Assembly (NCBI RefSeq): GCF_000219625.1
Contig: NC_018201.1
Coordinates: forward strand, 266,179-330,178
Source: Zymoseptoria tritici IPO323
Taxonomy: Eukaryota > Ascomycota > Dothideomycetes > Mycosphaerellales > Mycosphaerellaceae
Length of the DNA stretch: 64,000 nucleotides
Direction: 5' to 3'
In this document: positions 1 to 64,000 of the stretch, piece by piece
Numbering within the stretch: position 1 is the first letter of the stretch
How the letters are laid out: every line of letters starts with the position of its first letter
The notes under the pieces: model-generated
What the model was told of the DNA's origin: nothing
Database searches by the model: none
Seen by the model: only the letters and a program-made list of their open reading frames with translations
Made by a program: the position numbers and the translations under genes

Positions 1-648
1 GAAGATGTAAAAGAGTGGGCGAGTCTGTTCGCCAGACAATGGAAATTGCTCGTTCGAGCCCCGCCCATTCGCTGAGGGACTTTGACGTGCTAATGGCAGA
101 AGCAGCAGCGGCATGGTCAGACCATGACTTGTCGGCTTCTCGACGACTTCACCGGTCCGATGCACGCATCCCTCGGCAAGTGGAAAGAGACGGCCGATAC
201 GGTCGACGCTCGCTCCGCAGTTCGACGGATAAACTGACTGTCTCGACTTTTGGACGAGGATTCCCTAAGGACTATGGCCGAGCAGCGAGTCCCGCGCGCA
301 GAGCTAATGGCGAGGACAAGAAGGTCGTGATAGGAGCCGCTGCATCGATTCTGAGCATGGCTGTCGACGGCCTCTTCAAAAGGACCAAGAAGACCGAACT
401 CGGGTCAGCGTCCCACGAGAAGCATCTCCACGCAAACCAACGTCTGCCGTCGTACGAACTGGGGTTGCGCAGCGACAGACCGAGCTCGAGCTTCGCTCAA
501 AGCGCGCACAGCAAGCTCCGCAGGAAAACGCCGAGACGCAAGAGACAATGGCTCAAATGCTCAGAAGTCCGCCAGTTTCAGAGATGAGAGAGATCGCAGG
601 ATCTGCTAAGGTGTTCTTCATGCATCATCTTCATGCATCTTCTAGTCA

Positions 649-711
649 CCTTACCTGGATCCCATCGCCTGGATATCATCGCCTAGTCGGCTTACCTGGA
701 TCCCATCGCCT
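649..711. repeat. short direct repeat pair
   Basis: The motif CTTACCTGGATCCCATCGCC occurs twice about 41 bp apart (near 650 and 691), with shorter ATCGCCT echoes between and after. It looks like a small decaying tandem repeat in noncoding DNA. No function is visible. Confidence 0.6.
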
Positions 712-3048
712 GTCCGGATCGCCTGTCTCACATCGTCGTCCCACTGTACTGCACTTTGTTCTTCGTCATACGTATCAACAATCCCGTCGGGAGATGTCGC
801 GGTGCCGCCAATACTGTTGGCATCAGCGCCGAACCGCTCATGCTGAGTACGCTGAACTTCACGGCGGACGCCGCACTTGCCATTCCGCTTGTCGGTCTTG
901 TGTCAGTTCATATGGCCGTGCGGGCCACTTGGAGTTTCACATCGATGTAATCTTGGGCTGAGTAGAGTGGCCGTGATTCATCTCATGCTCATGAGAATCA
1001 GGGGCGTTCCAATGCCTGACGAACGTCGTCATTCTCTGCGATTTCGCCCAGCTCGTTGCCGCATGAGCGAACATGCACGAGACTTCGAGCTTGAAGCTGT
1101 GTTCGGAGAGAGCGCGCGATCAGGGACACAAGTCGTAGGATCCTCGGGAACCACTGCGGCCGCAATTCGTTCAGTCGTCTGGTGGGACGTGGCATCGCCC
1201 AGAAGCATCGTCTCTAGCTTCTACTCCGCTTCTTAAATGCTCCTGCAGGGCTACACCTCTCTACAAGCCCTAGTCCGCAAAGTGAAACCATCCACAGCGG
1301 TGCTCGCGCCTCATCCGAAGGTATGCTACTGCTCCGTTCTGCCAACCCACTCGTAGCGAGGAGTGGGTCAGCGTCTCTGGACTCTCACAATAAGAACGAT
1401 TGCTCCTCCGATCCTGGTGCATCCGTTTCCGAGTGCGCCTACAAAGCAGACATAATGTACGCGGCTCCCGCTTTTGTATCTGTCCGCCGTTTGCAAAGGA
1501 ACAACAAAGCTCCAACGACCTATGAATCTCCGCGGTCTGCCATTACTTGCCCTTATCAGTCAACAAGGCTTCGAAAACATCTACCTCGTCGCATCATTCC
1601 AGAACCGGACAGCCGCCTGTTCAAGATCTCCGAGCTCAGAAATGCGCCCAGATCCATCGCCAGCGCCAACTCCAAACGTTTCTACACCAGCATCGCCCGC
1701 GCAAGAAGCTCCCAAGGAGCGAGACAAACTCGACCTGGCAAAGCGTACTGTCTCTACAGCAGAGACAAACACAGCCAGCACGCTATTCGGAGGTGCCGGA
1801 GCTTCTCCTTTCGATGCAATAGGTACACTGCGAAAAGGGCCGACGGAGCGCTGAGAGGTGTAGACGGGACAAGGAGAGGGGTGATCGGCCAGGCCGTGTG
1901 CGTTATCGCACCGTGGTAATGCGGTGAGGAAACTTGGCTGAGCATCGATACGGATTTCAGCAATACACCGGGACCGAGTCGGTAACTATTCGGATCGCTG
2001 ACTCGCTGTCACTCTCGTGATCAAGCGGACGCTCTTCTAGAACAAAATCCGCCGCGATGACAGCATCCGCAGCGAAGTCGACGATGCCCTCGACGAGACC
2101 GACCTACGGCGAACCTATTCAGATCCAGGCTATCCTCTAGACTCTCGTTGATGCATTAACAACATGTCGCCAGACCAGTCCGTACAACTGCGCCTCCCCA
2201 GGGGTGGCGATCCGAGAGAGCAAGGAAGCTCCACAAGCTAAAGGGCATAAAGGCCACGAGTTGATCCGTTGAACAGCGCAGCATCGCAGACCATAGGGTG
2301 CCTTCGTGGAACATTCCGGTCGACTCCAGGCTTGTGTCTTTAGAACTCTATCGTTCGAGGACCAAACTGAGCTGCTTGCCTTAGCTGGTTCTTGATAGAT
2401 TGCACGGTTTCGATTATGAAGAATTGCGAAGAGTCCTGACGGAGTTGGAGTCCAGTGCGGCTGCGGCTTGCTCTGCAAAGAAAGCGTCCGTCAAGGCTCT
2501 CTGTTGTAGCTGCCGACATCCGGATCTCGATTTGGACATGCGGCTGTCTTGAAACGCGGAGGGAACAGCCGGTGCTCGGTAATGTCCAGGATGTCGATCG
2601 GGACTGGTACGGGTATCACGAGACTCTGTACAGCTCGGATGGTGCCACAGATTGCTCTCGTTTGCTGTGATTGCTGTTCCTGCCGGGCTCCAATCCAGAT
2701 CTGGCCGAGCGAAGCATAAGCCATGCTCCAGAAGCACCAGGCTGTACAGTGTTTTCAATTGCCAATCTGCGGTCGGCGCATCGATTTAATTCGGTGTGGT
2801 TTCCGAACAGAACCAAAGAGAGTCTCGAGAAGCGTTTTCCTCGGGCTGGACACTACCAGCTGGCAGAATGCTCGTGCGTAGGATGGACAGAGCACAGAAC
2901 TTCAGCTCCAAGTGGAAATCTGCGAGTGTTGAACCGACAAAAAGCCGGAGGTCTTTCGGCGGCGAGAATCCTTCGCTTGCGAAACGACACCTCTGCCGTG
3001 TTCGTTGCTCACGCGAAGACGAGCAGGGCTGACGCACCAAGTTCCAGG

Positions 3049-3186
3049 TCATCAACAGTCATCAAAAGTCATCAAAAGTCGGTCAAGTCGTCAAAGTCAG
3101 CAAAGTCGTTAAAAGTCATCCAAGTCATTACAATCGGATTAAAGTCGGCCAAGTCGGATCAAAGTCGGATCAAAGTCGGCCAGGTC
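3049..3186 (+). repeat. AAGTC-rich tandem repeat (GTCATCAAA family)
   Basis: A degenerate tandem array built from GTCATCAAA, AAGTCGGTC and AAGTCGGATC units. The same repeat family reappears on the opposite strand at about 52655-52775, where the purer unit is TGATGACTT. Frames read through it (Asp/Phe runs) are low-complexity translations of the repeat and not genes. Confidence 0.75.
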
Positions 3187-3628
3187 ATTGCCTCCCCCAA
3201 CTCTCCGCCTCCCTTAACTCTCCACCTCCCCCAACTTATCTGAGGTCGACTACTTAGCGGAAGTACCGTGTCGTCAGGCCTAGATCTTTCTATGCGACGG
3301 CGACCATCTTCACACATGCTTGTATTTGCAAGGCGCATCCACTCATTCCGATCGGATGGGCAAACTAAGAGCCTGGAACATACATTCAGCTGCTTCTCCG
3401 CTATCAAGAGGAACCGAGGCAGTATGTTTAAGAACTGGAGACACCGAGTCGCCGGACATGTCGCAAAAGCCTTCACTGTGTCCTCAAGCTTCTAATCTCG
3501 GCTCCTAGTGGCACCGGATCAAGAAATGAAACACCCGTGTCCTTTGCCAGGCCGTGGTGTGTTGACAATAGATCGGCTCGAGAGGGGTTCTCCGGGGAAT
3601 CTAGGGTGTAAATAGCTTCCGAGGGAGA

Positions 3629-3636
3629 GGTAGTTA
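3629..3636. repeat. hAT target-site duplication, left
   Basis: The octamer GGTAGTTA directly precedes the left terminal inverted repeat and is repeated exactly at 6549-6556 after the right one. Eight-base duplications are diagnostic of hAT transposition. Confidence 0.93.
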
Positions 3637-3657
3637 CAGTGTTCTTGATGGTGTGGT
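3637..3657 (+). repeat. hAT terminal inverted repeat, left
   Basis: Twenty-one bases that are the exact reverse complement of 6528-6548. The outermost bases are CAGTG. Confidence 0.95.
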
Positions 3658-4020
3658 GGATTTGGTTAATGGTGGTGGTTGGTGTGGTTACCGGTTGGTT
3701 TGGTGAGCGATTTCTCGTCTGTTAGTGGTAGTGGTGAGGATTCACGTGTATACCGGTAACCAACCGGAAGTAGCTCCGAACTAATAGGATCAATAGATAT
3801 ACGGCCAAGCCGTGAACCTCCTTTTCACGCTTCACGCGTTGTTGTATACCATGCTCTTGCCATTGCCCTTATTGCCCTCATTTACCACCTCTTAATGCAC
3901 CAAAACCATGCCCTTCTAATGGCTAGTGACCTCCACTAGCGCCACAGATAACATCATCCTCAATCCCTTAAACCCCCTCTTCGACAAGCCCTCATTGCCT
4001 GACCATATTACTATCAATGG

Positions 4021-6407
4021 CGTAAGATATATGCGTTAGCTTGAGTTCGCGAGTAGCAAGAGCCTCCGGAAACGCAAGAGCGAGATATGGAACAATGGCG
4101 AGCAGCTAGTGCATCCGAACGGTAAATCGCACTACTTCTGTTACCTCTGTAAGGATTAGAGAAGGAAGCAGCTGCTGCTAGTGCTTAATAGCAATTAAGG
4201 CCCTTTAATACATATATTAAAGACTTATAGCATCGACAAGGAAGGGTGTTAAGTAAAGAAGGAAGCTCACAAGGGCATAGTTACCTCTATAGTGTCGGTA
4301 GTAACGAGCAACAGCCTAGAGCGTTTTAAGCACCTCCTTATGCGCTGGATTGTGTATTGCCATATCGCCTTCTACATACTCGAGAACGAGTACTTCCGTG
4401 CTCTTGTATCCTTTATAAACAAGGGCCTCGCAGGCTACATACCTCGTGCGTCGTCGACGATTCGATCGTAGGTAATAGCTGAGTATTAGGCTCGGAAGAA
4501 GGCGTTGGTAGTAGAGCTAAAGGAGGCACTAAGCAATGTGCACATATTATTCGATAGCTGGACGAGTCCGAACGGCTATGCGATATTTAGTGTGTCCGCT
4601 TACTTCGTCGACAAGAGCGGTAAAAGGAGGACCGAGAGGTTGGCGTTTAGAAGGCTCCGCGGTAAGCACACTAGAGTTAATATCTCTGTGCTACTGTTGG
4701 AGGTTATTAAGGAATATAGCATTAAGAAACACACCGGATACTTCATGGCCGACAATGGCTCTAACAACGACCCTACTATCGATGCAGTCCTTAAGCACCT
4801 ATATCTAAACCGCACCGCCAAATAGCGCAAGGGCAAGCGGCTCCGGTGCCTTAGCCACATTAATAACCTTATTGCTAAGGCTATATTGCTCGGCAAGGGC
4901 AGTAGTAAAGCAATAAAGGAATTAGAGCGGCAGGTCGAGAAGGGCGCTCTCGAGGCGGTAGAGGCGTTCTAGCGTAACCGTAGAGCTATTAGAAAGCTAC
5001 ACAACATCGTCTAGTAGATAAGGGCGTCGACGCAGAGGATAGAGTCGTTTATGGAGGTTTAGTGCACTAGCGCGGCGGTAATATTTAATAATTTGAAGGT
5101 AAGTAAATCCAACCTTAGAAGTTTTGAGAATCTCGAGATTTGACGCTAGTAGAGCTCGAGCTGTGCGGGAACGGCCGAAATTCGTTAGCGGCTGCTCTAA
5201 TTAGCTCCCCTATACGCTAGGGAGCAGCCGTCAGAATTTCGGCCGTCCCCGTAGAGCCGCAACCCCCGCTAAGAATACTAACTTTAAGATACACACCTTC
5301 TTCCTTTAACTAACCACACCCTTACAGCTCATCTAAGACAACTCTACACGCTAGAACTCCTTCTACTACATGCTCGGCCGAGCGTAGAGTGTAAGGGAAC
5401 GCCTTACAGAGTTCTGTAGGCTCTTCTGAACCGACCGCACCGTCCGAGACAACACCCTTACCGCGAACGATTAGCAGCAGATTAACCGACTTCACAACGC
5501 CTTCTACGTCTTCGAACTTACTATAATAACCACTTAGGGCAACAAGAAGCACCTCTTCGAGTAGTATCTAACGCTTTAGTTTACGCTCGACTACACCTCT
5601 AAGTTCTTAGCCGAATTTAAGGAGGAAGCCCTAGTTGACGAGCAGTTTAACTACCTCTTAGCTTGCTGTGACTACGCATAGCTAAAGGCTGAGAAGTATT
5701 AGAAACTCGCCGATAAGATGCTAATAGTATATGCTGCTGTTGTCCTTAATCCGACACTAAAGATGGGCTAGTTCGAGGACATTTAGCTTCATAGCACCGC
5801 TAAACAATAGGGCTATATTAAGCAGGTTCGAGAGCTTGTTATTAACCTTTGGATTAGTGACTACCGCCCTTCTACCACCCCCCCTTCTACCGCCGCTACC
5901 TCCACCGCACGCGTTCTTAAGAGCGACGACCTATTCGATCACCTCCGTAACTTCAAACGACGTAAACTCAACACCCCCTTCGCACGCGTCGATCCCCTCG
6001 ATAACTACATATTAACCGACTGTATACAAGACACGACAACCGAGCCCCTTAACCTCCTTCAATACTGGTTTAAACGCCGGCATACAGAGCCAGAGCTCGC
6101 TCGCATAGCGTTCGATTCCTTAGCCATTCTAATTATAAGTAATAAGGATGAACGAGCCTTCTTAGCTGGCAGGGACTTGATAGGATACCGTCGTTCACGA
6201 CTACAAGAGGATACTATTAAGGCATGCAACTGTTTAAGGAGCTAGTATAGACCACCATCTAAGGGATCAAATAATACAGAGCAAGAGCTGGTGCAATATA
6301 AATACGCGAAGAAGGGTAACATTAGCTCGCTAAGAGTCGTTCAAGAGCATGAGAAAATTAACGCTATATAGACAGATACAACACCAGCAGATACACTAGC
6401 AATTTGA
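4021..6407 (+). pseudogene. hAT transposase, broken by RIP-type stops
   Basis: This encoded the hAT transposase, a DDE-type nuclear enzyme that excises and reinserts the element. In order one sees a BED-like zinc-finger remnant near 4090-4160 (a C-x2-C after HYFCYLC), the catalytic-domain region with FDSWTSPNGYAIFSV near 4550, an intron (5099-5288, GTAAGT to TAAG with TACTAAC upstream of the acceptor), a segment with the TRWNS-type signature near 5335-5350, and the C-terminal hATC dimerisation region near 6000-6250 (RLQEDTIKACNCLRS). The last codon is a TGA at 6405. More than a dozen TAG/TAA codons interrupt the frame, most explicable as CAG/CAA or TGG changed at CpA/TpG. The start codon could not be placed. 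Confidence 0.85.
5160..5257. repeat. imperfect palindrome inside the transposase intron
   Basis: Arms 5160-5197 and 5222-5257 are inverted copies of each other around a 24-nt loop, with a few mismatches and a two-base length difference. Shared cores are ACGGCCGAAATTC and CGGCTGCTC. It lies wholly within the intron 5099-5288 and makes that intron unusually long. It could be a nested small inverted-repeat element or a structured part of the intron. No clear target duplication was found around it. Confidence 0.7.
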
Positions 6408-6527
6408 GGCATTTGAGCTTCATTTTTTAAGCTCCTTCCTAATCCGGTAATGGTCACCAGTTGGTGCTGTTGGTAAGCGATTTCTCAGCTGTTGGTGGTG
6501 GTGGTGAGGGCCCTACCTCTACCAGTA

Positions 6528-6548
6528 ACCACACCATCAAGAACACTG
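6528..6548 (-). repeat. hAT terminal inverted repeat, right
   Basis: Exact reverse complement of 3637-3657, followed at once by the second copy of the GGTAGTTA duplication (6549-6556). Confidence 0.95.
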
Positions 6549-6556
6549 GGTAGTTA

Positions 6557-7908
6557 TACGTAACGAAGTGCCAAATATTAAAAGACCAAGTTCTCCGGTG
6601 TCGGGATTATAGCTGAGGATTCGTTCCCGCTAGTCGACCAGGCGTACGTCGACGAGAGGTGGGTGCTGATGAGCAGTGGATCCTGGAGGTCCAAGTTGGG
6701 TAGACAAAGAGACCTCAGGAAGTGATGGCTCAGCAAGGAAACTGAGGCCTAGCAGTGCTCCGATAAAATCTTAAAATCTTATCGCAACATCACCTGCCCA
6801 ATCTTGCCAGCCCGGCATCGGAAATTATAGCAGCACCACCTGCCAGCTTCAGGTCTGTTAGCGGGCACTGCCTCAGACATGCGGCGACCTACGTGTCCAC
6901 GAACAGTCAGCCGAGACAAGCTCCTTTGGCCTGGAAGCGTACAAGATTTGATTTCAGGCGTGTCAAGAGTCTTCTTGTCGTCGACTCTGCAAATGGTGGT
7001 TGAGCTGGCAATTGGTGCTGGTAGAGAACGAGCTTTAGTACGTGAGTCGTGTTGCGGGATAAGCTGTACTGGGTAGTCTGACTGACAGTTGGTGCTGGGA
7101 GAGAAAGAGTCTCGGTACGTGAACTGTGCTGCGGGCTGAGCTGCTGCGCATCAAATAGAGATACCGCGCCGACCACCTCGCCAGCAGCAGCCACAACGAC
7201 AGGCACCGCCTTCTTCCGCCCTCGCTTGCCCGCCGCCGTCTTCCCCGGCTCCGGATCCCGTCATTTCCGATCAATCGGCGCGGTCTCTTCCACGAAGCTC
7301 TCGACGAAGATTGTCATGGCACTCGTCGCCGCCTGTCTTCTGGGTCTGCGCGCTGGTTTGGCATGTCATCTACCGTCTCGCTTAATCCAATTCTCACCAA
7401 CTCACTCCACACCAGCCTGGATCCAATTCTCATCAACTCATTTCACGCCAGCCTGTCAGCGGCGGTCCGTTGTCGACCAGTGTACAGCTTCCCGCTGAAT
7501 CCATGTCTCAATCATTTTACTGAGCCACACCGGCTTGTCAGCGGCGCTCGCTTGTCGAACATCTGCCTAGCATGACTGGCTCGGGGATGTCCTCAATTCG
7601 GAAGGAAGGAAAAATTTCTCCAACTCTGTTAAAATTGCATGCCATGCTGAAGCGTCGATGCTGGAGCCATAGCCGCGCTCGTTAAGTCCTACTTCTGTGC
7701 CGTAGTCGCCTTTGGCCTCGGCGGCATATGGTGAGCAGCACGTTCTGCGGTCACCAGACCTCAACAGGCGGCCGACATGCCCTCCGAGGCTTCGTCCGTG
7801 CTTTGCCGAACCCTTAAAATAGTACTTGACTTGCGCTGTTTGAATCCCAAAGGGATGCTCCGTGACCTTCAACATAAGTTAAGAGATGCTCGCATCCGGG
7901 ACCTCGTG
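6557..7908. other. flank between hAT and copia, no intact gene
   Basis: Contains no recognisable gene. Two local tandem duplications are visible: about 78 bp (near 7009-7143, sharing TTGGTGCTGG and GGTACGTGA-like cores) and about 35 bp (near 7386-7455, TCCAATTCTCA followed by AACTCA). The last five bases, TCGTG at 7904-7908, are the copia target duplication. This DNA was originally joined directly to 48181 onward. Confidence 0.55.
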
Positions 7909-8029
7909 TGTTGAAATTGAATAATTAATGGAGTGATTAATTAAAGAACTAACTACTAACTTAGAGGAAGATATCCTAATATATACTATTTGGAGCTAGC
8001 CAGCCATTGCCAGCCACCGTATTTTAACA
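7909..8029 (-). repeat. copia 3' LTR
   Basis: 121 bp, starts TGTTGAAAT and ends TTTTAACA, matched by 48055-48175 apart from a handful of transitions. Unusually short for an LTR. Confidence 0.93.
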
Positions 8030-8041
8030 CTCCCCCTTGTT
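8030..8041 (-). promoter_or_regulatory. copia polypurine tract
   Basis: On the minus strand this reads AACAAGGGGGAG directly before the 3' LTR, the position and composition of a plus-strand primer. Confidence 0.75.
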
Positions 8042-8482
8042 AGCTGTTCTATAGCCTCGTTAAACCCTCTATAAGGGAAGAGTACTATCTTAATCTCACT
8101 TAGCGGTATAGTGTTCCGTCAAGTATTCTATTTTAATAAAGGATTCCTACCGCGGATCCTTAAGGCTATGTTTCTTGTCCTTAGGATCGAAGTAGCTATC
8201 CCTTATCTAGCTTATCTTATAAATCTAACGTATAGTGTGTCTAATGTAGTAGTTCTCGTCGATTTCGATGCTAGTATTATCGTATTAGGCCTATTCTATA
8301 GTGTCGCTAATAAAGTCGTTATAGATGTTGCCTATAAACACTTAATTAATGCGCTAGGTAGCCCTAATTTTGTTGTAGAACCGGACGATGCTTCTATAGA
8401 CTTCGTTTAGCTTAACACTCTTATAGCGGCGTATAAGGCTCCCGCTATTATAGTCGTAGATAAAGAGATTCTTACTATACTT

Positions 8483-8495
8483 ACTAGGGCTACTA
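8483..8495. repeat. target duplication of short retroelement copy 1
   Basis: ACTAGGGCTACTA, repeated at 9307-9319 after the tail. It fixes the first base of the inserted element at 8496. Confidence 0.9.
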
Positions 8496-8569
8496 GGCCG
8501 GCGACGAGGAACACCTGTACGCGGTGCCGGCTACGAACCTGCGATACTATCGCAGAGCTAAGTTTCCTC
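8496..8569 (+). ncRNA. HDV-like self-cleaving ribozyme, copy 1
   Basis: The double-pseudoknot fold is complete. P1: 8496-8502 (GGCCGGC) with 8526-8532 (GCCGGCT), 7 bp, ending in the G-U wobble at the cleavage site. P2: 8506-8511 with 8564-8569 (GAGGAA/TTCCTC). P3: 8513-8515 with 8523-8525 (ACC/GGT). L3: 8516-8522. P1.1: G8517-C8534 and T8518-A8533. P4: 8539-8544 with 8550-8555, 5-nt loop. J4/2 contains C8558 followed by TAA, matching the catalytic C-N-R-A pattern. P1 has the same sequence as the HDV genomic ribozyme, but P1.1, P2 and P4 differ in sequence and keep pairing. Predicted cleavage is immediately 5' of G8496, the element boundary. Role by analogy to R2, RTE and L1Tc ribozymes: release of the element RNA 5' end from a read-through transcript. 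Confidence 0.88.
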
Positions 8570-9149
8570 CGGAGGATTGGAGAGGCCGTCGATCCCTCTT
8601 CCCTTACAACAACAACACGACCTAGAGGTACGCCTCCCCTCGAAAATACAAGCTACAACAGAACGCTAGTACGATTCGAACGAATAGCTCTCTACGCTAC
8701 GAACGAGAAGAAGAAGAAGAAGAAGAGGCAGTCTACTCTATCCTATACGCGCATCTCCTCGAAATCCGAACCGAACCGCACCTCTTTCCCTCTAGAGATT
8801 CGGGTCCTCTACGGATAAGTGCACTTTAAAGAGCTAGAACAACGGTGGAATCCACAACTCTACGATTAACCTGCGTTGTCGTAGATAGAACTGCTACTAC
8901 GATACTACAAAGGCGTATTAAGGACAAGAGAAGATAGCGAGTTAGATAGCTGCTTGCGCATCTGCGTCGCTCCTGCACTACTTTTGCAATGCAATGCATT
9001 TCCTCTCTCTTTCGAATTCGTAGTGTACGTGCGAAGCGGAAGGATCCGCTGAAAATTCTGCAAAAGCTTAGCGCGAAAACTCTGCAGCTCCGGCTGTAGC
9101 AACACTCTTTTAGATTTCCTTTGTCTTGCGTTTGTTTTAAAGTCTTTTA

Positions 9150-9306
9150 GCACTGCCTTAGGCACGGGGTTTCCCCTAAGGTTAAAGAATACCGAAGAAT
9201 CTAATTGTAAATAGATCTACCGCCTTGCCTCTAGGGCAAGGCCGTCCTACATAGTCTTGGACTCCGAAAGGACGTAAATGGAACAAACAAACAAACAAAC
9301 AAACAA
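9150..9306 (+). other. LINE-like structured 3' end and (AAAC)n tail, copy 1
   Basis: Shares GGCACGGG, CCCTAAGGTTAA, CGTCCTACATAGT and GGACGTAAATGG with the ends of the LINEs in this window. Hairpins: 9223-9229 with 9235-9241 (CCTTGCC/GGCAAGG), then 9243-9248 with 9269-9274 (CGTCCT/AGGACG). The first hairpin has a wholly different stem sequence in the LINE (GCTGTC/GACAGC) at the same place, which suggests structure is recognised by the reverse transcriptase. The tail is AAAC repeats. Confidence 0.8.
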
Positions 9307-10249
9307 ACTAGGGCTACTAACGATCGTAAACGCCTATATATACTAGGGAATTTAACGCTAGTTGCTGTCGGTAATCTAGTTAGCTTAAGGGCTTTTTATA
9401 AGGGCAATCTAGGTCTTAGGAGTATAGGCGTTAAGTAGCTTCTGTCTAGTTTTAGATACGGTATAAAAAGCGCTCTAAAGATCCGAGTATTTAACGTCCT
9501 TATAGGCGGTTGCCTAGCTAGTACGTTCTTAGTCCGATAGGAAGTAGAGTAGTTTAGGGTAAATATATAGCCCTCTCGATCCGTATTTCTCTTTCGATCT
9601 ACTTTTAAACACTTAGAGCATTCTAGCTATTTCGCGGCAGTCCTTTAATTGCTCGGTAGCTATAAAGTAGTCGCGGTAGATTCTTTTAATTGCTTCTTTA
9701 CTAAGAACACTAAAATCTACGCCGCTAAGGTTTTCCGGTAGTAGTAGACGCCTCTATTTAATCCTTTAGCGAAGGACTCGGCTAGGTGCAGTATCTAGAA
9801 AGTTAGCTATATTAGACATAGGAAGCGACTAGTCTAAGTTAATCCTTCTTAGTATAGGGCGGCTAAATTCGTTTTCCGTAAGCTTCAATCTAGATTTAGT
9901 TCTATATATATAGTTTCGGTAGAAATAGAAGTCTTCTATAGTTACGGATGTTTATAAAAGGAAGTAGGTTTAGTTTTGAAGTTAGAAAATCCTTATAGTT
10001 TAACGCTAAGGTTAGCGCCGAGGATTATATAACTCGGACTTTTACGTAAGGATTTAGGGTCGACGGCGATATCTTAATAAACGACCGGTTAACCCGTCCT
10101 TAAACTTTATATACTCGGTCCGAGGGGCGCTAACTCGGAGCTCGCTATTAAAGAAAATTAATAGCGATAATACCGACGTCGCTATCGTAGTCTTAGCGAA
10201 ACTCCCCCTAGTCCGCTAACTTATTTTATGTCTTCTAGCTATTTTAGCG

Positions 10250-11568
10250 TTATAGCGGTAGTAGGGAGCGTTAAACTAATAGCCTTCCGGAAAGCGTAGA
10301 ACTAACGATTCGGAAGTAGCTTAGTAAGACTATCCGCGATTATTTTGTCGGTCTTAACCTAGCGTAGTTCGATGTCCCCTTCTTAAACTCGCTCGCGAAT
10401 AAAATATACGTTAATACTAAAGTGCTTAGATCGCGAGTAGAACGCTAGGTTCTTCGCGAGAGCTATAGCGCCTTAGTTGTCGTAGTATATAATAGTCGCC
10501 TATAGACCTTTCTCGGAGTCGGGGAGTATTTAATCGAGAAGAGACTTTAGCTAGATAGCTTCCTTAGCGGCTTACGTTTCGCCTATATATTCCGCTTTAA
10601 CCGTTAATAGCGCTACTCTCGTCTATCGCTTTAACGACTAACTAATAGCTCCGCTACCTAGGCTAAATACCTAGCCGGACGTAGAGCGGCGTATCTCGAT
10701 ATCGCTAGCCTAGTCGGCGTCTATATAGCCGCTAAGTAGTTGTAGATCTCTATAGTATACTAGTTTAAATTAAATAGTATAACGTAGGTAAGCTATAATT
10801 CTTTCGACTAGTTTCTAGTATTCTTCGGTAGGATTAGCGTAGAACCGACTAACTATAGATATAGAGTATGCGATGTCTAGTCGAGCGCCGAGCATAGCGT
10901 ATATTAGTAAGCCTACAGCTAACTAATATTTAGCTCGAAGTTTATCCGGGGTAATATAGCCTTCTTCCGTAGGTTAGATCTTTGCGGAAGAGTCTATTAG
11001 AGTCGTTCTAACCTTTTGTTCCTACATGTTATATTGTCGGAGGAACTTCTTAATATAGGCCTATTAGCCGAGGAATATCTTTCGGTTAACGCGGTCTCTA
11101 CGTACTATTATACCGAGATAGTAGGTACATAGTCCGAGATCTATTATTTCGAATCTTTTCGCTAGTTAGCTTTTAATTTCGCTAACTTCCTTCTTCCGTA
11201 GTCCGACGATAAGTAGGTCGTCTATATATACGGCGATAAACGTATTCCCTCGGATAAAGACGCTAGCGTCGGCGTCTAGCGGCTTAAACCCGATTTCCGC
11301 GAGGTAAGAGGTTAAAGTTTTATACTAGGTACGAGGTAACTACTTTAATCCGTAGAGGGATTTTTTAAGAAGGTAGACATTATTCCCTAGCTCCTTAAAT
11401 TCGTAGGGTTGTTTAACGTAGACGGTTTCCTTAATAAGGCCGTAAAGGAAAGCGGTTTTAACGTCTATTTGTTCGATCTCGTAGTCTAGTACTATAGCGA
11501 TTACGAAAATAGCCTTATAGCTTATTAGTTTAACGACGGATGCGAAGGTCTCGGTATAGTCTAAGCCC
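10250..11568 (-). pseudogene. copia reverse transcriptase and RNase H, main segment
   Basis: Minus-strand pol segment that made the copia reverse transcriptase, which copies element RNA into DNA inside virus-like particles. Visible are the LYGLK motif near 11345, the catalytic YIDDLLIVG motif at 11203-11229, a linker, then RNase H with DADWASDIEIRRSTSGY near 10680-10730 and SKHF near 10420, ending with DSLTKLLPNR near 10290-10330. Many codons are TAG where Trp or Gln is expected. The upstream part of the domain continues at 12398-13131 beyond the second short retroelement. Confidence 0.88.
11555..11568. repeat. target duplication of short retroelement copy 2
   Basis: TATAGTCTAAGCCC, repeated at 12384-12397. 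It sets the element start at 11569, the same element base as in copy 1. Confidence 0.9.
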
Positions 11569-11642
11569 GGCCGGCGACGAGGAACACCTGTACGCGGTGC
11601 CGGCTACGAACCTGCGATACTATCGCAGAGCTAAGTTTCCTC
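11569..11642 (+). ncRNA. HDV-like self-cleaving ribozyme, copy 2
   Basis: Identical over 74 nt to 8496-8569. P1 is 11569-11575 with 11599-11605, the predicted catalytic cytosine is C11631, and the predicted cleavage is just 5' of G11569, again exactly at the target-duplication junction. Confidence 0.88.
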
Positions 11643-12383
11643 CGGAGGATTGGAGAGGCCGTCGATCCCTCTTCCCTTACAACAACAACACGACCTAGAG
11701 GCACGCCTCCCCTCGAAAATACAAGCTATAACAGAACGCTAGTACGATTCGAACGAATAGCTCTCTACGCTACGAACGAGAAGAAGAAGAAGAAGAAGAG
11801 GCAGTCTACTCTATCCTATACGCGCATCTCCTCGAAATCCGAACCGAACCGCACCTCTTTCCCTCTAGAGATTCGGGTCCTCTACGGATAAGTGCACTTT
11901 AAAGAGCTAGAACAACGGTGGAATCCACAACTCTACGATTAACCTGCGTTGTCGTAGATAGAACTGCTACTACGATACTACAAAGGCGTATTAAGGACAA
12001 GAGAAGATAGCGAGTTAGATAGCTGCTTGCGCATCTGCGTCGCTCCTGCACTGCTTTTGTAATGCAATGCATTTCCTCTCTCTTTCGAATTCGCAGCGTA
12101 CGTGCAAAGCGGAAGGATCCGCTAAAAATTCTGCAAAAGCTTAGCGCGAAAACTCTGCAGCTCCGGCTGTAGCAACACTCTTTTAGATTTCCTTTGTCTT
12201 GCGTTTGTTTTAAAGTCCTTTAGCACTGCCTTAGGCACGGGGTTTCCCCTAAGGTTAAAGAATACCGAAGAATCTAATTGTAAATAGATCTACCGCCTTG
12301 CCTCTAGGGCAAGGCCGTCCTACATAGTCTTGGACTCCGAAAGGACGTAAATGGAACAAACAAACAAACAAACAAACAAACAA
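11569..12383 (+). mobile_element. short non-autonomous non-LTR retroelement, copy 2, ribozyme-headed
   Basis: An 815-bp second copy inserted in the copia reverse transcriptase region with its own 14-bp duplication, hence an independent transposition. Sequence order is as in copy 1: ribozyme head, unrecognised body with (GAA)n, LINE-like 3' stem-loops (12296-12302 with 12308-12314), (AAAC)n tail. Differences from copy 1 are a few transitions. Both copies share orientation relative to copia, opposite to copia transcription. Confidence 0.88.
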
Positions 12384-12397
12384 TATAGTCTAAGCCC

Positions 12398-13131
12398 TCT
12401 TCCTATCGGTATCCTTTTACTACCTATCTCGCCTTATATTTAAGGATCTCGCCGTTTAGCCCTCGCTTAAGTTTAAACACCTATCTCCCTAGTAGGATAT
12501 TCGCTTTTAAAGAGATCTATAAGCGCTTCTTAAGTCGCTACGTTTTGTTCTTCCGAAGTAACTTTACTTCCTCGCTTATTACGTCCTTCTACTTAGTCTA
12601 GACGGTAGTGCCTTTAGCGTCCTATACCGTACGTAGCTCGTATAGTTCGAAAGCGGCTACGGTAGTCGCGAGGAAAGCGTACATTATTGTTTGTTATAAT
12701 ACTAGGTATCAGTCGAGCGTCTTAGTAAGAGGGTTCGTATACGCGTAGAGGAGTACGTATTTACTTTTAGGGAAGAGGGAGTTCTTCTTACGAACTCGTT
12801 TAAGTCTATCCGGTATAGTGTCCTATATTATCTCTACGGGAGGAGGAGGTATTAGTTCTAGTAGCTCTAGTAATGCCGGCGTTAGTTCTCGAGATAGGGT
12901 GTGCGACAATAGCGTTAGCGACTCGGGTAGAGTAGTAAGTTCCGAGTCGGTGCTTTTAGTATCTGTCGATTCGTTATCTGTTTTCTCGCCCCCTAGAGCG
13001 GCAGATAATAAAATCGGCCCTAAACTTGTAGCCGGACTAAGGAGTCTAATAGAGCGTCGCTTTCGTACGCGTTTTAATAGTAGAGCGTCGTCTTCGGAGT
13101 TAGAGCGTTCGACTCGAAGGTATTTCCGATG
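12398..13131 (-). pseudogene. copia pol, integrase-RT linker and RT N-terminus
   Basis: Minus-strand copia pol between gypsy A and the second short retroelement. It carries the region after the integrase core and the start of the reverse transcriptase (the YKARQVVKGYRQEEGLDY-type block near 12380-12450, where copia RTs have KARLVARG). Ser/Thr-rich linker around 12830-13000. Open frames seen on both strands here are products of this linker and its shadow. RIP stops are frequent. The last five bases, CGATG at 13127-13131, are the gypsy A target duplication. Confidence 0.8.
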
Positions 13132-13346
13132 TGTAAAAGGTGCAGTTAAGAATAGAGTAGCAGTATAAATCACTTCAGAACAGACTCGATTCGATACTCT
13201 CTCGGAAGGAGGAGATTCTACGTATCCTTATACTACGGGCGCAATCTGGCTCGAACGAGCTTAAAAGGCCCTAGTAGGGGTGCATATGCTGCTAAGGCAG
13301 GGGATCAGATGCCGATTATCGGTATTCGGCGGAGGCAGATGTAACA
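13132..13346 (-). repeat. gypsy A 3' LTR
   Basis: 215 bp, TGTAAAAGG...GTAACA. Differs from 19844-20058 at a few positions, nearly all transitions. Confidence 0.93.
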
Positions 13347-13362
13347 TAGCCCCCCTCCTTAC
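13347..13362 (-). promoter_or_regulatory. gypsy A polypurine tract
   Basis: On the minus strand this reads TAAGGAGGGGGGCTA up to the 3' LTR. The same tract is found beside the gypsy B 3' LTR at 28467-28482. Confidence 0.7.
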
Positions 13363-13546
13363 GCAGAGCGTCGCGCTCTAAACAGTTTCACCTCGAGTGA
13401 ATTCTTTTTGGTGTTTGCTAAGTTTGATAGCCTAAGGCCTTAATTAGGGTCTACTGCGGCTCCAAAACCTAGGCTCGGATCCCTCGAGTTCTTCTCTTCT
13501 TCAACAACCTTGTGCAGACTTAGTAAGTGTAACTCAATCCCATCCG

Positions 13547-14580
13547 ATGGCTAAACAGGTCCAAAAGTGCCCCCCTAAGGGGCATTTGTAGCCTGTATAG
13601 TGCTAACGTAGCGTTTAGTTCCCTCCTAGCCCTATTTTCCACCGGACGACCTCGAATTTCGTCGAAAAACCGCCATTCTTACCAAACGACCCCATCCGCG
13701 ACCGAACGAGCCTATTATAACGCAACCCGCCTCCATCGCGACCTAACGCAAGCAATTCGCCGCTAACGGCATCTTTAAGGGCAATCCGTACGTTAACTGC
13801 CTTAATAAGCCCTCAAACAAGGCCGATTTGGCCTAGTTCTGCCTCTTTGCGCGCGAATCGCCGGACAAGTAGGCAAATAATAATAAGGACGAATATTACC
13901 TAAAGTGTCACAATTGCTCTAACCGCGATTGTTTCCAGGTATGTACACATAGGGTCAAAGGGGGGCTTTCGGGGGCTAATGTGGTCAAAAGATGCCGGAA
14001 CTGGTTAAAGGCGACATCGCGAGGGCTAATAAGCTCCGCAGGGCCGCTATTGCCGCCGATAGTACCGGAGCGATAGCTACGGCGGCTTGTTCGGCCTACA
14101 AGGCGGTCTACGTGCGCATTAAGGGGTATATATAGTTAGTTCAGGTCTGTTTGGCTCCGTTAACCCCCTTTTAGGCGCTTCAACTCCTTCACCGGTATTA
14201 ACGGCCTCTATCTGCACTAAGGCAAGGCCGAATTCGACCAGACGGGACCGCTTATGCTTAGAAAGCGCGAGAAGTTGCTCGCTAAGGAGGCTGTAAAGCG
14301 AAAGAGGGAGCTTGTAAGTATTTAGGTCCCTTCTTGCCCAAAAGTGCCCTACTAACCCTAACAGGGTGAAGACGTGCCTAACACCCCCCGCAAGCGACTT
14401 ATTCTAGCCTAAGGATCCACCGAGGACCGCCTAAGGCGTCGCGTTCGGGCCCTTTCGGCCGCTCTAGACACCGTCTACACCCGTGCGGGCGCCAAGAAGG
14501 GCTCGAAGGCCTCCGTTGTAGAGGGAGTGCTCCGTCCGACCGAGTACGACCTCTCTAGGGACCTTAAGCCTAAGGAATAA
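13547..14580 (+). pseudogene. antisense spliced gene of gypsy A, Cys-rich product, unknown function
   Basis: A gene opposite to gag-pol, tail to tail with pol. Exon ending at 13938 (Q codon), intron 13939-13991 (GTATGT, GGCTAAT branch-like, AAAAG), exon 13992-14125, intron 14126-14174 (GTATAT here, GTATGT in copy B; GTTAAC, TTTTAG), exon 14175-14313, intron 14314-14364 (GTAAGT, ACTAACCCTAACAG), exon 14365-14580 ending in a stop. Phases 0, 2 and 0 join into one frame. The first large exon (from about 13619) has a CxNC...C...CHNCSNRDC pattern, a possible zinc-binding domain. The later exons are Lys/Arg-rich, ending DLSRDLKPKE. A candidate start ATG at 13547 would need a further intron to about 13618, which is unsure. 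Four TAG and two TAA codons look like RIP of Gln/Trp codons. No family is recognised. Confidence 0.75.
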
Positions 14581-14879
14581 GCATGTAAGCGCTTTTTCGT
14601 GTTTCTTTTATCTCTTTTGGCCTCTTTTGGGCTCGTTTTAGGACTGATAGGCGCGGTAACGCCTAGGTTGTTTCTTTTTGCTGCGACTTGGCGACTTATG
14701 GATCAGATGGAATCAAAATGACTTCACTGTGCTCGATTGTCTCTCGTTGTGTGATAATGTCGTCCTTAGGGGCCCGTTTGGCCCCTAATTTCCCCCCCCA
14801 GGATTTCATTAGATTGAAATTCTTCTAAGGTAGAGAAAATTTTTAGGTAACTGGGAACCGGACTAAGGAGTTAGTATGG

Positions 14880-17800
14880 TGTTAACTAGTGTCTTTTGGG
14901 CCTTAATAGTAACTAATAACGCGTTTGTATATCTATCGTACTGGTCTACCGCCCTTAGTACCTCCCGTGCTTCTATTAAATGCTCTTATCGTAGTAGGGC
15001 TAATATGAGTCGCAGGTTCCTAAGTGTTTTCAGACGCGGGCCAGCCCTTCTACGCGATCCTGTACATCCATCTGCTGTGTTGTTTCTCACGCTTTAGGAT
15101 CTTGTCTACTACGTAAACGTCGGGTTCCTCTAATCGGATCTCCTTTAGGCTATTCTAGGCCCGTTTAGTAATTTTGGCAGGTTTTTCCTCCTCTAGCAGG
15201 GAGATGTGGAACGTAGGATGGATGTTTATCGTTTCCGGCAGTTCTAGCGTGTACGCGACGTCGTTCACGACTCGCTTAATCCTATATAGGCCGACATACT
15301 TGTGATCGAGCTTTTCCGACGGCCGGATAGACTTTAAATATCGAGTAGAGAGGTACATACGGTCGCTAACCTTATATGTTTTCGTAGTTTTGCGAGCATT
15401 GTAGTATCGTGCGTGTCTCTCCTGTGACGCAGCTAGTCTTTTATGTAGCGTTTTCTGCAGGCTGATTACTCTGTGCGCTATTTCCGCCGCACTAGGAGCT
15501 TTGCCCTCCAATTAGGGCAGGTCGGGCCATCTGGCGGCAATTAGATCGCGAACGTTACATGCTTGGAATAGTGTTACCCCTGTTGTCGCATAGACGCTAT
15601 CGTTGTAAGAGAATTCGGCTACCGACAGCATCTGTGCCTAGTCGTCCTGTTCGTAGTTGCAGTACACTCGTAGGTATTGCTCTAGCGTTTGGTTCTAACG
15701 TTCCGTCTAACTGTCCGTTTAGGGGTAATATGCGGTACTTAGGCCCCTTCGGACCCTAAGGTAGTAGCAAAGCGTGCTCCAGAACTTGGATGTAAGGATT
15801 AGTCCTCTGTCGGACGTAATTAACTTAGGAGTTCCGTAAAGGCAGAAGATTTCTCTTAGGAAGACCTCCGCGAGGGTTTCGGCGTTAATGTCCTTCCGTA
15901 CGGGAATGTAGTAGGCCATTTTGGACTACCTGTCTATTACGACGAGGATTAAGTCGTATGTGTGCCCTATAAACGTACTTAGGGGCAGATCGGTAATGAA
16001 ATCCAATGTTAGGTCCTCCTAGGGCCCGTTTGGTAGAGCTTCCGTATAGAGTTCTCTATATAGGCTATGTCGCCGTAGCTTCGCCCTGTCGCATGTCTAG
16101 CAGCTGTTTACGTAGTCCTTAACGTATTTTCTTATGTCTGGCCAGTAGAACGACTGTTGCAACAGCTCTAGGGTCCGTTCAAAACCAAAGTAGCCGGCCA
16201 GGGGATCGTTATGGCACTGGCGGAGAGCTGCTAGGCGTACTGGGCCCGCCGGTACGTACAGTTTCCGTTCGTAGAAGAGGAATTCGCCCTGTATAGCCTA
16301 CCTTTAGGTCTATTCCGGCGGATCCGGGTTATTCATAGCCAGTTCGACTGTCGATGCTATAGGGTCATGTTTCAGGCTTTCGCGTATTGTATTAATTAGC
16401 GGGGAGTCTAATGATTCTTCTATTAGAGTGCTCGCTATTATGTACGTTTTGCTATAGTAGGTCCTGGCGAGCTGCAGATGGTAGGTTATAACTGCCATCA
16501 TAGACCGAATAGGGCTAGATTCGGCCGTTATTCCCTCGGACAGACCTAGTTAGTGCCGAAGGGTGTCTAGTGCAGGAGCACTATCGCTTTCGTTAATCCA
16601 CCGTCCCGAGTGGTCCCTGTCTTCTAAGTCTAGGCGTCTGCTTACTCCGTCCGCGGCAGCATTAAGCGACCCCGGGTTGTACGTTGTGCGGAAGTCGACG
16701 TTTAATAGCTACTCTGCCCATCTTGCCTATCTTCGGCTTAGTTGCTTAGTTGTTATAAACCATTTTAGGTTGTAGTGGTCTGTTAAGACCTTAATTTGGT
16801 GCGAAGCGCCCTTAATGTAGTGTCTCTAGTGCTTAAAGGCCTCGACTATAGCGAGAAGCTCTTAATCGTGTGTGTTATAGTTCCTTTCTGCCGCGTTCAT
16901 CTTGCTAGAGAAGAAGGCTACTAGGTGCTAGTGCATTTTGCCCTCCGTTTTATACGGTTAGGATAGTACTGCCCCGACGGCGAACCCGGAGGCATCTGTT
17001 GCGACGCGGATAGGCAGTTTTAGGTCGAAATGCCGCAAGATAGGCGCTTTAATAAACCTGGTCTTTAACTACTAGAATGCTTGTACTACGTTAGGTAGGA
17101 GTTCGAGGGGAACTAATTCCTCCTTTCTCTGTCGGTGTCCTCCTTTAGCACTATTTGGGCCTCTTTCTATTAAGCGGTTTAGTAGGCTAGCTATGCGGGA
17201 GAATCCCTTAATAAACTGGCGGTAGTAGTTCGCAAATCCGATAAAGATGCGAATGTCCCTAACTAAGGCCGGAAGGGGCTAGTTAGCAATAGCTTAGATC
17301 CTTTCTGCCTCCATTTCGACCCCTTTTAGGGTTACTACGAACCTAAGGTAGCCGACTTGCCGCTTAAAGAACTCGCACTTTAACAGTTTGGCAAAGAGTC
17401 GGTGTCTTCTAAGTCTCTCGAGGACTATCCTAACGTGTTTCTTGTAGCTTTCGGCGTCTTGTAAGTATATCAAGATATCGTCGAGGTATACTACAACACA
17501 GTGGTCTAGCAGGCCCCGGAGGGCGTGGTTTATGTATCCTTAGAACACTGCTAGGGCGTTAGTCAGCCCAAACGGGACTATAGTGTACTTAAAGTGGCTA
17601 TACCTCGTCTGAAAGGCAGTTTTCCACTAGTTACTCTCCTTAATTCGGATGCGATAGTACGCGTCTTGTATATCTAGCTTTGTAAAGAACTTTGCCGGCG
17701 CCAACTGGTCCAGAGATTCCTAGATAAGGGGCAGGGCGTGTCTATTCTTAATAGTGACGGCATTAAGGGCCCTGTAGTCGACGCACAGACGTAGGCTACT

Positions 17801-19801
17801 GTCCTTTTTCTTTACAAAGAGGATGCCTACCCCCGCTAGGGAAGTTAAGGGGCGGATCTACCCCTTCTCTAGGCTGTCGGCAAGGTAGTTGCGCAGAGTC
17901 TCTAGTTCTGTTATAGAGAGGTTGTACAATAGGCCGTACAGGGCCTCCTTGCCTTCTTCGAGGTCGATACTAAGCTCATTCGGCCCCGTCTCGGGGAGAA
18001 GGGACTCGTTTCCTTCTGCGAAAACGTCCGCGAAATCCGAGAATTCGCTTGGAAGTTCCAGTTCTTTTGGCGCGTTGTCTATGCGTTAAGCGGCAAGGGC
18101 CTAAACGCGCCCCGAAGGGATGCCGGAGGCGTCCTTCTAGAACTCTTTAGGTAAGACGAGCCTAACCGGCCTCTATTGTCTGCCTTTCGTCCCCTTCTAG
18201 GTAACGCTTTTGCGGATAAAGTTCACCCTCGGGTTCTATCGTTCCAGCTAGGGCATGCCGAGGACTAGTTGGAACCCGTAGATTCTTCCGACTACGAAGG
18301 TTTCTACACATCCTCTTGTGTGTCCTTAAGTGTCCGTTACTTTGAACAGGACGCGGCATTCTCCCTAAACAGCTATCCTCTAGCTGTTTAGTGCTATGTA
18401 TTAGGCCGTTTGCCCTAACTCGGGGCTCAGGCCTAGCTCTTTAGCTACTATGTTGTCTATAAAGTTGCTTTGCGCTCCGCAATCGAGCAGTGCTCGGAGT
18501 GTCTTAGTCCTATTAGGACCCTGCATCTCTACTTTAAGGCGTATTAGCCCTTCCCCTGTAGTTCGGGGAATTCCTCCTAGCTCGGCAGCCTTTCTTTAGG
18601 CCTCTAAGTACTAGACTTGACCCGCAGCGATCAGAGGAGATCTACTGCGGGCTCTCCCTTTTCCCGACTGGTCCTTGTTAGGGCATTCCTAGCGCCGGTG
18701 GCCCTCTTTGCCATATGTCTAGTAGGCGGTGGCCGACTTCTCCTTATTAGCCGCCTTTAGGGGGGTTTTGGCCCTTCTCGGCCTACTCGGGGGCTTGTTG
18801 TTTTTGTTTGGGCGCCTTCTGTTAGTTTCGTCGACGGAAGTCTTTGCTAAGTGCTTTTTGTTAAATTCTTGTATCTGTCGGTACGATATGTTGGCTCGTT
18901 CCTCTGCATCTACGAGGGTCGTAAGGGTAACTTGGCCCTGTTCGAGCCTGTTTCTAACTGCCGGGGTAAGAGCTCCCTTAAATTTATAGATTATCTTAGG
19001 AATGTCGGTACAACCGATCTTATCCTACTGTTCTTTTAGGTAGTTTATTAGCCCGGTTAGGGTCCTGTCGCCCTGTTTGGCCTCTTTAATGTTGTCTATG
19101 GCTCTTTAGGTGCGTTCGTCTTTTGTACCTATAGAATCTAGTATTACGAGCTGCATATCGCTCTATGTTAGCCGAACAGGTGCCTTGTCGAGAAGGTGGC
19201 GCTTCTAGTACTGCTTTTAGGGTCTTACTATCTATTCTTTAGCGAATTCTATCTTTTCTTCGTCGGTGGCTATGCTAGCCTGGTTAATTGCTCGGTTAAT
19301 GTCTTCCTGCTACTATTCCTAGTCGGCGCGGTTCTTTCCCTCGAAGATGTAGGGATTCCGGGCCTTTAGGAGCGCGTTCTTAGGGATAGATGGCCGAACT
19401 AGGGCATCGGGTAGGACAGTAGGGATAGATCCGTTCTGTACCTGGGCGATGCGGTCCCTTATGGCCTTGTTGCGTGCCTAGAGAAGGCTAAGCTGGAGGA
19501 GGCGCTCCTGTCTGGCGGTAGCGGCCTCTTCCTTGCGGATTTGTTTATTAATGTCGTCTTCTTCTCCCTTAGGTAGGGTGTCTTCTTCCTATAGAGGGTT
19601 CTCCGGTTCTTCTTCGCCCTCGTTAGCGGCATCCTAGTGCCCGATAGGTTCTTCTAGGTTTTTAGGCCCGCCTTCGGCGTCTTCGTCGTCGCCAACAGCA
19701 GTCTAAGTAGGGGTTTCTATAGTCTCCGGGTCGTTGGCGGGTTCGTTCGCACGGCGACGGGTGCTCTTGCTTCCTAATAGGCCGGGACGAGACGAAGCCA
19801 T
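14880..19801 (-). pseudogene. gypsy A gag-pol polyprotein remnant
   Basis: Reads from ATG at 19801 (protein start MASSRPGLLGSKS). Gag with a CCHC-like knuckle near 18684-18730 (TYGKEGHRR then ECPN), aspartic protease with LLDCGAQSNFI near 18455-18495 (DCG where DSG/DTG is usual), RT with FVKKK, VDYRALN and YLDDILIY (17463-17490), RNase H with TDASGFAVGAVLS near 16990, integrase zinc motif ending CRTCDRAK near 16080-16105 and catalytic ITSDRG near 15810-15830, then a chromodomain near 14990-15150 (YRIA-KGWPASENT-EPATHI, the dashes being stops where Trp is expected). That is a Ty3/gypsy chromovirus order. Dozens of TAG/TAA codons kill it. Confidence 0.9.
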
Positions 19802-19843
19802 CTCGGAAGTAATTCGTCGTGCTATAGGGTAGATCGAATCGTG

Positions 19844-20058
19844 TGTAAAAGGTGCAGTTAAGAATAGAGTAGCAGTATGAATCACTTTAGAACAGACTCG
19901 TTTCGATACTCTCTCGGAAGGAGGAGATTCTACGTATCCTTATACTACGGGCGCAATCTGGCTCGAACGAGCTCAAAAGGCCCTAGTAGGGGTGCATATG
20001 CTGCTAAGGCAGGGGATCAGATGCCGATTGTCGGTATTCGGCGGAGGCAGATGTGACA
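19844..20058 (-). repeat. gypsy A 5' LTR
   Basis: 215 bp, ends GTGACA and is followed by the CGATG duplication at 20059-20063. Confidence 0.93.
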
Positions 20059-20063
20059 CGATG

Positions 20064-21217
20064 CTCCTTAAAGATAACATTATGGACCTATCTCGGCTCT
20101 TTCTAGCCTAGGCAGATAACTAGGTATTAATAGTTCCCTTTAAAACCGAGAAGTTTTCCTTCCTCTACCCTATCTATATAGCCTACGCGGTTCTTAGGCT
20201 CCTTAGCTAGACAGTAGGCCTTTAATCTAATTTTACGAATGTTTAATAAGTTAGGTTTTTTACCGTAGAACGCCTCGTGCCCCGTAATTACGTGTCTTGA
20301 GTTTAGTAATCTGTTGCGTAAGTAAGCTATTATAGATACTACTATAGGCTACTATTTTAAAGAGAGTTCGCCGGCAATTAGCGTCGGCTCGAGCTTTTTA
20401 AGGATAACTCGATTAACGACTTTAGTAACGCCGTTTAATTAACTTTGTTCGGTAGATATAAATTCTAGTTTAATCCCTTAATTAAAATAGAAGTCCTTAA
20501 AGGCGTTATTAAGGAATTCGCTTTCTTAGTCGAGTCGTATGCGTCTACACTTATAGACAGGCGTTTAATATCGTTTTAAATACTATTATAGGCGGGGAAG
20601 GACGTCGAGAACATACTTATACGGGAAGCAATCTATGTTCGTCGTATAGTTATCGACTAACATAAGCTAAAACCTAGATTTATCGTAGCCGATTGTCTCC
20701 TTTAGGCCGTATTTAGAGTCTATATAGAGGAGTTCGAGCTTCGAGGTTACCGGTTTAATATAACTATAGTATAGTTTAGCGCGAAAACGACCGTATACGT
20801 AGCTTTCGCAAATATATTGCCTAGACGGACTAGAGGCTTCTATTCCGGTAACTATGTCTTTAAGACGATAAATGCTCTACTAGCCGAGGTGTCCTATTCT
20901 CTCGTACTAGAGCTATACCTATTATCCGTCGACTTTATACGCGGCTATATAAAAGTCTACTTTAACTTCTGTCGGCATTATATTAAGGAGGAGTAGGCCG
21001 TCTTAAAAGCGCGTAACAAAGGCGCGATTGCCTTTAATAAGTAAGAGACTAGTTAGTAGAGCAGAAATGTTGTCGAAGAGAGGCTACATTTGTTCGAGAG
21101 ACAGTAGGTTAACTCTAGCTTATGCCGAGTATTTAACGTTAGTAGTGTTTAGCTAGTAGAGTTTGTTGTCGATCTTCGCGGGTATTCGGATAGTGCTAAT
21201 ATAAGTAGGTGCGATAG
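20064..21217 (-). pseudogene. copia integrase remnant
   Basis: Copia pol segment between gypsy A and gypsy C. On the minus strand it shows the pre-integrase block with ERIGHLG near 20900, then the DDE core: LLYIDSKYG near 20700-20730, RLD-ESEFLNNAF near 20495-20540 (the dash is a stop where Trp is expected), and the Glu-containing block near 20400. The enzyme inserted element cDNA into the chromosome. Stops are TAG/TAA. The terminal GATAG (21213-21217) is the gypsy C duplication. Confidence 0.85.
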
Positions 21218-21464
21218 TGTTACGGATAAACACGCTCGAACTCGCGACCTTCTGGTTGAAGGGGCTCGAACTCGCGACCTTCTGGTTACGTCCGGAATTC
21301 GCGCCGGCGTAGATCTTAGCACGCCGTGCGTATTTCTCAGCACGGCTTGGCGCTCGAAGTCGTCTCGACTTTCTTCGGATAACTTCCTCTTCCTTTAGTT
21401 ACGCTTTATCAACTCAATTTGACCAAAACCATCGTTTATTCCTTGGTGATTATCGATCCTAACA
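21218..21464 (+). repeat. gypsy C 5' LTR
   Basis: 247 bp, TGTTACGG...CCTAACA, identical to 27700-27946 by eye. It contains a tandem duplication of about 28 bp (GCTCGAACTCGCGACCTTCT twice, near 21234 and 21263). Confidence 0.95.
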
Positions 21465-21587
21465 GTATAAAGCGTCACCAATCATCGACAACGCGTTCCA
21501 CCGCCGAAATCGATGAACCACGACCTCCAGTGACCGCGCCGTCCATCGGCAGCCGTTCCGGCACCAACCTAAACCTTCCCTCACACC

Positions 21588-23216
21588 ATGTCTCAAACCT
21601 TCCCTTCACGACCACGACCACGCTCCGCGTTTGATGGACGCACTCCCTCTCAGGAAGAAGAGGCACGCGCCCATGCTATGGTCCTCGAAGAACAGTCTCG
21701 CCGCCATACCCAGACTACGCACCACGACCAAGCCACCACCCTCCAAGAACGCCTTATCGCCGCAGGCATCAGCCAAGACGTGCCTGAAACCGCTGAAGAG
21801 CTGCAACGCGAGCTCACTGCGTCGTGCGATGGGGATGAAGCAGCCGTGTGGAACTTGATTCACCAATACCTCCGTGGATACCAATCGGTCGCGACTGAGG
21901 TCGAACGCCTTCGCTGTGTATACGGCGATGAGGGCGTCCAGCTTCAACGCTCGCACCATCAGCTTCAGGAGGAACACCATGAACTACAACGCCACTGTGC
22001 TCAGCTTCAAAATGAGGCTATTGAGGGTAACGCCAACATTGAATCCCTCAAAGGCGACATCGAGTCCCTTAAGAATCGTCTCAAGGAAGCTCAGTCCAAA
22101 ATCGCCTCTCTCCGCGCCTCACCACCTCAACTGCCACTGCCTCCGTCACCACTACCAACCGCCTCTCGTGGGCCATTCGGCAACACGTTTGGCTCCGCCG
22201 TATCCCCCAGGACCACCTTCGCCGCCCCAGTCACCGCATCAGCCTATCGACCCCCCTTCTCGGACTATCAGAAGTCCGAGAAGGTGGATGTTGAGAAATA
22301 CAATGGCTCTCGCGACCAGCTCACGCCCTTCGTTCAAGCCCTTATCCGGAAGTTCCATGTCAACGCTGACCGCTACCCAACTGAGGAGTCCAAGCTCGTC
22401 TACGCGACTGGCAGACTTGAGGGCAAAGCTGAGAAGATGATGTCCCCCCTCTGCCGCGGTAATGAAGAGACTGGCACTATTGCCTTCTCCTCGGTTATTG
22501 ATACACTCCCCAAGTTCTACCGCAACCTGCGTCGCGCGTTCGGCGATACTAATGAGATCGGCACCGCCAAACTGGAGCTTCAGAAGCTCCAGCAGAACAA
22601 CCACCCATTCACCACCTTCCTTGCGGACTTCAACCGACTCATGGCCATCCTTCAGTATGATGACAACCCCCGCCTTGATGCCCTAACCGACCGAATCAGC
22701 GGAGAGCTGAAGGACGCCATGACCTTCTGGAAGGTCATCCCCGACAAGTTCGATGACCTCTGTGAGGAGCTCTCGATTCAAGATGACAAGATTCGCTACC
22801 GCCAAGCTCAGTTGAATGGCCCTGGTGCCTTCAAAAAGAGCGTTTTCCAGATGTACGAAGCCAAGCAGGCCTCCGCCGGAGCCAACAACAACAGCCGTCG
22901 AACCCCCGCCGCCACCACGACTACCACGACCACCACCGCTCCGCGCTCGAACTCCACTGGTCGGTTCCAGCCAGTCACTACCTCTCAGGGCGGTGACGCC
23001 ATGGACCTCTCAGCGACTGGCCCACGCAGTCCCCTGACTGACGCCGAGAAGAAGAGACGCAAGGACAACAACCTCTGCAATTACTGCGCGTCTGACAAGC
23101 ACTTCCGAGCCAAGTGCCCTGTGGCACCGACTAACACTATGCGTGTAGCGGCCATGGACGACACCGCTAGTGAGGCTGGCGGAGTCCGAATTACCAAGCT
23201 GGCGGAAAACGAGTAA
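21588..23216 (+). CDS. gag: gypsy C Gag, 542 aa, intact
   Basis: Capsid/nucleocapsid polyprotein that packages element RNA in cytoplasmic particles. After a variable N-terminus there is a Glu/Gln/Leu-rich coiled-coil stretch (about residues 95-175), a Pro-rich linker (about 180-230), the retrotransposon-gag capsid region (about 240-400), a Thr-rich linker and a CCHC zinc knuckle at residues 497-510 (CNYCASDKHFRAKC, C-x2-C-x4-H-x4-C). The ATG at 21588 follows the 5' LTR by 123 nt and is the first in this frame. No stops are present, in contrast to every other gag in the window. Pol follows in the -1 frame and overlaps the stop. Confidence 0.92.
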   Translation: MSQTFPSRPRPRSAFDGRTPSQEEEARAHAMVLEEQSRRHTQTTHHDQATTLQERLIAAGISQDVPETAEELQRELTASCDGDEAAVWNLIHQYLRGYQSVATEVERLRCVYGDEGVQLQRSHHQLQEEHHELQRHCAQLQNEAIEGNANIESLKGDIESLKNRLKEAQSKIASLRASPPQLPLPPSPLPTASRGPFGNTFGSAVSPRTTFAAPVTASAYRPPFSDYQKSEKVDVEKYNGSRDQLTPFVQALIRKFHVNADRYPTEESKLVYATGRLEGKAEKMMSPLCRGNEETGTIAFSSVIDTLPKFYRNLRRAFGDTNEIGTAKLELQKLQQNNHPFTTFLADFNRLMAILQYDDNPRLDALTDRISGELKDAMTFWKVIPDKFDDLCEELSIQDDKIRYRQAQLNGPGAFKKSVFQMYEAKQASAGANNNSRRTPAATTTTTTTTAPRSNSTGRFQPVTTSQGGDAMDLSATGPRSPLTDAEKKRRKDNNLCNYCASDKHFRAKCPVAPTNTMRVAAMDDTASEAGGVRITKLAENE

Positions 23217-23218
23217 AC

Positions 23219-26200
23219 CTCGAGCATAGTCGCGCTCGAGGGCAGGCTCCAACACCAGCTCCACCATCTCCTTTTGTTTATCAGCATTTACAGCGTTCAG
23301 CACTGCATCAAGATACCTATCCTCATCGACAGCATCCGGATACACAGCATCCTCACGATTCACGACCAACCACCGCGGCCGCTGAGCCCACCGATCCAGC
23401 GATTTATCAGATACCTCGACATCTTCATCCACCCCGGCTCGCGACGAGCAACACCACCCGCAATTCAACCCTCCGCATCAGTTCGGCTGCGCTGAAGGAG
23501 CAGCTTGTGCCTGACGAGGATCATTTGGTCCTACCGTGTACACTATCTCCTTCCTCATCTGTAGCTCTCGAATCTGAATGCATGGTTGATTGCGGCTGCA
23601 CCGGTTTCTCATTCATGGACAGTGACTACGCGCACAGTCACGGTTTTACGATTGAAGCCCTTCCTCACCCTCGCGCCCTCGAATCCTTTGATGGCACCGC
23701 GGTTGCTGATGTCACGCATGTGGCCAAGGCAACGATGACCATTCATGGCCACAAGGAACATATCTTCTTCTTCCTCGCCAAGCTGGGACACTACCCAGTA
23801 ATCCTCGGCATGCCATGGCTGAAGCGCCACAACCCTCGTAACCTCTGGCAACAGAACGCCCTTGTGTTCGACTCCGAGCATTGCCTCGCCTCATGCAACC
23901 AAGACCACGCCATCGTCCGCGTATGCGGAACTTCCTCAATCACGCCCTCGCCAGTCCCCAGTCCGCGTTCAAGCACCCAGACAGCACCGCCGGTGCAGTT
24001 GTCAACCCTCGAATCTACCATGCGCCGCCATGGCGAACTCAGAGCGACTGCCAAGTCGTTCACACCGATGCCTCGCCCTGACCATGACCAAGCCCCTCGA
24101 TCACCGCCACGCCCTCGCACCGTCACTGATGAACTGCTCCGACCAACTGTCGACAGTTCTCAGGCTCCTGATTGGCCGGCGGCTAATCCACGGAGACACT
24201 CGCAATCGACTCAGCTCGGCGCAGACGAGACGATTGCCGCTGAGAAACCATTGACCAATGAGAAGCCAGGAAACTCCTTGAACTCCAACCCTCGCTCCAC
24301 GCTCTCGATATCCACGATCCGACGCGCACGAACCATGGGCTTGTGTTGCGTCAGTGCGACTGTTTTCAATGAGCTATCCACTCGCCGCCATCACCGTGTC
24401 TTCGCTGTATCCCTCCGAGACGTCGAACAGGCGATCTCGCACAAGAAATCCATCGATCCCCTCACCAAGCTGCCACGCCAATGGCACGACCTCGCCGCCG
24501 CCTTCAGCAAGACCGACTCGTCGAAACTTCCGCCTCACAGAGCCTACGACCACAGAATCGAGTTGACCGCCGAACCCACCCACGGCCCACTGTACAGCAT
24601 GTCACATGAAGAGCTGGAAGTATTGAGGGACTACCTCAAGGACAACCTCGACAAAGGACTGATACGTGCCTCGTCCAGCCCGGCCTCATCGCCAGTGCTG
24701 TTCGTCAAGAAGCCTGGTGGTAATGGTGGCTTGCGCTTCTGCGTGGACTATCGCAAACTCAACGCGATCACGAAGAAGAACCGCTACCCAATCCCCTTGA
24801 TCCAAGAGACTCTCGCCAGACTAAGCAAGGCAGTCATCTACACGAAGATCGACATCATCTCAGCGTTCAACAGACTGAGGATCGCTGAGGGCGACGAATG
24901 GAAGACTGCGTTTAAGACACGCTATGGGCTGTACGAGTACCTCGTGATGCCGTTCGGGCTCACCAATGCCCCCTTATCATTTCAAAACTACATCAATGAT
25001 TCCCTTGCTCCTTACCTCGACGTGTTCTGCACGGCCTACCTGGATGATGTGCTTATCTACTCAAACTCTCGAGCCGAGCATGACGTCCATGTTCGCAAGG
25101 TCCTCGAAGCCCTCCTCGCTGCCGGCCTGCAGGCTGATATCACGAAGTCAGAGTTCGAAGTCACCAGCGTCAAATATCTCGGCTTAATTATCACTACCGA
25201 GGGGATCCGCATGGATCCTGAGAAGGTCGACGCCGTCCAGCACTGGCCAACCCCGAGGAATGTCAAGGACGTTCAAGCGTTTATTGGTTTCGCCAACTTC
25301 TACCGCCGCTTCATTAGGAACTTCTTACGCATCGCACGACTACTCACTGAGCTAACCAAGAAGAAGGGTGAACACCTCCGCGCGACCTATGGACCCTTCG
25401 TGTGGTCGGCTGAGGCACAGCAATCCTTCGACGCTCTTAAGCTCGCGTTCACCACTGATCTAGTCCTCGCGCTCTACGACCCTGCCCTTCCGATTATGGT
25501 CGAGACCGACGCCTCCGACTACGTTGTTGCAGGCGTTATGTCACAACTCCACCAGGACGATGTCCATAGTGAGGTGTGGCGCCCTGTAGCATACTTCAGC
25601 AGCAAAATGTCGCCGGCCGAGTGCAACTACGAGATCTACGACAAGGAGCTGATGGCCATTATCAAGTGCTTCGAATCATGGCGACCGGAACTTGAAGGAC
25701 GCCAAACTGATAAACTAGTGCGTGTTATTACCGACCACCGCAACCTTGAATATTACATGTCCACTAAGCTCTTAAATCGCCGTTAAGCGCGTTAGAGTGA
25801 ATTCCTTAGTCGCTTCAACTTCGAGATTACGTACCGCCCTGGCGTGCAAGGCACCAAACCGGATTCACTGACACGCCGATCAGCTGATCTTCCCCTTAAC
25901 GACAACGATCCTCGCATCCTCTCGCAGCAGCGTGTTATGCTGAAACCGCGCAACGTTAACCAAGCCCTCCGGTCAATCCGCGTCCACAGCCTTCGATGCA
26001 CTGCCGCTGCACCACTTATCATCGCCTCCGAGAACCATGAGACCATCGACCTCGACGCGCTGCGTGAACTCATCGTCCAAGACACCGCCCACGACGTAGG
26101 CGTAAAAGAACTTAGGAAACACATCGCAAGCGGCTCAGTGCCAGTCAAAGGTGCTGACCTGTGGATATCACCAGCGGACTGTCAGTTCAGTGATGACGGC

Positions 26201-27880
26201 GCTCTGCTCTACCGAGGACGAATATATGTACCCAAAGGCCAACGAACGCAGGTATTGCGCATTAATCATGACACCCCCTCCGCTGGTCACCCTAGCAGGA
26301 ATCACACCTTCGAGCTGCTGTCACGCAACTACTTCTGGCCAACCATGCGTGATGATGTGGAGCGATACGTAGCTCACTGCCACACGTGCGTTCGCACCAA
26401 GCCCTCTCGTCAGTCCAAAGCAGGGCTGCTCAAGCCCCTGCCCTTGCCAACCCAACGCTGGCAGCATGTCACCGTCGACTTCGTCACTGGATTGCCGACG
26501 AGCTCGCGAGGATTCGACTACGATGCTATCATGGTGGTCGTCGACCGCCTCACCAAGATGCGTTACTTCATCCCCATGGTCAACGGTAGGGATCAACAAG
26601 GGCTTGACGCTTACCACACCGCCGACGCCTTCCTCGACCACGTCTGGAAACTGCATGGCTTACCAAGCACGATAACCTCAGACAGGGGGCCACAGTTCAT
26701 TTCATCGTTCTGGCGATCACTTTGCAAGCGATTGAAGGTGGACGTCCGTTTGTCAACAGCGCGCCATCCACAGACCGATGGTCAGACCGAGCGATTCAAC
26801 TCTTCAATGGAGGCTTACCTACGCACCTACGTCAATTACCACGGTGACGACTAGGTGGACTGGCTGTCAATGGCTGAGTTCGCCGCGAACAACAACCACT
26901 CCGATGCCATTGGCATGTCGCCATTCAGAGCCTGTTATGGCTACGATCCGAGGATGACCGCCGAGCCAGCCGACAGCGATTGCACCGAAGACGTGGCTAG
27001 CTGGTTGACGACCCTCGAGGCCACGCGCGAACAGGCTGTCAACGCTCTGCGCTGGTCACAGGAACTCATGGAACGTTCCGCCAACCTCCACCGCCGCGTC
27101 AGCCCTGCCTACAAAGTCGGTGATGAGGTGTTCTTGTCACTTCATGGCCTATCTACCGACCGCAACCCCAAGTTCACCAACCGCCGCTCCGGACCTCACC
27201 GCATTAAGAAGGTGATCTCACCGTACGCATACGAGCTGGATCTACCGCCTTTAATGAAGATCCACCCTGTCTTCCACGTTGGCCTGTTGACACCGCTCTC
27301 ACCGAAACAACCGCTGCCAGGCCACAAGGAGTCTCAAGCGCCACCGGCTCCAGTAGTCATCGGCAGTGACGTTGAATACTATGTTTCTGGCATCGTGGAC
27401 TCACGGAACACTCGTGGGGGCTTCCGATATAAGGTGTTGTGGCTTGGCTACGACACGCCGACATGGGAGCCTGTTGAGAACGTTGCTAACTCACCAGATC
27501 ATGTCGTCGCCTTCCACTCGCGATTCCCCCTCAAACCAAGACCAGCAGGAAGTGACGTTGTTACTGCCTCAGACGCCACTTCCGCTCTCGCCGCAGAGCC
27601 TCCACCCCCGCGGAAATCAGCCAGATTGGCCGCGATTCAAGCGATTTCATTGGCTCGGACTACGGCTCCGTGGACGTCACCTTTTGAGGGAGGGGGTAGT
27701 GTTACGGATAAACACGCTCGAACTCGCGACCTTCTGGTTGAAGGGGCTCGAACTCGCGACCTTCTGGTTACGTCCGGAATTCGCGCCGGCGTAGATCTTA
27801 GCACGCCGTGCGTATTTCTCAGCACGGCTTGGCGCTCGAAGTCGTCTCGACTTTCTTCGGATAACTTCCTCTTCCTTTAG
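23219..27880 (+). pseudogene. pol: gypsy C Pol, three RIP-type stops
   Basis: PR-RT-RNaseH-integrase-chromodomain polyprotein. The frame is -1 to gag and open across the gag stop, so it may be made by -1 frameshifting. Protease DCGCTG near 23588, RT with FVKKPGGNGGLRFCVDYRKL near 24706-24765 and YLDDVLIYS near 25037, RNase H with TDASDYVVAGVMSQ near 25505, integrase HHCC region near 26290-26400 (HCHTCVRTK) and DDE residues in DFVTGLP (26476), TSDRGPQF (26678) and TDGQTERF (26772), chromodomain near 27377-27535 (YKVLWLGYDTPTWEP). Stops: TAA at 25784, TAG at 25793 and TAG at 26852, at expected Gln, Trp and Trp positions. The frame otherwise continues unshifted into the 3' LTR to 27880. Confidence 0.92.
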
Positions 27881-27946
27881 TTACGCTTTATCAACTCAAT
27901 TTGACCAAAACCATCGTTTATTCCTTGGTGATTATCGATCCTAACA
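27700..27946 (+). repeat. gypsy C 3' LTR
   Basis: 247 bp, identical to the 5' LTR by eye, followed by the GATAG duplication. Confidence 0.95.
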
Positions 27947-27951
27947 GATAG

Positions 27952-28251
27952 CGTTGCTACCGATTCCTTAGGAGCTATACCCTTTAATTAGGGTTATCGA
28001 AGTAAAGACGTCCTTTCTTCCGACGAGATAGGATATATATCCGGAGTCGACGATCTAGGTGTCGAAGAGATTCGAACCCTTATAAAAAGCGAAGGACTCG
28101 CCGTTAGCGTTCGATATACTAAAGGCGTAGTCGTTTATAAGAACGACTAGGTTTTTCGTCTTCTTCGGAGCGAATTCGTAGATAAGCGTAGTTTCTTCGT
28201 TATCGTCGGCCTTACGCTTTCCGTCTCTTCGTTCGGCTTCCTTCTTCTTCT
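27952..28251 (-). pseudogene. copia protease remnant
   Basis: A 300-bp copia stretch left between gypsy C and gypsy B. On the minus strand a Lys/Glu-rich linker is followed by the copia aspartic protease active site, IVDSGYISYLVGRKDVF (near 28000-28052), in the family's W-x-x-DSG context, with a stop where the leading Trp is expected. It connects upstream to the gag knuckle at 46376-46440 and downstream to the integrase at 21217. Its first bases CTTCT (28247-28251 on plus) are the gypsy B duplication. Confidence 0.85.
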
Positions 28252-28466
28252 TGTAAAGGGTGCAGTTAAGAATAGAGTAGCAGTATGAATCACTTTAGAA
28301 TAGACTCGATTCGATACTCTCTCGGAAGGAGGAGATTCTACGTATCCTTATACTACGGGCGCAGTCTGGCTTAAACGAGCTTAAAAGGCCCTAGTAGGGG
28401 TGCATATGCCGCTAAGGCAGGGGATTAGATGCCGATTGTCGGTATTCGGCGGAGGCAGATGTAACA
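28252..28466 (-). repeat. gypsy B 3' LTR
   Basis: 215 bp, TGTAAAGGG...GTAACA. Confidence 0.93.
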
Positions 28467-28666
28467 TAGCCCCCCTCCTTACGTAGAGCGTCGCGCTCTA
28501 AACGGTTTCACCTCGAGTGAATTCTTTTTGGTGTTTGCCAAGTTTGATAGCCTAAGGCCTTAATTAGGGTCTACTGCGGCTTCAAAACCTAGGCTCGGAT
28601 CCCTCGAGTTCTTCTCTTCTTCAACAACCTTATACAGACTTAGTAAGTGTAACTTAATCCTATCCG

Positions 28667-29700
28667 ATAGCTAAACAGGTCCAAAAGTGCCCCCCTAAGG
28701 GGCATTTGTAGCCTGTATAGTGCTAATGTAGCGTTTAGTTCCCCTCTAGCCCTATTTTCCACCAGACGACCTCGAATTTTATCGAAAAACCGCTATTCTT
28801 ACTAAACGACCCTATCCGCGACCGAACGAGCCTATTATAACATAACCCGCCTCTATCGCGACCTAACGCAAGCAATTCGCCGCTAACAGCATCTTTAAGG
28901 GCAATCCGTGCGTCAACTGCCTTAATAAGCCCTTAAACAAGGCCGATTTGGCCTAGTTCTGCCTCTTTGCGCGCGAATCGCCGGATAAGTAGGCAACTAA
29001 TAATAAGGACGAATATTACCTAAAGTGTCACAATTGCTCCAACCGCGATTGTTTCTAGGTATGTACACATAGGGTTAAAAGGGGGCTTTCGGGGGCTAAT
29101 GTAGTTAAAAGATGCCGGAACTAGTTAAAGGCGACATTACGAGGGCTAATAAGCTCCGTAGGGCCGCTATTGCCGCCGATAGTACTAGAGCGATGGCTGC
29201 GGCGGCTTGTTCGGCCTACAAGGCGGTCTACGTGCGCATTAAGGGGTATGTGTGGTTAGTTCGGGTCTGTTTAGCTCCGTTAACCCCCTTTTAGGCGCTT
29301 TAACTCCTTCACCGGTGTTAACGGCCTCTATCTGCACTAAGGCAAGGCCGAATTCGACTAGACGGGACCGCTTGTGCTTGGAAAGCGCGAGAAGTTGCTC
29401 GCCAAGGAGGCTGTAAAGCGAAAGAGGGAGCTTATAAGTATTTGGGTCCCTTCTTGCCTAAAAGTGCCCTACTAACCCTAACAGGGTAAAGACGTGCCTA
29501 ACACCCCCCGCAAGCGACTTATTCTGGCCTAAGGATCCACCGAGGACCGCCTAAGGCGTCGCGTTCGGGCCCTTTCGGCCGCTCTAGACACTGTCTACAC
29601 CCGTACGGGCGCCAAGAAGGGCTCGAAGGCCTCCGTTGTAGAGGGAGTGCTCCGTCCGACCGAGTACGACCTCTCTAGGGACCTTAAGCCTAAGGAATGA
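28667..29700 (+). pseudogene. antisense spliced gene of gypsy B
   Basis: Same gene as at 13547-14580, shifted by 15,120 bp. Introns correspond to 29059-29111, 29246-29294 (GTATGT kept here) and 29434-29484 (donor GTAAGT mutated to ATAAGT). Exon 29112-29245 is fully open, and the final exon 29485-29700 ends in TGA (TAA in copy A). Here the first Cys pair is preserved as NPCVNC, while copy A has Tyr for the first Cys, consistent with a TG-to-TA change. The candidate ATG is ATA. The two copies therefore complement each other for inferring the ancestral gene. Function unknown. Confidence 0.72.
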
Positions 29701-29780
29701 GCATGTAAGCGCTTTTTCGTGTTTCTTTTGTCTCTTTTGGCCTCTTTTGGGCTCGTTTTAGGACTAATAGGCGCGGTAAC

Positions 29781-29791
29781 GCCCGGGTTGT
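29781..29791. repeat. target duplication of LINE 1
   Basis: GCCCGGGTTGT, repeated at 35372-35382. Gypsy A has the uninterrupted sequence (CCTAGGTTGTTTC form) at the same place, confirming the insertion point. Confidence 0.9.
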
Positions 29792-30746
29792 CATCGACAT
29801 CCGCACTTCCATTGCACACCCAATATTGACCCGATTATTACCAAACACGCACTATTCGAAAGCCCTTATTAAGGCCGTTCTAACGAACCCGCATTTACCC
29901 CGCTGCCCTTAAAACCTGCGCCGCTACTGGAGTTTAAAGATTCACCTTGTTGCCCCCTTTAGGGTGCAAATTTTGCTAAACTCCGGGATTTGGCCCCCAC
30001 CTCCGAAACCTTATTCCGACCTTACCTCCCCTACACTCGAAACATTCCCTGTTTAGGGCATTGTACAAGGAAGGTTCACAACCTGTACTACAACACTTTA
30101 ACACACCACAACACAACTAATACGCCGCCGATTCGGACGCCGTGTAGCCTGTTTGAAAGCCCTCGACGAGAGCTTTTATTCTAGCTATTAAACGCCTGAT
30201 TTGGTCGAATTTTGAAAGAGTTAAAGGCTAAACAAGAGCAGTGTTCCTAGGATACACAAACATACATATACATATACACTTAGTTCTCTCTACACTAGAG
30301 TTACCTGTTGTCCTACGCCGCCGAGAGAGGAAGCTAAAGGAGCAGTATAGTTTAGTAAGGACGAATTTGCACCTCTAGGGATAAGAGTAGTAGTACTAGC
30401 TGTATAGCTAGATACTCTATATAGAGTATAGGCCTACCTTTCCCTAGAGACAAAGGTTGTCCCGAACCTGCTACGGCTACCCGCAGAACGCCTCTAAAGC
30501 CTGCTATAAAGACGCACGTTGCTGTAGGCTAGAGTACTTCCTAGAAGTAGAGGTATATTTATATATCTCTTCTCTCCTCTTTAAAGTATACCTTCTCCTA
30601 TACTCTTATATAGTAGGGAGAAGAGTGCCCTAGTGTCGCAAGTAGGCTAGGACCCGAACGCGATTAGAAATAGAGACGAACAAGCAGCCCTCTCGGCGTA
30701 AGACTGCTAAGCCTCTTTTCAAACAACAAACAACAATAACAAGACA

Positions 30747-31877
30747 ATGTCTACCGAGACGGAAATAACAGACGCAAGCTCAGCCCCTTAGACTCCAAAA
30801 GCTACAGCTAGAGGGGACGAGGAAGTTACGTTTGAGTCTCTTAAAACCCTGCCGTTGCCGGAGGAACTACTAAAAAGAACCGGCATTCCTTTCCTACCTA
30901 GGAAAAGGCAAAACCCCTTCGAATTTAGTATCTCCCCGACTCGTAGCCCTTCTCTCGGAAAGAAACAAACACTCTCTCGTACGCCCGTAAACGAGAAGAT
31001 CCTACAAGCCCGACAGCTACTAGTCGAAGCGGCGGGGGATCTAGGTAGGTTTCCAGAAGAACAAACCTAGGTTCTCGACCTTCTCGAAGTCTTTCAGCAC
31101 TTTACCGAGCATATAGACTTTAGGATAACGTCCTAAATCCTCGCAAAGCAAGTCTCGAACCTAGAAACGACAACAAAGAAACTAGCAGCATAGGCGAAGA
31201 AGCCTACTTTCGTAGACATTGTTAAGGGAGATAGCGGATCCGATACCTCTACCTCTACCTCCTCGACAACAAAGACAATACAACAACAACAACAACAACA
31301 ACAACGTTAGACGACCGTCTCCTAGAGGGCTAGTAAGCCGAAAGAACAAGCAGAACCGATGCCTCTTATCCTTGTACTAAAGGATAAAGAGAAGGAACTC
31401 GACTAGATCGCAACCTAAGACAAAATTAACGACGCTCTTAAAGGCGAAGACCAAGAGCTAGCTGTCCTTGCGATAAAGAAATCGTTTCGGGGCAACATTA
31501 TCCTAAACTTTGCAATAGAGAAAGCCCGCTAACTAACGATCGATAGCCTTACTAAGGTTACCGATATCGTAGGCGAGGCACAGGTAATAGAGGACTCTCT
31601 CTAGCACAAGGTCGTAGTCTACGGCGTCTCGACCGCGAACTTTAACACGCTAATAGGCCTACAGGACATTTAACAAGAAATTAAGACCTTTAATAGAGGT
31701 CTTAAACTCGCAGGCACCCCGATTTAGCTAACAAACGAAGAGAGAAGAAGGACTCTTACTAGGGCGACAGTTCTAGTAGGTTTTGCTACCGAGGAGGAGG
31801 CAAAAAGGGCTATTTAAAACCGTCTATACGTAGGCGCGGACAGCCTAAGAGTCGAGAAGGCGAAGGATCGCATATAA
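30747..31877 (+). pseudogene. LINE 1 ORF1, broken
   Basis: Gag-like nucleic-acid-binding ORF1 of the LINE. Starts at ATG 30747 and ends at TAA 31875. Compared with LINE 2 ORF1 it has the same LPLPEELLKRTG and RSPSLGKKQTLS blocks, a shorter Gln tract and the C-terminal AKRAI/SLRVEKAKD-type block. Multiple TAG/TAA codons, almost all at Gln or Trp positions of the LINE 2 protein, show RIP. Confidence 0.85.
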
Positions 31878-31906
31878 TAGAAAGGGAGGCCCCTAGAACG
31901 TTCTAT

Positions 31907-34900
31907 ATATTAGAATACTCTCTATGGATTTTCTATGTTAATCTTAACTGATCTATCGAGGCTATAGAGTCTACCTTAGACGTCGCGGTTAAGCAGAAAG
32001 CCGACCTTCTACTAGTCTAGGAACCGTAGACTATAGAAGACCCGATAATAGGCTACAAAGAGACGAGATCTATCGCACACCGGGATTACAACTAGCTATT
32101 CCTAACGACTACGGATTCGACGATCTGGCTAAGAATAATACTATATATTAGCACAAGACTTAACGTTAATATCTCTCCTATTTTATTAGACGACAGCGAC
32201 ATACTTTCCTTTGTTATTTTAGACAAGAAGGGCAACAAGATCTAGATAGTTAATCTCTACAACGAGAAGGACCTTCGGGATACTAAGAACCCGCAAAACC
32301 GACGAACAACAGAGAGAAGCCTCTACTCTCTACGCAACACGTTCCTTCCAAACACTCTACTAGTAGGAGACTTTAACCTTAGACACCCGTCCTAGGATCC
32401 GAGGGGAAAGGATACTACTAGTGCCCGCGAATTTATAGAGTGGATAGAAGACTAGGGCTTTACTCTACGTAATACGATAGGTGTCGGGACCTTCTATAGG
32501 CCGCACCTAGACGCAGAGTCGGTCCTAGACCTTACGTTTATAAGAGGATCCTTATCTACGAAAGAAATCGACTAGAGAACGATTCCGACAGGCTCAGACT
32601 ATAAGGCTATATCTATAGACCTTATTAGCGCGCAAGATCGAGCCTAACAGAAGAAAGTAGTTCTAGATATAGCTTCCGCGGATTAGGAACTGTTTATAGA
32701 TCTCCTAATAAGCAAGGCGACGTCTATTGACTATACGAACTCCCTCGACGACATCGTAGACTCCTTTACCTCGTGTATTACCGAATCGATGCGGGGAGCA
32801 ATCCCAGAGAAAGTAGTACACGCCTGCGCAAAACCTTAGTAGAATAGAGAGCTACGCACGCTACGCCGCACAATGTCTAGAACATATAGACAGACCTTTA
32901 CCTACAGACGTACGCCGACGCTAGACGAGAAAGAGGCGTATACGAAAGCGAGAAACGAGTACTTCCAAGCTATTAAAACAGCTAAGAAGAACTACTAGAA
33001 CGCTTTCCTCGAAAAAGAAGACTCGAAATCTATCTTTAAAGCTATGTCCTATACTAGGAATAGCAGCCGAAGACAGATACCTACGATAAACAACGAAGAT
33101 TCTTTCGAGGGGAAATGTAAGGCCTTCTCCGAGGCCTTATTTCCGCGCCCTCCTGCCGAGGAACCTCTACCTAGCCGTTAGGAAGCGTATATAGCCGGGG
33201 ATTAGGGCTGGACTACGCTAACCGAAGAGGAACTCGCTGCCGCCTGTAGTACGAAGATAGTAAAAGGAAAAACGCCGGGCCTAGACGGTATTATGCAAGC
33301 TATTATTAGTAAAGCGTACGGCGCTATTCCTATTACCTTTCTACGTATATATAGGAGGCTACTCGACGAAGGACACTACCCCCGATGCTAGAAAGTTGCG
33401 ACAGGCGCAGTTCTAGCAAAGCCGGGAAAACTAGACTATTCGGTCCCTAAGGCCTACCAAGTTATCTCTCTCCTAAACTGCCTTAGTAAGATTAGCGAGA
33501 GAATACTCGCAAAACGCCTAGGGATTATCGCAGAGACGAAGCCCCTTCTATACGACTCGTAGTTAGGAGGGCGAAAGAAGAAATCGGCTATCGATACGGT
33601 GCTTCTCTTAACAAACGAAATCGAGGAGAATCGAAGAAAGAAAAAGAAGACTTCGGTTATCTTCCTCGACGTAAGAGGAGCATACGACTACGTTACAAAG
33701 AACCGACTGTTAAGAATAATAATCCAGTTAAGGCTTCCGCATAGCCTTATACGTTAGGTTTAGTCGTTTATAAGCAATAGACGCCTACGAATAGCATTCG
33801 ACGGACAGATACAGGAATTCCAGGACGTAGAGATCGGCGTTCCGCAAGGCAGCCCGATGTCTCCTATCCTCTTTCTTATCTATACGCGCGACATATTCTT
33901 CTCGCTACAAGGAGTTACTCCTAGTTCCTACGTCGACGACATTAGACTATCTACCTCGTCTACGTCCCTTAAGAAGAACTCTAAGGTACTAGAACGTAAG
34001 GCAAGAAGGCTAATAGACCTAGGAAAGAAGAACTCGATTGCTTTCGACCTAGCAAAGACAGACTTAGTACACTTCTCGAAAGGGAAAGGGTCCGATTGCC
34101 CGGTAATTCTTCCAAACGGCAATATTATTCGCCCGGCGAAGAAAGCGATAAGGTAGCTTAGGATTTAGCTAGATGCCGGTCTTACCTTTAAGGAGCACAT
34201 TGCAATAAGATCGGCACAAGCACAAGCGGCATTCTATCGATTAGAAAGACTAGCAAATACCAAACGCGGTCTGTCTTCTATATCGTTAAGAAAGATCTAC
34301 CTAGCCTATGTTACTACAATAGCAGACTACGGGGCCCCGGTTTAGTAGCGGTCGAAAAAGAGCATAAAACCTCTAGTATCTCTACAAAGTAAAGCTTGTA
34401 GAAAGATCCTAGGCGTTTTCCGTACCGCCCTAAACGTCCTGTCCGAAGTAGAGTCAAATCTATTCCCCCCGGATCTACGCCTAGAGAGACAGTTAATTTT
34501 ATACTCTCTACGCGTAGCAAAGCTACCCGAAAACTACCCTATAAGACTCGCTATCTAAAGCGCGCCTTCGGATACGCGAGAAGTCCGACACGAGGACTCG
34601 AGAGAGATACTTCCGCAAAAACGACAGAGAATACAGATACAACTACTCTATTATCGACTCCGACAATACAAGCATTTCGTAGAACACGAGAGGGCTAACT
34701 ACGCAAAAGACGATCTCTTTAGCGTCTAGAAAACCCGATACGAAATAGTAAGACAACGGGAGATTAATAAGGTACCTAGGAATACAAATAGCTACCTTAG
34801 TCGATTTCTATAGAGCTCGCTAGGAAAACATAGAATAGGAGGAAGACGCGCTTTAACTAGTGCCTTCTATACTATCCTATTAGGATACGGATACCTAAAG

Positions 34901-35221
34901 TCCTATCTCTATCGCTTTAGACACGCAACGACGCTAGACTGCCCTTGCGGACGACGAGAAATAGTAGAACACCTCGTATATAGCTGCCCTATCTACGATG
35001 TATTTAGGCTACTACCGCTACGACAAGCACAATCTCTACTAGAAATAGTAGAAGATAAGGAACTCCGGAAACACCTTACTACCTTTCTCTCGGATACAAA
35101 GATTGCTTCTAGGTCCTAGCACCTAGCAAGAGGCGAAGACGAGACCGTCTAGCCTACACTCCTTTTACTTTTCCTTATTTGTCTTTCTTTAAAGTCCTTC
35201 GATACTAGCTTGCTACTATCC
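31907..35221 (+). pseudogene. LINE 1 ORF2, endonuclease-RT, broken
   Basis: The start codon equivalent is ATA at 31907 (ATG in LINE 2). APE-type endonuclease with GDFN at 32366-32377 and SDYKAI near 32600, RT with GVPQGSPMSPILF near 33838-33876 and YVDD at 33929-33940, and a C-terminal CPCGRREIVEHLV zinc-type motif near 34940-34980. No frame change was needed over 1,104 codons, only nonsense changes. TAG codons at 35117 and 35150 are shared with LINE 2, so the natural end may be earlier than 35219. Confidence 0.88.
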
Positions 35222-35371
35222 TAGGCACGGGTCTTTCCCTAAGGTTAAGAGATACGAGAGAACAACGATTGTACATAGATAGACTGCTGTCGCGAGACAG
35301 CCGTCCTACATAGTTATAGACTCCTACAGGACGTAAATGGAACAAACAAACAAACAAACAAACAAACAAAC
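35222..35371 (+). other. LINE 1 structured 3' UTR and (AAAC)n tail
   Basis: Hairpin GCTGTC/GACAGC (35286-35291 with 35296-35301, GCGA tetraloop) followed by the CGTCCT/AGGACG stem and TAAATGG(AAC)(AAAC)n. The homologous positions in the ribozyme-headed short elements keep the first hairpin with different bases. Confidence 0.8.
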
Positions 35372-38300
35372 GCCCGGGTTGTTTCTTTTTGCTACGACTT
35401 GGCGACTTATAGATCAGATAGAATCAAAATGACTTTACTGTGCTCGATTGTCTCTCGTTGTGTGATAATGTCGTCCTTAGGGGCCCGTTTGGCCCCTGAT
35501 TTCCCCCCCTAGGATTTTATTAGATTGAAATTCTTCTAAGGTAGGGAAAATTTTTAGGTAACTGGGAACCGGACTAAGGAGTTAGTGTAGTGTTAACTAG
35601 TGTCTTTTGGGCCTTAATGGTAACTAATAACGCGTTTGTATATCTATCGTGCTGGTCTACCGCCCTTAGTACCTCCCGTGCTTCTATTAAATGCTCTTAT
35701 CGCAGCAGGGCTAATGTAAGTCGCAGGTTCCTAAGTGCTTTCAGACGCGGGCCAGCCCTTCTACGCGATCCTGTACATCTATCTGCCGTGTTGTTTCTTA
35801 CGCTTTAGGATCTTGTCTACTACGTAAACGTCGGGTTCCTCTAATCGGATCTCCTTTAGGCTATTCTGGGCCCGTTCGGTGATTTTAGTAGGTTTTTCCC
35901 CCTTTAGTAGGGAGATATAGAATGTAGGATGGATGTTTATCGTTTCCGGTAGTTCCAGCGTGTACGCGACGTCGTTCACGACTCGCTTGATCCTATATAG
36001 GCCGACATACTTATAATCGAGCTTTTCCGACGGCTAGATAGACTTTAAATATCGAGTAGAGAGGTATACACGGTCGCTAACCTTATATGTTTTCGTAGTT
36101 TTGCGAGCATTGTAGTATCGTACGTGTCTCTCCTATAACGCAGCTAGTCTTTTATATAGCGTTTTCTGTAGGCCGATTACTCTGTGCGCTATTTCCGCTA
36201 CACTAGGAGCTTTGCCCTCTAATTAGGGCAGGTCGGGCCATCTGGCGGCAATTAGATCGCGAACGTTACATGCTTAGAATAGTGTTACCCCTGTTGTCGC
36301 ATAGACGCTATCGTTGTAAGAGAATTCGGCTACCGACAGCATCTGTGCCTAGTCGTCCTGCTCGTAGTTGTAGTACACTCGTAGGTATTGCTCTAGCGTT
36401 TGGTTCTAACGTTCCGTCTGACCGTCCGTTTAGGGGTAATATGTAGTGCTTAGGCCCTTTCGGACCCTAAGGTAGTAGCAAAGCGTGCTCCAGAACTTGG
36501 ATATAAGGATTAGTCCTCTGTCGGACGTAATTAACTTAGGAGTTCCGTAAAGGCGGAAGATTTCTCTCAGGAAGACCTCCGCGAGGGTTTCGGCGTTAAT
36601 GTCCTTCTGTACAGGAATGTAGTAGGCCATTTTGGACCACCTGTCTATAACGACGAGGATTAAGTCGTATGTATGCCCTATAAACGTACTTAGGGGCAGA
36701 TCGGTAATAAAATCTAATATTAGGTCCTCCTAGGGCCTATTTAGTAGAGCTTCCGCATAGAGTTCTCTATATAGGCTATGTCGCCGTAGCTTCGCCCTGT
36801 CGCATGTCTAGCAGCTGTTTACATAGTCCTTAACGTATTTTCTTATGTCTAGCTAGTAGAACGACCGTTGCAACAGCTCTAGGGTCCGTTCAAACCCAAA
36901 GTGGCCGGCCAGGGGATCGTTATAGCACTGGCGGAGAGCTGCTAGGCGTACTAGGCCCGCAGGTACGTACAGTTTCCGTTCGTAGAAGAGGAATTCGCCC
37001 TGTATAGCCTACCTTTAGGTCCATTCCGGCGGATCCGGGTTATTCATAGCTAGTTCGACTGTCGATGCTATAGGGTTATGTTTTAGGCTTTCGCGTATTG
37101 TATTAATTAGCGGGGAGTCTAATGATTCTTCTATTAGAGTACTCGCTATTATGTACGTTTTGCTGCAGTAGGTCCTAGCGAGCTGCAGATAGTAGGTTAT
37201 AACTGCTATTATGGACCGAACAGGGCTAGATTCGGCCGTTATTCCTTCGGATAGACCTAGTTGGTGCTAAAGGGTGTCTAATGCAGGAGTACTGTCGCTT
37301 TCGTTAATCTACCGTCCCGAGTAGTCCCTATCTTCTAAGTCTAGGCGTCTGCTTACTCCGTCCGCGGCGGCATTAAGCGACCCCAGGTTATACGTTATGC
37401 GGAAGTCGACGTTTAACAGCTGCTCTACCTATCTTGCCTATCTTCGGCTTAGTTGCTTAGTTGTTAAAAACTATTTTAGGTTGTAATAGTCTGTTAAGAC
37501 CTTAATTTGGTGCGAAGCGCCCTTAACGTAGTGTCTCTAGTGCTTAAAGGCCTCGACTATAGCGAGAAGCTCTTAATTGTGTGTGTTATAGTTCCTTTCG
37601 GCCGCGTTCATCTTGCTAGAGAAGAAGGCTACTAGGTGCTAGTGCATTTTGCCCTCCGTTTTATGCGGTTAGGACAGTACTGCCCCGACGGCGAACCTAG
37701 AGGCATCTGTTGCGACGCGGATAGGTAGTTTTAGGTCGAAATGCTGCAAGATAGGTGCTTTAATAAACCTAGTCTTTAACTGCTAGAATACTTGTACTGC
37801 GTTAGGTAGGAGTTCGAGGGGAACTAATTCCTCCTTTCTCTGTCGGTGTCCTCCTTTAGCACTATTTAGGCCTCTCTCTGTCAAGCGGTTTAGTAGGCTA
37901 GCTATGCGGGAGAATCCCTTAATAAACTGGCGGTAGTAGTTCGCAAATCCGATAAAGATGCGAATGTCCCTAACTAAGGCCGGAAGGGGCCAGTTAGCGA
38001 TAGCTTGGATCCTTTCTGCCTCTATTTCGACCCCTTTTGGGGTTACTACGAACCTAAGGTAGCCGACTTGCCGCTTAAAGAACTCGCACTTTAATAGTTT
38101 AGCAAAGAGTCGGTGTCTTCTAAGTCTCTCGAGGACTATCCTAACATGTTTCTTGTAGCTTTCGGCGTCTTATAAGTATATTAAGATATCGTCGAGGTAT
38201 ACTACAATACAGTAGTCTAGCAGGCCCCGGAGGGCGTGGTTTATATATCCTTGGAACACTACTAGGGCGTTAGTCAGCCTAAACAGGACTATAGTGTACT

Positions 38301-39690
38301 TAAAGTGGCCATACCTCGTCCGAAAGGTAGTTTTCTACTAATTACTCTCCTTAATTCGGATGCGATAGTACGCGTCTCGTATATCTAGCTTTGTAAAGAA
38401 CTTTGCCGGCGCCAGCTAGTCCAGAGATTCCTAGACGAGGGGCAGGGCGTGTCTATTCTTAATAGTAACGGCATTAAGGGCCCTATAGTCGACGTACAGA
38501 CGTAGGCTACCATCCTTTTTCTTTACAAAGAGGATGCCTACCCCCGCTAGGGAGGTCGAGAGGCGGATCTACCCCTTCTCTAGGCTGTCGGCGAGATAGT
38601 TGCGTAGAGTCTCTAGTTCTATTATAGAGAGGTTGTACAATAGGCCGTACGGGGCCTCCTTGCCTTCTTCGAGGTCGATACTGAGCTTATTCGGCCCCGT
38701 CTCGGGGAGAAGGGACTCGTTTCCTTCTACGAAAACGTCCGCGAAGTCCGAGAATTCGCTTAGAAGTTCCGGTTCTTTTGGCGCGTCGTCTGTACGTTAA
38801 GCGGTAAGGGCCTAAACGCGCCCCGAAGGGATGCCGGAGGCGTCCTTCTAGAACTCTTTAGGTAAGACGAGCCTAACCGGCCTCTATTGTCTGCCTTTCG
38901 TCCCCTTCTAGGTAACGCTTTTGCGGATAAAGTTCACCCTCGGGTTCTATCGTTCTAGCTAGGGCATGCCGAGGACTAGTTAGAACCCGTAGATTCTTCC
39001 GACTACGAAGGTTTCCACACATCCTCTTATGTGCCCTTAAGTGTCTATTACTTTGAACGGGACGCGGCATTCTCCCTAAATAGCTATCCTCTAGCTGTTT
39101 AGTGCCACGTATTAGGCCGTCTGCCCTAACTCGGGGCTTAGGCCTAGCTCTTTAGCTACTATGTTGTCTATAAAGTTGCTTTGCGCTCCGCAATTAAGCA
39201 GTGCTCAGAGTGTCTTAGTCCTATTAGGACCCTACATCTCTACTTTAAGGCGTATTAGCCCTTCCCCTGTAGTTCGGGGAATTCCTCCTAGCTCGGCAGC
39301 TTTTCTTTAGGCCTCCGAGTACTAGACTTGACCCGTAGCGATCAGAGGAGATCTACTACGGGCTCTCCCTTTTCCCGACTAGTCCTTATTAGGGCATTCC
39401 TAGCGCCGGTGGCCCTCTTTGCTATATATCTAGCAGGCGGTGGCCGACTTCTCCTTATTAGCCGCCTTCGGGGGGGTTTTAGCCCTTCTCGGCCTACTCG
39501 GGGGCTTGTTGTTTTTGTTTAGGCGCCTTCCGTTAGTCTTGTCGACGGAAGTCTTCGCTAAGCGCTTTTTGTTAAATTCCTGTATCTATTAGTACGATAT
39601 ATTGGCTCGTTCCTCCGCATCTACGAGGGTCGTAAGGGTAACTTAGCCCTGTTCGAGCCTGTTTCTAACCGCCGGGGTAAGAGCTCCCTT
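35372..39690 (-). pseudogene. gypsy B pol and gag C-terminal part
   Basis: The stretch of gypsy B between the two LINEs. On the minus strand: gag zinc-knuckle region near 39400, protease DCGAQ-type region near 39180 (here the Cys-Gly context is altered), RT with YLDDI near 38175-38205, RNase H, integrase with ITSDRG near 36520-36540, and chromodomain near 35700-35860. Aligns with gypsy A 14640-18990 with many independent CA/TG to TA differences. Confidence 0.88.
39678..39690. repeat. target duplication of LINE 2
   Basis: TAAGAGCTCCCTT, repeated at 45280-45292. Gypsy A has the uninterrupted site near 18966-18978. Confidence 0.92.
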
Positions 39691-39828
39691 GTTGTTTGTT
39701 TGTTTGTTTGTTCCATTTACGTCCTGTAGGAGTCTATGACTATGTAGGACGGCTGTCTCGCGACAGCAGTCTATCTATGTACAATCGTTGTTCTCTCGTA
39801 TCTCTTGACCTTAGGGAAAGACCCGTGC

Positions 39829-42800
39829 CTAGGATAGTAGCAAGCTAGTATCGAAGGACTTTAAAGAAAGACAAATAAGGAAAAGTAAAAGGAGTGTAGG
39901 CTAGACGGTCTCGTCTTCGCCTCTTGCTAGGTGCTAGGACCTAGAGGCAATCTTTGTATCCGAGAGAAAGGTAGTGAGGTGTTTCCGGAGTTCCTTATCT
40001 TCTACTATTTCTAGCAGAGATTGTGCTTGTCGTAGCGGTAGTAGCCTAAATACATCGTAGATAGGGCAGCTACATACGAGGTGTTCTGCTGTTTCTCGTC
40101 GTCCGCAAGGGCAGTCTGGCGTCGTTGCGTGTCTAAAGCGATAAAGATAGGACTTTAGGTATCCGTGTCCTAATAGGATAGTATAGAAGGCACTAGTTAA
40201 AGCGCGTCTTCCTCCTATTCTATGTTTTCCTGGCGAGCTCTATGGAAATCGACTAAGGTAGCTATTTGTATTCCTAGGTACCTTATTAATCTCCCGTTGT
40301 CTTGCTATTTCGTATTAGGTTTTCCAGACGCTAAAGAGATCGTCTTTTGCGTAGTTAGCCCTCTCGTGTTCTACGAAATGCTTGTATTGTCGGAGTCGAT
40401 AACAGAGTAGTTGTATCTGTGTTCTCTGTCGTTTTTGCGGAAGTATCTCTCTCGAGTCCTCGTGTCGGACTTTTCGCGTATCCGAAGGCGCGCTTTAGAT
40501 AGCGAGTCTTATAGGGTGGTTTTCGGGTAGCTTTGCTGCGCGTAGAGAGTATAAAATTGACTGTCTCTCTAGGCGTAGATCCGGGGGGAAGAGATTTGAC
40601 TCTACTTCGGACGGGACGTTTAGTGCGGTACGGAAAACGCCTAGGATCTTCCTACAAGCTTTACTTTGTAGAGATACTAGAGGTTTTATGCTCTTTTTCG
40701 ACCGCTACCAAACTAGGGCCCCGTAGTCTGCTATTGTAGTAACGCAGGCTAGGTAGATCTTTCTTAACGATATAGAAGACAGACCGCGTTCGGTATTTGC
40801 TAGTCTTTCTAATCGATAGAATGCTGCTTGTGCTTGTGCCGATCTTATTGCAATGTGCTCCTTAAAGGTAAGACCGGCATTTAGCCAAATCCTAAGCTAC
40901 CTTATCGCTTTCTTCGCCGGGCGAACAATATCGCCGTTTGGAAGAATTACCGGGTAATCGGACCCTTTCCCTTTCGAGAAGTGTACTAGGTCTGTCTTTG
41001 CTAGGTCGAAAGTAATCGAGTTCTTCTTTCCTAGGTCTATTAGCCTTCTTGCCTTACGTTCTAGTACCTTAGAGTTCTTCTTAAGGGACGTAGACGAGGT
41101 AGATAGTCTAATGTCGTCGACGTAGGAACTAGGAGTAACTCTTTGTAGCGAGAAGAATATGTCGCGCGTATAGATAAGAAAGAGGATAGGAGACATCGGG
41201 CTGCCTTGTGGAACGCCGATCTCTACGTCCTGGAATTCCTGTATCTGTCCGTCGAATGCTATTCGTAGGCGTCTATTGCTTATAAACGACTGAACCTAAC
41301 GTATAAGGCTATGCGGAAGCCTTAACTGGATTATTATTCTTAATAGTCGGTTCTTTGCAACGTGGTCGTATGCTCCTCTTACGTCGAGGAAGATAACCGA
41401 AGTCTTCTTTTTCTTTCTTCGATTCTCCTCGATTTCGTTTGTTAAGAGAAGCACCGTATCGATAGCCGATTTCTTCTTTCGCCCTCCTAACTGCGAGTCG
41501 TGTAGAAGGGGCTTCGTCTCTACGATAATCCCTAGGCGTTTTGCGAGTATTCTCTTACTAATCTTACTAAGGTAGTTTAGGAGAGAGATAACTTGGTAGG
41601 CCTTAGGGACCGAATAGTCTGGTTTTCCCGGCTTCGCTAGAACTGCGCCTGTCGCAACTTTCCAGCATCGGGGGTGGTGTCCTTCGTCGAGTAGCCTCCT
41701 ATATATACGTAGAAAGGTAATAGGAATAGCGCCGTACGCTTTACTAATAATAGCTTGCGTAATACCGTCTGGGCCCGGCGTTTTTCCTTTTACTATCTTC
41801 GTACTACAGGCGGCAGCGAGTTCCTCTTCGGTTAGCGTGGTCCAGCCCCAATCCCCGGCTGTATACGCTTCCTAACGGCTAGGTAGAGGTTCCTCGGCAG
41901 GAGGGCGCGGAAATAAGGCTTCGGAGAAGGCCTTACATTTCCCCTCGAAAGAATCCTCGTTGTTTATCGTAGGTATCTGTCTTCGGCTGCTGTTCCTAGT
42001 ATAGGACATAGCTTTAAAGATAGATTTCGAGTCTTCTTTTTCGAGGAAAGCGTTCTAGTAGTTCTTCTTAGCTGTTTTAATAGCTTGGAAGTACTTGTTT
42101 CTCGCTTTCGTATACGCCTCTTTCTCGTCTAGCGTCGGCGTACGTCCGCAGGTAAAGGTCTGTCTATATGTTCTAGACATTGTGCGGCGTAGCGTGCGTA
42201 GCTCTTCATTCCACTAAGGTTTTGCGCAGGCGTGTACTACTTTCTCTAGGATTGCTCCCCGCATCGATTCGGTAATACACGAGGTAAAGGAGTCTGCGAT
42301 GTCGTCGAGGGAGTTCGTATAGTTAATAGACGTCGCCTTGCTTATTAGGAGATCTGTAAACAGTTCCCAATCCGCGGAAGCTATGTCTAGAACTACTTTC
42401 TTCTGTTGGGCTCGATCTTGCGCGCTAATAAGGTCTATAGATATAGCCTTATGGTCTGAGCCTGTCGGAATCGTTCTCCAGTCGATTTCTTTCGTAGATA
42501 AGGATCCTCTTGTGAACGTAAGGTCTAGGACCGACTCTGCGTCTAGGTGCGGCCTATAGAAGGTCCCGACACCTATCGTATTACGTAGAGTAAAGCCCTG
42601 GTCTTCTATCCACTCTATAAATTCGCGGGCACTAGTAGTATCCTTTCCCCTCGGATCCTAGGACGGGTGTCTAAGGTTAAAGTCTCCTACTAGTAGAGTG
42701 TTTGGAAGGAACGTGTTGCGTAGAGAGTAGAGGCTTCTCTCTGTTGTTCGTCGGTTTTGCGGGTTCTCGGTATCTCGAAGGTCTTTCTCGTTGTAGAGAT

Positions 42801-43146
42801 TAACTATCTGGATCTTGTTGCCCCTCTTGTCTGAAATAACAAAGGAAAGTATGTCGCTGTCGTCTAATAAAATAGGAGAGATATTGACGTTAAGTCTTGT
42901 GCTAATATATAGCATTGTCCTTAGCCGGATCGTCGAATCCGTAGTCGTTGGGAATAGCTGGTTGTACTCCCGGTGTGCGATAGATCTTGTCTCTTTGTAG
43001 CCTGTTATCGGGTCTTCTATAGTCCACGGTTCCTGGACTAGTAGAAGGTCGGCTTTCTGCTTAACCGCGACGTCTAAGGTAGACTCTGTAGCCTCGATAG
43101 ATCGGTTAAGATTGACGTAGAAAATCCGTAGAGAGTGTTCTAACAT
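39829..43146 (-). pseudogene. LINE 2 ORF2, endonuclease-RT
   Basis: Starts MLEHSLRIFYVNLNRS at 43146, 30 nt after the ORF1 stop. The AP-type endonuclease nicks target DNA: LLLVQEPW near 43050, GDFN at 42676-42687, SDHKAI near 42460. The RT domain has GKTPGPDGI near 41775, GVPQGSP at 41197-41220 and YVDD at 41113-41124. A C-terminal CPCGRREIV zinc-type motif is near 40085-40115. The first stop is TAG at 42658. The remaining stops are few and mostly at Trp/Gln sites. No RNase H-like block lies between the RT and the Cys motif. It would have mobilised itself and perhaps the short elements that share its 3' end. Confidence 0.9.
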
Positions 43147-43175
43147 GTAGAACGTTCTAGGGGCCTCCCTTTCTG

Positions 43176-43746
43176 TTATATACGATCCTTCGCCTTCTCG
43201 ACTCTTAGGCTGTCCGCGCCTACGTATAGACGGTTTTGAATAGCCCTTTTTGCCTCCTCCTCGGTGGCAAAACCTACTAGAACTGTCGCCCTAGTAAGAG
43301 TCCTTCTTCTCTCTTCGTTTGTTAGCCAAATCGGGGTGCCTGCGAGTTTAAGACCTCTATTAAAGGTCTCAATTTCTCGTTGAATGTCCTGTAGGCCCGT
43401 TGGCGTGTTGAAGTTCGCGGTCGAGACGCCGTGGACTACGACCTTGTGCCAGAGAGAGTCCTCTATTACCCGTGCCTCGCCTACGATATCGGTCACCTTA
43501 GTAAGGCTATTAATCGTTCGTTAGCGGGCTTTCTCTGTTGCAAAGTTTAGGACAATATTACCCCGAAATGATTTCTTTATCGCAAGGACAGCTAGCTCTT
43601 GGTCTTCGCCTTTAAGAGCGTTGTTGATTTTGTCTCGGGTTGCGATCTGGTCGAGTTCCTTCTCTTTATCCTTTGGTACAAGGATAAGAGGCATCGGTTC
43701 TGCTTGTTCTTTCGGCTTGCTAGCCCTCCGGGAGACGGTCGTCCAC

Positions 43747-43779
<33 letters not shown>

Positions 43780-44312
43780 GTTGTCTTTGTTGTCGAGGAG
43801 GTAGAGGTAGAGGTAGCGGATCCGCTGTCTCCCTTAACAACGTCTGCGAAAGTAGGCTTCTTCGCCTGTGCTGCTAGTTTCTTTGTTGTTATTTCTAGGT
43901 TCGAGACTTGCTTTGCGAGGATTTGGGACGTTGTCCTAAAGTCTGTACGCTCGGTAAAGTGCCGAAAGACTTCGAGAAGGTCGAGAACCCGGGTTTGTTC
44001 TCCTGGAAACCCGACTAGATCCCCCGCCGCTTCGACTAGTAGCTGTCGGGCTTGTAGGATCTTCTCGTTCGCGGGCGTGTAAGAGAGTGTTTGTTTCTTT
44101 CCGAGAGAAGGGCTGCGAGTCGGGGAGTTACTGAAATCGAAGGGGTTTTGCCTTTTCCTAGGTAGGAAAGGAAAGCCGGTTCTTTTTAGTAGTTCCTCCG
44201 GCAACGGCAGGGTTTTGAGGGACTTAAACGTAACTTCCTCGTCCCCTCTAGCCGTAGCTTTTGGAGTCTGAGGGGCTGAGCCTGCGTCTGTCATTTCCGT
44301 CTCGGTAGACAT
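43176..44312 (-). pseudogene. LINE 2 ORF1, one in-frame stop
   Basis: 378-codon ORF1 starting MSTETEMTDAGSAPQTPKA at 44312. It has a Ser/Thr-rich linker, an 11-residue Gln tract encoded by CAA repeats near 43745-43780, and a C-terminal part with EEEAKRAIQNRLYVGAD. The N-terminal 263 residues are open. The single TAA at 43521 is followed by eight codons and then the rest of the frame to 43176, so only one nonsense change separates it from an intact ORF1. No CCHC knuckle is visible. Confidence 0.86.
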
Positions 44313-45279
44313 TGTCTTGTTGTTGTTGTTGTTTGAAAAGAGGCTCAGCAGTCTTACGCCGAGAGGGCTACTTGTTCGTCTCTATTTCCAATCGCGTTCG
44401 GGTCCTAGCCTACTTGCGACACTAGGGCACTCTTCTCCCTACTATACAAAGTAGTATAGGAGAAGGTATACTTCAAAGAGGAGAGAAGAGATATATAAAT
44501 ATACCTCTGCTTCTAGGAAGTACTCTGGCCTGCAGCAACGTGCGTCTTTATAGCAGGCTTTAGAGGCGTTCTGCGGGTAGCCGTAGCAGGTTCGGGACAA
44601 CCTTTGTCTCTAGGGAAAGGTAGGCCTATACTCTATATAGAGTATCTAGCTATACAGCTAGTACTACTACTCTAATCCCTAGAGGTGCAAATTCGTCCTT
44701 ACTAAACTACACTGCTCCTTTAGCTTCCTCTCTCGGCGGCGTAGGACAACAGGTAACTCTAGTGTAGAGAGAACTAAGTGTTTGTGTATATATATGTTTG
44801 TGTATCCTAGGAACACTGCTCTTGTTTGGCCTTTGGCTCTTTCAAAATTCGACCAAATCAGGCGTTTGATAGCTAGAATAAAAGCTCTCGTCGAGGGCTT
44901 TCAAACGGGCTACACGGCGTCCGAATCGGCGGCGTATTGGTTGTGTTGTGGTGTGTTGAAGTGTTGTGGTACAGGTTGTGAACCTTCCTTGTGCAATGCC
45001 CTAAACAGGGAATGTTTCGAGTGTGGGGGAGGTGAGGTCGGAATAAGGTTTCGGAGGTGGGGGCCAAATCCCGGAGTTCAGGGTCCAGCGTCCTTGAAAA
45101 TTTGCACCCCAAAGGGGGCAACAAGGTGAATCTTTGAACTCCAGTAGCGGCGTAGGTTTTGAGGGCAGCGGAGTGAATGCGGGTTCGTTGGAACGGCCTT
45201 GATAAGGGCTTTCGAATGGTGCGTGTTTGGTGATGATCGGGTCAATATTGGGTGTGCAATGGAAGTGCGGATGTCGATG
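44313..45279 (-). other. LINE 2 5' UTR
   Basis: About 970 nt before ORF1, matching LINE 1 29792-30746. It should contain the internal promoter needed by a LINE. It does not fold as an HDV-like ribozyme: no complement of the first seven bases occurs at the expected spacing. Confidence 0.6.
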
Positions 45280-45292
45280 TAAGAGCTCCCTT

Positions 45293-46114
45293 AAATTTAT
45301 AGATTATCCTAGGAATGTCGGTGTAACCGATCTTATCCTACTATTCTTTTAGGTAGTTCATTAGCCCGGTTAGGGTCCTGTCGCCCTGTTTAGCCTCTTT
45401 AATGTTGTCCATAGCTCTTTAGGTGCGTTCGTCTTTTGTACCTATAGAATCTAGCATTACGAGCTGCATATCGCTCTATATTAGCCGAACAGGTGCCTTA
45501 TCGAGAAGGTGGCGCTTCTAGTGCTGCTTTTAGGGTCTCGCTATCCATTCTTTAGCGAATTCTATCTTTTCTTCGTTAGTAGCTATACTAGCCCGGTTAA
45601 TTGCTCGGTTAATGTCTTCCTACTACTATTCCTAGTCGGTGCGGTTCTTTCCCTCGAAGATGTAGGGATTCCGGGCCTTTAGGAGCGCGTTCTTAGGGAT
45701 GGATAGCCGAACTAGGGCATCGGGTAGGACAGTAGGGATAGATCCGTTCTGTACCTAGGCGATGCGGTCCCTTATAGCCTTGTTGCGTACCTAGAGAAGG
45801 CTAAGCTAGAGGAGGCGCTCCTGTCTAGCGGTAGCGGCCTCTTCCTTGCGGATTTGTTTATTAATGTCGTCTTCTTCTCCCTTAGGTAGAGTGTCTTCTT
45901 CCTATAGAGGGTTCTCCGGTTCTTCTTCGCCCTCGTTAGCAGCATCCTAGTGCCCGATAGGTTCTTCCGGGTTTTTAGGCCCGCCTTCGGCGTCTTCGTC
46001 GTCGCTAACGGCAGTCTAAGTAGAGGTTTCTATAGTCTCCGGGTCGTTAGCGGGTTCGTTCGTACGGCGACGGGTGCTCTTGCTCCCTAATAGGCCGGGA
46101 CGAGACGAAGCCAT
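45293..46114 (-). pseudogene. gypsy B gag N-terminal part
   Basis: Gag from ATG at 46114 (MASSRPGLLGSKSTRR as in copy A) to the LINE 2 insertion. It is acidic (Glu-Glu-Asp tracts near 45890-45960) followed by the capsid region. TAG codons are numerous. Confidence 0.85.
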
Positions 46115-46156
46115 CTCGGAAGTAATTCGTCGTACTATAGGGTAGATCGAATCGTG

Positions 46157-46371
46157 TGTAAAGGGTGCAGTTAAGAATAGAGTAGCAGTATAAATCACTT
46201 TAGAACAGACTCGATTCGATACTCTCTCGGAAGGAGGAGATTCTACGTATCCTTATACTACGGGCGCAGTCTGGCTCAAACGAGCTCAAAAGGCCCTAGT
46301 AGGGGTGTATATGCTGCTGAGGCAGGGGATTAGATGCCGATTGTCGGTATTCGGCGGAGGCAGATGTGACA
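46157..46371 (-). repeat. gypsy B 5' LTR
   Basis: 215 bp ending GTGACA, followed by the CTTCT duplication. Confidence 0.93.
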
Positions 46372-46376
46372 CTTCT

Positions 46377-48035
46377 ACTATTTAGGTGCCTTACTCGGGT
46401 TAAGCATAAAGCATTCTCCCTTATAGCGACGATCGTAGTGTTTATACTATTCTCGAGGGATACCGCGGGTTTTTAGCTTACGACTATTATATCCGCTATA
46501 GAGGCCGAGTTTATCGGTATTTAAAGCGTTACGACGCGTTTCGAAATCCTTAGCGCTAGAGATAACTTCTCCTAAGGTAACGGCGGTTTTCTCGACCTTA
46601 TCGTTAACCGTCTTTAGGATAAGTTAGCGGGTTTAGTTAAAGGAGGTAACGAACGGCTCGAAAGATTCCGGTAGTCCGGAAATAAATTTTTAGACGGCGT
46701 AAGGCTCTAGGATCTTAAGTCCTAGATCGATCTCTACGAAGCGATTCTAGAGACGACGAACTTCTAAACCGTAGAGGCTAATACCGCCCTTAGAGTTATC
46801 TATAGTAATTAAGTTCTAGAGATTAGAGATTCTCGCGAATTCTCTAGCGCCTCCTTTCGCGAAGTTCTCGGAGAGAGTACTTAGCGCGTTAAAGGGATTA
46901 GCGTAGCTAAGGATAAGTTGCTTAGCGTTGTATCCGCATCTGTCTCTAATAATTCTAAGGGCTCGCTTTTGTTTCTCCTTAAATTCGCGCTAATATTTAG
47001 TCTAATCGGCTCCCTCGTAAGGTAGATTAGTGTCCTATTACGGTTCGGCTATCTTAATTACTAAGCTATATCCGAGTGCGATAAGTTAGTTACGGATCTT
47101 ATTATTCTACGTACTCTAGTCGTCCTTTTCTTCGAGCACCGGGACTAATAGGGTTAGTAGTCTCTCGGCGGCTTATATAGTTAATATAGTTAAATAATCG
47201 AAAAGGGAGTAAGCTTAGATGCTCTTCGTAAGATCTTCCTAGTTTCTCGTTATAGGATGTTGTATCCTACGTAGGGAGGAGCTAATTCGGCGCGAGAGAA
47301 ATAGAGGTGCTGTTCGTTGCTTTCTCTATCCTTATCGATACGTAGGTAGAGGGTAGGAGGTATAAGAGGAGCAAGGCTAAAGAACTCTTACTAAGCTAGA
47401 GAAGGAGGATCGGGTATGTCTAACGCGACTACTCTTAGAGAGGGAGAACCGTATTCTTTCTAAGGACGTTTATAAGGAACAAAGTCCGATTCGTATCTAA
47501 AAGGAATTAGATCGATGTTAAGCCTAGGGAGCTTACCGGTTTTAACCTCCTAACGTATCGTTTCGACGATATATAGAAAAGAGAGCTTATCGAGGTATCG
47601 GCCTAGCGAAGGCTTCTTAAGGTAGAAACGACTTCTAAGGAGGTAACGATAGCGGCGGTAAGGTTAATTGTTAACCTAAAGGGAATCGAAGAAGGATACG
47701 AGTTGTACGTTGTACCTCTTTCTTAATAAAGGAGGAAGGCCCTTTATATTAGTCCTAACATCTATATTAGCGTTTAATTCCGTTACAATAGTAAGGAGGT
47801 TAGTATATTAATTAAAGTAGCTAGTAAAATTAGCGTAAAGAGTTTTCCGCGCTAGCTATTAAAATCCAGCTATCGAATTTCGAGCCTTGTAGCGGGTAAA
47901 CCCGCAACCGAGGCAATTAAAGCTAGTTAATTAATCTTAGGGTTTTAAAAGGTGTTATCTTAAATTTCGGTATAGCGATGCATAAGTGTGTAGTAGAGTA
48001 CGTAAAGAGGATAACAACTAAGGTGTAGTGTGCGC
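46377..48035 (-). pseudogene. copia gag remnant
   Basis: The first coding part of the copia element. On the minus strand a capsid-like region reads LLTLLVPVLEEKDD near 47130 and continues with long TAG/TAA-only interruptions to a degraded zinc knuckle near 46376-46440 (HYDRRYKGECFMLNPSKAP, where family members have C-x2-C-x3-H-x4-C followed by a hydrophobic-Pro block). The upstream ~250 bp before the primer site is leader. Confidence 0.75.
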
Positions 48036-48054
48036 AAAACCCGGGCTCATAACC
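48036..48054 (-). promoter_or_regulatory. copia primer-binding site
   Basis: Adjacent to the 5' LTR the minus strand reads GGTTATGAGCCCGGGTTTT. GGTTATG(A/G)GCCC next to the LTR is typical of copia-type elements primed by an internally cleaved initiator-Met tRNA fragment. It confirms minus-strand orientation. Confidence 0.75.
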
Positions 48055-48175
48055 TGTTGAAATTAAATGATTGATAGAGTGATTAATTAAAGAACTAACT
48101 ACCAACTTAGAGGAAGATATCCTAATATACACTATTTGGAGCTAGCCAGCCATTGCCAGCCACCGTATTTCAACA
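48055..48175 (-). repeat. copia 5' LTR
   Basis: 121 bp, TGTTGAAAT...TTTCAACA, followed by the TCGTG duplication. Confidence 0.93.
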
Positions 48176-48948
48176 TCGTGTACACCTCGCGATGCTATTC
48201 TGCCAGTTCTGGACAGCATCATCATGCATTCGATCGGCGCCTCCTCTTGCCATGAGCGGTGCGGGCTCCTTGGGCGGTCTCGAGACAATAGCGATGATGG
48301 GTTTTGCTCAGGCGATCATCGAGTAGACCACTGTTGACGCCGGCCACGCTGGCTAGACGTTGTCTGCGCGAAGGGTGCGGCAGAGCCACAGAGAAACAAA
48401 TCGGTCTCGCGGGAGGAATGAGCATGGCCACTGGCAAGAATCGGAGGAGGTCATGGTGGGTAGTCAGATCAAGGTAGTGCCGGGAGGGAACATTCGAAGG
48501 GAGGGACTGCTGCCTGCCATGGCTGAAGAGATTGGTGTGATTGTCGTTGGCGGTGAATCAATGCAGTGGGCGTACAGTCTGATCGGAATCCGGTGCAGAA
48601 TGTAAGAGGCAATGAGTACGTGGTGCAAGTGGTGGGCAAGTATTGCACGCATGAAGACATGCAGAAGCGTGCGAAATAGAAGCATGCGGGTGTGCGGTTT
48701 CGCACGGTTTCGCATGCGCTTTCGCACGCTTTCGCCGTAGCGTTAGTAAGGCTTCGATATGTCCGCATTGAAGGGCAATTTCAACCCGGAAACCATTGAT
48801 TTGGAGCTCTGCGCCTTCTTGACCGGCTTGTGACAATGGCTCCTACATCTCCTCCACTGATCCTTCGGTTCTAATCGTTGCTCGGTAGGTAGGCCATCTA
48901 ACAATACGAGGCTCTTACCCGCTGAACCTGGTCTTTGAGAACTGTTCA

Positions 48949-49080
48949 AGTCCGATTCAGACCGGAACTATCACCCGCCGGACAGCCGATGCAGTCCGAT
49001 TCAGACCGAACCTCTCACCTGCCGGACAGCGGATGCAACCCGACTCAGGGCGAGACTCTCCCACCCGTTGTCCTCACTCC
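48949..49080. repeat. three 44-bp tandem repeats
   Basis: Units start near 48949, 48993 and 49037, each AGTCCGATTCAGACC-like followed by CACC(C/T)GCCGGACAGC and GATGC. The third is more diverged. Confidence 0.75.
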
Positions 49081-51041
49081 CACAGACCCTTCCTCCTCGT
49101 GAACAGGCTCATCGGATCCGGCGAATACGCTCGCACTCGCAGTCTCCACTCCAGAAATTGTTCGCAGGCAAAGTATTCTTCGCGCGGGGAGAAACCAAGC
49201 TGGCGTTTCTCATGCTTCGAATGGCAGAGAGAGGCACCGCTCGTACTGCCATGACCCATGCTAATTGCATTTGTAGCCGCCTGAGGGCTATCCTCACCGC
49301 ACTGACTACGGCTGGGAGTTCAATTGGCTGATTGGCTGGAGGTGAGCGTTGTGGCTAGATGTACTGTGTTCTTGCTCTCTTTCAATTCCTCGGTAACATC
49401 AGCCATCGGTGGAAGTCTGGCCACGGCGTGGGCCAACACTTTGCAGACCGTCGTCGATCTTGGTCCGCGATTTTGACAGGAACTTTCACTATTGCGGGAG
49501 CGTTCGAAGATCGAGCGAGGAGATGACGGGAGGAATCGCCACGACCGGATTGAAGGCGGATCGACGCCTCAGCCCGGCGCTGATGTTACATTTGATCTTG
49601 GTGATTCTCATCGAGCCGAGTCCTCTTGCTATCCGTGCTTCTATCATGGCGAATGCATGACATTCTCTGGCTCCTAGAAACCGAGAACCATAATCTCAAC
49701 GGTGCTTGCGAGCACATCTGGCCGCCACTAACCACCACTTCCAATGCTTCGGGGCTGGCTCGCAATATGTCGAGGACACCACACCTAAGAAAACAAGAGC
49801 CTGGTGGCATTGTTTTTGTACAGCGGGTGCTCCGTGCCTCATGGTCTTGACGAATTTAGTCCTGTTCGTTGTGGGCGGGTGGCTGCAGCTCTTTACAAAC
49901 ATCACTCTCCACATCTCCTGGAAGTAGTTGGCTCTGCGGGCGGCTAGCTTGAGGCTCATTGCGGCGGTGGAAGCGACGTTGTCGGACATAAAGGTGCCCT
50001 CAGCAGCAGCCCAATGTGCGATGTCGGAGCGGTAGCTGCGAGCTCACCACGGTGTCCAAGAGAGGCGAGACGGAGGTGATGAATGCGGTCAAGATCTCTG
50101 AATGAAGTTACAAGAAACTTTATCAGCACAAAAGAAACCAGGCGTCCCTGGGATGATGTCGACTCAACTCTTAACAATAATGCTTCCTTCCATGCTGCTA
50201 TTCGTAATGGACCTTGCCAGCAGCGGCCAGGTGAAAGGTCTGAGCGACAAAGAGCACTGCACGGCACAAGCGGAGAATGATCGTCTACATTGAATGTCCA
50301 GTGCTCGTAGGAGATATGGGCCGCTCTCCAGTTCAACCGTGGAACGAGGGTGGAGTCCGTCCTTGCTCGTACTCGTCCTTAGCATCATAGCATGCGTATG
50401 GCTTTATTATCGGCCGTGAGTTGGGATCTACATCCGTCCAGCAACGTAGCGAGACCACTGACGTTTGGGCGGTATCCCCACAGCAGACCTCTCCGCTCGA
50501 CAGGCGGTGTCCGCGGTCTACCTGGCCAAGTCCTATGCCCGTAGTTGGTAGGCCAGCGTCGCAGGTGAGCCTGGCAGGTCATACGCTGTCTGGCCGAAGC
50601 TCGTGCGGTTGTGCTCGTGGTGGTTCGCCGACGCTCGGATTCTGGGAATTGTGGTGCTGGAGGGCAGCCACTGAATTTTGGAAAGATGTTCTGGTGTGGC
50701 AAAGGGCGACTCCTCTGTAGGCCTAGCCCGCGCTGGTGTTGCGACTCTTGCGCGTGGGCTGTCCGTCCACATCCCTCAAAGTCTCCGCCAGCAACACCGA
50801 GACGCCCGCCACTAAGGCAGCGATCGACATGCACCCCAAGCGCTACTAATGCCACCATCGCGATCACTGAGGTCGAGCCCGGCGACAGCGCCATCTCTGC
50901 CATCACTTTCACCAACCACGGCACCGTCGCCGCGGTCCAAATCACCACAGCGGAGAGCGACGGCAACGCTCCTTTCCTTGTTGAAGGTGTGAGCCACGGC
51001 AACGCCGTCATTTCCAGCACTACCATACCCCTCCCCAAGCC

Positions 51042-51171
51042 GTTAATCTTGCATGTTTGCTCGAGATTATGCTCGGCACCGACTGAGGCGGTCTGTTCGT
51101 CGGTCTCCCTCAAAACTGCCGTTGATCTTGCATGTTTGCTCGAGATTGTGCGTGGCACCGACTGAGGCGGA
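51042..51171. repeat. 79-bp period tandem duplication
   Basis: GTT(A/G)ATCTTGCATGTTTGCTC... to GGCACCGACTGAGGCGG occurs at 51042 and again at 51121, with few differences over 50 bp. Confidence 0.8.
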
Positions 51172-52654
51172 GCTGTGTTGTGTCGAACTGCAAGCGGTCT
51201 TCGCTCAGAGTCTTCTTGCGTCAAAGTCAGCAGTCCCGCGCAGCAGGCGAAGGCTGATTTCCGTGAAGCCGGCAAAATCATGAGACAGCGTACAAGGATC
51301 CCTTTCAAAAGACCCTAACAGCATGTCCGTCGCATCGCTCCTCTCCTTGTCCACATCCACATCCACCCTGTCCTCGGACTCCTATTTTGTTCCATCATGG
51401 CCGAGAAGGTCTCGGAGTCTCCAGTATGTACTGCCGCGCAGGGACTAACTTGTTGCTGCATGATTGGCTCGGATTCATCCACTCCAGCGCAAGGCGGCCA
51501 TCCGCGGGGCTGCCATTCAAGGAGTCTTCTCCTGTGGTGAGAACAACTATCGTTTAACGCTCACCACAGAGTTCGAACAGCAGCTATGTCTTGCGCCGAG
51601 ACCGGTCCGCGGAACCTCAATATCCATAACGCCAGCGGTGGTGGCACAGTGCTTGCTGCGCACGTTGTGCCGCTGTCGCCTCGAAGATGGCCATGGCGTA
51701 AAGATTCCAGGCGATGTATTGGTCGCTGCATACAGATCGCGAATCGGTGAAGCAACTGCTCACAAGGACGGAAACATTGCCAAATGCCATGCCTCTCACG
51801 GTCCCTGTTTTTCCCGACTCTCTCGTAGGCGGAAAGCACACGAGCCGGTTCTGGGAGCGCAATCCGCTCCAGCTAACACGCAGACAAAGATCTGAAGAGA
51901 CTGCCCGCTCACTTTGCTTTTCGGTCTGCCAACACGTCAGTAGTACGAAGCTCTCCTCGTTACTCTCTTCGTCGCTGTCTTCGATGCCAATCGCCACGCC
52001 CATGCTATAGTGCTTCCGATGTCAACGGTTAGAGAGGTTTCAGCACCTACTTATGATGTTAGTCTTGAGAAATGGTGGGTCGATGCGAGCCGTTCGAATC
52101 TGGCACAGCCGTTATCGTAAATGTCGGTTAAGTGAGGAGCTTCAAACATGGCGATGTCGTCGTCGGCGTCGTGGTGGCTGTGCTACTCGAGTGGCGAAGG
52201 AGGATTCTGTTCTTCTTCATAAACGGCCCGTCCAATGCAAATGGCATTTCATCGGAAGCGGGAGGAGATGTTATGGCGAAAGACGAGAATCGAGGCGCAG
52301 GTTCAAAGAGACTAAGTCGGGGTGGATTGGATGTTCAGAACAGTGATGTTCTGCGTGAACTAAGGCTTGTAAACCGTCTCCGCCTACTGCATCAATCGTT
52401 GCAGTCCGGCAATGATGCGAGACATGCGCGAGAGCGTGGAGGTATTGCCAAACGCATCATTGCCAGTCTACAATGTCTGTTTCGTGCATTGTAGGGCGTG
52501 CCAAGTGCTTACAGTTGAATCCGTCGTCACTCAGGGACCCGGATGAGGCGGAGACTAAGGGGTGGTGGAGGGATGTTAAGAGGAACAACGGCCGCGGAGG
52601 GATCAACGCCGCAAAGGACGTGGATGGATAAGACTTGTGATGACTTGCTTGGGT

Positions 52655-52775
52655 GAGACCACCAGTGTGATGAGCTGATGACTTGGCCGACTTTGATTTT
52701 GATGACTTTTGATAATTTTGATGACTTTTGATGACTTTGATGACTTTGATGACTGTGATGACTTTGATGACTGTA
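52655..52775 (-). repeat. TGATGACTT tandem repeat (GTCATCAAA family)
   Basis: Nine-base repeats on the opposite strand to the related array at 3049-3186. Translation gives Asp-Asp-Phe runs that are not a gene. Confidence 0.8.
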
Positions 52776-53830
52776 ATGACGCGCCAGATTTGAATGGCTT
52801 CAAGAGACCAGATTGGTCAGAAGTGTACCTTAGTGAGGCAGCAGCAATAAAGATAGCCAAGGTAAGGTATGCGGATGATGGGACGGACAACAATCAACAA
52901 TGGAACCGGGAAGAAAGCCGAGCCACCACACTGCACAGCCACACTTTCGGCCTCAGGCATGTCACTCAACCAGTGCCGCCGATCACAACAACCTCGTATC
53001 AGTTATATTCTTTCGGCGCGGCATCACGACGAGAATCGAGCCCACTTATGTCACACCAGCTTTCCAAGACAGCCTCCACGAGCACGTCCCCGACGATACC
53101 CCTCCACTCATGTCCGACCGCAATGAAGTTGATGCACAATCTCACGACCAGCATCTTCCCGAAGAGGGGGAACAAAGTTGAAGAGCCACTGCCGTGGCAG
53201 GCGACGATCCAAAACGACCCCCGTTGACGGGGATGATTCCTCGCAGGGACGACTCGATGGATGTTTCTGCTTTCAAGATGCATCGAGCCATGCCGAGCTC
53301 CAGGCAGAGGCTGTAAGTCTGGCGTAGGCCAAGGCTCCGGCGAAGAAGGCGACTGCTGCGGGCAAGCAGAAATGCAGGATGGATGTGAGCAAGATGAGGG
53401 CATATGGAGGGTTGAGAATGTGAAAGACAGAAACGCGTGCGCATATACCGTTCGAAAGCCATTCAAGGAATCTGAAATGACTCAAGGACTACGCGAGAAA
53501 GTTCGCAAGCTTGTTGGCCAGCGCAGAGAGGATGGTCGACGAGATGCTGCTCGCTTGAGGTCCGAATCCGATGGGAGTCGAGGCCGACAGCGAAGAGGAA
53601 GGACGTCCGGAACGAGGTCTCAATTGTCAGGACAAGATGCGGTTGACGGGGCATGAGCAAAGACCAAGGAAGAGCATGGAGGAGAAAGTGCTCGACATAG
53701 GCGGTCTTTGGTGAACACTGAACCGACTCTGCTGCTGTAGGAGTGCGAAGGGCACGATGGCGGTAGGTGCCTGAGCATTGAACGTTTCAATGCAGTGGCT
53801 CACTGTAATATCAGCATCCCAGACACCAGT

Positions 53831-53895
53831 CAGATCTGACCACAATTCAGGCAGATCTGACCAGAATTCGGGCAGATCTGACCAAAATCCCACGT
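53831..53895. repeat. three 21-bp repeats upstream of the 54146 gene
   Basis: CAGATCTGACCA-N-AATTC/CC units repeated three times, 250-315 bp upstream of the ATG at 54146. Palindromic AGATCT within each unit. Could be factor-binding sites or simple tandem duplication. Confidence 0.7.
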
Positions 53896-54145
53896 GACAT
53901 GAAAGCTGCGCCAAAACGCTCCTCCCTCCTTGCGATCGACTTTCCATTCTCTTTCTTTCCCAACTTCATCGTCTTCCTCTCACTCGCGGACGGATCCACG
54001 CAGCTTACCCACTCTCACGCACGCCCTATCATCAGGGCCACCACGTACTTCCCATCGTCAACAAAATCACGAAGATTCGCACATCAATCACATTACGCAC
54101 TCCGTTTCATCAACGACATCTTGAAAGAAATCACAACATCGCAAC

Positions 54146-55896
54146 ATGGCCAACGCAATGCAGCCGGCTGGCAAGGCTGGGTTCGGCCTCGGATCGCCAT
54201 CGCCACCAGAAAGCTCGGCTCTGCCATCGCTGCCATCACATCGCGATCTCTTGAAGGGAGCGAGCAAGAGATCTTACGGGTATCCATCAGCAAGCTTCAC
54301 TACTCACATTCCCGAACAGCGCAAGGTATGTCTGTTGAAACTCCCGCCGGTTCTTTTCGTAACTTACAAGATCTTCCAGCGGCAAAAGCTCGCCGACGTC
54401 CACTCTCCGGAGAAACCCATCCAGATCAGCAGTAATCCTGCTGCGTCACCACACGTTCCCGTATTCGACCAAGCGACAGCCAAATACCTCAACATAGACA
54501 GAGGGGAGGGAGATGACGGGGAGCGGGAACCCGATCAACAGAACAGCGACCCAGAAGGCTCAGAAGGCTCATCAGATACAAACGAAGGCACAACACTACC
54601 CGGCAATTCCGAGTACTGGTCCACTCCGTACAATCCGGAGGACTCCTGCTGCATCAATTCCGAAGAGGTCGAGAACAGCGTGCAGAAGAGCGACTCCGAA
54701 GAATCCGAGGAAGCCGAGTTGGCAACAAGCGACCCAGACGAGAGCGACTCCGAGTTGGGTATAGACGATCCGGAAGAGGGCGACGAGTACGACAGAGCCG
54801 ATCCGATTGGCCTCGGCATGACGGACTTTGGCCCGGAGAGGTACGATGTTATCGAGTGGTTCAACGACGATAGTAACTTTGTGAGGGTAGACACCAACCG
54901 CGTTATGGACTTGTTCGGTCGGCTGGATCAAGCGTAAGCTACCTTCGCGGAGGCGCTTGCTCCCATGAATCACCTGCGAGCGGAGATGGTGCACGAAGAC
55001 GATCTGTACGTCTTGTCGTACGGCGCGGGGGAAGCTCCCAGACTTCGATTGGTTCGCGGCGAGGACGACGAGGAGGTTACTGCTGACGCTGGGATTGCGG
55101 TCCGCACGAAGTCTCTCGCTGAAGAGATGCAAGATGAGGACGACGGGGACTCTGTCGATGGGGAGATCTAGGTCAGCATAAAGCCTCTCACCAAAGCCAC
55201 ACCCGACGCACACGGTGGGGAGGACTCTGTTAAGGACTCTATAAAGGATGAGGACGATAAGGAGGACTCCGTCGATGACTAGGTTTCGGTCAGTACGAAG
55301 TCCGTCACCGAAGCAATGCAAGACACGTACGAAGCGATGGGTCAGTATTACGTCTTCAACGTGGACCTCCTCTCCTCCGAACCTCGCTAACAAAAATCAG
55401 CCAGAGGCGTCTTACATTGAAGCAGTGACGGCTGGGCACAATGATGGCGACCGCCGCGACATCGCTGCTTTCTGCAGAGCACCCTGCGCCGGGTCGCTCG
55501 CCCGGCGAAATCAATGTGATCCGAGACATTTCAGCGCATTCCCCTCGAGTTCACGACGATAGAGAGAAGAGGAACGATGAAACGGAGAAGATGAAAGCAT
55601 TGAGCAAAGCAGAAGTTCGGACATAAAGACCCGAGGTGGAAGAAGCCGCAAGGGATGGAGAAATCAGGGACAAGTGCCAAAGGATAATAGCGAACATCTT
55701 CCAAATGAACAGCACAAGCGCTGACCTTTGTCAAACGATATCTGCTCCACGCTTCTCCGTGCGATCGACTTGTAGTGCTCGCCCTTGCAAATACGACCCG
55801 CTCCTTCGCTTACATGAAAATCGCTCGCAGGAGGGCGACTTCGCACACCAGACAGATGCCGTAGACCTGCACCGTCGGCCTTTCGACAAGAACTAA
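54146..55896 (+). pseudogene. acidic-protein gene with RIP-like stops, unknown function
   Basis: ATG at 54146, then a canonical 54-nt intron (54326-54379, GTATGT...TAACTTACAAG...CCAG). It is a multiple of three and free of stops, so it is easily mistaken for coding. The product is Ser/Pro-rich at first, then strongly Asp/Glu-rich (54500-54800), then reads on in the same frame through TAA at 54935, TAG at 55169 and TAG at 55280, each in a CAA/CAG-like context. A second intron is possible at 55341-55400 (GTCAGT...GCTAAC...CAG). Beyond it the coherent frame shifts. A charged helical stretch with one TAA (55624) runs to about 55720. No family recognised. It could be a nuclear acidic protein. Confidence 0.6.
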
Positions 55897-57082
55897 GATG
55901 CATCCACATCGATGAGCAAGACAACGACGACGACGAGGCATCTGACTTTAACGACTCTCGTCCGGAGTCCGCGTAATCTCCTTCGCCGTCTGGCCGCGGG
56001 AGATCATGGTCGCATACATGTCTCGCGTACCGATTCATGGCTTCTTCTGGGCTAGGTGGGGACCGGCGGAGCGGCCGGACGGGAAAACATTCTGAAGTCT
56101 AAGATGTAGGAGGCAAGGGGTTGCTCGGCGTGCACGCAAGTGCCGCCCGGTCGGGTCGGCGTGCCTCTGTTGGAGCGTGATTCGATGGGATACGTCCGCA
56201 GCTAGCTCAGGTTTCTGGTGTGAAGATTCTGAATGGAACCAAAATACGCGAGCTTTGTCGAGGCAAGGGATGAATGACAGTTGGAGGGTGCAACTCCATC
56301 GCGCGGCTTCGGAAGCGAGCGAAGTTGGTGAGAAAATCTTCCGCAGACCATGGCCGTGGGTCCAGAAGAAAGCCGGAGCCCAAGCGGCCGAAGCTCCCGT
56401 CGATGTGGTCTGCCTGGAAAATGTCTTGCTGCGGTATACAACCGAGCCATTCACGACGTACGTGTGCAGTGACAAGTAGCGAAGCGACCCGGCGATGCGG
56501 CCGGTTTCGTGGGGTGGCTCAGCTACGCCTCCGTTGGCATCGCCTCTGTGAAGTCGCAGCAGAGGGATGACTTGCAGCGGTGATGACGGCAGTGATATAG
56601 CTGAAGTGATCGTGCGTAGGCCTACGCTGGCGATCGCAACCAGGGCGGACTTGACGGCAGCACGCCTGTCGCTCGCTCTTGACGGCGCCAGTCGGACGCA
56701 ATGAGGTCCTCGTCTAGCGCTTCTTTCATCCTGCAGCAGGTATGCGACATTGGTATCGCGAGGCTGTGCGTACCCCTTTCGGGCCTCTGTCCGCGCCCTT
56801 GCCTTCATCGTTCCTCCTTACGGTTACGCCAAAATCCAATGGAAATGACCTGGCCCCTACGCCCACAAAATGCGGCGAGAATGTCTTCGTCACTACTCAT
56901 CGTGTGAGCGTCTGCCAAAGGGAGTTGGTGTATTCTTTTCCTCCAAGAGGGCATTGGCCGCCACGTCAGTCCCAGACAGTGTTAGTTTCGCGGGCTGTCC
57001 ATAAAACGTGGCGAGGACCGGTCGATGGAGGTGATGGCATGTGTTTCGTGCATGATGTGAGGCGCGTGGCATCTCCGAAGCC
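55897..57082. other. intergenic, nothing certain
   Basis: No gene supported. A minus-strand frame of 257 codons at 56035-56808 and overlapping plus-strand frames are open, but without recognisable features, and are probably chance in GC-rich DNA. Confidence 0.45.
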
Positions 57083-60000
57083 CGCGTCCTCCATGCTAAT
57101 GCCACGCAGTCTTCTCAAAGGGTAGAGTTCACCGAAGACTTCAAGGAGTGGGAGATTGCCAAGATCCCAGATGCCGACTTGCCGCCCGCCCTGAACTTGC
57201 GAGATGATGACTGGGCTGCTCGCTGGAGGGACAGAATGCGGGTGCACCTCAAACTGAGGAACAGAGAGGCGATGCTGCGCGGGATGAGCATCGTGGACGC
57301 GAATGACCCGAATGCCGAACCTATGCGCATCTACGACAGATTCAAGGGCGCCGTAACGGAATGGCCAGCTGCCCAGGAGTTCGTCGGCGTCCATGGGCGC
57401 ACGACGCTGCTGAAGATTCAAGTCATGTTCCCCAAGAAGGGCGAGGCACACGGCTTTGAAAACGACTATGAGACGATGGCAGTGTTAAACACTTCAGCCG
57501 CAAACGTGGTCGAAGCACACGAAGATGGTCACGTGGGACTCACTAGTGACATTGACGACGTGTCCCCAACAACAGTCCCACAGCCGGCTGATCAAAAAGA
57601 CATTGCCTGGCGTGAGGAGTGGAAGGCTGCCTTCGAGCAGCTTCGCAAGGATGCTGACACAATCCTGAACAACAACGCCTGCAATGTCCGGCGGCATTAG
57701 GAGCCCAACGACTTGACACTGTGGAGTGGCGACAAAGACGAGGATGTCCAAATCAATCGCAAGATGCTGTGCAGATATTACGGCGTCGAGAAGTTTGAAG
57801 ACATCCAGAAATTGGGATCTAAAGAGGCGTTCAAAGCGGCTGAAGCCATCGTCACTGGTTGGTCGAAGGAGTTCACCGAGGAAGTTAATACGGTCAAGCG
57901 ACTCAAACTCATGGACGATGTATTCCAGCCCGCTCTGGAGGCACTGTTAAAGGAGTACAAGGGCAAAGTTCTGAAGAAGGACGCAGCGCGGGAGCTGGGT
58001 GCGGAAATTGCGGCGCCTGCAGTGGATTGCAGCGATGATATCGACCCGATTCATGCGATTAAGAAGAAATTGCAAGCTGAAGCCCGTACGGCAGCCGGCG
58101 GAACAGGACCCCAGTCGGGATATTGGCTGGACGACGCAATCAAGATCTTGCAGGCGGTGGCGAAAAAGCCGCATATCCACGACACCAACATCATACCTAT
58201 AAGCTCCACATCTTCGATGAAGCCGTCCACCCTACTGTCCATTTTCTGCCCCATCAACTCACTGGAGCGTTATGGATTCTCTCTCATATGGGTCTCGATA
58301 AGCTTCCTTTACCGGATTCCACCCGGAACGATCCTACCCTTGCCGACAGTTTCAACCGGATACCTATGGTTTCGACCATAGGAGGCCATGTGGCGGATGA
58401 CGCGGGAATGGGCAAGATACTGCTGATCGCTCTCGCCATGGCGATTTACGCCCAATGGTGCGAGCCAGAGAAGGGTGGAGTCACGGGGAAGAAGCATATT
58501 GGGTACCGTCCCAGTCTGTACCTAGCACCTTCGGCTGGTGTGGCCGAGCAGGCATATCAGACGATTCGGAAGCATTTCTCAGATGGGGCGCTGATTCCAC
58601 TCCTCTGCAGTGGTGACTATCCCGATGCCGCAGAAGACGCTGCTATGTCGATAAAGAAGAGCTCCGTGCCGGGAAGAAGTCGAAACACAAACACTTTAAA
58701 GCAGCCCTGAATACGAGACACAAGACGGCTGCAAAGTACATTATGATCTCGACATATCGTTCGAACCTGTTTCGATCATGGAAGCCAAAGCCTAAAAAGG
58801 GAAAAGGCGAGAAGAAGAAGTCGAAGAAGGTGAAGAAGGCGAAGCGTCCCAAGACTAACAACTTCACCGAGGACAAAGACTTCCACCAGCTTGAGTAGTA
58901 CGGGCGAGTAATATACGACGAATGTCAGGAGATTCGAAACTATCACACCCAGACCAATGAGACGGGAAGGGAGCGTAAGGCGCCGGTGAACTTGATGGTG
59001 TCGGCGACTGCGACATTGAACAATGAGAGCGATATCCTTGGCTCGCTCTCTCTCCTTTGGCCGAACATTGAGCAACGATTGAAAACAAAGCACAGCGACA
59101 TCTGGAAGTCATGGTACAAGAGCGGCAAAGCCCTGCAGGGCGATAGCCTATAGAGCAGCCTACTAGAGGACCTGGCCGACATCGAAGAGAAAGGCCCTAT
59201 CGATCTACAGGACCCTCGACGGCTGGCTGCCTTTAATCCGTGGGTTATCCAAAAGCTTCTCGAATATATGCGAAACTCGGCCTATGGCTTGGGCAAGGCC
59301 GGACTGTACTACAAATATCTCACGGAAACTGGACAGCTTCTACGAAATCCTTCCACGCACATGCCAGTCAACGCGACCGAGAAGCTATCACTTGCGAAGC
59401 TCGTACCACAGCCAAACATCCGGACGGAATTGCTTCGGCCAGCGCTAGAAGAGCATCGCGACATGGAGATCATGCAGATGCTCGCCGCCAAGATGTACTG
59501 CAAAGCGCTAACGGATCCGCACAACAAGGGCCCCGTCAAGGTCCAAAACGGACGCCCAATAGAGGACAAGAAGAATGGACTAATGCCCAGCGTCGTCGCC
59601 CAAGCGCGGTTTAGCTCGATTGTTGCCTCCAGCTATCAGGCGGCCAACCTGCATCTCATGCTCGATGGCGAGACGACCGTCGACAAATTTGATCGGCGGA
59701 GGCATAAGCTACACAATGCGCAGCTCATGTTTGGGTATGTGACGGATTGGAAACAGGATATGCCAACTACGCAGCGCGAGATGATGAAATGGCTGGCGTA
59801 TAGTTCCCCAAAGCTGCGAGCTCTGATCGAGTACTACGTTACGAAAGTCATGCGGTCCACCGATCGCAAGATGATAGTGTGTGAAGACATCCCATTCAGC
59901 GCGTGGTTCTGGGAGCTGGCGTTCGCGACGATGAACATTCCAGCGGCTACTTACCACGGCGATTTGAGCGAGAAGCAGCGACGCAAGATGGTCGCGGACT

Positions 60001-61661
60001 TTAACGATCCCAACTCAACGCTGCGTGTCTTGATCTGCGAGTACGGTTGCACCGTCGCCGGCATGAATTTTCAGAAGTGCTGCAACGACGTCTTCGTTTG
60101 TACAGCGGGTGTCAATCTGCACATCGAGCACCAAGTCTAATACCGCCCATGTCGCGCTGACCAGGTGAAGCCGCAGGTCAACATTGTGCGAGCATGTGTA
60201 ATCGGTACCGACGATGAGCTCCGAGAAGACAGTGCCGCGAGGAAGATGTTGGCGATGGCTAATCTGAGCATGGGCAGCGCAGACTACCCAATGCTAGCGA
60301 AATGGGCATCACTCAAAATCGTCGAGATCAATGCTGCACACAACGACCCCCGCGCCGAAAAAATCCTGGCGAAGATGAATGGAGGGAAAGCGCCAGAGGT
60401 TGACCCGTCGACATCTGATGGCCAACCGTCAGTGGTCAGTCCGTTCTCGTACAACTACGCCAGAGCAAAAGCACTCCTGCAGGAGACGTTGCAGCAGGAC
60501 ACCACCAACATGAACAAGAGGTCGATCCAACAGAGAAGGAGAGTGCTGAAGCGGCTGTCGAACATCGACCCTGCTGGCACAATTACCGAAGATATGCTTG
60601 ATCCGAATTGGCGTCCCACACGCGCGAGCAAGACGGCGTCCAAGCAGGCTCCAACCAATGCATCCCAGCCCATCGAACCCCTGCAAGTAGATGGTATTGG
60701 ACCGAATGGCAGATCTGCAGAGCAAAAGAGAATGAAGGTAGACCACGACAGCGCCATGAAGATCGCTGCAGAGGACGAAGGCCACTTGCGGTACCATTTG
60801 AAGTTCAATCGCCATGTTGGGGCATTCACTGCTGAACATGTACGGGATTTCGAAGAGGTCCTTCAGCTGGGGCTTGCCTCACTCACCGGATACCTTTACG
60901 GCATCCCAGACGCCAGCTACCGGGCCAAGAATCGGCACATCAAATACAGCTCCGTGCCAAAAGACATGAACAAGAAGCTCGAGGATTGGATCAGGGTGCA
61001 TCTCAAGCCTGGACTCAAAAATTCTACCTGGGCCGCTGGACAGTGGTACAAGCATGACAAAGGCACGCTCTCCCAGCGACCCACACGGTCGGAAGAGACG
61101 CAGACTTGCAAATGGGCTTGCTGCACCGATGGACGTCGGAGACCTCAAAGACAATGGAAAGCCTCGGCCAGCTAGTGAGAAGAGCACACGACCCTCCGAT
61201 AGTCTCCGACCCGAAGACGGCAGTTCTATCCCGCCACGACCTGATTCTCCAGGATCGGACGCTGGAATGGTGGATTCGGGCAGACATGATGGAGAAGACA
61301 CTACGCCTACGTCTGCAACCAAGGCAAAAGCTCGCCCCGGTCCCGATGCCACTGGTGCAAGGAAGAGACTCAAGGTTCAGTCTGAAGAGGCCTCTGCCAC
61401 AGGAGGATCCTCGGCGCTACTAGATCTGCTAGAACAAGCTGCGAGTTCCGATGACGGTCGGGGGGGGCTGGAGCAAGGGTTTCAAGAAATCACAAGCTTC
61501 TCGCAACACGGAGCAGGCGGATGAGTCAGATCTCCCAGGAGTGCGACCAGCAAGCACAGCTCCGGCAACCGAACGCCGAGCTCCAGAATGTGTCGCTCCA
61601 GGAGATACTGGGAGGTGATGAATGCTCACACTTATCTGCAGATCTTTGTGCTTGACATCTC
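57083..61661 (+). pseudogene. SNF2-family helicase/ATPase, decayed
   Basis: A large helicase-like ATPase gene. Coherent coding runs in one frame to about 58190, another to about 58640, a third to about 61050 and a fourth to 61524, with a short tail to 61661. That implies small indels or missed introns. Motif I region GGHVADDAGMGKILLIA (58381-58431) has Ile after the Walker Lys where Thr/Ser is needed. Motif II is DECQ (58917-58928) in place of DEAH. Motifs IV-VI show in HGDLSEKQRRKMVADFN (near 59958) to GMNFQKC and HIEHQV (60120-60140), followed by a stop where Trp is common. In-frame stops: 57698, 58897, 59152 and 60138. The C-terminal extension is Lys/Arg-rich (RKRRRLANG) and ends in a Gln-rich coil. 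The start is uncertain. Probably nuclear chromatin or repair type, now dead. Confidence 0.7.
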
Positions 61662-62155
61662 CTATCCATTATCGGCTTGAGGTGAGCCGGCGGTTGAACA
61701 TCGTCAGTGCGATGGTTGGATTTGCGGCGGAAAAGACTTGCTGTGTTTTGCAGACGCGACCACGAGGAGGGCACTTTGGTCCGCCTTTATCAGTACGACG
61801 AAGAGGTGTATCAGTAAAAAGTAAGATGTACACAGTCCGGAAAAGTTGCGGCGCAGGTCTCCTGCTTCGATTTCTTTTCACCCACTGCCCATGTCGATTC
61901 AATCTTCCAACTCGTAGCTTTTCCTTCGCAGCCTCGCGCCGTCAACCTTCCAGGCAACGTCTCTGAACGCTGTACCCGACCTCTTGCCCCTGGCCTTTTT
62001 CGCCTTGACGCAATTCTGCTCCGAGAATTGCGTTGCGCTCGAGTTTTGATTTCGCCATGGCTCGACCACTCCTCGCCCTTATTCTCTGGTCTGGTACCTC
62101 ACTTGAAAAGTCGTGCGCTGCATTGTGGTTCGCTTGGTGAGCACGTCTCGCAACT
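61662..62155. other. intergenic between helicase remnant and next gene
   Basis: No gene or RNA recognised. Pyrimidine-rich stretches near 61900-62130 could be promoter DNA for the gene starting near 62156. Confidence 0.4.
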
Positions 62156-62940
62156 ATGTCTACCTCCCCCGCCGCCGACCTCGACCACCAACGCCCACTC
62201 ATCTTAAGCTACCAGCACCTTCAAGACCTCTCGCAGCTTATACCCGCCCAGCGCGACGACACGCGGCGCCTGCTTGCGCAACTCTCAAGCCGCAAAGCCA
62301 CGTTCCAGTCAAGCCGGGGATGGCGCCTGAAGTTCTGCTCGAAGTCTCTGGCCTCCTGGACCTGGACGCCATAGAGAAGTCGCCATGGGGACAGAATCGA
62401 ATGCTGGCGGCCAAGTCGATGGAACTGGAGGATGAGGTGGAGGAGTATACCCTGGACAAAAATAGTGGGTACGTGGAGCCCGGGGCGGGCGTCGGTGCTC
62501 ATTGTATAGTAGGCAGCGTGTCGGGGAGCTTCTTCCTCGCGGGTGGATTGAGCGCGGACGGGACGGGAGGAATCATGGCGCTTCGGGGGCGGTGGTGGGA
62601 AACATGTTGCTTTGCTGCGGCGGAAATGGAGTGGAGGGGAGGATTAGAAAGAGTGTTTTGGCTGGCTTGCAACGGATTTTCCAAGGCACAACGTTCTGCC
62701 CTAGTCTCGGACGCTCAGACCACCTCGCGTATCAGGCCAGTGCGATGGCTGGGCTACTCCCTAGAACATGACGAATGGATATTAGCAGAGAAATCATATT
62801 GGAAGGAGCGAGCGAACTTGTCGAGGAGTTTGAAATTAAGCAAGCCCGGCTGGAGGAGGTCGAAGGCAGGCCTAAAACAGGCCCGAATACCACCACAGGC
62901 AGGTATCCCACGCGCCCAAAGAAGAAAAGAGCTCGCAGAT
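62156..62940 (+). pseudogene. small fragmented gene, unknown
   Basis: From ATG 62156 a hydrophilic N-terminus is open (ending near SRKATFQSS at 62317), then coherent sequence moves to another frame (LLEVSGLLDLDAIEKSPWG, MELEDEVEEYTLDKNSG) to about 62466. There a GTACGT donor could begin an intron ending near an AG around 62767-62800. A last stretch ISREIILEGASELVEEFE to PKKKRAR ends at TGA near 62938. Helical acidic middle and a basic PKKKRAR tail resembling a nuclear signal. The frame step means either a sequencing indel, an unrecognised intron or a broken gene. No family recognised. Confidence 0.4.
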
Positions 62941-63168
62941 GAGGTCGCACACTTTTGCCTCATCCTCCACGCTGAGCAATCAAAAGGCTCTATGGCCAAA
63001 AAACAAAGAACCGGACCAAGGAGTCTCACAAGCTGGGCCCCGCCATGGTCTTCAATGCCATGCCGACGTTATCTGTCATACCCCAACGGTCTCAAGGACC
63101 CTGCCACACACACGCGTCTCGGTACCAAATCAGTACGCGAAACGGGCCGAAAAAAAGACAAAAGGAAA

Positions 63169-63960
63169 TCAGACATCGGGGAACAGCTCGCGCAGCACGT
63201 CGTCTTCGTCGGAAAGTGTGCTCCGCGACGACGGGGCGGAAGGAGAGGTCTGCGAGGATGACGGCGCGGAAGGAGAGGTCTGCGAGGATGACGGCGCGGA
63301 GGTCGAGGAGTCGGCGCGGCTCGTCGCTGCAGAGGGAAGCTCGGAACTGCGGGCAAGATCGGTTGGGAGGAGTTGCTGCTTTGATGGGTCGTTTGATTGG
63401 GGGTAGCGTTGAGTGAGCGACGTGTAGTCGAAGTTCGTGGCGTCCAAGTTCGTGGGGTCCAAGTTCGTGGCGTCAAAGTCCATGGCGTTGGAATCAACAT
63501 CACCAAAGATCATATCATAGAGGTTCGCCGCATCGCTGGTTTGATGGACGTTGCCTTCGCCATGCACATGTCCTCCTCCCGGCAGCGAGTCGACGGCGTG
63601 CAAGTCATTTCCCATCGACGACGCAGGTCCACCCGCACGGACAGTGATGAGACGAGACAGCCTCTCCGCCGAAGGAGATGCCGGGCCGGGTGCCACCGCT
63701 GCAGAGAGCTGAGCACCGTCCTGAGGGAGGAGGGGCTGCTCCGACGTGTTGCTTGGAAGGGGAGTGAGCCACCAATGATTGCCGAGGGTGGTCCCCTCGC
63801 CCGCCTGATGGACGTCGTTCCCATCTTCCGGCGTAGTTCCCTGCAGCGAGTGGGCGGTGCTGCCGTCGACGGAGGGCTGCCAAAAGGGATCGCCCATCGG
63901 CAGCCAGGAAGGGTTCATCCAGGTTGGATCGTTGCTCGGCGGCCCGATGGAAGTGTTCAT
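63169..63960 (-). CDS. hypothetical Ser/Pro/Asn-rich protein, 263 aa
   Basis: An uninterrupted minus-strand frame from ATG 63960 to the stop at 63169. Low-complexity composition with short internal repeats: Asp-Ala-Thr-Asn-Leu type units near 63430-63490 (DNA unit about 15 bp) and two-and-a-half SAPSSSQTSP units near 63235-63305 (30-bp DNA unit), ending with an acidic EDDVLRELFPDV tail. No domain known to me. It could be a transcription-factor-like disordered protein or chance. The plus strand is also open over part of it. The upstream region lies beyond the usable window edge. Confidence 0.4.
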   Translation of the reverse strand: MNTSIGPPSNDPTWMNPSWLPMGDPFWQPSVDGSTAHSLQGTTPEDGNDVHQAGEGTTLGNHWWLTPLPSNTSEQPLLPQDGAQLSAAVAPGPASPSAERLSRLITVRAGGPASSMGNDLHAVDSLPGGGHVHGEGNVHQTSDAANLYDMIFGDVDSNAMDFDATNLDPTNLDATNFDYTSLTQRYPQSNDPSKQQLLPTDLARSSELPSAATSRADSSTSAPSSSQTSPSAPSSSQTSPSAPSSRSTLSDEDDVLRELFPDV

Positions 63961-64000
63961 AGATGGGGCGCAATACCCAACCCACCCACTACTTGAGAGA

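Follow-up and report, generated by a model that had tools for sequence, protein, structure and literature searches.

A predicted HDV-like ribozyme heading a SINE-like element of Zymoseptoria tritici, and the element's likely LINE partner

In a 64,000-nucleotide stretch of the Zymoseptoria tritici IPO323 genome (hereafter the window, whose numbering is used for all coordinates), we found a short SINE-like element whose first base coincides with the predicted cleavage site of an HDV-like ribozyme. We consider it very probable that this ribozyme would excise the element's RNA and thereby supply a likely partner LINE with a template whose 5′ end is exact. The initial annotation had placed such a ribozyme at the start of a short nonautonomous retroelement, a reading now backed by genome copies, flush target site duplications (TSDs), kept pairing, and a candidate LINE.

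The element in the window and its type A ribozyme

The element was delimited by its TSD; since the two copies of the duplication lie at 8483-8495 and 9307-9319, the element spans 8496-9306. Its features, together with those of a second copy located 3 kb away on the same strand, are as follows.

8483-8495, + strand: left TSD, 13 bp, ACTAGGGCTACTA
8496-9306, + strand: nonautonomous element of 811 bp with head type A, bounded by the TSD and present in genome copies
8496-8637, + strand: exchangeable 5′ head (ribozyme and linker); type B copies carry the other head here
8496-8569, + strand: HDV-like ribozyme, type A, with the cut predicted before G8496
8512, + strand: extra C separating P2 from P3 (34/34 type A and 29/29 type B copies)
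8558, + strand: predicted catalytic C of J4/2 (C[CU]AAG; 34/34 type A and 29/29 type B copies)
8638-9101, + strand: noncoding body common to type A and type B copies
9102-9306, + strand: 3′ end in common with a LINE (~74% identity), with two hairpins and an (AAAC)n tail
9307-9319, + strand: right TSD of the first copy
11555-11568, + strand: left TSD of the second type A copy, 14 bp, TATAGTCTAAGCCC
11569-12383, + strand: second type A copy, 99% identical, with its ribozyme at 11569-11642
12384-12397, + strand: right TSD of the second type A copy

The HDV-type fold can form at 8496-8569, and each of the elements drawn in the initial annotation, namely the five helices, the 2-bp P1.1, the G-U pair at the cleavage site, and C8558 with UAA, is present in the sequence. 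P1 is formed by 8496-8502 and 8526-8532, with G8496-U8532 as the cleavage-site pair, P2 by 8506-8511 and 8564-8569, and P3 by 8513-8515 and 8523-8525. P1.1 consists of G8517-C8534 and U8518-A8533, P4 of 8539-8544 and 8550-8555, and J4/2 reads C8558-U-A-A. Both strands of the 64-kb window were scanned by pairing geometry, with C[CU][AG]A ahead of P2 as the only other criterion. Matches were obtained only at 8496 and 11569, both on the + strand and both coinciding with element starts; the scan is tuned to this geometry, because it was designed once the fold was already known. Shuffled sequences (10, first-order Markov), each scanned on one strand, gave no match. Pseudoknot-free folding of the ribozyme gave a z score of -2.03, with 4 of 200 shuffles equally good.

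A covariance search with the Rfam HDV models, as suggested in the initial annotation, gave no support at the gathering level: no match was obtained across the whole window, and the best match of the type A ribozyme (RF02682, 16.8 bits, E value of 0.48) lies far below the gathering score of 44, which is a cutoff of the library and not something that the structure requires. Rfam used alone would miss the type A ribozyme.

The element is noncoding: the longest open reading frame (ORF) overlapping it has 86 amino acids (ORFs of at least 30 amino acids considered). No tRNA was found in the window, and 7SL and 5S had no Rfam match there at gathering. Inside the element, a simple pattern gave no B box, one A-box-like match at position 526, and four internal T4 runs, findings that argue against a pol III promoter. 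Thus, of the hallmarks of a SINE, the sequence searches found the noncoding character and the 3′ end shared with a LINE but not a pol III head derived from tRNA, 7SL, or 5S.

Genome copies and their two heads

The genome (39,686,251 bp in 21 contigs) was searched with the whole element, which gave 44 matches from the best 40 of 417 candidates. As seen, the matches form two classes, with similarity beginning at element position 1 (type A) or at position 143 (type B). The type B head, reached through body similarity alone, can also be drawn as an HDV-type ribozyme starting at the TSD. Allowing up to 2 mismatches, a 23-nt pattern of the type A head had 95 matches in the genome (90 exact and 5 with one mismatch) and a pattern of the type B head had 173, with 0 matches for the reversed patterns of either head. 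The copies analyzed in detail were 63 distinct fetched copies with a head (34 type A and 29 type B), recognized by their first ~20 letters; because they were recognized by the head and taken from top-scoring matches, this set says little on 5′-truncated copies or decayed heads. Published accounts of Z. tritici repeats include one SINE family with 1 kb of sequence (PMC4502367), one SINE consensus (PMC10652580), and a mention of unclassified SINE families (PMC7014611). Since little SINE sequence appears in these repeat tables, the element has perhaps been filed under another class.

The initial annotation had also noted that the predicted cut falls on the left boundary of the element, and this coincidence extends beyond the window copy, whose TSD is flush with 8496. 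A TSD of 11 to 19 bp ending at the predicted cleavage site was found in 58 of the 63 copies and was not found in the other 5. Its inner end is at offset 0 from the predicted cleavage site in 38 copies and at +1 to +3 in 20, with no negative offset; in the latter 20, target letters coincide with the first bases of the element, and such offsets are expected wherever the two happen to match. As two pairs of copies have common left flanks, the set represents at most 61 separate insertions. When loci were retrieved by the 3′ end instead, 27 of 30 aligned from position 1 of type A or type B in one copy (one of them in two pieces); of the remaining loci, L047 and L055 adjoin a nested copy and L066 starts near position 495. 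Comparison with uninterrupted paralogues makes the empty site visible in two nested insertions: a type A copy within a type B copy (L008) and a type B copy within a LINE (L130), where the LINE pieces overlap by 14 bases.

These boundaries bear on whether the element might spread through a circle, with tandem transcripts cut into monomers by the ribozyme and then ligated. Retrozymes, for which such RNA circles are described, are likewise nonautonomous and noncoding and carry a small self-cleaving ribozyme, as predicted in the element (PMC4918200, PMC7761336). However, their ribozyme is a hammerhead, whereas that of the element belongs to the HDV class; the element has an (AAAC)n tail and a LINE-like 3′ end, each element in the window has one ribozyme, and 58 of the 63 copies stand as lone units, each flanked by its TSD. 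We therefore regard a retrozyme-like cycle as extremely improbable.

Pairing is kept in P1, P1.1, and P4 of the other type A copies, the helices whose loss the initial annotation had named as the outcome that would speak against a ribozyme: standard pairs occupy 872 of the 876 base-pair cells of the 34 type A copies, with identical copies counted each time. In the 29 type B copies, identical ones included, the count is 657 of 696, and a single U-U position accounts for 29 of the 39 misses. This position is the outer pair of P1.1, which is U-U in 29/29, whereas the inner pair is C-G or U-G in 29/29. The J4/2 C is present in 63/63 copies, within C[CU]AAG in 63/63. The strict geometry is found at the first base in 32/34 type A and 25/29 type B copies, so that 6 of 63 miss it.

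The initial annotation had likewise proposed a search for copies with compensatory pairs. Changes on both sides of a pair distinguish type A from type B in P1, P2, and P4, the positions paired in both types despite letter changes being pairs 2, 4, and 6 of P1, pairs 1 and 4 to 6 of P2, and pairs 2 to 6 of P4 (in P4, under a register between the two types that we chose). P4 also varies within type A, where both sides of pairs are changed and the helix is shorter in some copies and longer in others. The MAFFT alignment of type A with type B was one off in P2 and P4; therefore, P2, P4, and P1.1 were scored per class by script, and the alignment statistics were limited to P1 and P3. Over 22 distinct sequences, these two helices were 97.3% paired, compared with 85.4% after shuffling, and had a covariation of 0.383, compared with 0.191; 0 of 500 shuffles reached either value, and structures slid along the alignment gave at most 0.194. 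Two of the five measures showed no excess (double-change pairs, 3 versus 2.8 in shuffles; further pair types, 5 versus 6.6), because most of the change is a single split between types A and B.

Conservation along the element was compared by mean pairwise identity. Ribozyme letters outside the recognition pattern reached 0.964 in type A and 0.978 in type B. The corresponding values were 0.872 and 0.849 for body positions 141 to 600, and the 3′ end had 0.905 and 0.934. Body windows of equal length were as conserved as the ribozyme core in 13 of 611 cases for type A and in 7 of 610 for type B.

The two heads are linked to one body. On contigs C1 to C4, the exact 3′ motif lies 698 to 873 nt downstream of 22 of 23 type A heads and 30 of 37 exact type B heads, compared with 0 for both types in a strand-flipped control, and the other 8 heads align to the same body. 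A body tree was built from the last 570 nt of 59 copies; the other 4 of the 63 have no 3′ motif within 900 nt and were left out. On this tree, head type requires 16 changes (13 to 16 in bootstraps), of which at least 5 are forced by well-supported branches, and a single type A clade is rejected (P = 4e-9). Shuffled head labels required 19.8 changes, and 24 to 25 of 500 shuffles were as low as 16, so that some clustering by head type remains. The two halves of the body, taken separately, gave 16 and 14 head changes. Recombination within bodies could raise the number of changes, yet it is itself an exchange of the kind that we propose. The type A and type B heads are thus intermixed over one body. 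As each class has one head-body junction site, each head was probably attached a single time, with later exchange via the common body.

The partner LINE and the proposed mechanism

The window also holds a LINE copy with the element's 3′ end.

39691-45279, - strand: LINE copy with the element's 3′ end; its 5′ end is CATCGACATCC, and no HDV-like fold was detected there
43521-44312, - strand: LINE ORF1, first open stretch, 263 amino acids in the window copy
45280-45292, - strand: LINE TSD, AAGGGAGCTCTTA, with the other copy at 39678-39690

The element matches the end of this LINE over its last ~205 nt, at ~74% identity, and nowhere else. Both LINE and element end in two hairpins, the last of which has identical stems, while the preceding one is kept with different letters. 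The 3′ motif occurs in 421 genome copies, compared with 0 for the reversed control. Of the 92 exact 3′ motifs on contigs C1 to C4, 40 lack a listed head at the expected spacing, and among 16 sampled from these headless motifs, 14 lie in LINE copies and 2 in type B copies. One LINE copy, L082, encodes an endonuclease and a reverse transcriptase; the LINE has 183 related proteins, of which the named ones are mostly fungal. From these sequence relationships, the endonuclease-bearing LINE is the likely driver of the element.

At the 5′ end of the LINE, no ribozyme was found. Rfam detected no HDV-like fold there, the geometry scan had no minus-strand match in the window, and inspection by eye of 17 copies gave none. 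Moreover, with the filters off, the best covariance model match had 4.2 bits and was located at 44497-44558, away from the end. The 5′ end is nevertheless identical in 17/17 copies (L111 to L126 and the window copy at 45279, taken from the best of 40 matches). Therefore, an exact 5′ end alone cannot prove cleavage. Because a C precedes all 17 copies, the LINE probably begins with this C (CATCGACATCC).

The exact LINE ends favor an explanation in which the head serves chiefly as an internal promoter starting at position 1 and the HDV-like fold persists as a relic or acts as a structural cap, with the 5′ end made by something other than cleavage; in this genome, a start site can yield such an end. 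Nevertheless, two heads of largely different sequence have the same fold, the same J4/2 C, and the same boundary, and few parts of the element are as conserved as the ribozyme core, so that a promoter alone seems very unlikely to us. The strongest rival mechanism, and one compatible with cleavage, is a head that combines promoter and ribozyme in the manner of Pr77 of L1Tc and NARTc, with transcription starting at position 1 or slightly upstream and the RNA trimmed or regulated by the ribozyme. Pr77 is described as an activator of transcription (PMC8190864, PMC4748587) and as containing an HDV-like ribozyme (PMC4035085), and the heads described here have linkers of ~55 to 70 nt after the ribozyme. 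However, the linkers of types A and B look unrelated by eye, and we consider this combination rather unlikely.

In the mechanism that we prefer, excision by the ribozyme, transcription would presumably come from outside the element or begin somewhere ahead of its first base. Once folded on the emerging transcript, the ribozyme would cut before G8496, leaving an RNA with a 5′-OH that begins at the first base of the element. The LINE reverse transcriptase would then bind the 3′ hairpins and the (AAAC)n tail, and the RNA would be copied by target-primed reverse transcription; we infer copying by the LINE because the 3′ end and the tail are shared and TSDs are present. Since the ribozyme is part of the RNA, each full-length copy would carry it to the next site. 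The head modules A and B have been reshuffled on the one body, presumably by recombination or template switching. What is visibly common to both heads is their ribozyme fold, including the letters of L3 and J4/2, so that selection is most likely on cleavage itself.

A further question concerns the origin of the ribozyme and not its function. It might have been captured from another LINE, present or past, as in the Drosophila R2/R1 SIDEs, which join an R2 ribozyme to an R1 3′ end (PMC3414825). The partner LINE, with no detectable HDV-like ribozyme at its 5′ end, fits such a history, but all 60 type A and type B heads on contigs C1 to C4 are linked to the element body through either the 3′ motif or an alignment, and no LINE with a similar ribozyme was seen, the scope here being the 5′ end of the partner LINE. 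Capture is a serious possibility, although we would put it at somewhat below an even chance.

Several minor observations were made on the LINE. The leader upstream of ORF1 is ~0.97 kb long. The window copy and L115 have the same 14 preceding letters, AAGGGAGCTCTTAC, and different outer flanks. The window copy has no ORF of at least 250 amino acids across ORF2, where L082 has an uninterrupted frame of 1148 amino acids. The ORF2 of L082 (L082:1048-4491) has no RNase H match, while many of its relatives have one. Elsewhere in the window, at 21588-27880 on the + strand, four long ORFs read like a gypsy-type LTR element, with a reverse transcriptase by PF00078 in a frame open for more than 870 amino acids. 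This reverse transcriptase (~24704-25192) was rejected as a partner of the SINE-like element, since its ORFs read like the gypsy type.

Relation to fungal HDV variants and other ribozyme-bearing elements

The letters AGUA/GAA stand beside P4 in 29/29 type B copies, and we take them to be a loop-E signature. By this sequence signature only, type B has a loop E partly replacing P4; type A does not, its P4 being regular. The loop-E pattern had 0 matches in viral contigs. In Rfam, type B scored 18.7 bits with RF02682 (gathering score of 44) and 13.3 bits with drz-agam-1 (gathering score of 37). The extra C between P2 and P3 belongs to the recognition pattern, yet it is also present in copies found through the body alone. 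The cleavage-site pair is G-U in 34/34 type A copies, and in the 29 type B copies it is G-C in 26, A-C in 2, and G-U in 1.

Across 26 fungal species, a published survey describes 230 HDV variants and shows in vitro cleavage for two of them (PMC5640933). Their P4 contains a loop E, an additional nucleotide, in most cases C, separates P2 from P3, and the pair at the cleavage site is typically C-G (PMC5640933). Types A and B resemble them in the extra C and in the fungal host, and type B also in the loop-E signature; they differ in that the published C-G pair occurs in neither type and in that the P4 of type A is ordinary. The gene associations of the fungal variants are widely variable (Li and Breaker 2017, PMC5640933), and the words transposon, retrotransposon, and SINE have 0 occurrences in the main text of that paper. 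In a literature search of openly accessible papers, we found no publication linking fungal HDV ribozymes to retroelements and none reporting such a ribozyme in Zymoseptoria.

The initial annotation had called the carrier unusual, and this stands in part. Trypanosomatids (PMC4035085) and Drosophila (PMC3414825) are known to have short elements headed by a ribozyme, and loop-E HDV variants are known from fungi (PMC5640933); what appears to be new is the combination, which no publication that we found makes. NARTc, RIME, and SIDER of trypanosomatids are likewise short and LINE related, and their 5′ end bears an HDV-like ribozyme of the L1Tc type (PMC4035085). However, NARTc and RIME are truncated versions of a LINE bearing the same 5′ hallmark (PMC4035085), whereas in the fungus no ribozyme was detected at the 5′ end of the LINE and two ribozyme types alternate. 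Nor does the 5′ end of the element come from the driving LINE, as in a SIDE or truncated LINE, since only the last ~205 nt match it. The R2 SIDEs and R2/R1 hybrid SIDEs of Drosophila are likewise short and combine a 5′ HDV-like ribozyme with a LINE 3′ end and 14-bp TSDs (PMC3414825). Because R1 drives the R2/R1 SIDEs without having supplied their ribozyme, these are the nearest system on this point (PMC3414825). Both kinds of SIDE differ in having fixed rDNA sites and a known cotranscript (PMC3414825), whereas the fungal copies are dispersed. SINEs with tRNA, 7SL, or 5S heads are likewise noncoding and dispersed, with hundreds of copies and a 3′ end from a LINE, but the head of the fungal element is a predicted ribozyme, and neither a tRNA-like head nor clear pol III boxes were found in it.

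If the proposed mechanism is true, it would provide a biological role for fungal HDV-like ribozymes, and a SINE-like element could replace a pol III head by a ribozyme even though the LINE that likely drives it uses none. Tentatively, and with somewhat less than even confidence, we propose that ribozyme-headed SINEs form a class of their own, in which an interchangeable self-cleaving head removes the need for a promoter start of their own, that ribozymes can be swapped so long as the cut falls at the first base, and that orphan fungal loop-E HDV ribozymes are largely such heads. Two ribozyme sequences on one body, in hundreds of copies of a well-assembled genome, constitute a natural mutagenesis set, in which the pairs, P4 forms, and J4/2 letters that persist in moved copies can be set directly against rates of cleavage. 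The nested type A, type B, and LINE insertions (L008, L047, L055, and L130) can also be used for relative dating.
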